Of a stretch of 35,885 nt of DNA, positions 1-35,885 are shown one piece after another. Location: contig JACPLI010000002.1 in NCBI GenBank assembly GCA_016186635.1, forward strand, positions 1 to 35,885, read 5' to 3'. The position numbers and the translations under genes were made by a program. Under the pieces are notes generated by a model. It ran no database searches, was not told where the DNA came from, and was given only the letters and a program-made list of their open reading frames with translations. Origin of the DNA: Candidatus Liptonbacteria bacterium. GTDB taxonomy: Bacteria; Patescibacteriota; Minisyncoccia; UBA6257; 2-01-FULL-56-20. Numbering within the stretch: position 1 is the stretch's first letter; every line of letters begins with the position of its first letter.

Positions 1-93
1 AGGCCGATGGAGTGTCTCAAGGACAGAACGCCCCAGGAAGTTCTCGATGCATACCGGAAAAAAATCCGCAACAACAAAAAAAGCCGTGTATAG
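1..93 (+). pseudogene. C-terminal end of an IS30-like transposase (cut by the window edge)
   Basis: The first 30 codons read in frame 1 to a TAG stop. They give a basic tail with the order Arg-Pro-Met-Glu-Cys-Leu ... Thr-Pro-Gln-Glu-Val-Leu, which resembles the end of IS30-family transposases (N-R-P-R-K-x-L-x-x-x-T-P-x-E-V). The start lies outside the window, so whether the gene is intact cannot be told. It lies just before a palindrome-flanked PaaX/Cas2-like gene. The family call rests on about 20 residues; another DDE integrase is possible. Confidence 0.5.
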
Positions 94-234
94 CGGCATT
101 CTATTTCAGGGGGGCTGGTGGGATTTGGGTTGCTACGCATACCCTACGTCGCGCGAGTGCTTTTGTCAATAATACGCCCCCTATTTTCTTTGTGCGGCGG
201 GGGGTGGGGGGTGAGCGTGTGGATGTGTGTATTG
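94..234. other. Intergenic stretch after the transposase end, no clear gene
   Basis: This is G-rich sequence between the transposase stop and the first palindrome. Short open frames here have no recognisable protein features. A transposon terminal repeat could lie here, but its partner end is outside the window. Confidence 0.4.
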
Positions 235-264
235 AGCAAATACTTGCGACCGCAAGTATTTGCT
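235..264. promoter_or_regulatory. 30-bp palindrome, left site of PaaX-like cassette 1
   Basis: Perfect 14-bp arms (AGCAAATACTTGCG and its complement) are separated by AC, with core CGACCG. The right arm runs into an extended -10 (TGC-TAAAAT, 261-269), so a bound protein would cover the promoter. The same 30-bp architecture recurs at 922-951, 17129-17158 and 17791-17820. It could be an autoregulatory operator or the end of a mobile cassette. Confidence 0.7.
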
Positions 265-269
265 AAAAT
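261..269 (+). promoter_or_regulatory. Extended -10 promoter of PaaX-like gene 1
   Basis: TGCTAAAAT matches the extended -10 pattern TGnTAnAAT. The expected transcript start is near 276, where a second in-frame GTG lies, so a leaderless mRNA is possible. The identical nonamer precedes the paralogue at 17786-17794. Confidence 0.45.
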
Positions 270-845
270 GTGGATGTGCGGGCTCGACTAAAGAAAAACA
301 ATAGGTTGGGTGTGATCCAGCGGAAGGTGCTTCTGCTCTTACTCGCGGGCATTTCGCTCGGGCTTGCGGGTTCTCCTCATGCGCAATGGAAAGTGCTCAA
401 GGAGCTGCATCAAGAGTGGGAGAAAATAAATCGGCAAAGTTTGGAGCGCGCAATTCGGTCGCTCTATGAATCGAAGCTCGTTACTCGCCGGCGCAACAAA
501 GACGGGACTCTCACTATGGAGTTGAGCGATGCAGGGAAAAGGCGGGCGCTCACGTTCAATCTGGCGACAATGAAAATCGCGCGCCCACCGAAGTGGGATG
601 GTCAGTGGCGTATTGTATTATTCGATGTGCCAGAGGAGGGGAAGTCCATTCGCGACGCGTTTCGCGCCCATCTCAAAAGGTTGGGATTCTATGAGTTGCA
701 AAAGTCGGTGTTTGTGCATCCGTTTGAGTGCCGCGACGAGATTGATTTTATCATTGAGCTTCACGACTTGCGTCCGCACGTGCGGTTTATTGTCGCCCAC
801 TCGATTGATAATGCCATGCATTTGAAGAATATATTTAACTTGTAA
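270..845 (+). CDS. PaaX-family regulator with Cas2-like domain (copy 1)
   Basis: This is a 191-aa protein with the PaaX layout. An N-terminal winged-helix region (about 15-95) holds a hydrophobic LLLLLAGISLGL segment and the stretch LERAIRSLYESKLV. A Cas2-like ferredoxin fold (about 110-190) has Asp119 in VLFDVPE, matching the Cas2 active-site Asp, and LQKSVF at 143-148, matching the Cas2 Q-K-S-V-F motif. The start is GTG 270, or GTG 276 if the transcript is leaderless; ATG 268 is out of frame. It is clearly paralogous to the protein at 17171-17764. Known PaaX proteins are DNA-binding repressors; nuclease activity of the Cas2-like domain is not established. No cas genes are nearby, so CRISPR adaptation is unlikely. 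A palindrome lies on each side. Confidence 0.8.
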   Translation: MDVRARLKKNNRLGVIQRKVLLLLLAGISLGLAGSPHAQWKVLKELHQEWEKINRQSLERAIRSLYESKLVTRRRNKDGTLTMELSDAGKRRALTFNLATMKIARPPKWDGQWRIVLFDVPEEGKSIRDAFRAHLKRLGFYELQKSVFVHPFECRDEIDFIIELHDLRPHVRFIVAHSIDNAMHLKNIFNL

Positions 846-921
846 GTTTCACAAATAAGTTTCACAAAGAATAGTTTTTGTTTTGCGCGTGCCCATTTAT
901 ATTTCCGTATTCCGCTGATTT

Positions 922-951
922 AGCAATTACATGCGACCGCGTGTAATTGCT
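922..951. promoter_or_regulatory. 30-bp palindrome, right site of PaaX-like cassette 1
   Basis: 14-bp arms (AGCAATTACATGCG and its complement with one mismatch) surround AC, with core CGACCG as in the left site. The flanks extend the symmetry as TT...AA. It lies 76 bp after the PaaX-like stop and about 50 bp before the -35 of the cupin promoter, so it does not overlap that promoter. Confidence 0.7.
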
Positions 952-1003
952 AAGTTGTCGGGGACTGGGTGCAGAGGACTGGCTTGGTGGGCATGAATTG
1001 GTT

Positions 1004-1032
1004 TTGACAAACGCGCGTGGCGGGAGTACAAA
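1004..1032 (+). promoter_or_regulatory. Sigma70-type promoter of the cupin gene
   Basis: TTGACA (1004-1009), a 17-nt spacer and TACAAA (1027-1032). The predicted start near 1039 gives a leader of about 26 nt containing AAAAGGAT, a weak ribosome site. Confidence 0.55.
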
Positions 1033-1064
1033 GACCACACTAACCTTAACAAAAGGATTTTTGG

Positions 1065-1541
1065 ATGAAAATGAAAAATATCCGAGTTACCCCACGGACA
1101 CTCCCTTCGATTATTGGTCAGTTAAATGCAGCCGAGCTTAAAAGCGCCATCTTCATAAAACCTAGTGTTGGAAAGGAACTCTTTCTGCTCCACGCGGAGA
1201 GTCCAACAGGGCGTCCGGTTCTATCCGTGATGGCCGTGCGGTTGATGACCCTTTCCAAAAACTGCGTCGTTCCTGTACATCTCCACCGGTACAAGGAGAA
1301 ATTGTATGTGCAGCAGGAGGGCGCGTTGCAAGTGCTTGTGTTCATCGGGGGGAATCCGTTTTGGTTTATGATTCAGCAAGGAGAAGAGCTTGTTATACCC
1401 CCACGCCACCCTCACGCCGTAGCATGTTTCGACAAATCCTCGACTACCCGAATCATTGCGTCTTCGCAAGACGGAGACGACATCATGTGGGAACCGTCCG
1501 CCGACAAGCTCATTCAGCACGGGATGCCCTCTGGCAAGTAG
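1065..1541 (+). CDS. Cupin-domain protein of unknown substrate
   Basis: A 158-aa protein with a single cupin barrel. The first motif VHLHRYKEKLYV (71-82) gives the metal-ligand set His72, His74 and Glu78. The second motif GEELVIPPRHPHAV (106-119) gives His117. This matches small metal-binding cupins such as sugar isomerase-like or sensor cupins, but no substrate can be named. The start is ATG 1065, with ATG 1071 also possible, behind its own promoter at 1004-1032. It follows the PaaX-like cassette on the same strand; regulation by that protein is only an inference from the nearby palindrome. Confidence 0.7.
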   Translation: MKMKNIRVTPRTLPSIIGQLNAAELKSAIFIKPSVGKELFLLHAESPTGRPVLSVMAVRLMTLSKNCVVPVHLHRYKEKLYVQQEGALQVLVFIGGNPFWFMIQQGEELVIPPRHPHAVACFDKSSTTRIIASSQDGDDIMWEPSADKLIQHGMPSGK

Positions 1542-1571
1542 TAAAGGAGGGAACTTCTCCACAACGCGATT

Positions 1572-1599
1572 TTAAGGTCTGTAGCGATACAGACCTTAA
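1572..1599. repeat. Perfect hairpin between cupin gene and truB
   Basis: 12-bp arms (TTAAGGTCTGTA) close a GCGA loop of the stable GNRA type. There is no T-run after the arm, so it is a weak terminator candidate. It ends about 23 bp before the truB start and may act in the truB leader. Confidence 0.5.
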
Positions 1600-1622
1600 C
1601 CATTTCTTGGTATCCTTTGTAT

Positions 1623-2429
1623 ATGAAAGAAATCCTACTTATCGACAAACCCGCGGGCATCACGTCGTTTGATGTGATACGCATCTTGCGGCGCAAGCTC
1701 AAGGATGAAAACCCTTCGACTTCGCTCAGGGTCAAGATCGGCCACGCGGGGACCCTCGACCCGATGGCGACTGGGCTTATGATTGTGGGCGTGGGCGAGG
1801 GAACGAAGAAACTCAAGGAGTACTTGAAACTGCCGAAGGTGTACGAGGCGGAGGTGATGCTTGGCCTTCGCACCGATACTGGAGATCGCGAAGGCAAGAT
1901 TCTTGAGCAAGCGAAATTAGGCAATTTGGAAGTTGAGAAATTAGAGAAGGTCCTTGTAGGGATGGTTGGAAAGGTTGTATTGCCGGTGCCGATGTACTCG
2001 GCGGTGAAAATAAAAGGGAAGCCATTATATAAATATGCTCGTGCACTTGCCCGCCGAAGCAGTAGCGAAGGTGGTGAGCTTGTCGAACCACCGAAGAAGG
2101 AGATGGAGGTGACAAATTGCGAGTTGCTCGCAATTTGTCATTCCCGCCCCGTACTGGATTCCCGCGTCCGCGGGAATGACAGATGCGGGGCGGGAATCCA
2201 GTACGGGGTAAACTCCAGCGGGAATCCAGAAACAAAAACACTGGATTCCCATTGTCATGGGAATGACAAACTGATAGTCAAAGTTCGCTTCGAGGTCACA
2301 AGTGGCACCTACATCCGCTCGCTCGCGGAAGAAATCGGGCGGCGGCTCGGCGTGCCCGCGACGCTGTGGAATTTGCGGCGCACGCGGATTGGGGATTTTA
2401 GAATAGAGAGTGCAGAAAAATTAGATTGA
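1623..2429 (+). CDS. truB: tRNA pseudouridine(55) synthase TruB with in-frame repeat insertions
   Basis: TruB makes pseudouridine 55 in the T-loop of tRNAs. The catalytic motif GHAGTLDPMATG is present with Asp46. The C-terminal half has the conserved SGTYIRSLAEEIGRRLG and LRRTRIGDF segments. The start is taken as ATG 1623; a TTG at 1617 is in frame. The 268-aa length is inflated by three in-frame repeat-derived insertions: residues about 30-36 (DNA 1711-1732), about 145-158 (DNA 2055-2092) and about 163-219 (DNA 2111-2278, translating a nested palindrome cluster). All three lie in loops between conserved blocks, so the enzyme is probably functional. It is the first gene after a hairpin at 1572-1599. 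Confidence 0.9.
   Translation: MKEILLIDKPAGITSFDVIRILRRKLKDENPSTSLRVKIGHAGTLDPMATGLMIVGVGEGTKKLKEYLKLPKVYEAEVMLGLRTDTGDREGKILEQAKLGNLEVEKLEKVLVGMVGKVVLPVPMYSAVKIKGKPLYKYARALARRSSSEGGELVEPPKKEMEVTNCELLAICHSRPVLDSRVRGNDRCGAGIQYGVNSSGNPETKTLDSHCHGNDKLIVKVRFEVTSGTYIRSLAEEIGRRLGVPATLWNLRRTRIGDFRIESAEKLD
1711..1732. repeat. Short inverted repeat inserted in truB
   Basis: ACCCT and AGGGT arms flank TCGACTTCGCTC. It translates in frame as Asn-Pro-Ser-Thr-Ser-Leu-Arg-Val just before the catalytic block of TruB. Confidence 0.55.
2070..2092. repeat. Short inverted repeat inserted in truB (GGTGGT ... ACCACC)
   Basis: GGTGGT and ACCACC arms flank GAGCTTGTCGA. It lies in an in-frame run coding for Ser-Ser-Glu-Gly-Gly-Glu-Leu-Val-Glu-Pro-Pro, where TruB proteins have a short loop. 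Confidence 0.5.
2111..2278. repeat. Cluster of nested palindromes inside truB
   Basis: Several palindromes lie in line. 2111-2139 has perfect 13-bp arms (GACAAATTGCGAG). A CCCCGTACTGGATTCCCGC arm and its complement (about 2147-2209) enclose an inner ATTCCCGCG / CGCGGGAAT-type hairpin. A third uses ATTCCCAT / ATGGGAAT. The ATTCCCGC family also occurs between genes at 8476-8537. The whole cluster stays open in the truB frame. Confidence 0.75.
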
Positions 2430-2437
2430 ACTTTCCG

Positions 2438-2477
2438 ATTATCACTTTTTGCCGTACGTACGGCGAAAAGTGATAAT
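2438..2477. terminator. 40-bp palindrome after truB
   Basis: Two 20-bp arms around a GTAC centre with one mismatch (starting ATTATCACTTTTTGCC). It lies just after the truB stop, between convergent genes. It lacks a T-run, so it may be an mRNA-end hairpin or an unrelated palindrome. Confidence 0.4.
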
Positions 2478-2496
2478 TCCGGGATTTCTGAAATAG

Positions 2497-2530
2497 TTCA
2501 AGCTCGCGTTGGGCGCGAGCTTGAATTTGT
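2497..2530 (+). terminator. Putative terminator of truB
   Basis: 12-bp perfect arms (TTCAAGCTCGCG) with a TTGGG loop, followed by TTTGTT. It lies between truB and the convergent receiver-domain gene, so it may serve both. Confidence 0.5.
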
Positions 2531-2549
2531 TCTGGCGATCTTGAGGGCG

Positions 2550-3101
2550 TTAGCCCTTGGTTAATTTTTCTATTTCTCCCATCTTCATTGCGAAGCACTC
2601 CGGGCAGAACGTGTGGGTGAATATAATCTTGAAATGATCAGTGAGAAAGTTTTCCAATTGATGCCACAGATTGCCCTTGTCGCGGATTTTTTTGCACATG
2701 CAACAGATCGGCAAAAGGTCATGCGACTGCGGCACTTTTACAGTCTCGAGCGCCCTGGTTACTGCGGGGAGGAGATCGGTTCCCATTCCTTCCTGTAGGA
2801 TATAATCCGTCGCGCCTGCCCGGAATGCCTGGACCGCGTTCTCCGTGTAAGAAACGCTCGTGATGAAGATAAACGGGAGGTTGGGAAATTGGCTACGCAC
2901 GATGGCGAGCGCGGCGAATCCGTCGAGGTGCTGGTTCCAGACACCCGACAGGACCAGGTCCCACTGCGCCCTCCCGAGCTGTTCAGTGAGCTCTTGCTCC
3001 GTTGCAACGCGCACAATCGAAGGATTAAAGTCCCCCAAAATCGCGGTTGCCGTTGCGTCGTCAGGACTGTTGCCGATGAGCAAAATCCGAATTTTTTCCA
3101 T
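2550..3101 (-). CDS. Degenerate receiver-domain protein with C-terminal Cys motif
   Basis: A 183-aa protein with a CheY-like fold (about 4-120) but without the phosphorylation residues. The acidic pair is Gly10-Asn11, the phospho-acceptor position is Gly53 (in DLVLSGVWNQHLDG) and the conserved Lys is Gln103; Thr81 is kept. The tail (129-170) has LLPICCMCKKIRD ... CPEC, giving C133-x2-C136 and C166-x2-C169. This motif is known at the end of many sensor and response-regulator proteins and may bind metal. It probably acts as a phosphorylation-independent adaptor; the output is unknown. It stands alone, convergent with truB. Confidence 0.75.
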   Translation of the reverse strand: MEKIRILLIGNSPDDATATAILGDFNPSIVRVATEQELTEQLGRAQWDLVLSGVWNQHLDGFAALAIVRSQFPNLPFIFITSVSYTENAVQAFRAGATDYILQEGMGTDLLPAVTRALETVKVPQSHDLLPICCMCKKIRDKGNLWHQLENFLTDHFKIIFTHTFCPECFAMKMGEIEKLTKG

Positions 3102-3377
3102 AAGCTCTTAACTCAATGTTGTTACGGGATCACTTCTATTCTTGGCAGAAGCACTTCCCTGGTTAGGTCAAATTAACTGCGCACAGTAGAACACAGACAA
3201 GCTATGCTTGTCAAATTAACCTAATTTCTCCGCCCGAGGCGGATCCGCCTCTGGAGGATAATTACCCTAATTAACCTAAATAAATCCCAATCCTCAATGC
3301 CCAAGTGCTTGGACATTGTAACGTTGGTTATTCGTTAGGAATTAGGTCAATTAGAGCAATGAGAATAATTAGCAAAT
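3102..3377. other. Repeat-rich intergenic region
   Basis: No gene is visible. The stretch holds several copies of an AT-rich motif of the TTAGGTCAAATTAAC / AATTAACCTAATT type in both orientations (about 3160-3360). It also holds a GACAAGC-TAT-GCTTGTC hairpin (3196-3212) and a 30-bp TCCGCC-type palindrome (3229-3258). Any promoter of the minus-strand receiver gene would lie at its left edge, but none is convincing. Confidence 0.5.
3229..3258. repeat. TCCGCC-family 30-bp palindrome, copy 1
   Basis: The core GAGGCGGATCCGCCTC is a perfect 16-bp palindrome with TCCGCC and GGAGGA ends. Related 30-bp copies lie at 10235-10267, 10806-10835 and 34556-34585. Confidence 0.65.
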
Positions 3378-4688
3378 TTACTTCGCCGGTTCCCACTGGT
3401 GCGTCTCGCGCAGGTATTTCAAAATCGCGTCGCTTGCGACGGCGAGCGTTTGCGTCTTGTCGCCGGACTTGTGCGCTTGGACGATGCCCACCACGTAGCC
3501 GTTCCAGAAGACGGGCGAGCCGGAGCGCCCGCCGGAAACTTCCATGTTGAGACGCACCGTGAGCGGCACGTCGGCAAACGCGCGGTTTCCCTTCTCGAGT
3601 TTCGCAAGCTGCCCCGTGGCGCCGAGGATGTAGATGGTGGAGAACAAATCTGCCTTTGCGGCAGTCGCGTCCGCAGGCGCGCCGTAGGAGAGCACCGGGG
3701 CGCCCGCTCTGAAAGAGTCTTTCAAAGGGAGGAGTTCGGCATGGGGAAATTCCTTGGGGAGCGAGGCGACACCGAACGTGGGCCCGTCGGGCGAGAGCCC
3801 GGTGATTTTGAGGACGGTGAAGTCTGCTTCCGACCTCTCGAGCTCGCTCCATCCCGCCCCCGTCGGCTCGTAAAGCGGCGCTACGGTGTAGCCCAACACC
3901 GGCACGCGCGCGGTGGGGTTGAAAGCTTGGATTTGCCCGGATGTGGGGAGCACGGTGTCCTCCGAGAGTCCTCCCGCCAAGCAGCCGGTATTTTTTGACG
4001 TGATAGTAAGGACAAGCTCATCGTACCCGATGGTAGTCGTTGCTTTTTGGACGAAGGTGCCTCCGACATGCTTGTTCGTAAGGATATAGCCGCGTGTATC
4101 GATAATTACGCCGGTGCCGCGGCTGTACCCTTCTTCCGTGGCAGGTTCATATTGCGGGTCCGAGACGGTGTAGGTTTGCGTGATGTTGCAGACGATTCCC
4201 ACGATTGCCCGCGGGTCGATCGCTTTTTGCGGCGGCGCGGCAACGGTGCGCGTGCTTGTCGCACGTGCCGCGGTGGTTGTTGCAGTTGCGGAGGGGAGTG
4301 GTCCGCCAATTTGGCCCGATGGAGGCGTTGAGGTCGGCAGAGTTGTGGAGGGTGCTTGGGTCGGTGTAGGAATGACACTTACGGCGCTTGTTGTTCCCAC
4401 CGCAACCGAGACCGGCAGTGAGGGGGGTGCCGCGGTTTGGCGCGAGGAGGTGGCGCTCGAAGAGGCGGCGGCGCGAGGAGGAGGAGAAGAAGAGGTGGCG
4501 AGGGTGGGCGGCGTGGAGGAAAGCGAGGATGGAGATAAGGATGAGGATGAAGATGGAGGCGAGGATGAGGATAGTGATGATGTCGAGAATGCCGGCGTGC
4601 GGGTGATGAGATATGTCCCGATGCCGCCGAGGACAAGCCCCGCGCTGATTACGATGAGGAGCACAATATTCAAAACTCCGGATTTCAT
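3378..4688 (-). CDS. Membrane-anchored trypsin-like serine protease
   Basis: A 436-aa protein. An N-terminal helix (about 6-28) anchors it in the membrane. A Ser/Pro/Thr/Ala-rich linker of about 125 residues (32-158) follows, then a chymotrypsin-fold domain (160-436). The catalytic residues are His207 in YILTNKHVGG, Asp289 in EADFTVLKI and Ser389 in GGRSGSPV. The usual G-x-S-G-G-P is GRSGSP here. Cys167 and Cys236 could form a disulfide. The start is ATG 4688 because the hydrophobic anchor begins there; the open frame extends upstream only through the leader. It probably works outside the cell on surface or incoming proteins. It is preceded by a structured leader with 13-bp inverted ends. Confidence 0.85.
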   Translation of the reverse strand: MKSGVLNIVLLIVISAGLVLGGIGTYLITRTPAFSTSSLSSSSPPSSSSSLSPSSLSSTPPTLATSSSPPPRAAASSSATSSRQTAAPPSLPVSVAVGTTSAVSVIPTPTQAPSTTLPTSTPPSGQIGGPLPSATATTTAARATSTRTVAAPPQKAIDPRAIVGIVCNITQTYTVSDPQYEPATEEGYSRGTGVIIDTRGYILTNKHVGGTFVQKATTTIGYDELVLTITSKNTGCLAGGLSEDTVLPTSGQIQAFNPTARVPVLGYTVAPLYEPTGAGWSELERSEADFTVLKITGLSPDGPTFGVASLPKEFPHAELLPLKDSFRAGAPVLSYGAPADATAAKADLFSTIYILGATGQLAKLEKGNRAFADVPLTVRLNMEVSGGRSGSPVFWNGYVVGIVQAHKSGDKTQTLAVASDAILKYLRETHQWEPAK

Positions 4689-4702
4689 TTGTGTTGGGCT
4701 TA

Positions 4703-4800
4703 TCCCGTTAGAAATGATACCTTGTCGCTTGTGGTGCGGACAGCCGCTCGAGTTGCATCCCTGTGAGAATACGAATGTCTCGTGGAAATTTCTAACGGGA
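4703..4800 (-). promoter_or_regulatory. Structured leader of the serine protease gene
   Basis: Perfect 13-bp inverted repeats (TCCCGTTAGAAAT at 4703-4715 and its complement at 4788-4800) enclose 72 nt. An inner hairpin GCGG-CTGT-CCGC on the transcript lies between them. With transcription from about 4797, almost the whole leader folds into one closed structure. The 3' arm contains TTCTAACGGGAT, also found at the end of the rplB leader (21982-21993). It may be a cis-regulatory RNA of unknown signal. Confidence 0.45.
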
Positions 4801-4803
4801 CTT

Positions 4804-4812
4804 ACTATAACA
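4804..4812 (-). promoter_or_regulatory. Extended -10 promoter of the serine protease gene
   Basis: On the minus strand TGTTATAGT fits TGnTATAnT. The expected -35 position lies in the terminator hairpin of the RRM gene and is poor, which is usual for extended -10 promoters. Confidence 0.4.
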
Positions 4813-4816
4813 GAAA

Positions 4817-4852
4817 CCCCGCCCCGCCCTTGCATGCAAGGGCGGGGCGGGG
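4817..4852 (-). terminator. Very GC-rich terminator hairpin after the RRM gene
   Basis: A perfect 36-bp inverted repeat with 18-bp arms (CCCCGCCCCGCCCTTGCA). On the minus strand it is followed by a short T-run (TTTCTGTT). It separates the RRM gene from the serine protease transcription start. Confidence 0.6.
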
Positions 4853-4875
4853 AAAAACCTCGCTGCGAGGGAGAA

Positions 4876-5157
4876 CTACCAGTTCCCTCCCGTGCGGGGC
4901 GCGCGCGCTTCCATCGGGCGCGCTTCGTTCACCGTGAGCTTCCGCCCGCCGAAGTCCTTCCCGTTCCAGAGGTCAATCGCTTTCTGCGCGTCTCCGTCGT
5001 TTACCATTTCGACGAAGCCGAACCCCTTGGAGCGGCCAGACATTTTGTCGGTGATAACCGTGGCTGACTCCACTGCACCCGCTTGCGAGAACGCGTCTTT
5101 CAACTCGTCCTGCGTCGTCGAGTACGGGAGTCCTCCCACGTACAATCGCTTAGCCAT
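4876..5157 (-). CDS. RRM-domain RNA-binding protein
   Basis: A 93-aa protein that is a single RNA-recognition motif. RNP2 is LYVGGL (5-10) and RNP1 is KGFGFVEM (44-51), both with the aromatic RNA-stacking residues. A short basic tail rich in Arg, Pro and Gly follows. Small RRM proteins of this type in bacteria are single-stranded RNA binders often linked to cold response or RNA chaperoning; that role is inferred here. The gene has its own promoter at 5303-5331 and a leader of about 139 nt with strong secondary structure, which suggests control at the RNA level, possibly by its own product. Confidence 0.9.
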   Translation of the reverse strand: MAKRLYVGGLPYSTTQDELKDAFSQAGAVESATVITDKMSGRSKGFGFVEMVNDGDAQKAIDLWNGKDFGGRKLTVNEARPMEARAPRTGGNW

Positions 5158-5171
5158 CTATTTTTCTTTGG

Positions 5172-5246
5172 TTGTGTAAGGCGACCTTAGAACCCGATTA
5201 ATTGATAAGGTGGGTTCTCTCTCTTCTGGCTCCTCGCCTTACACAA
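5172..5246 (-). promoter_or_regulatory. Structured 5' leader element of the RRM gene
   Basis: A perfect 13-bp stem (TTGTGTAAGGCGA, 5172-5184, with 5234-5246) closes the element. Inside, GAACCC (5190-5195) pairs with GGGTTC (5212-5217) and CCTTA (5185-5189) with TAAGG (5206-5210). These two pairings are interleaved, so they form either a pseudoknot or two mutually exclusive folds. The element ends 14 nt before the start codon. Confidence 0.6.
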
Positions 5247-5302
5247 CATGGGAATGTCGTGCGCACGGCTTTGGAAAAACCTTCGAGAACACTTACCGCG
5301 GC

Positions 5303-5331
5303 AGTATACCACAACAAGTAACAAGCAACAA
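5303..5331 (-). promoter_or_regulatory. Promoter of the RRM gene
   Basis: On the minus strand TTGTTG (5331-5326), a 17-nt spacer and TATACT (5308-5303), with a TG one base before the -10. Transcription would start near 5296. Confidence 0.6.
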
Positions 5332-5387
5332 GCGACCAGCGGCCGGTCGTCATTTGAATCTAACGACTGTGATTTGCCATTGGCGAT

Positions 5388-5416
5388 TTGCGATACGCGC
5401 GAGGGTGCCGTACTCT
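5388..5416 (+). promoter_or_regulatory. Promoter of the VanY-peptidase gene
   Basis: TTGCGA (5388-5393), a 17-nt spacer and TACTCT (5411-5416). The predicted start near 5423 falls on the ATG at 5424, so the mRNA may be leaderless. Confidence 0.4.
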
Positions 5417-5423
5417 GGTGAAT

Positions 5424-7274
5424 ATGCATAGGTGGTTTCTCTGGTCTGCGGCAACAGTTAGTCTCGCGCTCATCGCCGGCGGGCTTTTTGTGCACCGCGC
5501 GGCGGTGGAGGAGGGAATTGTGCGCAATCAGCTTGCGGCACTCTCGCAAATAGAGGTGAATGCCGCGCGGGAGTGGCGCGCGCGTTCCGGATTCAAGCGG
5601 GAACTTGCGACGGGAGACAAGGGGAACGACGTGGTGCTGCTTCAGAAGACCCTGGTGGCGAAGAAACTGCTTGCGTCAAAAGACGCGACGGGATTCTACG
5701 GTTCGCTCACGAAGAAGGGTGTGCAGTCCCTCCAGCGCGCGTGGTCGCTTCCGGCGACGGGCGCGGTGGATGAGGCGACGCGTGCGCGTTTGAACGAGGC
5801 GTACCGCGGTATCGTGTGCCCCAGGCCCGCCGCGGCATATCCCGATTTCTCGCGTGTGAATGTGGGCAAGAGCCGCCTTGTGCCCTACGACTACGCGCCC
5901 GCAGACCTTGCGGAACTTTCCGCAAATAGCGTGTGGACGAACGGGGTGGTGTGTATGCGAAAGGAAGCGGGGGCTGCGCTTCTGCGTATGATTGGGGATG
6001 CGGCGAAGGAAGGGGTGCGCATTGGAATCACCTCCGGCTTCCGGAGTGCGGATATCCAAAAGGCGCTCTATGACTACTGGCACATGGTTGGGGGGAACAA
6101 GGCGGACGGGGAGATCGCGCCGCCCGGCGGCTCGGAGCACCAGCTGGGCACGGCGGCGGACCTCACGGGCGCCTCGGCGGGCTACGCGGGCACGCCGCCC
6201 GACTTTGCCAAGCGCCCCGAAGGGCGCTGGCTTACCGCCCATGCACGTGAGTATGGGTTTGCACTTTCCTACCCTCGGGGGCGCGAGGGGATTACGGGCT
6301 ACATCTATGAGCCATGGCACTGGCGATATGTGGGGAAGGAAACGGCGGCGGCGATTGCGGAAGGGAGCGTGGGCACGGCGGAGTACCTTGCGGCGCATGC
6401 AGGGAACATTCCTCGCCTTCGCGGGATTCCCGAGGGATTGGACCTTACTGCCGCCGCGGCGCTCGCGGTCTACGTGCCGCGCGGTTTCCGACCCGGAGGG
6501 GTTTCCGACCCGGGTGGAGGAACCCCGCACGTTCTTGTCCAGAAGGATTCCGAGCGCCCGCATCCCATCGCGAGCGTGACGAAGCTGCTTACGGCAGTGG
6601 TCGCGGAGAAGCTTTTCCCGCCGGGGAAACGTATCCCCGTTTCCGCGGCGGCGGCGCAGGAAGCGGTGAACCCCCGCACCTACGGCGTGGGTGCGGGGGC
6701 GAAGGAGGGGCAGTCGGTTCTCCAAAGCGGCGACGCGCTTTCAATTGAAGACATGCTCGCATTGCTTCTTATTGAGTCTTCAAACCCCGCGGCGCGCGCA
6801 CTTGCGGATGCCTACGGGTACGAGCAGTTCATCGGGCTGATGCGCGGCGAGGCGGCGCGGCTGGAACTTTCAACGCTTGTAGTTGCGAACCCCACGGGGC
6901 TTGATCCAAAAAACGGAGAATCGCTGAACGCGGCGTCGGCGAGGGATCTCGCGGTGCTCCTGCGGGAAGTGCTCGACAATCATCCTGCGCTGCGAACGCT
7001 CCTCGGGACACCCGAGGCGCAGGTGCGGAGCACGGGCGGCGCGGTGTACCGCGCCCGGACGACGAACAATCTCCTTCTTTCTTCGGCGTGGCCAGAAGGC
7101 GTCCTTGGCGGGAAGACGGGCGAGACGCCGCGAGCGTCCCAGGCGCTCGTGTTTGCGGCACAAAGCCCTTCGGGGGACGGATATGTGCTGGGAGTATTGC
7201 TCGAGTCCGCGGACAGGTTTACGGATGCGGAAAAGGTGCTGCGGTGGCTTCGCGATTCGTATGAATGGGAGTAA
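5424..7274 (+). CDS. Fused VanY-type D,D-carboxypeptidase and penicillin-binding D-Ala-D-Ala peptidase
   Basis: A 616-aa surface protein with four parts. It has an N-terminal membrane anchor (about 4-24) and a peptidoglycan-binding repeat (63-125, GDKGNDVVLLQKTL ... GFYGSLTKKGVQSLQ). The M15B/VanY metallopeptidase (about 165-310) has GSEHQLGTAADL with His239 and Asp246, and EPWHWRY with His299. The S11 serine peptidase (about 335-616) has Ser384-x-x-Lys387 (SVTK), Ser452-Ser-Asn454 and Lys564-Thr-Gly. All catalytic motifs of both enzymes are present. Both trim peptidoglycan stem peptides, so the fusion joins two nonhomologous D,D-carboxypeptidases. A repeat-derived insertion at 354-368 precedes the SxxK motif. 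The start is ATG 5424, where the hydrophobic segment begins. Confidence 0.85.
   Translation: MHRWFLWSAATVSLALIAGGLFVHRAAVEEGIVRNQLAALSQIEVNAAREWRARSGFKRELATGDKGNDVVLLQKTLVAKKLLASKDATGFYGSLTKKGVQSLQRAWSLPATGAVDEATRARLNEAYRGIVCPRPAAAYPDFSRVNVGKSRLVPYDYAPADLAELSANSVWTNGVVCMRKEAGAALLRMIGDAAKEGVRIGITSGFRSADIQKALYDYWHMVGGNKADGEIAPPGGSEHQLGTAADLTGASAGYAGTPPDFAKRPEGRWLTAHAREYGFALSYPRGREGITGYIYEPWHWRYVGKETAAAIAEGSVGTAEYLAAHAGNIPRLRGIPEGLDLTAAAALAVYVPRGFRPGGVSDPGGGTPHVLVQKDSERPHPIASVTKLLTAVVAEKLFPPGKRIPVSAAAAQEAVNPRTYGVGAGAKEGQSVLQSGDALSIEDMLALLLIESSNPAARALADAYGYEQFIGLMRGEAARLELSTLVVANPTGLDPKNGESLNAASARDLAVLLREVLDNHPALRTLLGTPEAQVRSTGGAVYRARTTNNLLLSSAWPEGVLGGKTGETPRASQALVFAAQSPSGDGYVLGVLLESADRFTDAEKVLRWLRDSYEWE
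6482..6526. repeat. Repeat insertion in the S11 peptidase domain
   Basis: GGTTTCCGACCCGG occurs twice in tandem. The second copy sits in a palindrome closed by GGGGTT and AACCCC. It translates in frame as a Gly/Pro-rich loop just before the SVTK motif, where S11 enzymes normally have a short turn. Confidence 0.55.
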
Positions 7275-7275
7275 T

Positions 7276-8415
7276 ATGTCTCGCATGGAAGACAAGCACC
7301 TTACCCTTGCATTCACCCTCGCGGGAGGAATAATCGTGAGCGGGCTTATTTTTTTTGTCGTGTGGCGCGGGAGCATCGGCGCGATTCCGCCGGCTCCAAT
7401 GAGGGAAGAGGTAGCAGGGACGGGAACGGCGCCTGCGCCGCTTTCGCCGGCTCCCGCACTCGCCTCGCTTCGCTGGGACCGGATGCCGTCCTCAACGGTG
7501 CCATGGGAAGCGCGCGATTCGCATGCGTTTGCGGTGTTTAAGAATGCGCTCTGGCTTATGGGTGGGCTTGATGGGAACGGGCTCGTGGCGCGCGGCCAGT
7601 ACGGTGAGCATGTGCGGTATTGGGAAGCGCCGCATTTTGATGATGTGTGGACGTCAACGAACGGATACGATTGGAAGCGTATAACGAATAACGCGCCGTG
7701 GGGTGAGCGGCGCTCCATGCAGGCAGTGGAGTTCCGAGGCAAGCTTTGGCTTATGGGCGGCTGGGGTCCCGAGCTTGGGTACCGTTCCGACGTGTGGGCG
7801 ACCGAGGATGGGAAGCGGTGGCAGCGCGTAACCGCCAAGGCGGCGTGGCCCGCGCGGGAGGGGCATTCGCTTCTCGTCTGGCGCGACAAGCTATGGCTTA
7901 TCGGCGGCGTGCAGTACGACGCGCGGAAGACGTTTAATGACGTGTGGAACTCGACCGACGGTTTCACCTGGGAACTGGTAACTGATAACCCGCCGTGGCG
8001 CTCGCGGTGGGACCACGCAGCCGCCTCATTCAACGACCGGCTCTATCTCACCGCGGGGATGGACTTGGCGGGCAACACGTTCCGGGACGTGTGGGTATCG
8101 GACGACGGTGCGACGTGGGAACTGGTAACTGATAACCCGCCGTGGCGGGAGCGGCAGGGACATGTGCTCCTTGAATATCGCGGCGCGCTGTGGACGCTTG
8201 GGCGCTTGAATGACCCGGATTCGGGAGGGGGACCGAATGATGTGTGGTTTACAAAGGACGGCGTGACATGGGAGGAAACGGACGTTGACCCGCCATGGCG
8301 GGGGCGCGAGGACCACGGGGCGGTGGTCTGGCGCGATGCGATGTGGATTACGGGAGGAATGGACAGCAAGTGGGAGTGGAGCAATGAGGTGTGGCGTTCG
8401 TCATTCGCTCAATAA
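7276..8415 (+). CDS. Membrane-anchored Kelch-like beta-propeller protein
   Basis: A 379-aa protein with an N-terminal anchor (about 9-31, AFTLAGGIIVSGLIFFVVW) and an Ala/Pro linker. About six Kelch-like repeats of 50-60 residues follow. Each has the pattern DVW-S-DG-W ... T-NPPW-R--H ... LW--GG. Two repeats are nearly identical at DNA level around 7970-8000 and 8118-8148, indicating recent repeat duplication. The fold should be a propeller facing outward. The ligand is unknown. It starts 1 nt after the stop of the peptidase gene with a GGGAG site before it, so the two are translationally linked and probably work together at the cell surface. Confidence 0.8.
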   Translation: MSRMEDKHLTLAFTLAGGIIVSGLIFFVVWRGSIGAIPPAPMREEVAGTGTAPAPLSPAPALASLRWDRMPSSTVPWEARDSHAFAVFKNALWLMGGLDGNGLVARGQYGEHVRYWEAPHFDDVWTSTNGYDWKRITNNAPWGERRSMQAVEFRGKLWLMGGWGPELGYRSDVWATEDGKRWQRVTAKAAWPAREGHSLLVWRDKLWLIGGVQYDARKTFNDVWNSTDGFTWELVTDNPPWRSRWDHAAASFNDRLYLTAGMDLAGNTFRDVWVSDDGATWELVTDNPPWRERQGHVLLEYRGALWTLGRLNDPDSGGGPNDVWFTKDGVTWEETDVDPPWRGREDHGAVVWRDAMWITGGMDSKWEWSNEVWRSSFAQ

Positions 8416-8611
8416 TCAAGAACACGACAAATAATAAGTTGTCCACAAATATCCCCTGACTCCATACGCACCAGTTGTCATTCCCGCGGAAGCGGGAATC
8501 CAGGACCTATATCCCCGCATGCGCGGGGATGACATGGGTGTTATGTCGCGAAGGGAGAGGCGTGAAGTTGTCCACAGTTCTCCTTACATACGGTTTGCTA
8601 CACTAAAATTA
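8416..8611. other. Intergenic region with ATTCCCGC repeat
   Basis: No gene is visible. It holds the palindrome pair at 8476-8537. A possible extended -10 for the next gene (TGCTACACT, about 8596-8604) has no good -35. Confidence 0.4.
8476..8537. repeat. ATTCCCGC-family palindrome pair
   Basis: Two hairpins in line: ATTCCCGC-GGAA-GCGGGAAT (8480-8499) and ATCCCCGC-ATGC-GCGGGGAT (8511-8530), bordered by TTGTC and GACA. The same family is inserted inside truB at 2140-2278. Confidence 0.75.
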
Positions 8612-8890
8612 ATGGATTCATCGAGAACCCACTATGCGGTTGCAGTTGCGGTGGTTGTGATTGTTGCAGTTATCGCGTGGTGGTTTGTGTCGTCTTACGG
8701 CGGCGCTCCGGCGCCGGCAACGCCGAGCACGCCAGTCGCACAACCGGCAACTCCCGCGGCGGCGGTCACCACGTCGAGCTTGGGCGCCTCCATTTTGGAA
8801 AAGGCGCAGAATCCGCTTCAGGGTAAAGTGCAAGAAATTTCACCGACGGCGAATCCGGTGAAGAATGTCTACAAAAATCCTTTTGAGTAA
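8612..8890 (+). CDS. Small single-pass membrane protein, unknown function
   Basis: A 92-aa protein with a strong transmembrane helix (about 9-27, AVAVAVVVIVAVIAWWFV). An Ala/Pro/Thr-rich stretch (32-57) and a short C-terminal region with no known motif follow. The start ATG 8612 is chosen because the short N-terminus leads straight into the helix. The last codons and the stop form the left arm and loop of a hairpin. It may belong with the surface-protein genes on both sides; no function can be named. Confidence 0.65.
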   Translation: MDSSRTHYAVAVAVVVIVAVIAWWFVSSYGGAPAPATPSTPVAQPATPAAAVTTSSLGASILEKAQNPLQGKVQEISPTANPVKNVYKNPFE

Positions 8891-8902
8891 AGGATTTTTG
8901 TA
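8870..8902 (+). terminator. Hairpin spanning the stop codon of the small membrane protein gene
   Basis: Perfect 14-bp arms (TACAAAAATCCTTT) with a TGAGT loop that includes the start of the TAA stop. The right arm ends in a T-rich run (ATTTTTGTA). It may terminate transcription or protect the mRNA end. Confidence 0.6.
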
Positions 8903-8930
8903 ATTTTCAATTATCAATTTCCAATTTTCA
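8903..8930. repeat. Family-IV AT-rich spacer before the Cys-repeat protein gene
   Basis: ATTTTCAATTATCAATTTCC-type sequence directly before the start codon. Relatives precede rpsG (14338-14440) and rplD (20968-20999). Confidence 0.6.
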
Positions 8931-11900
8931 ATGATGAAGAGTTCCTTTGAAGTGAAGCAATTTGTGGCGGGAGTGGCGGTTGCGTGCGCTCTCGTTTTTG
9001 CTGGCGTATCTGCGGCGCAGGCGCAGGAGAGCAACATTCCGCAGGCGCCGAGCGACGCGCAAATTCAAGCGAGCGGGATTACGTTCCCCGTGCCGGAGCT
9101 GGGAAATTGCGGAAGCAAGAACGAATGTAAGGCGTATTGTGAGAGCCCTGCGAATGCGGAGGCGTGCGTCGCATTTGCCGAGAAGCATGGGCTTATGAAT
9201 AAGGAGGAAGCGGCGCAGGCGAAGAAGTTTACGAAGGCGCTCGCGGCGGGCGGCCCCGGCGGGTGCAAGACGCCGCAGGAGTGCGAATCGTTTTGCAGCA
9301 ACATTGCGAATCTTGAGGCGTGCATGAGTTTTGCAAAGAAGCAGGGCATCAAGAACGCTCAAGTGAGCCAAGGGGAAAAACTTTTGGCGCACATGAAAGC
9401 AGGGGGAAAGACGCCCGGCGGGTGCACATCGGAAGCGGATTGCAAGAACTATTGCAGCGACTTCAGCCACGCGGAGGAGTGTTATGAGTTTGCGAAGAAA
9501 GCGGGGATTGTGCAGACGAAGGGTCAAGCGCGTCAAGGCGGCCCGCGGGGTCCCGGCGGCCCGGGAGGCGGCGAAGACCTTTCTCCGGAGCAATTCGAGA
9601 AGGTGATGGAGCTTGCGAAGAGCGGGCAGACCCCCGGCGGATGCAAATCGAAAGATGCGTGCGAGGCGTATTGTGGAGCGCCGGGGCATACTGAAGAATG
9701 CGTGACCTTTGCCGAGAAAGCAGGATTCATGTCCAGAGAAGAGGCGGCCATGGTTCGGAAAACGGGAGGGAAGGGGCCCGGCGGGTGCAGTTCGCCGCAG
9801 GCGTGCGAGCAGTATTGCAATGAGCCGGCGAACCGCGAGACATGTTTTAAGTTTGCCGAGGAGAATGGATTTATCAGTAAGGAAGAGGTTCAGCGGGCGA
9901 AGGAGGGGCTTGTACAGCTCCGCGCGGGGATAGAGCACGCGCCGCCCGAGGTTGCCGCGTGTTTGAAGTCGACGCTTGGACCCAATGTATTGGATGATAT
10001 TCAGGCGGGAAAGCTTACTCCGGGCCCCGAGATTGGCGACCGCATGCGCGGCTGTTTTGAAAAGTTCGGCTCGCGCGGCGGTCCGCAGGACATGTTTAAG
10101 AATGCGCCGCCGGAAGTTGCCGCATGCATCAAGGAAAAAATCGGCGGCACGTTCGAGGCGATTAAGAGCGGCAAGGAGGCGCCGACGCCGGAGATGGCGG
10201 ACACGCTCCGGGTGTGCTTCCAGAGCGTGCAGTTCTCCGCCGAAGGCGGACCCGCCTTTGGCGGGGAGCAGGGGGAAGGTGGTCCTCGCGGACCAGGAGT
10301 TATGAGGCAAGGACCTCCCGCGCAGGCGCTCCAGCAATTTCTCCGTACGGCTCCGCCGCAAGTGCAGGAGTGTTTGAAGCAGAAGCTTGGCGACAACTTT
10401 GCGAAACTCCAATCGAACGAGCCGGTGGAGGGGTTCGACCCTTCGCTCATACGGAATTGCTTCGAATCGTTCCGGCCCCAAGAACACTTTGGGCCGCCCG
10501 GGGGCGAGGGTGGATTTCCTGGCGGGCCAGGGGGCCCCGGTGAGCAAGGCGGGTTCCGTGGTATTCCTGAAGACGTACTCGCCTGCGTGAAGGAAAAATC
10601 CGGCGGAGCAGTGGATATAGAAAAACTGCGCCGCGGTGAGCGGCCAACTCCGGAGGTGGAAAAGGTGATGGGAGAGTGTTTTGGGAAAATGGGTTCCCAA
10701 GGAGGGCAAGGGGGATTCCCCGGGGGTCCAGGCTTCGGCGGGCCTGGCGAGCAGGGAAGCAAAGGTGGTCCCTTCCCGCAGGGAGGTCCGCAGGGTCAGG
10801 CATTTTCCGCCGGAGGCGGATCCGCCTTTGGCGGAGGGCAGGGCGGCATTCCTCGTGAAATCCTTTCCTGCGTGAAAGAGAAAGTAGGACAGGATGTAAC
10901 TGAAGAAAAATTGCGCGCGTCAACCGGTGACCAAGGGAACCTCGGGCAGGCAATCCGTGAGTGTTTCGGGAAAATGCAGCCCCCGGGGCAAGGGGGGTTC
11001 CCGCAAGGGCGTCCTGAAGGTGGATTTTCCCAGGGCCAGAACTCGCGTTCCGGTCCAGGAGGCGGGCAAGGCGGACTTCCAGAGTCGGTGCTCTCATGCG
11101 TGAAGGAAAAGGCGGGCGATACCGTAGATGTTGAGAAGCTCCGCCGCGGTGCTCAACCAACTCCAGACGTGGAGAAAGTGATAGGAGAGTGTTTTGGGAA
11201 AATGAACGAGAAGGGTGGACAGTTCCCGCAAGGAGGTGAGAGGGGAGGTTTTCCCGGAGGACAGAGCGGTTTTGCGAGCGGGACGCCGGGCCGCTTCGAT
11301 GGACAGCAGCAATTTCAGGAACAATACAAACAGCAGTTTGATGAACAGTTCAAACAGCAATATAACCAGCAGTACAACGCGGAGTTTCAGAAGCAGTATG
11401 GGGAGAAACTCCAAAGCGAGGTGAATCGCCAAACACAAGGATTCCAGGACCAGGCGGGGAAACCGGGTTATGTGAACCCGTTTTCGAGCGGTCCTTCCGG
11501 TCAGGGTGGATTTGGCGGTCAGCCAAACCAGCAGTTCGGACCATCTTCAGGCGGCGCAGGCGGAGGCGGGCAGTTCGGTCCGCCGCCGGGTCCCCAAGGA
11601 GGCGGGTTCCCGGGCGGAGGCGGCTTTGGCCCGGGACCGAGTCAATCATTCCAACCGCAGGAGGGTCGTGCAGAACAGTTGCAACCCAATCAACCCCTGC
11701 AACCGTTTGCACCGCAATTACAAGGACCCCAGGGAGTTCCTCTTTCGCCGACGGGTGGAGGCGCAGGAGGAACCATGCCGCCCCCGCCGGGCGATGCAGG
11801 CGGCGGCGCGCCGCCTCCCTCGGGCGGACAGCAATCTCCTCCGCCTCCGAGCGGCTCGGGTGGCGGAACCCCGCCCCCACCGCCTTCCTCGGCGGCGCCC

Positions 11901-11963
11901 CGGCAGTCGCTCCTCGGAACCATCCTCTCGCCGTTCATAGAACTTTTGGGGATCGGAAGGTAA
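8931..11963 (+). CDS. Large secreted protein with two families of Cys repeats
   Basis: A 1010-aa protein. A signal peptide (1-31, ending AQA) directs export. Five modules (about 60-335) share the spacing C-x5-C-x3-C-x8-C followed by a helix of the FAEKxGL-xxxEEA type. Six modules (about 336-760) of the form PPEVxxCxKEKxG ... xCFxKM have two Cys about 30 residues apart, joined by Gly/Gln/Pro linkers. A Gln/Phe/Tyr-rich stretch (about 788-836, repeated QQ-F-QQY units) and a long Gly/Pro-rich tail end in a hydrophobic segment (LLGTILSPFIELLGIG). All Cys counts are even per module, which fits disulfides outside the cell. The function is unknown; adhesion, a surface layer or a scaffold are options. 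Two TCCGCC palindromes are inserted in frame. A strong terminator follows. Confidence 0.85.
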   Translation: MMKSSFEVKQFVAGVAVACALVFAGVSAAQAQESNIPQAPSDAQIQASGITFPVPELGNCGSKNECKAYCESPANAEACVAFAEKHGLMNKEEAAQAKKFTKALAAGGPGGCKTPQECESFCSNIANLEACMSFAKKQGIKNAQVSQGEKLLAHMKAGGKTPGGCTSEADCKNYCSDFSHAEECYEFAKKAGIVQTKGQARQGGPRGPGGPGGGEDLSPEQFEKVMELAKSGQTPGGCKSKDACEAYCGAPGHTEECVTFAEKAGFMSREEAAMVRKTGGKGPGGCSSPQACEQYCNEPANRETCFKFAEENGFISKEEVQRAKEGLVQLRAGIEHAPPEVAACLKSTLGPNVLDDIQAGKLTPGPEIGDRMRGCFEKFGSRGGPQDMFKNAPPEVAACIKEKIGGTFEAIKSGKEAPTPEMADTLRVCFQSVQFSAEGGPAFGGEQGEGGPRGPGVMRQGPPAQALQQFLRTAPPQVQECLKQKLGDNFAKLQSNEPVEGFDPSLIRNCFESFRPQEHFGPPGGEGGFPGGPGGPGEQGGFRGIPEDVLACVKEKSGGAVDIEKLRRGERPTPEVEKVMGECFGKMGSQGGQGGFPGGPGFGGPGEQGSKGGPFPQGGPQGQAFSAGGGSAFGGGQGGIPREILSCVKEKVGQDVTEEKLRASTGDQGNLGQAIRECFGKMQPPGQGGFPQGRPEGGFSQGQNSRSGPGGGQGGLPESVLSCVKEKAGDTVDVEKLRRGAQPTPDVEKVIGECFGKMNEKGGQFPQGGERGGFPGGQSGFASGTPGRFDGQQQFQEQYKQQFDEQFKQQYNQQYNAEFQKQYGEKLQSEVNRQTQGFQDQAGKPGYVNPFSSGPSGQGGFGGQPNQQFGPSSGGAGGGGQFGPPPGPQGGGFPGGGGFGPGPSQSFQPQEGRAEQLQPNQPLQPFAPQLQGPQGVPLSPTGGGAGGTMPPPPGDAGGGAPPPSGGQQSPPPPSGSGGGTPPPPPSSAAPRQSLLGTILSPFIELLGIGR
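10235..10267. repeat. TCCGCC-family palindrome inside the Cys-repeat gene, copy 2
   Basis: Core GCCGAAGGCGGACCCGCC, ending TTTGGCGGGGA. It codes in frame for Phe-Ser-Ala-Glu-Gly-Gly-Pro-Ala-Phe-Gly-Gly-Glu, in a linker between two-Cys modules. Confidence 0.65.
10806..10835. repeat. TCCGCC-family palindrome inside the Cys-repeat gene, copy 3
   Basis: A 30-bp copy around GGCGGATCCGCC. It codes for Ser-Ala-Gly-Gly-Gly-Ser-Ala-Phe-Gly-Gly-Gly in a linker and has the same orientation and frame as copy 2. Confidence 0.65.
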
Positions 11964-11966
11964 AAC

Positions 11967-12006
11967 AAAACGACCGCTCCCATTTTCCGTGAGCGGTCGT
12001 TTTTTG
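11967..12006. terminator. Strong intrinsic terminator, usable in both directions
   Basis: Stem AAAACGACCGCTC / GAGCGGTCGTTTT with an 11-nt loop and a T-run on the plus strand; A-rich on the other side. It separates the convergent Cys-repeat gene and the membrane protein gene. Confidence 0.8.
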
Positions 12007-12026
12007 AGTTCGCGATTTCACCCTTT

Positions 12027-12740
12027 TCAACGAAGGGTTCGAGCTTCTGAAGAAGGGAATTTTTTCTTGGGATTGGAGAAATCCGCCGCCCTTATTCGCA
12101 TACCCTTTTCGAGGAGCCGGGGGTCGAGGACACCACGGACAAATTTCTCAAATGCTTTCTGCTGTTCCTCATCCGTGTTGTCGAGGAACCGTGAGAGTTC
12201 GCTCTTTTTTTCTCTTTCGAAACGGAAGAGTTCATCCCTCACCACTTCTTTGAATCTCCATTCTTCGCCGGATTTGACTCCGCCAGAGTTAATGTCCATA
12301 AGCGCATTCCAATACTTTGCTGCGGTCTCCGGCATGGGGATTTTCTCCACCACGACGAAAATGGCGACGTTTGTGCTGTCGGGGCGCGTTACCCATTCTA
12401 CTTCCACCTGCAAGGGAGCATAGGAAAGGAGTGTTGTCCCTCTGGCGAGCCGCGCGTAGTTCCATGTCCACATTATGGTTCCGCGGGGGAATGAAGTGAT
12501 TACTTTTCCCTCGGCGTCCACGAGGCACGATTGCGGCAATACGCCGCTCGTGGAAAAAACGCACATGGTGGAAGAAAAAACGGCGAGGACGAGGTTGATT
12601 AGCCACTTTTTCCTTTGCTCCTCCGTGGAAAAGTTTGTCCCGAATTTGGCGAGGAGAAACAGGATAGTGGAAACAATCATCACGAGAAATGCAATGAATT
12701 TGGTGGCGGAATAGATGAATAAGATAGTTTCTGGAGTCAT
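12027..12740 (-). CDS. Two-helix membrane protein, unknown function
   Basis: A 237-aa protein. Two hydrophobic helices at the N-terminus (about 5-31 and 47-66) are followed by a mixed alpha/beta region (about 95-150). A charged helical part (about 155-215, ending near FEKFVRGVLDPRLLEKGMRI) comes next, with a basic tail. The layout faintly recalls SPFH/band-7 proteins (membrane anchor, beta-rich domain, charged helix), but no diagnostic motif is seen. The start is ATG 12740; the open frame further upstream only reads through the tRNA gene. It is convergent with the Cys-repeat gene and lies downstream of the tRNA on the same strand. Confidence 0.6.
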   Translation of the reverse strand: MTPETILFIYSATKFIAFLVMIVSTILFLLAKFGTNFSTEEQRKKWLINLVLAVFSSTMCVFSTSGVLPQSCLVDAEGKVITSFPRGTIMWTWNYARLARGTTLLSYAPLQVEVEWVTRPDSTNVAIFVVVEKIPMPETAAKYWNALMDINSGGVKSGEEWRFKEVVRDELFRFEREKKSELSRFLDNTDEEQQKAFEKFVRGVLDPRLLEKGMRIRAADFSNPKKKFPSSEARTLR

Positions 12741-12869
12741 ACAAGAATCCTTCCATGGTTTAGGTTGTGAACGGGTCGCACACGCGGCCCTAGCTGGTGT
12801 TACTGTATTACCACGATTTTGCAAAAGCGGTAAAGCCCCGACGTTCGCGGGACTAGCGTATCTTTGATG

Positions 12870-12943
12870 TGCGCCCGGAGGGACTCGAACCCCCAACCCC
12901 TTGGTTCGAAGCCAAGTACTCTATCCGATTGAGCTACGGGCGC
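12870..12943 (-). tRNA. tRNA-Arg (anticodon TCG)
   Basis: On the minus strand a full cloverleaf can be drawn. The acceptor is GCGCCCG / CGGGCGC, the D-arm GCTC..GAGT and the anticodon stem CTTGG / CCAAG with loop CTTCGAA. The T-arm is GGGGG-TTCGAGT-CCCTC. The discriminator is A, and CCA is not encoded (CAT follows). Anticodon TCG reads the Arg codon CGA. Confidence 0.92.
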
Positions 12944-12955
12944 ATTTTCCTGTTT

Positions 12956-12964
12956 ATCCTAGCA
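12956..12964 (-). promoter_or_regulatory. Extended -10 promoter of tRNA-Arg
   Basis: On the minus strand TGCTAGGAT lies so that transcription would start near 12949, about six bases before the mature tRNA end. The -35 region (TTCCAA-like) is weak. Confidence 0.4.
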
Positions 12965-13007
12965 GGTTTGGGGTTCTTGGAAAAGGAATTTAAGATAGAA
13001 ATTGTTG

Positions 13008-13039
13008 TTATTCCAATGTTCTTGAGAACATTGGAATAA
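13008..13039. repeat. 32-bp perfect palindrome before the site-2 protease gene
   Basis: 15-bp arms (TTATTCCAATGTTCT) around TG, followed on the plus strand by GGATTTTTTG. It resembles a terminator, but no plus-strand gene precedes it within 1 kb. It could instead be an operator or a stray palindrome. Confidence 0.5.
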
Positions 13040-13090
13040 GGATTTTTTGTTTGCTATTCGCGCTTTGCGATTTGCGGTAGAGTAATACCT

Positions 13091-13723
13091 ATGGACAGCA
13101 TCTCACTCCTCATATTTGAACTCCTTGTGCTTGTGTTCTCCGTGGTGATTCACGAGGTTTCGCACGGCGCGATGGCGGAAAAATTGGGCGACCCCACGGC
13201 GCGGCTTTTGGGGCGGCTGACTTTGAATCCGATTCCGCACATCGACCCGATTGGTTCGCTCCTTCTCCCGGCGGTCTTATGGTTCATCTCCGGCGGGACA
13301 TTTATTGTGGGGTGGGCGAAGCCGGTGCCCTACAACCCCTGGAATTTGAAGAACCCCGTGAGCGCCGCGGCGAAGATTGCTTTTGCGGGCCCCGCGGCGA
13401 ACCTTGCGCTCGCGGTCGCGTTTGGGATTTTCCTCCGCTTCGCGCACGCGCTCGATGCGAGCGCCCCACTCCTCGCGTTCTTCGGCTTGATTGTGCAGAT
13501 TAATATTCTTCTTGCGGTCTTTAATCTCGTGCCTCTGCCGCCATTAGACGGTTCGAAGGTGCTCTACGCGCTTTTGCCGCGCACGAATCAGGGAGCCGCA
13601 ATCATTACTTTTCTGGAGCGGAATGGGATGATTCTGCTCCTTGTATTTATTTTTTTCGGATTCGATTTGATTATTCCCGTGATGCGCGCGCTCTTCTTTT
13701 TGTTCACCGGATTGCGGCTTTAA
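13091..13723 (+). CDS. Site-2-type membrane zinc metalloprotease (M50)
   Basis: A 210-aa protein with about five hydrophobic helices. The zinc site is HEVSH (His21, Glu22, His25) in the first helix, and the third ligand is Asp153 in LVPLPPLDGSKVL. The NPIPHIDPIG segment (46-55) is typical of the short bacterial M50 group without a PDZ domain. Such proteases cut membrane-embedded segments of regulators or leftover signal peptides; the substrate here is unknown. It stands alone ahead of the rpsL promoter. Confidence 0.88.
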   Translation: MDSISLLIFELLVLVFSVVIHEVSHGAMAEKLGDPTARLLGRLTLNPIPHIDPIGSLLLPAVLWFISGGTFIVGWAKPVPYNPWNLKNPVSAAAKIAFAGPAANLALAVAFGIFLRFAHALDASAPLLAFFGLIVQINILLAVFNLVPLPPLDGSKVLYALLPRTNQGAAIITFLERNGMILLLVFIFFGFDLIIPVMRALFFLFTGLRL

Positions 13724-13728
13724 GGAGT

Positions 13729-13756
13729 TTGACACTCTGCATATTCTCCGTAGAAT
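13729..13756 (+). promoter_or_regulatory. Promoter of the rpsL-rpsG-fusA operon
   Basis: TTGACA (13729-13734), a 16-nt spacer and TAGAAT (13751-13756). Transcription would start near 13763. A small hairpin, TGCCCC / GGGGCA (13764-13785) followed by TTTTA, sits at the very 5' end and may protect or attenuate the transcript. Confidence 0.65.
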
Positions 13757-13802
13757 AGGAGTGTGCCCCATATTGCGCGGGGGCATTTTATAATGTATAA
13801 AC

Positions 13803-13911
13803 AATGAGTTTTGAGTGACGAGGTTCGAGTGTTGAGTGAAAATCATTGGTCTTCGTCCGTCGTTTAATTTCTTCACTTGCCACTCATTCACTTGTCACTC
13901 ATAACTTATCC
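13803..13911. repeat. Long hairpin spacer before rpsL (family VII)
   Basis: The left arm starts ATGAGTTTTGAGTGACGAGG and the right arm holds CACTTGTCACTCATAACTTA. They pair imperfectly over about 37 bp. The element ends 3 nt before the rpsL start codon. Confidence 0.65.
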
Positions 13912-13914
13912 CAT

Positions 13915-14328
13915 ATGCCCACTATCAGCCAACTCGTAAAGCGCGGCAGGACGCCGCTCAAGGCGAAGACCAAATCGCCGGCGTTGTCGTACTATTTCAA
14001 TACGATTCAGAACCGTCCGGTGGACTCATCCTCGCCTTTCAAGCGGGGCGTGTGCGTGAAGGTATTTACCACGACTCCAAAGAAGCCGAACTCGGCATTG
14101 CGGAAAGTCGCGCGCGTCCGGCTCACGAACGGCATGGAGGTGACCGCCTATATTCCGGGCGAGGGGCATAATTTGCAGGAGCACTCGATTGTGGTCATCC
14201 GCGGCGGGCGCGTGAAGGACTTGCCCGGCGTGCGGTACCACATCGTGCGCGGCGTGCTCGACACCACCGGGGTGGAGGCAAGAAAACAACAGCGGTCGAA
14301 ATATGGCGCCAAAAAACCAAAAGGATAA
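13915..14328 (+). CDS. rpsL: 30S ribosomal protein S12
   Basis: A 137-aa protein of the decoding centre. The conserved [22 protein letters not shown] and [10 protein letters not shown] blocks are intact. Compared with usual S12, about 11 extra residues lie between KSPAL and KRGVC (around 27-42: [18 protein letters not shown]). This replaces the short GCPQ turn. It is first in the rpsL-rpsG-fusA run, behind a promoter and a long hairpin. There is no Shine-Dalgarno sequence before the ATG. Confidence 0.96.
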
Positions 14329-14337
14329 TTAGGTTTT

Positions 14338-14440
14338 TTGGAATTATCAATTCTCAAGTTTCAATTTTCAAAAGAATTTTTCAATTAAGGTAATTTGACC
14401 ATTGATTGAAAATTGATAATTGGAAATTGAAAATTATTGT
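14338..14440. repeat. Family-IV hairpin spacer rpsL-rpsG
   Basis: AATTATCAATTCTCAAG on the left and TTGAAAATTGATAATTGG on the right can pair imperfectly, and each side carries internal copies of the same AT-rich unit. The element ends at the rpsG start codon. Confidence 0.65.
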
Positions 14441-14908
14441 ATGCGCAAAAAGCGTGTCTACAAAAAGCATTACACCCCCGACCTACTCCACAGCCGCGTG
14501 GATGTGTCGCGGTTTGTGAACTACGTGATGCAGGATGGGAAAAAGACGACCGCGGAGCGGATTGTATACGGCGCGTTCGACTCGGTGAAAAAAGTGACGG
14601 GCGAAGAGCCGCTCAAGGTATTCGAGAAGGCGCTTGAGCACGCCTCGCCTGCGCTCGAGGTGCGCTCCCGGCGGGTGGGAGGCGCGAACTACCAGGTGCC
14701 GCAAGAGGTGCGACCCGACCGGCGGTTTATGCTTGCGGTGCGCTGGATTGTGAGTGCGGCCCGCGCGAAGAAAGGAAAGCCGATGGCGGAAAAGCTCGCA
14801 GAGGAACTCATTGCGGCATCGAAAAACGAAGGCGCGGCAATCAAAAAGAAACAGGACATGCACCGCATGGCGGAAGCGAATAGAGCGTTTGCGCACTTTG
14901 CACGCTAA
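14441..14908 (+). CDS. rpsG: 30S ribosomal protein S7
   Basis: A 155-aa protein close to the family length. It binds the 3' domain of 16S rRNA and starts head assembly. The conserved [17 protein letters not shown] segment and MAEKLAEEL helix are present. The ATG 14441 is used because it gives the typical basic start MRKKRVYKK; an upstream TTG frame belongs to the spacer repeat. Confidence 0.96.
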
Positions 14909-14914
14909 CGCGCG

Positions 14915-14996
14915 CGATGCCAATATACGAATGCATGCTTAATGATACTAATGGATTCTATTCGTATCATTAGTACCCATTAGTATATTAGCATCG
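14915..14996. repeat. Family-V hairpin spacer rpsG-fusA
   Basis: The left arm CGATGCCAATATACGAATG and its continuation pair with the right arm ending ATTAGTATATTAGCATCG. By eye about 31 of 37 positions match with one indel. The other family member lies between rplV and rpsC. Confidence 0.75.
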
Positions 14997-15004
14997 GTTA
15001 TTTT

Positions 15005-17110
<2,106 letters not shown>

Positions 17111-17128
17111 GCGGTGTTTTTGTGATTT

Positions 17129-17158
17129 AGCATTTAGCCACGATCGTGGCTAAATGCT
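17129..17158. promoter_or_regulatory. 30-bp perfect palindrome, distal site of PaaX-like cassette 2
   Basis: 15-bp perfect arms with no spacer (AGCATTTAGCCACGA and its complement), core CGATCG. It lies 12 bp after the stop of the minus-strand PaaX-like gene and 18 bp after the fusA stop. There is no T-run, so it is a poor terminator. The ends AGCATTTA / TAAATGCT match the other three sites. Confidence 0.7.
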
Positions 17159-17170
17159 GGATCGGGCGAG

Positions 17171-17764
17171 CTAGTCGAGATTGAACACGCGTTTCAGGTG
17201 CAGCTCATTATCGATTGAGTCAGCGACGATGAAGCGGACGTGCGGCCGCATTTCGTGGAGTTCGATGAGAAATTCTATCTCGTCGCGGCATTCAAAAGGA
17301 AACACAGAAACCGATTTTTGGAGTTCGTGAAATCCCAAGCGCGTCAAGTGTTCACGGAGGGAGTCGCGGGCGTCCCGCGCAGTCTCTGGTATGTCAAAAA
17401 TTACGATACGCCATTTTTTGTCCCACGAATTCGGGCGCAGGATTTTTATGGTGTGGGCGTGATACGTGAGTGCCCGTTTCCTGCCGCGTTCACTCAAGAC
17501 CATGGTGACTGTTCCATCCTCATGCTCTTTTTTCTCAACCATCTTTGACTCATAGAGAGATGCGATGGCGCGTTCGGCGGTCTGTGTATTAATGTCCTCC
17601 CACTGTTTACGGATTTCCCCGATTATCTTCCATTGCTTTCTTGGAGATTGTGTGAGTCCGAGCGAGAAACCTCCAAGGAGAAGGAGAAGAATTTTTTGCT
17701 GCACTGCGCCGATGCGCCGATATTGCTTGCGAGCCCGCACCGGCAGGATTTTCTGTGTTTTCAT
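17171..17764 (-). CDS. PaaX-family regulator with Cas2-like domain (copy 2)
   Basis: A 197-aa paralogue of the protein at 270-845, colinear over nearly the whole length. Shared stretches include KILLLLLGGFSLGL, ERAIASLYESK, KWRIVIFDIPE and LQKSVSVFPFECRDE. Asp124 in VIFDIPE corresponds to the Cas2 Asp; the QKSVF motif reads QKSVS here. The start is ATG 17764 with a leader of about 15 nt from the extended -10 at 17786-17794. It lies head-in between fusA and a LuxR-type gene. It is likely a DNA-binding regulator. Nuclease activity is possible but not established for this family. Confidence 0.8.
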   Translation of the reverse strand: MKTQKILPVRARKQYRRIGAVQQKILLLLLGGFSLGLTQSPRKQWKIIGEIRKQWEDINTQTAERAIASLYESKMVEKKEHEDGTVTMVLSERGRKRALTYHAHTIKILRPNSWDKKWRIVIFDIPETARDARDSLREHLTRLGFHELQKSVSVFPFECRDEIEFLIELHEMRPHVRFIVADSIDNELHLKRVFNLD

Positions 17765-17785
17765 TGTGTAGTTGTATTTCTTCTC

Positions 17786-17794
17786 ATTTTAGCA
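17786..17794 (-). promoter_or_regulatory. Extended -10 promoter of PaaX-like gene 2
   Basis: TGCTAAAAT on the minus strand, identical to the nonamer before copy 1. It overlaps the palindrome 17791-17820 in the same way. Confidence 0.45.
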
Positions 17795-17820
17795 TTTAGA
17801 AACGATCGTCTACAAATGCT
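17791..17820. promoter_or_regulatory. 30-bp palindrome, promoter-side site of PaaX-like cassette 2
   Basis: 15-bp arms beginning AGCATTTAGAAACGA with core CGATCG; 12 of 15 positions pair. The symmetry extends outward to TTT...AAA. It overlaps the -10 of the PaaX-like gene. Confidence 0.65.
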
Positions 17821-17898
17821 AAATGGGAGATGTGCACAAATGAACGCTCTGACCAAGGAAGGCCGGAGCGGTTTCGCTTTCATCCGCGCGAGGTTGCG

Positions 17899-18366
17899 TC
17901 AGATGAGGACGTTCTTCTTCTCGACGCGGCGCAGCATGTGCGCGACTGCGGCGCTGGCGTTGAAGGAAGCGGTGCGATCGATTCTTTTTCGTCGGGTTGG
18001 CGATGGTGTACGCCGAGCGGCCGGTGTGGGTGGAAACTCTTTGCCTGACGCAGGAACTGCCCGCGCGATGGATGGCACCGTGTTTGTGGGCACCTCCGCG
18101 GTTGGCGGGGTATTGCTCGCCGTCGCCACTCCCTCGAACATACAAGCCACGATCCCATTCCCGATCGCGTAGTGAACCATAAGCACAAGCGGCTTTACGT
18201 TATTGTACGCGGCGTTTTGCGCCCGTAGCTTTTTAACGATATCGCCGCGATGTTTGTCAATCATTTTCATGCTGACCTTGAGGTGGTTTGCGGTCACACT
18301 GTCCGCTTCCCCACTCGCGACATGCACCAGCACTTCTTTTTCTTTTCCAGTCAAGTCATTTTCCAT
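17899..18366 (-). CDS. LuxR-type helix-turn-helix protein with membrane segment
   Basis: A 155-aa protein. Residues 5-52 (LTGKEKEVLVHVASGE ... VKKLRAQNA) match the LuxR/GerE DNA-binding domain. The recognition-helix region MKMIDKHRGDIVKKL is recognisable. A hydrophobic stretch (58-80) may cross the membrane, followed by a Pro/Thr-rich part and a basic tail (RRTPSPTRRKR). There is no receiver domain. The start ATG 18364-18366 has a clear GGGAG ribosome site, unlike the ribosomal genes. A membrane-tethered regulator is likely; its signal is unknown. It lies upstream of the PaaX-like gene on the same strand, between fusA and tuf. Confidence 0.65.
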   Translation of the reverse strand: MENDLTGKEKEVLVHVASGEADSVTANHLKVSMKMIDKHRGDIVKKLRAQNAAYNNVKPLVLMVHYAIGNGIVACMFEGVATASNTPPTAEVPTNTVPSIARAVPASGKEFPPTPAARRTPSPTRRKRIDRTASFNASAAVAHMLRRVEKKNVLI

Positions 18367-18501
18367 AAAACTCCCTTTTTGAATTTGAAATTTACTACTA
18401 TGTGTTTTCAGACTATGCGCGAGCGTATAGCGTATATAGTGTCAACCAAACACCCCACTTGAACCTTCAAGCTCAAAACGTAACCCTATTTTTATCCACA
18501 T

Positions 18502-18529
18502 TTGACTTTCCTGCGGATATTCATACAAT
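18502..18529 (+). promoter_or_regulatory. Promoter of tuf
   Basis: TTGACT (18502-18507), a 16-nt spacer and TACAAT (18524-18529). The leader from about 18536 holds a small hairpin AGAACCA-CTCGAT-TGGTTCT (about 18544-18563) before the ATG. Confidence 0.65.
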
Positions 18530-18586
18530 AAACTACTGTCGTAAGAACCACTCGATTGGTTCTCATTAATTAAACGAATCTCTCAC

Positions 18587-19786
18587 ATGGCAGAGAAGGA
18601 AAAGTTCAGCCGAACGAAGCCGCACGTGAACGTGGGCACGATTGGGCACGTGGACCACGGGAAGACGACCCTTACGGCCGCCATTACCCATGTCCTCTTT
18701 ATGAAGGGTTGGGCGAAGAAGGAAGAAGGAGTGGACCAGATTGACAACGCGCCGGAAGAGAAAGCGCGCGGCATCACCATTGCCTTGCACCACTCGGAGT
18801 ATGAATCCGAGAAGCGCCACTATGCGCACATTGACGCGCCGGGGCACGCGGACTACATCAAGAACATGATTACGGGAGCCGCCCAGATGGACGGCGCCGT
18901 GCTTGTGGTTTCCGCCGCGGACGGACCCATGCCTCAAACGCGGGAGCACATTCTTCTTGCCCGCCAGGTGGGCGTGCCGGCGATTGTCGTGTTTTTGAAC
19001 AAAGTTGACCAGGTGGACGACCCGGAGCTCATTGACCTCGTCGAGTCCGAGATACGCGAACTCTTGAAGAAATACGAGTTCCCCGGCGATATGACTCCGA
19101 TTATCCGCGGCTCGGCCTTGAAAGCACTTAATGCGAAGTCCGCGGACGAAGCAGATGCGAAGCCAGTGCTCGATTTGATTAAGGCGCTCGACGAATTCGT
19201 GCCGAACCCCGTGAGGGATTTGGATAAGCCGTTCCTCATGCCCATCGAGGACATTTTCTCGATTGAAGGCCGCGGCACGGTGGTCACCGGGCGCGCGGAG
19301 CGCGGCAAGGTGAAAGTGAACGAAGAAGTGGAAGTCATCGGACTTCGGCCCACGCAGAAGACGGTGGTGACGGGCATCGAGATGTTCAACAAGCTTTTGG
19401 ACGAGGCGCTTGCGGGCGACAACGTGGGAGTCCTTCTCCGCGGCTTGAAGAAAGAAGACGTGGAGCGCGGGCAGGTGGTGGCAAAGCCGGGGAGCGTCAC
19501 GCCGCACACGGATTTTGAAGCCGAGGTATATGTGCTCTCCAAGGAGGAAGGCGGGCGGCACTCGCCGTTCTTCGGCGGCTACAAACCGCAGTTCTATATC
19601 CGCACGACGGACGTGACGGGGGAAATCACGCTTCCGCAGGGAATGGAAATGGTGATGCCGGGAGATACGGTGAAAGTCACGGTGAAGCTCATCTCCCCGG
19701 TGGCGCTCGAAGAGAAACAGCGGTTTGCCATCCGCGAAGGAGGAAAGACCGTAGGAGCAGGTGTTGTGACAAAGATTAGCAAGTAA
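18587..19786 (+). CDS. tuf: Elongation factor Tu
   Basis: A 399-aa GTPase of usual length that brings aminoacyl-tRNA to the ribosome. The motifs [10 protein letters not shown] (P-loop), DAPGHADY and NKVD are present, as is the EEKARGITI effector region. It has its own promoter and is followed by rpsJ after a hairpin spacer. Confidence 0.97.
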
Positions 19787-19790
19787 TAAT

Positions 19791-19877
19791 CGCACGAACA
19801 CGCGAATACATCCGAAAATACGAATCGCAGTTGTGAATCCTGTTCGTATGTTCGTAATAATTCGTACTTTCGTGTGG
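19791..19877. repeat. Family-II hairpin spacer tuf-rpsJ
   Basis: The left arm starts CGCACGAACACGCGAATAC and the right arm ends ATTCGTACTTTCGTGTGG. They pair imperfectly over more than 30 bp. The rpsJ start follows after 7 nt. Other members lie before rplX, rplF and rpsE. Confidence 0.75.
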
Positions 19878-19884
19878 TAAGGTT

Positions 19885-20220
19885 ATGGCGAAGAAGCAAC
19901 CAGAAAAAGATTTCCCGCAGAAGCTCCGTTTGCGGATTCGTTCCTATGACCACAAGCTGATAGACACTTCCGCACGGCAGATTATCGATGCGGCGGAGCG
20001 GAATGATGCGAAGGTGGTGGGCCCCATTCCTCTTCCCACGGAGACAAAGAAATATACCGTGAACCGCTCGACTTTTGTCCACAAGGACTCGCGCGAGCAG
20101 TTCGAGTTACGGATGCACAAGCGGCTGGTGGACATTCTGAACCCGAGCCAGAAAATCATAGAATCTCTTGGCAATTTGAACTTGCCTGCAGGAGTAGATA
20201 TTGAGATCAAGATGGTGTGA
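19885..20220 (+). CDS. rpsJ: 30S ribosomal protein S10
   Basis: A 111-aa protein, slightly longer than the usual 102. The [21 protein letters not shown] opening and [18 protein letters not shown] loop are typical. It is a head protein of the small subunit and in other bacteria also the NusE antitermination factor. It follows tuf and is followed by a hairpin and a new promoter, so it may be separately controlled from rplC onward. Confidence 0.95.
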
Positions 20221-20238
20221 CCCCTTGCATCGGTCCGT

Positions 20239-20263
20239 AATGCGCATCGTGAGGATGCGCATT
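20239..20263 (+). terminator. Hairpin after rpsJ
   Basis: 10-bp perfect arms (AATGCGCATC) with loop GTGAG, then GACATTTTTGG. The T-run comes 4 nt after the stem. The last bases overlap the -35 of the next promoter. Confidence 0.5.
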
Positions 20264-20290
20264 GACATTTTTGGTGGTGCGGCTTACTAT
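20262..20290 (+). promoter_or_regulatory. Internal promoter for rplC and downstream genes
   Basis: TTGACA (20262-20267), a 17-nt spacer and TACTAT (20285-20290): one of the best promoter matches in the window. Transcription would start near 20297. Confidence 0.7.
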
Positions 20291-20296
20291 TTCCCT

Positions 20297-20388
20297 ATCT
20301 CTTTAATGGACATGGCAACCCGTTCTTGAGGTGCGTGTTTTCACAAGGATATCCAATCGCCCGGAGTTCCTTGGGCGATTTTTTATAG
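20297..20388 (+). promoter_or_regulatory. rplC leader with terminator-like attenuator
   Basis: The hairpin AATCGCCC / GGGCGATT (20355-20362 and 20373-20380, 10-nt loop) runs directly into TTTTTT (20379-20384), a textbook intrinsic terminator 4 nt before the rplC ATG. CAAGGA (20344-20349) can pair with TCCTTG (20368-20373) in the loop and arm, which would disrupt the hairpin. Attenuation of the downstream operon is inferred; in E. coli the S10 operon leader is controlled by L4. Confidence 0.6.
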
Positions 20389-20955
20389 ATGTTCATACTC
20401 GGCAGAAAATTTAAGATGGCGCAAATTTGGAAGGATAAAAAGGTGATTCCCGTCACGGTGATTCAAGCCGAGCCGAATACGGTCTCGCTTACGCGCACGA
20501 CGGCGAAAGACGGTTATGAGGCGGTGCAACTCGAACTCCGCGGGATGAAGAAAGAATTCAAAATCCCCGCGGGTTTTTCTTTTTACGGTGAGCCGGGCCG
20601 AACTGTTAAGAAAGGAGATGCGGTCACCGTGGAGGCTTTCGGCGAGGGTGATGTGGTGAGGGTGAGCGGCATCACGAAGGGGAGGGGGTTCCAGGGCGTG
20701 GTCAAGCGCCACGGTTTCAGCGGGGGACCTAAGACTCATGGCCAAAAAAACCGGCATCGCATGCCGGGTTCCATCGGCAACACGACCCCCCAGCGCGTGA
20801 TTCCGGGCAGGCGCATGGCGGGTCACATGGGCGTTGACCGCGTGACGGTGAAAAGTCTCGTGGTGGTGGGAGTGGACAAGGAAAAGAATCTCTTGCTTAT
20901 CAGGGGAGCCGTACCGGGAGCGAGAGGAGGACTCCTCGAAATCTCGAAATTATAA
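20389..20955 (+). CDS. rplC: 50S ribosomal protein L3
   Basis: A 188-aa protein, a bit shorter than usual. The start MFILGRKFKMAQIW matches the GLLGKKxGMTQIF opening of L3, so ATG 20389 is preferred over 20416. The conserved TKGRGFQGVVKRHGFSGGP and RMPGSIG loop reaching the peptidyl-transferase centre is intact. The last codons form one arm of a hairpin (20938-20967). There is no ribosome-binding site. Confidence 0.96.
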   Translation: MFILGRKFKMAQIWKDKKVIPVTVIQAEPNTVSLTRTTAKDGYEAVQLELRGMKKEFKIPAGFSFYGEPGRTVKKGDAVTVEAFGEGDVVRVSGITKGRGFQGVVKRHGFSGGPKTHGQKNRHRMPGSIGNTTPQRVIPGRRMAGHMGVDRVTVKSLVVVGVDKEKNLLLIRGAVPGARGGLLEISKL

Positions 20956-20967
20956 CTTCGAGATTTC
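20938..20967 (+). terminator. Hairpin spanning the rplC stop codon
   Basis: 11-bp perfect arms (GAAATCTCGAA) with an 8-nt loop containing the TAA stop region. It may stabilise the mRNA end or mark a processing site, since rplD follows in the same run. Confidence 0.5.
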
Positions 20968-20999
20968 TCAAATTTTCAATTACCAATTATCAATTTCCA
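20968..20999. repeat. Family-IV spacer rplC-rplD
   Basis: ATTTTCAATTACCAATTATC-type sequence ending at the rplD start codon. It closely resembles 8903-8930. Confidence 0.55.
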
Positions 21000-21647
21000 A
21001 TGAAGGTTGATGTCTATAATATAAAGAACGAAGTAACGGGGACGCTCGAGCTCCCTGATGCGGTGTTCGGCGCGCCGTGGCGTCCGGCGCTTGTGGCGCA
21101 GGTAGTGCGTGCGTTCCAGGCGAATCAGCGCCGTCCGTGGGCGCACGCAAAGGGGCGGAGCGAAGTGCGCGGCGGCGGCAAAAAGCAGTGGCGGCAGAAG
21201 GGCACGGGACGGGCGCGGCACGGCTCCATTCGTTCGCCCTTGTGGGCGGGCGGGGGCAAGGCGCACGGTCCGCAGAAGGAGAGGAACTACACGCAGAAGA
21301 TAAACAAGAAAATGAATCGCGCGGCGGTTCTCTCCGTCCTCGCGGACCGGTTCCGCGGCGGTGCGGTGAAAGTGGTGGAAGGGCTCCGTCCGGAAGAGCC
21401 GAAGACGAAGCTGCTTGCCCCTGTGCTGCGGGCGCTTACCGCAGTGTCTCCCAAAGTGAAGAAGTTCGATGTGCTCCTTGTTGCGGGCGAGCAGGAAAAG
21501 GGCATTTTCCGCGCCGCCGCGAATCTCCCCAGGGTGAAAGCCGTGCACCCTTCGGGACTGAACGTCTATGACCTTTTGAACTATAAGCGCTTGTTCATAG
21601 ATAAGGACGCAGTTTCGTCGGTCATAAAGCAATACCAGCGTACATGA
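21000..21647 (+). CDS. rplD: 50S ribosomal protein L4
   Basis: A 215-aa protein of usual length. The extended loop lining the exit tunnel (GGGKKQWRQKGTGRARHGSIRSP) is present. In E. coli, L4 also represses the S10 operon through its leader; an attenuator-like leader lies before rplC here. It overlaps rplW by 4 nt (ATGA), so the two are translationally coupled. Confidence 0.95.
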   Translation: MKVDVYNIKNEVTGTLELPDAVFGAPWRPALVAQVVRAFQANQRRPWAHAKGRSEVRGGGKKQWRQKGTGRARHGSIRSPLWAGGGKAHGPQKERNYTQKINKKMNRAAVLSVLADRFRGGAVKVVEGLRPEEPKTKLLAPVLRALTAVSPKVKKFDVLLVAGEQEKGIFRAAANLPRVKAVHPSGLNVYDLLNYKRLFIDKDAVSSVIKQYQRT

Positions 21648-21919
21648 ACCCCTTCCTCATCAAAAAGCCCTGGCAGACCGAGAAAGCGCTTTCCTTCACA
21701 ACGGAGGGGAAGTATGTTTTTATAGTACAACCGAATGCGACGAAACCGGAAGTCCGCAAGGAGGTGGAACGCCTTTACGGCGTGCATGTCGCACAGGTGA
21801 ATATCGTGCGGCGCCCCCCGAAGCAGAAGCGCATGGGTGCGCTTCGCGGCATGCAAGGCGGGCACAAAAAGGCGCTGGTGACCCTTCGGAAAGGCGAGTC
21901 CATCGACTTTGGGAAATAG
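21644..21919 (+). CDS. rplW: 50S ribosomal protein L23
   Basis: A 91-aa protein. Pro-Trp-Gln-Thr-Glu-Lys-Ala near the start and the YVFIVQPNATKPEVRKEVERLYGVHVAQVN block are typical. It sits at the tunnel exit and docks trigger factor and SRP. It overlaps rplD by 4 nt. Confidence 0.94.
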   Translation: MNPFLIKKPWQTEKALSFTTEGKYVFIVQPNATKPEVRKEVERLYGVHVAQVNIVRRPPKQKRMGALRGMQGGHKKALVTLRKGESIDFGK

Positions 21920-21925
21920 AGGTTA

Positions 21926-21993
21926 TGTCCCGACCATGAGAGTTAACCACAATTATCAGCAGAGCGGTGTGACCGCAATCTGCTTCTAACGGG
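21926..21993 (+). promoter_or_regulatory. Structured leader before rplB
   Basis: A stem AGCAGAGCGGT / ACCGC-AA-TCTGCT with loop GTG (21958-21984) is flanked by TCCCG (from about 21928) and CGGGA (from about 21988). The 3' end has TTCTAACGGGAT, as in the leader of the serine protease gene. No promoter is evident. Confidence 0.45.
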
Positions 21994-22821
21994 ATGAAAT
22001 CATACGCACCATACACGCCGTCGAGGCGTTTTATTACGGGAGTGGATTACCGTGTTTTGAGCAAAGTGAAGCCGCTCAAAAAATTGCTCACAACTCTGAA
22101 GTCGCATGCGGGGCGGAATTCCGCGGGGCGCATTACCGTGCGGCATCAGGGCGGCGGTGTGAAGCGGCGGTATCGGCTGGTGGACTTCAAACAGGAGCGC
22201 CGGGGCGAACCTGCGAAGGTTGTTGCAATCGAGTATGACCCCTACCGCACCTCATTCATTGCCCGCATTGCCTTTGCGGACGGGGAGCTGCGGTACGTGG
22301 CGGCGCCGCACGGGCTCAAGGTGGGCGACACGATTACTGCGGCAGACTCCGCGCCGCTCACAGTCGGGAACCGGATGATGCTCAAGAACATCCCGGTGGG
22401 GTACCAGGTGCACAATGTGGAGACGCGTCCCGGGAGCGGCGGCGTGCTCGGGCGCTCCGCGGGTTCTTATGCCGAAGTGCTTGCGAACGCGGACGGGTAC
22501 ACCGATTTGAAGCTGTCTTCAGGGGCGGTGCGGCGCGTGCCGTGGGAGTCGTTTGCTTCGCTCGGGCAGATGTCAAATCCGGAGCACAACTTGGTGGTTA
22601 TCGGCAAGGCGGGACGTTCGCGCTGGAAGGGAGTGCGCCCCACCGTGCGCGGCATGGTGATGAATCCGGTGGACCACCCCTATGGAGGCGGCGAAGGCAG
22701 GCAGCCGCGCGGCACGAGAAAACCGAAGACGTTATGGGGGAAAGTGACCGGAGGACGAAGGACGCGCAACAGGAAAAAGTGGTCGAATGCGTTTATTGTG
22801 CAACGAAGAGCAACTAAGTAA
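21994..22821 (+). CDS. rplB: 50S ribosomal protein L2
   Basis: A 275-aa protein of usual length. The conserved [16 protein letters not shown], and [16 protein letters not shown] near the C-terminus, are present. The latter holds the His close to the peptidyl-transferase centre; the usual HPH reads HPY here. It binds 23S rRNA and bridges the subunits. Confidence 0.96.
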
Positions 22822-22856
22822 TTGGCACTTACGTAATTACTTATTTACCCAATTAT
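22822..22856. repeat. Family-III spacer rplB-rpsS
   Basis: TAATTGG at the rplB stop pairs with CCAATTA, with TTACGTAATTAC between them. It ends at the rpsS start codon. Relatives lie before rpmC, rpsN, the second adk-like gene and the glycosyltransferase gene. Confidence 0.6.
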
Positions 22857-23189
22857 ATGTCGAGAAGTTCCAAAAAAGGACCCTACGTAGACCCGCGCCT
22901 TCTCAAAAAGATAGCAGGGTTGAAGGCGGAGCATGCGCCTTCCATCAAGACGTGGTCGCGCGCGTCCGAGATTGCGCCCGAGATGGTGGGGTTTCTGTTC
23001 GCCGTCCACAATGGGAAAGATTTCATCGAAGTGCGGGTGAGCGAAGAAATGGTGGGCCACCGGTTGGGGGAATTTGCGCAGACGCGCCGTTTCACGAAAC
23101 ACGGCGGAAAGATGCAGCGCGAACTTGAACAAAAGGCGGAAGGAGCGGCGCCGGGAGTAATCGCTCATAATGCGAATAAAGGCAAATAA
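22857..23189 (+). CDS. rpsS: 30S ribosomal protein S19 with repeat-encoded tail
   Basis: A 110-aa protein; usual S19 is about 92. The core [19 protein letters not shown] ... [12 protein letters not shown] is typical. The last 11 residues, [11 protein letters not shown], are encoded by the first part of the intergenic family-I repeat, which also supplies the TAA stop. S17 and L15 end in nearly the same residues. It works in the head of the small subunit with S13. Confidence 0.95.
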
Positions 23190-23292
23190 CGCAAATGAAA
23201 GGAGTAATCGCTAATATCGCGAATATGAAGGCAAATAATGCGAATGGATTCGCGTTATTGAATGCAGATTAGCATTATTCGCGAATACTCTC
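23154..23292. repeat. Family-I hairpin spacer rpsS-rplV (double left arm)
   Basis: Two tandem left halves (GGAGTAATCGCTCATAATGC and GGAGTAATCGCTAATATCGC) are followed by one right arm ending GCATTATTCGCGAATACTC. It overlaps the rpsS C-terminus and ends at the rplV ATG. Confidence 0.75.
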
Positions 23293-23802
23293 ATGGCACG
23301 CATATCCGCACAGTTGAATCACTTGCATATGACCCCGCGCAAAGTACGGGCGGTTGCGGATTTGCTCCGCGGCAGGACGGTGAATGAAGCGGAAGCGGAG
23401 TTGCTTCTCCACCGGCGGCGGGCGGCGAAACCGCTCCTAAAACTGCTCCGGTCCGCGGTTGCAAATGCGCGGCAGCAGAAACTGGAGAGCGGAAATCTCG
23501 TGGTCTCCGAAATTCGCGTTGACCAGGGCACGATGCTCAAGCGCTTTCTCCCTCGTGCCCGAGGCATGGCAACGCCTATTCAGAAAAAGATGTGCCATGT
23601 GATTGTCGTGCTTCAGGAGGGGGCGGTGAAAACGCCGCGATTCTCGATTGTGGTGGAGCGGAAAACGAAGGCGCCCCCGCATTCTCACCGGCCGAAGAAG
23701 GAGAAAGGCGGAGGTGCGCCGCAAAGCGGCGATGCCGCCCCGAAGGCGCCGGCGAAGCAACAGGGATTCTGGAAGAGGATGTTTAGGAGAAAGTCAGTAT
23801 AA
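23293..23802 (+). CDS. rplV: 50S ribosomal protein L22 with long C-terminal extension
   Basis: A 169-aa protein; usual L22 is about 110. The core (1-118) has the MTPRKVRAVADLLRGRTVNEAEAEL start and the tunnel beta-hairpin around RFLPRARGMATPIQKKMCHV. About 50 extra residues follow: a Lys/Pro/Ala-rich linker and a basic amphipathic end (GFWKRMFRRKSV). The role of the extension is unknown; membrane or RNA contact is a guess. Confidence 0.94.
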   Translation: MARISAQLNHLHMTPRKVRAVADLLRGRTVNEAEAELLLHRRRAAKPLLKLLRSAVANARQQKLESGNLVVSEIRVDQGTMLKRFLPRARGMATPIQKKMCHVIVVLQEGAVKTPRFSIVVERKTKAPPHSHRPKKEKGGGAPQSGDAAPKAPAKQQGFWKRMFRRKSV

Positions 23803-23899
23803 CGATGCCAATATACGAATGGGTACTAATGATACAAATGAGCACAAACGGGTCTATTCAAAATTCGCATTATTCGCATGAATTGGTATATTAGCATCG
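23803..23899. repeat. Family-V hairpin spacer rplV-rpsC with nested family-I piece
   Basis: Starts CGATGCCAATATACGAATG and ends GGTATATTAGCATCG, which pair over about 17 bp. AATTCGCATTATTCGCATG, typical of family I, lies inside the right half. rpsC starts 6 nt later. Confidence 0.7.
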
Positions 23900-23905
23900 C
23901 GTAAT

Positions 23906-24628
23906 ATGGGACAGAAAATTAATCCAATCTCGCTCCGCATAGGGGTGGTAAAAAATTGGCCTGCACGGTGGCTTCTCAAGGGGAAGTACGGGCGCTTCCT
24001 TGAAGAAGACGAGGCGATTCGGCGCGTGGTCGGGGAAAAAATCGCGCAAGCGGGGGTGTCGGCGCTCGAAATCGAGCGCACGTCGAACAACCTGAAAATC
24101 TCGATTCAAGCTGCGCGCCCGGGGTTTATCATCGGCAGGGGCGGCAAAGGGATAGAAGACCTTACGAAGGCGATTGAAAAGGAGCTCCGCGACGTGCGCA
24201 GGAAGCGCGGTGCGGGAGCTGCTCATGGGAAAGCCCAAGGGCTCTCGCTCAATGTCGAAGAACTCAAGCGGTCGCAGATTGCGGCTCCCTACGTGGCGCA
24301 GCAAATCGCGTGGGATTTGGAAAAGCGGCTCCCGTTCCGCCGCACGATGAAGAAGTATATCGAGCAGGTGATGCAGAACAGAGACGTGAAGGGCGCGAAG
24401 GTCTTTTTAAGCGGGCGGCTTGACGGCAATGAAATTGCGCGGCGCGAACGGCTCGTGCGCGGTTCGCTCCCCCTGCACACGCTCCGTGCGGATATTGACT
24501 ACGGCACGGCAACCGCCTTCACGAGCTACGGCACGGTGGGTATCAAGGTATGGATTTATAAAGGAGAGATTTTTCAAGAGAAGGCAAAGGGCGAATCGCA
24601 AAGCGCTGATCGGGATTCTGAACGATAA
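23906..24628 (+). CDS. rpsC: 30S ribosomal protein S3
   Basis: A 240-aa protein of usual length. The start MGQKINPISLRIGV is typical, followed by a KH RNA-binding domain with GFIIGRGGKGIEDL. The C-terminal half has GTATAFTSYGTVGIKVWIYKGE. It lies at the mRNA entry channel. Confidence 0.96.
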   Translation: MGQKINPISLRIGVVKNWPARWLLKGKYGRFLEEDEAIRRVVGEKIAQAGVSALEIERTSNNLKISIQAARPGFIIGRGGKGIEDLTKAIEKELRDVRRKRGAGAAHGKAQGLSLNVEELKRSQIAAPYVAQQIAWDLEKRLPFRRTMKKYIEQVMQNRDVKGAKVFLSGRLDGNEIARRERLVRGSLPLHTLRADIDYGTATAFTSYGTVGIKVWIYKGEIFQEKAKGESQSADRDSER

Positions 24629-24658
24629 GCGATGTGCAATTTGCACTAGGCGATTACC

Positions 24659-25072
24659 ATGCTTATTCCTAAAAAAGTAAAACACCGCAAGTGGCAGAAG
24701 GGGCGTTCTCGCGGGAGGACTGTGGAAACGCGCGGTCTCACGGTAGCATACGGAGAATATGGGCTCAAAGCGCTCGAGCCAGCGCGGCTGAACTCCCGGC
24801 AAATTGAAGCGGCGCGGAAGGCGATTACGGGACATATGAACCGCCGGGGCCGCCTTTGGATTCGGGTATTCCCCGATAAGCCGATTACCAAGCGTCCCCC
24901 GGAGACAACAATGGGGGGAGGCAAAGGAAGTGTGGACCACTATGTCGCGCTCGTATTGCCGGGGCGGGTTGTGTTTGAGGTAGACGGCGTGGGCAAGGAG
25001 ATTGCAACGCGCGCGCTCGCGCTCGCCGGACATAAACTTCCGTTCAAGAGCAGGGTCATTACTAAGGAGTAA
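24659..25072 (+). CDS. rplP: 50S ribosomal protein L16
   Basis: A 137-aa protein. [16 protein letters not shown] and the [26 protein letters not shown] block are typical. It sits near the A-site tRNA and is among the last proteins to join the large subunit. A small GTGCAA-T-TTGCAC palindrome lies between rpsC and this gene. Confidence 0.96.
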
Positions 25073-25123
25073 TTAAGTAACTCGTAATTACGCAATTGCC
25101 AATTACCCACTTACTCCACTCTC
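25068..25123. repeat. Family-III hairpin spacer rplP-rpmC
   Basis: Nested arms GGAGT, AAGT and GTAATT on the left pair with AATTAC, ACTT and ACTCC on the right. GGAGTAA at the left edge contains the rplP stop codon. Confidence 0.6.
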
Positions 25124-25339
25124 ATGAAAAAACAAGATATCCAACAATTAAGAGCGAAACCCGCGGCGGAGCTTCACAAACTCATCAAGGATTCCGAAGA
25201 ACGGCTTCGGAAGCTCAGGTTTGACTTGGCGGCGGGAAAAGTGAAGAATGTTGCGGAGCTTCGGAGTGTGCGCAAGGCGATTGCGCGCATGCATACCGTA
25301 GCGCACGAACGCGCGCGTATAGGCACATCCACACAATGA
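25124..25339 (+). CDS. rpmC: 50S ribosomal protein L29
   Basis: A 71-aa protein, mostly two helices, with the typical LHKLIKDSEERLRKLRFDLAAGKVKN segment and ELRSVRKAIARMHTV. It is located at the tunnel exit. It overlaps rpsQ by 4 nt (ATGA). Confidence 0.93.
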   Translation: MKKQDIQQLRAKPAAELHKLIKDSEERLRKLRFDLAAGKVKNVAELRSVRKAIARMHTVAHERARIGTSTQ

Positions 25340-25608
25340 TGCAACAGACAACAAAGAAGAGAACCCGGGAGGGAATAGTGGTGTCAGACCGCATGCAAAA
25401 GACGCGCGTGGTTGCTATTTCGCGTGAGAAGAAGCATGCGAAATACCTCAAGTACCACACCGTTACGACGCGCGTGAAGGCGCACGATGAACAGAACGAG
25501 TACAAGACAGGAGACAGGGTGCGTATCGAGGAGACCCGCCCGCTGTCGAAGGACAAGCGGTGGCGCATTATAGGAGTAATCGCGAATAATGCGAATAAAG
25601 GCAAATAA
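25336..25608 (+). CDS. rpsQ: 30S ribosomal protein S17 with repeat-encoded tail
   Basis: A 90-aa protein. The OB-fold core has GIVVSDRMQKTRVVAI, KYHTVTTRVKAHDEQNEY and GDRVRIEETRPLSKDKRW. The last residues, [11 protein letters not shown], and the TAA stop are provided by the family-I repeat, as in S19 and L15. It starts inside the end of rpmC and binds 16S rRNA early in assembly. Confidence 0.95.
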   Translation: MMQQTTKKRTREGIVVSDRMQKTRVVAISREKKHAKYLKYHTVTTRVKAHDEQNEYKTGDRVRIEETRPLSKDKRWRIIGVIANNANKGK

Positions 25609-25662
25609 CGCAAATAGATTCGCATTATTCGAAACCTATTCGCGTTATTAGCGAACACTCTT
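25573..25662. repeat. Family-I hairpin spacer rpsQ-rplN
   Basis: The left arm GGAGTAATCGCGAATAATGC pairs with the right arm CGCGTTATTAGCGAACACTC at about 16 of 20 positions. It overlaps the rpsQ C-terminus and ends at the rplN start. Confidence 0.75.
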
Positions 25663-26031
25663 ATGATTCAAGAACGCTCCATACTCAAAGTTGCCGACAA
25701 CTCCGGCGCAAAAATCGTTCGGTGTTTCCGCGTACTCGGCGGTACGCGCCGCCACTACGCAAGGGTAGGCGATATTATTGTGGCTTCAGTGCAGGTGGCG
25801 GAACCGAGGAAAGCCGTTAAGAAGAAAGACGTGGTGAAAGCGCTTGTGGTGCGCTCGCGCGCGGCGGTTCGCCGCATCGACGGTTCGTACGTGCGTTTTG
25901 ATGAAAACGCGGTGGTGCTTATTGACGCAAAGAAGGAGCCGGTGGCAACGCGGGTGTTCGGACCCATGCCGCGCGAGCTTAAGGATAAAGGATTCGAGAA
26001 ACTTATGACGATGGCGGAAGAAATCGTATGA
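25663..26031 (+). CDS. rplN: 50S ribosomal protein L14
   Basis: A 122-aa protein at the exact family length. It starts MIQERSILKVADNSGAK and contains GDIIVASVQVAEP and VFGPMPRELKDKGFEK. It forms an intersubunit bridge and is the docking site of the silencing factor RsfS in other bacteria. Confidence 0.96.
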   Translation: MIQERSILKVADNSGAKIVRCFRVLGGTRRHYARVGDIIVASVQVAEPRKAVKKKDVVKALVVRSRAAVRRIDGSYVRFDENAVVLIDAKKEPVATRVFGPMPRELKDKGFEKLMTMAEEIV

Positions 26032-26036
26032 AGACT

Positions 26037-26115
26037 TATCGCACGAATGTACGAATGAATGCCGAATATACGGATTCGTATGTTCGTAACAATTCGTAAA
26101 TTAGTGCGATACTTA
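26037..26115. repeat. Family-II hairpin spacer rplN-rplX
   Basis: The left arm ATCGCACGAATGTACGAATG pairs with the right arm ATTCGTAAATTAGTGCGAT. It ends just before the candidate starts of rplX at 26116 and 26122. Confidence 0.75.
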
Positions 26116-26121
26116 ATGATA

Positions 26122-26430
26122 ATGAATATCAAAAAGGGTGACCAAGTCAAAATACTTACCGGGAAAGACCGCGGCAAGACGGGGACGGTTCTTCGTGCGT
26201 TTCCCGAAGATGAACGCTGTGTGGTCGAGGGCTTCAACCTCTATAAAAAGCGCGCACGGCCCAAACGGGCGGGGGAGAAAGGAGAGATGGTATCGTTGCC
26301 GCGCCCCATCCATATTTCAAATGTGATGCTCGTGTGCCCTTCCTGCAAACATCCTGCCCGCGTGGGGCATCGTGTGAGCGAGAAAGGGACGAAAGAAAGG
26401 GTTTGTAAAAAATGCCGCGCGGCGCTTTAA
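26122..26430 (+). CDS. rplX: 50S ribosomal protein L24 with zinc-ribbon-like Cys pairs
   Basis: A 102-aa protein. The KOW motif KKGDQVKILTGKDRGKTGTV is at the start. The C-terminal part has C-P-S-C and C-K-K-C, a possible zinc ribbon that is found in some but not all bacterial L24. ATG 26122 gives MNIKKGD; 26116 adds two residues. L24 starts large-subunit assembly. Confidence 0.93.
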   Translation: MNIKKGDQVKILTGKDRGKTGTVLRAFPEDERCVVEGFNLYKKRARPKRAGEKGEMVSLPRPIHISNVMLVCPSCKHPARVGHRVSEKGTKERVCKKCRAAL

Positions 26431-26441
26431 ACCCAGCCATC

Positions 26442-26975
26442 ATGAAGAAAATTGACGCTACAACGATACGCCGGGACATCCGTGCAGCGATTGAGAAAAT
26501 TGTGGTGGATGCGGGGGTGGGCCGCTTGAGCAGCCAGCCGCAATTTTCCGCGGAAGGCGGAGAAGGCAAGGGTGTGCTTGCCCAGGTTATGAGAGACCTC
26601 GCGCTTCTCACCGGGCAGAAGCCGGAAGTGCGCCGGGCGAAGAGGTCTATCGCCGGATTTAAAGTGCGGGAAGGGCAGATTGTGGGTCTTCGCGTGACGC
26701 TGCGGGGCACGAGAATGATTGATTTTTTCCGGAAGTTCGTTACTATAGTACTGCCTCGGGTTCGCGATTTTCACGGCATCAACCCGCGCGCAATCGATGA
26801 AAAGGGAATGTTGAATGTCGGAATTCGGGAACATCTCGTGTTCCCCGAAGTTAATCCGGAATCCTCGCCGGTTTCTTTTTCTCTCGGAATAAACATCGTG
26901 CCGAAGAAAAAGGTCCGCGCGCCCGCGCTTGAGGCGTATCGCGGCTTGGGCGTGCCGTTCAGCAAACGTAATTAA
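26442..26975 (+). CDS. rplE: 50S ribosomal protein L5
   Basis: A 177-aa protein with the conserved LTGQKPEVRRAKRSIAGFKVREGQIVG, VTLRGTRM and LPRVRDFHGI blocks. It is a 5S rRNA-binding protein of the central protuberance. The N-terminus is about 20 residues shorter than usual. Around residues 34-41 an insertion, FSAEGGEGKG, is encoded by a half copy of the TCCGCC palindrome (26545-26560). The start is ATG 26442; an upstream frame is only the end of rplX. Confidence 0.94.
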   Translation: MKKIDATTIRRDIRAAIEKIVVDAGVGRLSSQPQFSAEGGEGKGVLAQVMRDLALLTGQKPEVRRAKRSIAGFKVREGQIVGLRVTLRGTRMIDFFRKFVTIVLPRVRDFHGINPRAIDEKGMLNVGIREHLVFPEVNPESSPVSFSLGINIVPKKKVRAPALEAYRGLGVPFSKRN

Positions 26976-27025
26976 GTAATGAGGCAATTACGTAATTACT
27001 GGATTACCTAATTACTTTTCTTTAT
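26968..27025. repeat. Family-III hairpin spacer rplE-rpsN
   Basis: AAGTAAT on the left pairs with ATTACTT on the right, with CAATTACGTAATTACTGG between. It begins at the rplE stop and ends at the rpsN start. Confidence 0.6.
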
Positions 27026-27211
27026 ATGCCTAAGACATCCGTCGTCGCACGAAGCCGCAAGGCTCCAAAGTATACAACCCGCATAGTGTTGCGCTGTTTC
27101 CGTTGCGGAAGGAAACGCGGCTATATGCGGGATTTCGAGCTCTGCCGCATTTGTTTCCGCGAGATGGCGACCCGCGGGGAGATACCGGGAGTGAGGAAAG
27201 CGTCATGGTAG
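27026..27211 (+). CDS. rpsN: 30S ribosomal protein S14, zinc-binding type
   Basis: A 61-aa protein of the short (type Z) form. It has C-F-R-C (in [16 protein letters not shown]) and C-R-I-C (in [11 protein letters not shown]), which bind zinc. It ends KASW, and its TAG stop is the first three bases of the next family-I repeat. It sits in the head of the small subunit. Confidence 0.95.
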
Positions 27212-27300
27212 GAGTAATCGCGAATAACGCAAATTAAAGCAAATAACGCAAGTAGATTCGCACTATTAAATCCAGATTCGCATTATTCGCGAATACTTCT
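27209..27300. repeat. Family-I hairpin spacer rpsN-rpsH
   Basis: Starts TAGGAGTAATCGCG, where TAG is the rpsN stop, and ends GCATTATTCGCGAATACTTC directly before the rpsH ATG. Here the repeat is entered in a different frame than in rpsS, rpsQ and rplO. Confidence 0.75.
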
Positions 27301-27681
27301 ATGTATTACGACACCATTATAAAAGTGAAAAATGCCCAAATGGCGCGAAAGGAATCGCTCACGGTGCCGTACTCCCGCATGGACCACGCTGTGCTCCGGG
27401 CGCTTGCCGAGAAGCGTTTTGTGAAAGAGGTGCAGCGGAAAACGGTGGGGAGGCGGAGTGTGCTTGAAGTGAAGCTGAGCTATGAAGGAGGAAAACCCCG
27501 CATCGAAGGAGTGAAAATTGTGAGCAAGCCAAGCCGGCGTATGTACCGCCCCTCTGCGGAACTGAAGCCGGTGCGGCAGGGTTTTGGTATCGCCATTCTT
27601 TCGACATCGAAAGGAGTGATGTCAAACAGCGAAGCGCGCAAACAGAAAGTCGGCGGGGAGTACTTGTTTGAAATATGGTAA
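27301..27681 (+). CDS. rpsH: 30S ribosomal protein S8
   Basis: A 126-aa protein. It has IIKVKNAQMARKESLTVPYSRM at the start and the C-terminal GIAILSTSKGVMSNSEARKQKVGGEYLFEIW, both typical. In E. coli S8 is the repressor of the spc operon. It lies between family-I and family-II hairpins. Confidence 0.95.
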   Translation: MYYDTIIKVKNAQMARKESLTVPYSRMDHAVLRALAEKRFVKEVQRKTVGRRSVLEVKLSYEGGKPRIEGVKIVSKPSRRMYRPSAELKPVRQGFGIAILSTSKGVMSNSEARKQKVGGEYLFEIW

Positions 27682-27683
27682 TA

Positions 27684-27760
27684 CCGCACGAACACGCGAA
27701 TCAGTACGAACATCCGAACGGATTCGTATATTCGTACATAGTTCGTAGATTCGTGCGATA
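27684..27760. repeat. Family-II hairpin spacer rpsH-rplF
   Basis: The left arm CGCACGAACACGCGAATCAG pairs with a right arm ending AGTTCGTAGATTCGTGCG. rplF starts 5 nt later. Confidence 0.75.
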
Positions 27761-27765
27761 ATTCA

Positions 27766-28311
27766 ATGTCTCGACTTACAAAAAAACCAATCATCCTTCC
27801 CGAAGGCGTTACGTTTCGGCAGGAGGGTGCGATATGCACCATCCAGGGTCCGAAGGGTGCGCTCACCATCCCGCTTCTTGCGGGGGTGCGGGTGCAGTGC
27901 GCCGGCACGGCGGTTTCCTTTGAATGCGGCGAGGGTCGTTCCGCGTCGTGCGGCACAGCGTGGGCGCATACCCGCAATGCGGTGGAGGGTGTCACCCGCG
28001 GTTTTACCAAGATTCTGGAGATTGAAGGGGTGGGTTTTAAAGCGGCTCTCGAAGGGAAAACGCTTGTTTTACAGCTTGGTTTTGTGAATCCGGTCCGCAT
28101 TCCTGTGCCGGAGGGTATTGCTCTTGCGGTTGAGAAAGGAACCATAAAAATTTCTGGTGCGGATAAAACGCTTGTGGGAGAGGTGTCCGCGCGCATCCGT
28201 GCGCTCAAGCCTCCCGAACCCTACAAAGGGAAAGGCATTCGTTATCAAGGCGAGATTATCCGTCGGAAAGCAGGCAAGAAAGCAGCCGCCGCCGCGGGAG
28301 CCGCTGCATAA
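27766..28311 (+). CDS. rplF: 50S ribosomal protein L6
   Basis: A 181-aa protein of usual length. It contains VQGPKG-type [10 protein letters not shown], the repeat-fold halves, and [22 protein letters not shown] near the end. A short Ala-rich tail follows. It binds near the sarcin-ricin loop where elongation factors dock. rplR starts only 4 nt downstream. Confidence 0.95.
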
Positions 28312-28315
28312 TCCA

Positions 28316-28690
28316 ATGGCACATTCGAGAACTCGTAATAATAATGTAATGAGGATGAAGAGAGCGCGCCGCACCCGCGCGCGCATTGTCGGGAGTGCGG
28401 CACGCCCCCGCCTTTCCGTGTTCCGGAGCAATCGCGGCGTGTATGCCCAGCTTATTGATGACGCGCGCGGGGTGACGCTCGCATATGCGTCGAGCCGCGA
28501 GATATCTGCGCAGGAAAAGGGGGACGGAAAGGGGAAGTCGAATGTCGCGGGGCATGTAGGAACCCTTATCGCGCAGCGCGCGGCGAAAGCCGGGATTACC
28601 AAAGCGGTATTCGACCGAGGCGCGTACCGTTACCATGGGCGGGTGAAGGCATTTGCCGAGGGGGCGCGAAAAGGAGGATTACGATTCTAA
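28316..28690 (+). CDS. rplR: 50S ribosomal protein L18
   Basis: A 124-aa protein from ATG 28316. ATG 28349 would give [13 protein letters not shown], closer to the usual L18 start, so the first 11 residues are uncertain. The core [20 protein letters not shown] and [27 protein letters not shown] is typical. It binds 5S rRNA together with L5. Confidence 0.93.
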
Positions 28691-28698
28691 TGATGCTC

Positions 28699-28792
28699 TA
28701 TCGCACGAACATACGAATGAGTACGAAAATACGAATTGCACGCCGTGAGTCCGTTCGTATGTTCGTAACAATTCGTAAATTCGTGCGATACT
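28699..28792. repeat. Family-II hairpin spacer rplR-rpsE (best stem)
   Basis: The left arm TATCGCACGAACATACGAAT and its continuation pair with the right arm ending ACAATTCGTAAATTCGTGCG. By eye about 32 of 38 positions match. rpsE follows after about 9 nt. No ribosome-binding site is seen between. Confidence 0.8.
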
Positions 28793-28799
28793 TAATGCA

Positions 28800-29300
28800 A
28801 TGAGAAATATGCCCCAAGCAAAAAGAGATGAATTTAAGGAGAAGATGCTCGACCTCCGGCGCGTGACGCGCGTCGTTGCGGGAGGGAAACGTTTTCGCTT
28901 TCGCGCGACTCTTGTTGTGGGCGATGAACGGGGGCGTGTGGGCATCGGCATTGCGAAAGGAGTTGATGTCGCGCAGGCGGTGGCGAAGGCGAAAACCTGC
29001 GCACGAAAAGCCCTCTTTTCGGTGCCGCTTCATGATGGCCGCACGCTTCCCCATGAAGTGTACGCGAAGTACAGCGCGGCGCGCGTCTTGGTAAAGCCGG
29101 CTCCTTCGGGGCACGGTATTCGCGCGGGCGGTGCGGTGCGTGCGGTGCTTACCCTCGCCGGCATAAAAGATGCCACGTCAAAGTGTCTTGGCCGTACCCC
29201 CAATAAGCTTACCAACGGGTTGGCGACAATTGCCGCGCTGCGGAAGCTCAAACCGTCGCGGAGCCATAACAAATCCGAAACTCTCAATCCTAAATCCTAA
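28800..29300 (+). CDS. rpsE: 30S ribosomal protein S5
   Basis: A 166-aa protein with VTRVVAGGKRFRFRATLVVGD and GRVGIGIAKGVDVAQAV, and the conserved GHGIRAGGAVRAVL loop important for decoding accuracy. The C-terminal residues NKSETLNPKS are encoded by an AAATCCGAAAC-type repeat continuing into the intergenic region. rplO follows directly: rpmD (L30) is missing, as in CPR bacteria. Confidence 0.95.
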   Translation: MRNMPQAKRDEFKEKMLDLRRVTRVVAGGKRFRFRATLVVGDERGRVGIGIAKGVDVAQAVAKAKTCARKALFSVPLHDGRTLPHEVYAKYSAARVLVKPAPSGHGIRAGGAVRAVLTLAGIKDATSKCLGRTPNKLTNGLATIAALRKLKPSRSHNKSETLNPKS

Positions 29301-29400
29301 ACAAATCCCAATGATCAAAACCCCAATGGTCCAAACGGTTTTACGTTTTGAACATTCGAATTTGGAAATTGTTTCGGATTTCGATATTCAAATTTAGTAT
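29271..29400. repeat. Family-VI repeat rpsE-rplO
   Basis: AAATCCGAAAC (29271-29281, inside rpsE) pairs with GTTTCGGATTT (29371-29381). Between them lie AATCCTAAATCC-type units and a CAAAACGTAAAAC-like inner fold. It ends near the rplO start. Confidence 0.6.
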
Positions 29401-29408
29401 TTACGCGT

Positions 29409-29876
29409 ATGCAACTGCATCAATTACAGCGTGATCCTTCGCGGAAGCAAAGCCAGCGCATCGGGCGCGGCGGCAAACGGGGAAGCTATTCAGGCCGCGG
29501 CGTGAAAGGGCAGAAGTCCCGTGCGGGGCGCCGCCTCCGGCCTGCGGTGCGGGACTTGATTATCCGGCTTCCGAAGCGCCGCGGGTTCCGGAATAAGCCG
29601 AAAAGCGAGCGTGCGGTGCCGTTGAATCTCGATGTTCTCGCGCGCGCCCTGCGGCCCCTTCAGGGGAGCAAGGGAACATTGGTGACGGTTACCCCCGAGG
29701 TGCTTGTGCAAACGGGAATCGTACCGACGGAGTTCCGGGGAGTGGTGAAGATTCTCGGCGGCGGCGAGATTGATATCGCGATTGAAGTGCGCGGCATTCC
29801 GACTTCCGCATCTGCTAAAATGAAGATTGAGAAAGCGGGAGGAGTAATAGCAAATAACGCGAATCAAGGCAAATAA
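29409..29876 (+). CDS. rplO: 50S ribosomal protein L15 with repeat-encoded tail
   Basis: A 155-aa protein. The Gly/Arg-rich start (RIGRGGKRGSYSGRGVKGQKSRAG) is typical and threads through 23S rRNA. The core ends near KIEKAG, and the last residues [11 protein letters not shown] come from the family-I repeat, which also gives the stop. Confidence 0.95.
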   Translation: MQLHQLQRDPSRKQSQRIGRGGKRGSYSGRGVKGQKSRAGRRLRPAVRDLIIRLPKRRGFRNKPKSERAVPLNLDVLARALRPLQGSKGTLVTVTPEVLVQTGIVPTEFRGVVKILGGGEIDIAIEVRGIPTSASAKMKIEKAGGVIANNANQGK

Positions 29877-29921
29877 CATTCGCATTATTGAATCCATATT
29901 CGCATTATTCGCGATTACTCT
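29841..29921. repeat. Family-I hairpin spacer rplO-secY
   Basis: GGAGTAATAGCAAATAACGC on the left pairs with GCATTATTCGCGATTACTC on the right. It covers the rplO C-terminus and ends directly at the secY ATG. Confidence 0.78.
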
Positions 29922-31193
29922 ATGAACCGGTTCCTCCAAATTTTCCGCATTCCCGACATCCGCCGAAAGGTGATAGTGGTGTTGGGGCTCCTCGTCGCCT
30001 ACCGTTTTCTTGCGGCGATTCCTATTCCCGGCGTTGACGCGTTGCGGCTTGAGAACTACTTCAACTCAAACCAGCTTTTGGGATTCTTGAACTTTTTTTC
30101 AGGAGGAGGATTGGAAAATCTCTCCGTCATGATGCTGGGAGTGGGACCGTACATCACTGCGACCATTATCATGCAGCTCTTTACGCTCATTTTTCCGAAG
30201 TTTAAGGAAATGTACTACGAAGACGGCGCGCGCGGACGGGCGAAGTTCAACCAGTACTCGCGGCTCCTGACTGTGCCTCTCGCGGTGTTTCAGGCGTACG
30301 GATTTCTTACACTCTTGGTGTCCCAGGGCGTGATTGACCGACCCGACGCGTGGAGCATGTTCACGAATGTGGCGGCAATCTCGGCGGGGTCTATGATTGC
30401 GTTATGGCTCGGCGAGCTTATTACGGAGCAAAAGATCGGGAACGGCGTTTCGCTCGTCATTCTTGCGGGCATCGTGAGCCGGCTCCCTGCGGACATCCGG
30501 CTTGCACTTCTTCAATACACGCCGGCGAAGCTTCCCACCTACATTGGCTTTGTGGCGGTGCTTCTCATCGTTATTTTCGGGGTGGTGTACCTGAATGAGG
30601 GAGAACGAAAGGTGCCGGTGGCGTACGCGCGCCGCGTGCGCGGTATGAAGATGTACGGCGGCGTTTCGAGCTACCTTCCCCTCAAGGTGAATCAGGCGGG
30701 GATGATTCCGCTGATTTTCGCCATTTCCGTGCTTCTCTTCCCGCAGTTCATCGCCCAAGTGCTCACCGCATTTGCCCCCGCAGCGGGCGCGCAGGTGAAT
30801 GAATTCGTCGTCCGCATACTCAACAATCAGCTGTTCTACGGCATCATTTACTTCTCGCTGGTGTTCGCGTTCACCTATTTTTACACCTCGATTACGTTTA
30901 ACCCTTCGGAGGTTGCGAAAAATCTCCAGCGAGGCGGAGGATTTATCCCCGGCATCCGCCCCGGCGAGATGACGGAGCAGTATTTTGCGAAGACGGTGAA
31001 CCGCGTCACGTTCTTCGGCGCAATTTTCCTCGGTCTCGTGGCAGTGCTTCCCATCATTGTCCAGTCGTTCACCGGCGTGGCGGTCTTGACGGTGAGCGGT
31101 ACGGCGCTCTTGATTGTGGTCGCCGTGGCGCTTGAGACCATGCGGCAGATTGATTCCCAGCTCACCGTGCGGGAGTACGAGGGGATACAATAG
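29922..31193 (+). CDS. secY: Protein translocase subunit SecY
   Basis: A 423-aa membrane protein with about ten hydrophobic helices, the pore of the Sec export channel. The IPIPGVDALRL start region, NQLLGFLNFFSGG, the MLGVGPYITATIIMQL helix, GNGVSLVILAGIVSRLP, and the VAYARRVRGMKMYGG loop, which contacts the ribosome and SecA, are typical. It is needed to export the anchored and secreted proteins in the first third of the window. The TAG stop belongs to the next repeat. Confidence 0.96.
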   Translation: MNRFLQIFRIPDIRRKVIVVLGLLVAYRFLAAIPIPGVDALRLENYFNSNQLLGFLNFFSGGGLENLSVMMLGVGPYITATIIMQLFTLIFPKFKEMYYEDGARGRAKFNQYSRLLTVPLAVFQAYGFLTLLVSQGVIDRPDAWSMFTNVAAISAGSMIALWLGELITEQKIGNGVSLVILAGIVSRLPADIRLALLQYTPAKLPTYIGFVAVLLIVIFGVVYLNEGERKVPVAYARRVRGMKMYGGVSSYLPLKVNQAGMIPLIFAISVLLFPQFIAQVLTAFAPAAGAQVNEFVVRILNNQLFYGIIYFSLVFAFTYFYTSITFNPSEVAKNLQRGGGFIPGIRPGEMTEQYFAKTVNRVTFFGAIFLGLVAVLPIIVQSFTGVAVLTVSGTALLIVVAVALETMRQIDSQLTVREYEGIQ

Positions 31194-31289
31194 GAGTAAT
31201 CGCGAATAATGCGAATGGCGGGCGAATAACGCGAATCCATTCACAATTCGCATTATTTGATTACAATTAGCATTATTCGCGATTACTCC
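31191..31289. repeat. Family-I hairpin spacer secY-adk (near-perfect stem)
   Basis: The left arm GGAGTAATCGCGAATAATGC.. (31193-31216) and the right arm ..GCATTATTCGCGATTACTCC (31266-31289) match at 23 of 24 positions. A second, inner stem (GAATAACGCGAAT with ATTCGCATTATT) lies inside. The ATG of adk follows with no gap. Confidence 0.82.
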
Positions 31290-31862
31290 ATGTACGATGC
31301 AATCTTTGTGCTCGGTCCCCAGGGCTCCGGCAAGGGTACGCAGGCGAAGTTGCTTGCGGACAAACTTAGATTTTTTTTCTGGGACACGGGGGCGGTCTTG
31401 CGCAGGAACGCGAATGTAGCCACCGCAAGCGGGGAACGGGCGGGAGACATCTTGAAAACCGGGCGACTCTTCACGGATGAGGAGCTTTTGAGTGTGGTCC
31501 GGCAGGAGCTCATGCGTCTCCCGCGAGAGCAAGGCGTGGTGTTCGACGGCATTCCGCGACGCGTCGGGCAGGCGGAGTTTCTTCTGGGGCTTCTCCGGGA
31601 GCAGGGAAAAACAAGGTTCGCTACTTTCTTCCTGGACATTCCCGCGGAGGAGTCCCGGAAGCGCCTTCTCCTCCGTGCGGAGAAGGAGGGGAGAAGCGAC
31701 GATACGCGGGGGGCAATCGGGCGGCGCCTTGCCGATTACGAGGCAAACACGGTTCCCATGCTCCCATTCCTTCGGGAGCACACGGAATTTTTTGAGGTGG
31801 ATGGAACGCCTTCTATTCAAGAGGTGGAGGCGCATATTGCACAGGCACTCGGAATTTCCTAA
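31290..31862 (+). CDS. adk: Adenylate kinase
   Basis: A 190-aa protein. The P-loop GPQGSGKGTQ is at 9-18, followed by DTGAVLRRN, the GVVFDGIPRRVGQAE block matching the F-D-G-F-P-R motif, and a short LID region without Cys ligands (RAEKEGRSDD). It interconverts AMP, ADP and ATP. The true start is ATG 31290; an upstream frame reads through the repeat. secY-adk-map is the common gene order. Confidence 0.9.
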   Translation: MYDAIFVLGPQGSGKGTQAKLLADKLRFFFWDTGAVLRRNANVATASGERAGDILKTGRLFTDEELLSVVRQELMRLPREQGVVFDGIPRRVGQAEFLLGLLREQGKTRFATFFLDIPAEESRKRLLLRAEKEGRSDDTRGAIGRRLADYEANTVPMLPFLREHTEFFEVDGTPSIQEVEAHIAQALGIS

Positions 31863-31891
31863 TTACGCAGTTACTCAATTACCAATTGCGC
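31863..31891. repeat. Family-III spacer between the two adk-like genes
   Basis: TTACGCAGTTACTCAATTAC-type sequence ending at the next start codon. It is a short, weakly paired member of the family. Confidence 0.45.
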
Positions 31892-32503
31892 ATGAAGAAA
31901 GCTATTTTCAACCTCATTCTCCTCGGCGACCCTGCGGCGGGAAAAGCGACGCAGGCGGTAAAACTTCTCGCGCGTTATCCCCAGCTCCAGGAATTCGATT
32001 TTGGAAACTGGCTCCGGAGCTTGAGTCCCCGCGCGGCGAAGCGCGTGAAGTTTGAATATACTATGAGGGGCAACCTTACCCCCACGCAATTTGCCCGGGC
32101 GAAATTTAAAGAGGTCATTTTCACCACCCCTCTCTCCCGGGGAGTCTTCTTGAACGGCAACCCCAAGATGCTGGGAGAAGCAAGGCTTGTCTGCAAGTGG
32201 TTCCGCGAGGCGAAGAGAACTGACCCTCTCGTGCTCTATCTTTCCATCCCGAAGAGGGAGATATTGAAGCGCATCGGAATCCGCGCACACGAGGGGGGCA
32301 GGTCGGATGACCGCATGGAACATCTGCGGAACCGCATGAGGTATTACGCGAAAGACATCTCTGCGGTAGTGCGTTTCTTTGAGAAGCAGTATCGTTTCAA
32401 AAAGATATCAGGTATGGGGACGCGCGCCGATGTGTACCGGCGCCTTACGGGTTATATTGACCGGGAGCTCGCGCGGGAGGGTAATTCTCATGGGGTGCGA
32501 TGA
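31892..32503 (+). CDS. Second adenylate-kinase-like nucleoside monophosphate kinase
   Basis: A 203-aa protein. The P-loop reads GDPAAGKATQ (12-21). Later blocks correspond to adk: FDFGNWLRSLS for the NMP-binding start, GVFLNGNPKMLGEARLV for F-D-G-F-P-R-x-x-x-Q-A, and RAHEGGRSDDRMEHLRNRM for the LID and Arg region. The Arg of the FDGFPR motif is Lys here, so the substrate may differ from AMP. It could be a diverged tandem copy of adk or another NMP kinase. The ATG at 31892 is preferred over the upstream TTG. It overlaps map by 4 nt (ATGA). Confidence 0.75.
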   Translation: MKKAIFNLILLGDPAAGKATQAVKLLARYPQLQEFDFGNWLRSLSPRAAKRVKFEYTMRGNLTPTQFARAKFKEVIFTTPLSRGVFLNGNPKMLGEARLVCKWFREAKRTDPLVLYLSIPKREILKRIGIRAHEGGRSDDRMEHLRNRMRYYAKDISAVVRFFEKQYRFKKISGMGTRADVYRRLTGYIDRELAREGNSHGVR

Positions 32504-33264
32504 GTTATGTAAAGACGCCAAAAGAGGTTGAGGCCCTCGCCGACGCAGGCAAGCGTCTCGCGTCCGTTCTCGCCGCACTCTGTGAAATGGTGCAGCCGGG
32601 GCTTGCCACCTGCGAGCTTGACGTGCGGGCACGGGCGCTTATCAAGGAAGCGGGCGGAGTTCCCGCATTTCTCGGATACGCGGCGCCGGGGAGCGCGAAG
32701 CGTTACCCGGCGGCGCTCTGCGTGTCGGTGAATGATGTAATTGTCCACGGACTTCCTTCTTCCTATGTGGTGCGCGAGGGAGATGTGGTGAAACTTGATG
32801 TCGGATTGAAACTCGGCGGATGGTATGCGGATGCCGCACGCACGGTGCTTGTGGGGAACGTTTCGCTCGAAGCGCGCCGTTTGAGCGTGGTGACTGAAGA
32901 GGCACTCGCTGCGGGAATCGCCGCGGCGAAGCCGAGGAATACGGTGGGCGACATCGGTGCGGCGATTGCGACGCGGGTGCGGCACGCCGGTTTCTCAATC
33001 GCCGACCAGCTTACCGGGCACGGCATCGGGCGGGAACTCCACGAGGCGCCGGCGGTTCTGAATGTGGGAGCGCCCGGGAGGGGGCAAGAGCTTATGCCGG
33101 GAATGGTGCTTGCAATCGAGCCGATGGTCGCGGCCGGGTCGGGACAGGTGGAGGAGCGGGAGGACGGGAGTTTCGCCACGAAAGACGGCTCGCTCACCGC
33201 CCACTTCGAGCACACCGTGGCGATTGCCCACGACGGACCGAAGGTCCTTACATTACACTCGTAA
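32500..33264 (+). CDS. map: Methionine aminopeptidase, type I
   Basis: A 254-aa enzyme that removes the start methionine of new proteins. The metal ligands are visible: the two Asp in VKLDVGLKLGGWYADAARTV, His in TGHGIGRELHEAP, Glu in LAIEPMVAAGSG and Glu in AHFEHTVAI. It starts inside the end of the second adk-like gene. Confidence 0.95.
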   Translation: MSYVKTPKEVEALADAGKRLASVLAALCEMVQPGLATCELDVRARALIKEAGGVPAFLGYAAPGSAKRYPAALCVSVNDVIVHGLPSSYVVREGDVVKLDVGLKLGGWYADAARTVLVGNVSLEARRLSVVTEEALAAGIAAAKPRNTVGDIGAAIATRVRHAGFSIADQLTGHGIGRELHEAPAVLNVGAPGRGQELMPGMVLAIEPMVAAGSGQVEEREDGSFATKDGSLTAHFEHTVAIAHDGPKVLTLHS

Positions 33265-33301
33265 TTAAGCAACTGGGTAATTACGTAATTACTGAATTAC
33301 T
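33262..33301. repeat. Family-III spacer map-glycosyltransferase
   Basis: TAATTAAGCAACTGGGTAA followed by TTACGTAATTACTG. It starts at the map stop and ends at the next ATG. Confidence 0.6.
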
Positions 33302-34045
33302 ATGAGTCCGTTTCTTTCCATCATCATCCCCGCGTACAACGAAGCGAAGCGTCTTCCGCCGACACTCCGCGACATTGACGCGGAGATGCGCAAGGAGAAC
33401 TTTGCGTACGAGATTATTGTGGTGAGCGATGGTTCAACCGACGCGACGGTGGACGAGGCGAGGCGCGTGGCAGAGGACATTCCCTGCCTCACGCTCATTG
33501 ATAATAAGGAGAACCGCGGGAAAGGCGCCGTGGTGCGGCAGGGGATGCTCGCCGCCCGCGGCGATATCCGCTTGTTTACCGATGCGGACAACTCAACTTC
33601 GATTAAGCACTTCCGCGCGATGTGCCCGTATTTTGAGCAGGGGTTCGGCGTCGTTATCGGGTCGCGGGCGGTCCGCGGCGCGGTGCTTGACCCTCCGCAG
33701 CCGATCTTCCGGCGGATTGCAGGGAAGGCGCTCAACCTCGTGACGCAGGCATTGCTCCTTCCGGGCATCTGGGACACGCAGTGCGGGTTCAAGGCGTTCA
33801 CTGCCGCGGCGGCGCAGGAGATATTTGCGAAGGCGCGCGTGAACGGCTGGGCATTTGATGTTGAGGCGCTCGCGCTCGCGAAGGCGCTCGGGTTTCGCGT
33901 CAGGGAAATTCCCGTCACGTGGAAGAATAACGCCTTCTCGCGCGTGCCCCTCTCCGCAGGGTTGCATTTTATAACGGAAAACATTACAATCCGCTGCAGA
34001 CTGTGGGCGGATGCATATCGCATCCGCGCCGCGCGAAAATGGTAA
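33302..34045 (+). CDS. Family-2 glycosyltransferase, dolichyl-phosphate-glucose synthase type
   Basis: A 247-aa cytoplasmic GT-A enzyme. LSIIIPAYNEAKRLPPTL at the start, VVSDGSTDAT, NRGKGAVVRQGM and the metal-binding Asp94-x-Asp96 (FTDADNSTS) are typical. WDTQCGFKAF (about 160-169) and ENGWAFDVE-like VNGWAFDVEALALAK match the polyprenyl-phosphate glucose/mannose synthase group. It probably loads a sugar onto a lipid carrier for surface glycans. Its place after map is a feature of this genome; the usual infA-rpmJ-rpsM genes do not follow. Confidence 0.88.
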   Translation: MSPFLSIIIPAYNEAKRLPPTLRDIDAEMRKENFAYEIIVVSDGSTDATVDEARRVAEDIPCLTLIDNKENRGKGAVVRQGMLAARGDIRLFTDADNSTSIKHFRAMCPYFEQGFGVVIGSRAVRGAVLDPPQPIFRRIAGKALNLVTQALLLPGIWDTQCGFKAFTAAAAQEIFAKARVNGWAFDVEALALAKALGFRVREIPVTWKNNAFSRVPLSAGLHFITENITIRCRLWADAYRIRAARKW

Positions 34046-34082
34046 AAGGTCCAACCTTTATCTCTTAACCAGTCCAAACACT

Positions 34083-34547
34083 ATGCAGGAGACACAATAC
34101 CTTTCGAAGGAGCGGTACGACGAGCTGAAGCAGGAGCTTGATAAACTGAAGGGGGAGGGGCGCGCGGAGGTCGCGGAAAAGTTGAAGCGGGCGAAGGAGT
34201 ACGGAGACCTCTCGGAGAATGCAGAGTATGCCGAAGCGCGCGAGGAGCAGAACCTTATTGAGGGCCGCATCTTCGAACTTGAGGCGCTCTTGAAGCGCGC
34301 GACCATGATAGAAAAAGAGGGCGGCGCGGGAGGTGCGGTGCGGGTGGGTACCACGGTAACCGTTGAGAAGAATGGCAAGGTGATGCGATACACCATCGTT
34401 GGTCCCTACGACGCGAAGCCCGATGAAGGGAAAATTTCCGACGAGTCTCCGCTCGGGAAAGCGTTTTTAAGCCGTTCGGTGGACGATGCGGTGAGCGTGG
34501 TAACGCCCGCGGGAAAAACGACGTACAAGATTACGAAAATAGAATGA
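34083..34547 (+). CDS. greA: Transcript cleavage factor GreA
   Basis: A 154-aa protein, close to the family length. The N-terminal coiled coil carries the tip acidic residues in EYGDLSENAEYAEAREEQ. The C-terminal FKBP-like domain has TIVGPYDAKPDEGKISDESPLGKAFLS. It rescues stalled RNA polymerase. ATG 34083 is used since the frame upstream overlaps the glycosyltransferase gene. Confidence 0.95.
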   Translation: MQETQYLSKERYDELKQELDKLKGEGRAEVAEKLKRAKEYGDLSENAEYAEAREEQNLIEGRIFELEALLKRATMIEKEGGAGGAVRVGTTVTVEKNGKVMRYTIVGPYDAKPDEGKISDESPLGKAFLSRSVDDAVSVVTPAGKTTYKITKIE

Positions 34548-34555
34548 ATAGCTTT

Positions 34556-34585
34556 TCCGCCCGAAGCGGATCCGCCTTCGGCGGA
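34556..34585. repeat. TCCGCC-family 30-bp palindrome, copy 4
   Basis: Core GCGGATCCGC with TCCGCC and GGCGGA ends, close to copy 3 inside the Cys-repeat gene. It lies right after greA and could act as its terminator, though no T-run follows. Confidence 0.65.
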
Positions 34586-34624
34586 GAGCGATAAGGTTTA
34601 AGTTGGTCCCGCGTGCGCGGGGCT

Positions 34625-34652
34625 TTGGGTATATTGAGTAATGTGTTATAGT
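34625..34652 (+). promoter_or_regulatory. Promoter of the radical SAM gene
   Basis: TTGGGT (34625-34630), a 16-nt spacer and TATAGT (34647-34652). A small hairpin CTCTTT-GAA-AAAGAG (34662-34676) lies in the leader. Confidence 0.5.
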
Positions 34653-34720
34653 GTTTTCCCGCTCTTTGAAAAAGAGATTGAGCTTGGGCGTTGCGGCGCG
34701 ATTGCGCAATGTGTAGGAAG

Positions 34721-35647
34721 ATGCAAAAGAAAGAGATTATGAGAATCACCCCTCAAATCGATGTTATGGTCAATCACGAGTGCAATGCTCGTTGCGGCAT
34801 GTGTATTCAGGAAATTACCTGGAAGTCTTCGACCGAAGGCGACGAAGAATTTCTCGCGGGTGTCGCTCGGCACTTTGCTGACTATCATGTCCTCGGTGGC
34901 CGCAAGGTTATCATTACGGGTGGTGAACCAACATTGCGAATTCGTCTGGTTTTGAAAGTTCTTGAGATTCTCAAAAGATATTCCGACCTGGACTTGGTAG
35001 CAATGTATACCAACGGCTCACGCTTGTTGTGTCAGTTCGGCGGTACGACTATTGCTGAACGCCTACGCGCGGCCGATCTGGAATTTGTGAATCTCAGCAT
35101 TCACCACTGGGAGCCAGAAAAGAACAATGCCGTCTTTTGTCTCACCAAAGACGACCCCGTTGAAGTCGCTCGTCATCTCAGAGAGATCGGACAGCAGTTT
35201 CGCTTTTGCGCTACCTTACAAAAGGGTGGTTTGGAAACGACGACGGATGTAATTCGCTATCTCGAGTATGCACAAGCGTGCGGCGCGAAAAGCGTTTACT
35301 TCCGTGAACTGTTCACCCTCAAAGATGTTGACCGCGAATCGGCTGGTCGTCCGGAAAGCGTTGATTACGCGACGCTAGCATTTGTGCCGGTTGAGCCGAT
35401 CATCAACGAATGCTACTCACATTTTGAGAAGATCGCAGAGGACGCAAACTTTCAAGGAAGGCACAAGCGAGAAGTGGGGTTTTGTTTTCGGGATAATCTC
35501 CCTTTCTTTTTCTCAACTCTCGAGGTTGGGAGTGAAGAAAAGGACGAGTTGCCGTATCTTGTGGTGATGCCTAACGGACATCTCTATTCGACATGGCACG
35601 GAGAAGTTGCTCGGATTCAATCCCTCATAAACTTAAACATAAAGTAA
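34721..35647 (+). CDS. Radical SAM protein of unknown function
   Basis: A 308-aa protein from ATG 34721; 34709 and 34739 are also possible. The iron-sulfur motif C-x3-C-x2-C is at Cys21, Cys25 and Cys28 (ECNARCGMC). The SAM-binding TGGEPTL follows. Further Cys residues in the second half (FCATL, QACGA, NECYS, GFCFRD) could hold a second cluster, but no SPASM pattern is clear. The substrate is unknown. Codon use is less GC-biased than in the neighbours, with many GTT, CGT and TCA-type codons, which suggests recent transfer. It stands alone between its own promoter and terminator. Confidence 0.8.
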   Translation: MQKKEIMRITPQIDVMVNHECNARCGMCIQEITWKSSTEGDEEFLAGVARHFADYHVLGGRKVIITGGEPTLRIRLVLKVLEILKRYSDLDLVAMYTNGSRLLCQFGGTTIAERLRAADLEFVNLSIHHWEPEKNNAVFCLTKDDPVEVARHLREIGQQFRFCATLQKGGLETTTDVIRYLEYAQACGAKSVYFRELFTLKDVDRESAGRPESVDYATLAFVPVEPIINECYSHFEKIAEDANFQGRHKREVGFCFRDNLPFFFSTLEVGSEEKDELPYLVVMPNGHLYSTWHGEVARIQSLINLNIK

Positions 35648-35660
35648 TGCAGCGGTTTCC

Positions 35661-35696
35661 CTGGCGGTCGAGCAGTCGGCCGCCAGACCCATTTTT
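35661..35696 (+). terminator. Terminator of the radical SAM gene
   Basis: 9-bp arms CTGGCGGTC / GGCCGCCAG (one G-U pair) with an 8-nt loop, then ACCCA and TTTTT. Confidence 0.65.
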
Positions 35697-35749
35697 GTAA
35701 GCTTGGGAAAACTGATATTATGAAATAAAAGCAATCTTAGAATTAGGGA

Positions 35750-35885
35750 CTAGTACAGATGTTTGACCTTTTCTATGCTTAACTCGTGCCCCGCAAACTC
35801 ATCAAAGGAAGCCGTCTCGGGAATCGGGATGTGCTGCGCCTCGTCCGCTTCTTCGTCCTCGAGGTGCCTGCGGGACGTGCTGCCC
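35750..35885 (-). CDS. C-terminal end of an unidentified gene (cut by window edge)
   Basis: The minus strand is open from the window end to a TAG at 35750-35752. It gives about 44 residues ending HELSIEKVKHLY, with a preceding acidic stretch (LEDEEADEA). Codon choice is GC-rich at third positions, like the main genes. The plus strand also has an open, more basic frame over the same bases, so the strand is not certain. No family is recognised. Confidence 0.35.
   Translation of the reverse strand, partial: GSTSRRHLEDEEADEAQHIPIPETASFDEFAGHELSIEKVKHLY

Follow-up and report, generated by a model that had tools for sequence, protein, structure and literature searches.

The truB gene of this Patescibacteria genome is interrupted at three sites by palindromic repeats and remains open in frame throughout, which raises the question of what these segments are, how they arrived and how the enzyme accommodates them. 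The window, that is the whole stretch of DNA analysed, covers 35,885 nucleotides of contig C31 and is part of a 31-contig, 921,088-base (0.92-Mb) genome that is 97.85% complete. The reading that we favor, with a probability of roughly 0.85, is that small non-autonomous palindromic repeats landed in truB more than once, a cluster of CGTC-1 units at site 3 and a second repeat at sites 1 and 2, and are tolerated as disordered surface loops. The gene carries three in-frame insertions from two repeat families, adding 8 codons at site 1, 9 at site 2 and about 40 at site 3, and the features concerned are as follows.

1623 to 2429, forward strand: truB (tRNA pseudouridine-55 synthase), 268 amino acids, Pfam TruB_N match at 1e-35.
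1711 to 1736, forward strand: insert 1, TTCGAC-family palindrome ACCC-TTCGAC-TTC-GCTCA-GGGT with CAAG tail.
2051 to 2074, forward strand: insert 2a, palindrome CCGCC-GAAGCAGTAGCGAAG-GTGG, overlapping insert 2b.
2070 to 2092, reverse strand: insert 2b, TTCGAC-family palindrome GGTGG-TTCGAC-AA-GCTCA-CCACC, encoding GGELVEPP in truB.
2111 to 2139, forward strand: perfect 13-bp hairpin GACAAATTGCGAG-TTG-CTCGCAATTTGTC, mostly native codons (VTNCELLAIC).
2136 to 2201, forward strand: outer CGTC-1 unit of insert 3, TGTC-ATTCCCGCCCCG ... CGGGGCGGGAAT-CCAG, with the unit at 2154 to 2181 interrupting its loop.
2154 to 2181, reverse strand: nested inverted CGTC-1 unit of insert 3, CTGG-ATTCCCGC-GTCC-GCGGGAAT-GACA, encoding LDSRVRGND.
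2216 to 2229, forward strand: right half of a CGTC-1 unit of insert 3 (GCGGGAATCCAG).
2241 to 2268, reverse strand: complete inverted CGTC-1 unit of insert 3, CTGG-ATTCCCAT-TGTC-ATGGGAAT-GACA, encoding LDSHCHGND.
8476 to 8534, no strand assigned: intergenic head-to-head CGTC-1 pair, TGTC-ATTCCCGC-GGAA-GCGGGAAT-CCAG / ATCCCCGC-ATGC-GCGGGGAT-GACA.

An earlier note on this DNA had placed in-frame repeats of one family at three positions in truB, with a further copy between genes at 8476-8537. The repeats are present at these positions in an uninterrupted frame, and they belong to two families rather than one, TTCGAC-GCTCA at 1711 and 2070 and ATTCCC-N8-GGGAAT at 2136-2268. The first repeat is exactly as described, its palindrome at 1711-1732 being ACCCTTCGACTTCGCTCAGGGT and its CAAG tail occupying 1733-1736; it encodes the ENPSTSLRV region, which separates helix 15-29 from the GHAGTLDP strand. 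The repeat at 2070-2092 is likewise present, within a larger insert that includes the overlapping palindrome at 2051-2074, and the two together account for the extra codons after helix 135-146. The third had been given as 2111-2278, a start about 25 bases too early, since the codons of the hairpin at 2111-2139 align mostly with native TruB residues (MEV-TNCELLAIC) and its final 4 bases form the TGTC tag of the outer unit. The insert proper, at about 2136-2268, is a nested cluster of CGTC-1 units and lies in the turn of a β-hairpin. The intergenic copy is real and is better described as a head-to-head pair of the ATTCCC type ending at 8534.

Comparison with relatives indicates that these segments were added to a normal TruB. 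Loop lengths at the three sites were measured in 34 other TruB proteins and confirm the insertions: the site 1 loop has 13 residues here and usually 4-7 elsewhere (exceptions 11, 12 and 31), the site 2 loop 20 residues against 11 in 33 of the 34, and the site 3 loop 64 residues against 21-32. Alignments with PDB entries 1sgv and 1r3e show an 8-residue gap at site 1. The closest TruB relatives with names come from two MAGs, one of Liptonbacteria (L016) and one of Patescibacteria (L017), whose TruB matches equal those of the same-genus genomes G002 and G001; neither of these genomes has an insert at sites 2 and 3. At site 1, G001 has no insert and G002 has seven extra residues without a recognisable palindrome, so that the segments are not conserved as protein in relatives, the observation that would have spoken for old TruB sequence. 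Other TruB loops have received repeats of their own: in a genome of another genus (G011, L398) site 1 is 26 residues longer owing to a different palindrome, CCTAAATTTCTTTCAGAAATTTTGG, that recurs elsewhere in the same genome (L396, L397, L399), and in the TruB of G057 a fourth loop holds a TTCGAC element that has diverged slightly. As the nearest genomes found share 66-68% TruB identity, the insertions are undated and their empty-site junctions are not base-exact.

The gene is the sole TruB match in its genome, and its core is intact, with the GHAGTLDP catalytic motif, the GTYIRSLA block and, by alignment columns, every family-invariant residue in place. An AlphaFold2 model built from 35 sequences has a mean pLDDT of 86.9, and its top Foldseek match is E. 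coli TruB (1k8w, E 2e-21). The proposal that all three repeats fall in TruB loops is supported by this confident model, in which they are predicted to sit between secondary-structure elements: insert 1 links helix 15-29 to strand 39-42, insert 2 follows helix 135-146, and insert 3 links strands 158-174 and 216-225 at a pLDDT of about 50 and is predicted to be a disordered loop. Three repeat loci fall within the 0.8 kb of truB where 0.03 would be expected, and with loci treated as independent about 0.007 genes of this size would carry three by chance.

The family at site 3 is dispersed in the genome. Its form is TGTC-ATTCCCGC-N4-GCGGGAAT-CCAG, and pattern searches, which miss copies with mutated cores as do all genome-wide counts given here, returned 26 perfect copies of ATTCCC-N8-GGGAAT (an 8-bp stem starting with AT and a 4-nt loop) and none of the reversed control pattern. 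One end of each perfect unit listed is TGTC or CGTC (GACA when read on the opposite strand), the genome contains TGTCATYCCC 36 times, and most units are followed by an unpaired tail of CCAG, CCA or a CTAG variant. Besides the pair at 8476-8534, units are arranged head-to-head at C3:5020/5074, C11:1963/1995, C16:42063/42107 and C29:7486/7530. Perfect copies are absent from the same-genus genomes G001 and G002, and every control count was likewise zero. Across 81 genomes the copy numbers are patchy (30, 26, 21, 18, 17, 15 and mostly 0), as expected for something that spreads in bursts. Few copies lie in genes: in addition to the truB cluster, a head-to-head pair is in frame in uvrA, encoding about 26 residues (VSFPRTRESKVSQGTLDSRFHGNDRK), and one copy is in frame in a P-type ATPase gene. 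By manual count this makes about 3 intragenic loci in 21, a count that leaves out the ORFs L003, L005, L006, L010, L131 and L134, which cross CGTC-1 units and have no recognised family or have the repeat at one end.

The second family behaves differently in this respect, with 14 of 18 armed copies in frame in long ORFs (Fisher p = 9e-5) and 13 of those 14 in Pfam-recognised genes. Its core, TTCGAC-N2/3-GCTCA, is enclosed by complementary arms of 3-12 bp, and CAAG usually comes next. This core has 20 matches in the genome against 1 for the control, 18 of them with arms of at least 3 bp; among 101 core matches from this genome and related loci, 58 have such arms where 1 in 64 is expected. Matches at L111, a native KMSKS motif, and at L127 have no arms and were rejected as chance. 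The in-frame hosts are genes for a Tyr/Trp-type tRNA synthetase, MiaA, a PG-binding protein, PurD, an AIRS-domain protein, DnaG, TsaD, an ATP synthase alpha/beta-type subunit, SecA, LigA (two copies) and TruB (two copies). Compared with the G001 and G002 orthologues, tsaD and the ATP synthase subunit gene each show a net gain of 21 nt, purD and truB site 1 one of 24 nt, and miaA and ligA, which hold stacked copies, one of 57-60 nt. The element in secA and that in the tRNA synthetase gene take up as many codons as the native sequence does. In relatives, in-frame copies also occur in other genes, for example those for MiaA, MnmA and a class I tRNA synthetase; in G001 the copy in the AIRS gene differs in orientation and frame. 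Two frames dominated the first 13 cases, an apparent bias that was not retained because 35 copies within ORFs use five frames (11, 9, 7, 6 and 2). Of 287 genomes sampled from across the phylum, 72 contain the strict form CCC-TTCGAC-N2/3-GCTCA-GGG, for which the control gave no matches, and at least 120 stretches of a viral-contig collection contain it too; core copies per genome range from 0 to 89.

Taken together, the repeat nature of the segments, their two families, their absence from relatives (barring the other inserts at site 1), lengths in multiples of three, loop positions and an intact enzyme core all agree with insertion of small non-autonomous repeats, and other core genes of the same genome show the same in-frame behavior. 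The repeats would spread through the genome, and copies in genes would survive only where they add a whole number of codons and the protein accepts the peptide as a disordered loop. The insert peptides are probably translated and not removed, and the TruB that carries them is presumably still active. A younger unit lies in the loop of an older one in ligA, miaA, L219 and truB, which suggests that new copies sometimes land inside an older copy and that insertion favors the hairpin itself.

Mobilisation by a RAYT enzyme was rejected as the means of movement, since the genome has no match to PF01797, the Y1 transposase, and across 81 genomes the presence of a Y1 transposase is not associated with copy number for either family (Fisher p = 1.0 and 0.34). 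The same observations lend weight to a possibility that we consider real and less than even, namely that the repeats spread by replication errors, through template switching or through repair synthesis with short hairpins as primers, with loops overwritten or extended via microhomology. It would account for the nested copies, and the equal codon number in secA and the tRNA synthetase gene is not plain insertion and favors template switching or later trimming in those two genes. The units, however, have defined ends, tags and tails, and constant cores in unrelated genes, like transposed elements, and enzymes other than Y1 can mobilise MITE-like elements in trans. This alternative concerns only how the repeats move and leaves their identity as repeats untouched.

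It is unlikely that the inserts were selected for a function, whether as mRNA hairpins that slow translation or set mRNA stability or as loops that bind tRNA or partners. The RNA of 2103-2278 is strongly folded (-102.5 kcal/mol, z = -12 against shuffles), site 2 follows helix 135-146, close to a region that contacts RNA in E. coli TruB, and truB is repeatedly a target in unrelated bacteria, all of which could be read in favor of a function. Against it stand the absence of the inserts from same-genus relatives, the occurrence of the same repeats in unrelated genes and in several reading frames, and the predicted disorder of insert 3. Less probable again is that the second family is a DNA-uptake-type sequence, comparable to the Neisseria DUS or Haemophilus USS and enriched in core genes by transformation bias. 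Its constant asymmetric core, its many copies in core and repair genes and its tolerance in flexible loops would fit such a role; uptake sequences, though, usually number hundreds to thousands per genome and arise by point change, whereas this family has at most 89 copies per genome, paired arms and net gains of 21-24 nt. That the segments are old TruB sequence whose repetitiveness is only apparent, or part of a decaying pseudogene, is contradicted by relatives without them, repeats across the genome and a single TruB match with all invariant residues, and nothing beyond the open frame speaks for it.

The insertion of small non-autonomous palindromic repeats remains the preferred reading, and it connects truB to systems known from distant bacteria. 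Site 3 has the tag, stem, loop and tail of CGTC-1 REPs (TGTC, 8-bp ATTCCCGC, 4 nt and CCA(G)), together with head-to-head pairs, occasional in-frame intragenic copies and no dedicated or linked transposase. The CGTC-1 superfamily has been equated with Neisseria dRS3 and Rickettsia RPE-6 (Di Nocera 2013, PMC3733652). The likeness to Rickettsia palindromic elements drawn in the earlier note is therefore closer than resemblance at site 3, and the different palindrome at sites 1 and 2 shows the same behavior. Both truB and uvrA are recorded targets: REPs occur in truB of S. maltophilia, E. litoralis and S. alaskensis and in uvrA of O. terrae and Thioalkalivibrio, and RPE-1 occurs in R. conorii truB (PMC3733652). 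The present case differs in that Patescibacteria are not among the five phyla listed there (PMC3733652) and in that the truB copy is nested, with one unit in the loop of another. With RPE-1 to RPE-7 and the Wolbachia palindromic elements the repeats share in-frame insertion in core genes and solvent-exposed or loop positions, the latter as predicted for truB. In-frame insertions that the G001 and G002 orthologues lack were seen in truB, uvrA, miaA, ligA, tsaD, purD and the ATP synthase subunit gene. A further likeness is that orthologous sites receive different repeat groups, as in a study of R. japonica, which also found ATGAC common to RPE-4, -6 and -7 (PMC3767692). That motif is shared with elements found here but not with the TTCGAC-GCTCA core, for which these three RPE groups were the ones compared. 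Rickettsia elements are also longer, at 100-150 bp, against single units of about 22-28 bp and a largest cluster of 133 bp here. GTAG REPs mobilised by RAYT enzymes are similarly short, dispersed and tailed on one side, and differ in their GTAG tag, which is TGTC here, and in the Y1 transposase, which was not detected in this genome. Because truB and uvrA are REP or RPE targets elsewhere, what the finding adds is a new phylum and a second coding family, not a system of a new type.

The TTCGAC-N2/3-GCTCA palindrome is apparently undescribed; a search of the open literature, with most subscription journals outside its scope, returned no description of the core and is weak evidence of novelty. 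We propose tentatively, at somewhat less than even odds, that it is an undescribed and widespread coding-sequence element of about 24 bp, with variable complementary arms and a CAAG tail, that has repeatedly added 7-8 codons to essential proteins, inserts into its own older loops and can replace native codons without a change in length.

Other repeats were seen in the same material. Seven PaaX_M/Cas2-like genes in the genome, two of them in the window (270-845 and 17171-17764), are mostly flanked by near-perfect palindromes of 30-46 nt, here at 232-266, 919-958, 17126-17165 and 17788-17827, with copy-specific arms and a center such as ACGATCGT or GCCATGGC. In 34 such loci, including L402, L403, L407, L414, L417, L424, L427, L430, L431 and L433, there are 69 hairpins against 6 in shuffles, and 14 loci have a left and right pair sharing 8-mers; gene and palindromes may form a mobile or self-regulating unit, of which no description was found in the literature. 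Spacers of the ribosomal operon contain related inverted repeats, GGAGTAATCGCGAATAATGCGAAT, at 23154-23295, 25566-25665, 27204-27303, 29841-29927 and 31193-31295, which run into gene ends and give three ribosomal proteins a similar C-terminal tail of 11 protein letters. Another spacer repeat, TTCGTATGTTCGTAACAATTCGTAAATTCGTGCGATA, lies in both orientations at 19784-19886, 26033-26118, 27682-27764 and 28699-28797. The palindrome approximating TCCGCC-RRAGGCGGATCCGCCTTY-GGCGGA is found at 3226-3266, 10233-10273, 10803-10843 and 34553-34593, two copies being intergenic and two in frame in a 1010-aa ORF (8931-11963). Two tandem palindromes, RPEPVEGSGNPSTSSGLAVAKY / DPERSEGTGANPSTSSGLAIAKY, occupy the same site of DnaG in two genera (L180 of G015; L119) and reflect either inheritance or a hotspot.

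Palindromic repeats that code for protein have hitherto been seen mainly as a trait of Rickettsia and Wolbachia, with sporadic examples from other sources, and the present data indicate that they are not peculiar to these genera. The occurrence of CGTC-1 in truB and uvrA of a Patescibacteria genome suggests that distant bacteria have target genes in common. Peptides such as PSTSSG, PELVEG and LDSRxRGND are repeat-derived and should not be annotated as conserved domains. The second repeat, which one genome carries in frame within about ten of its core genes and which is present in many genomes of the phylum, offers a large natural experiment on the sites at which proteins tolerate insertion, and if the proposal made for it is true, the TTCGAC palindrome would be one of the chief sources of short in-frame insertions in the proteins of Patescibacteria.
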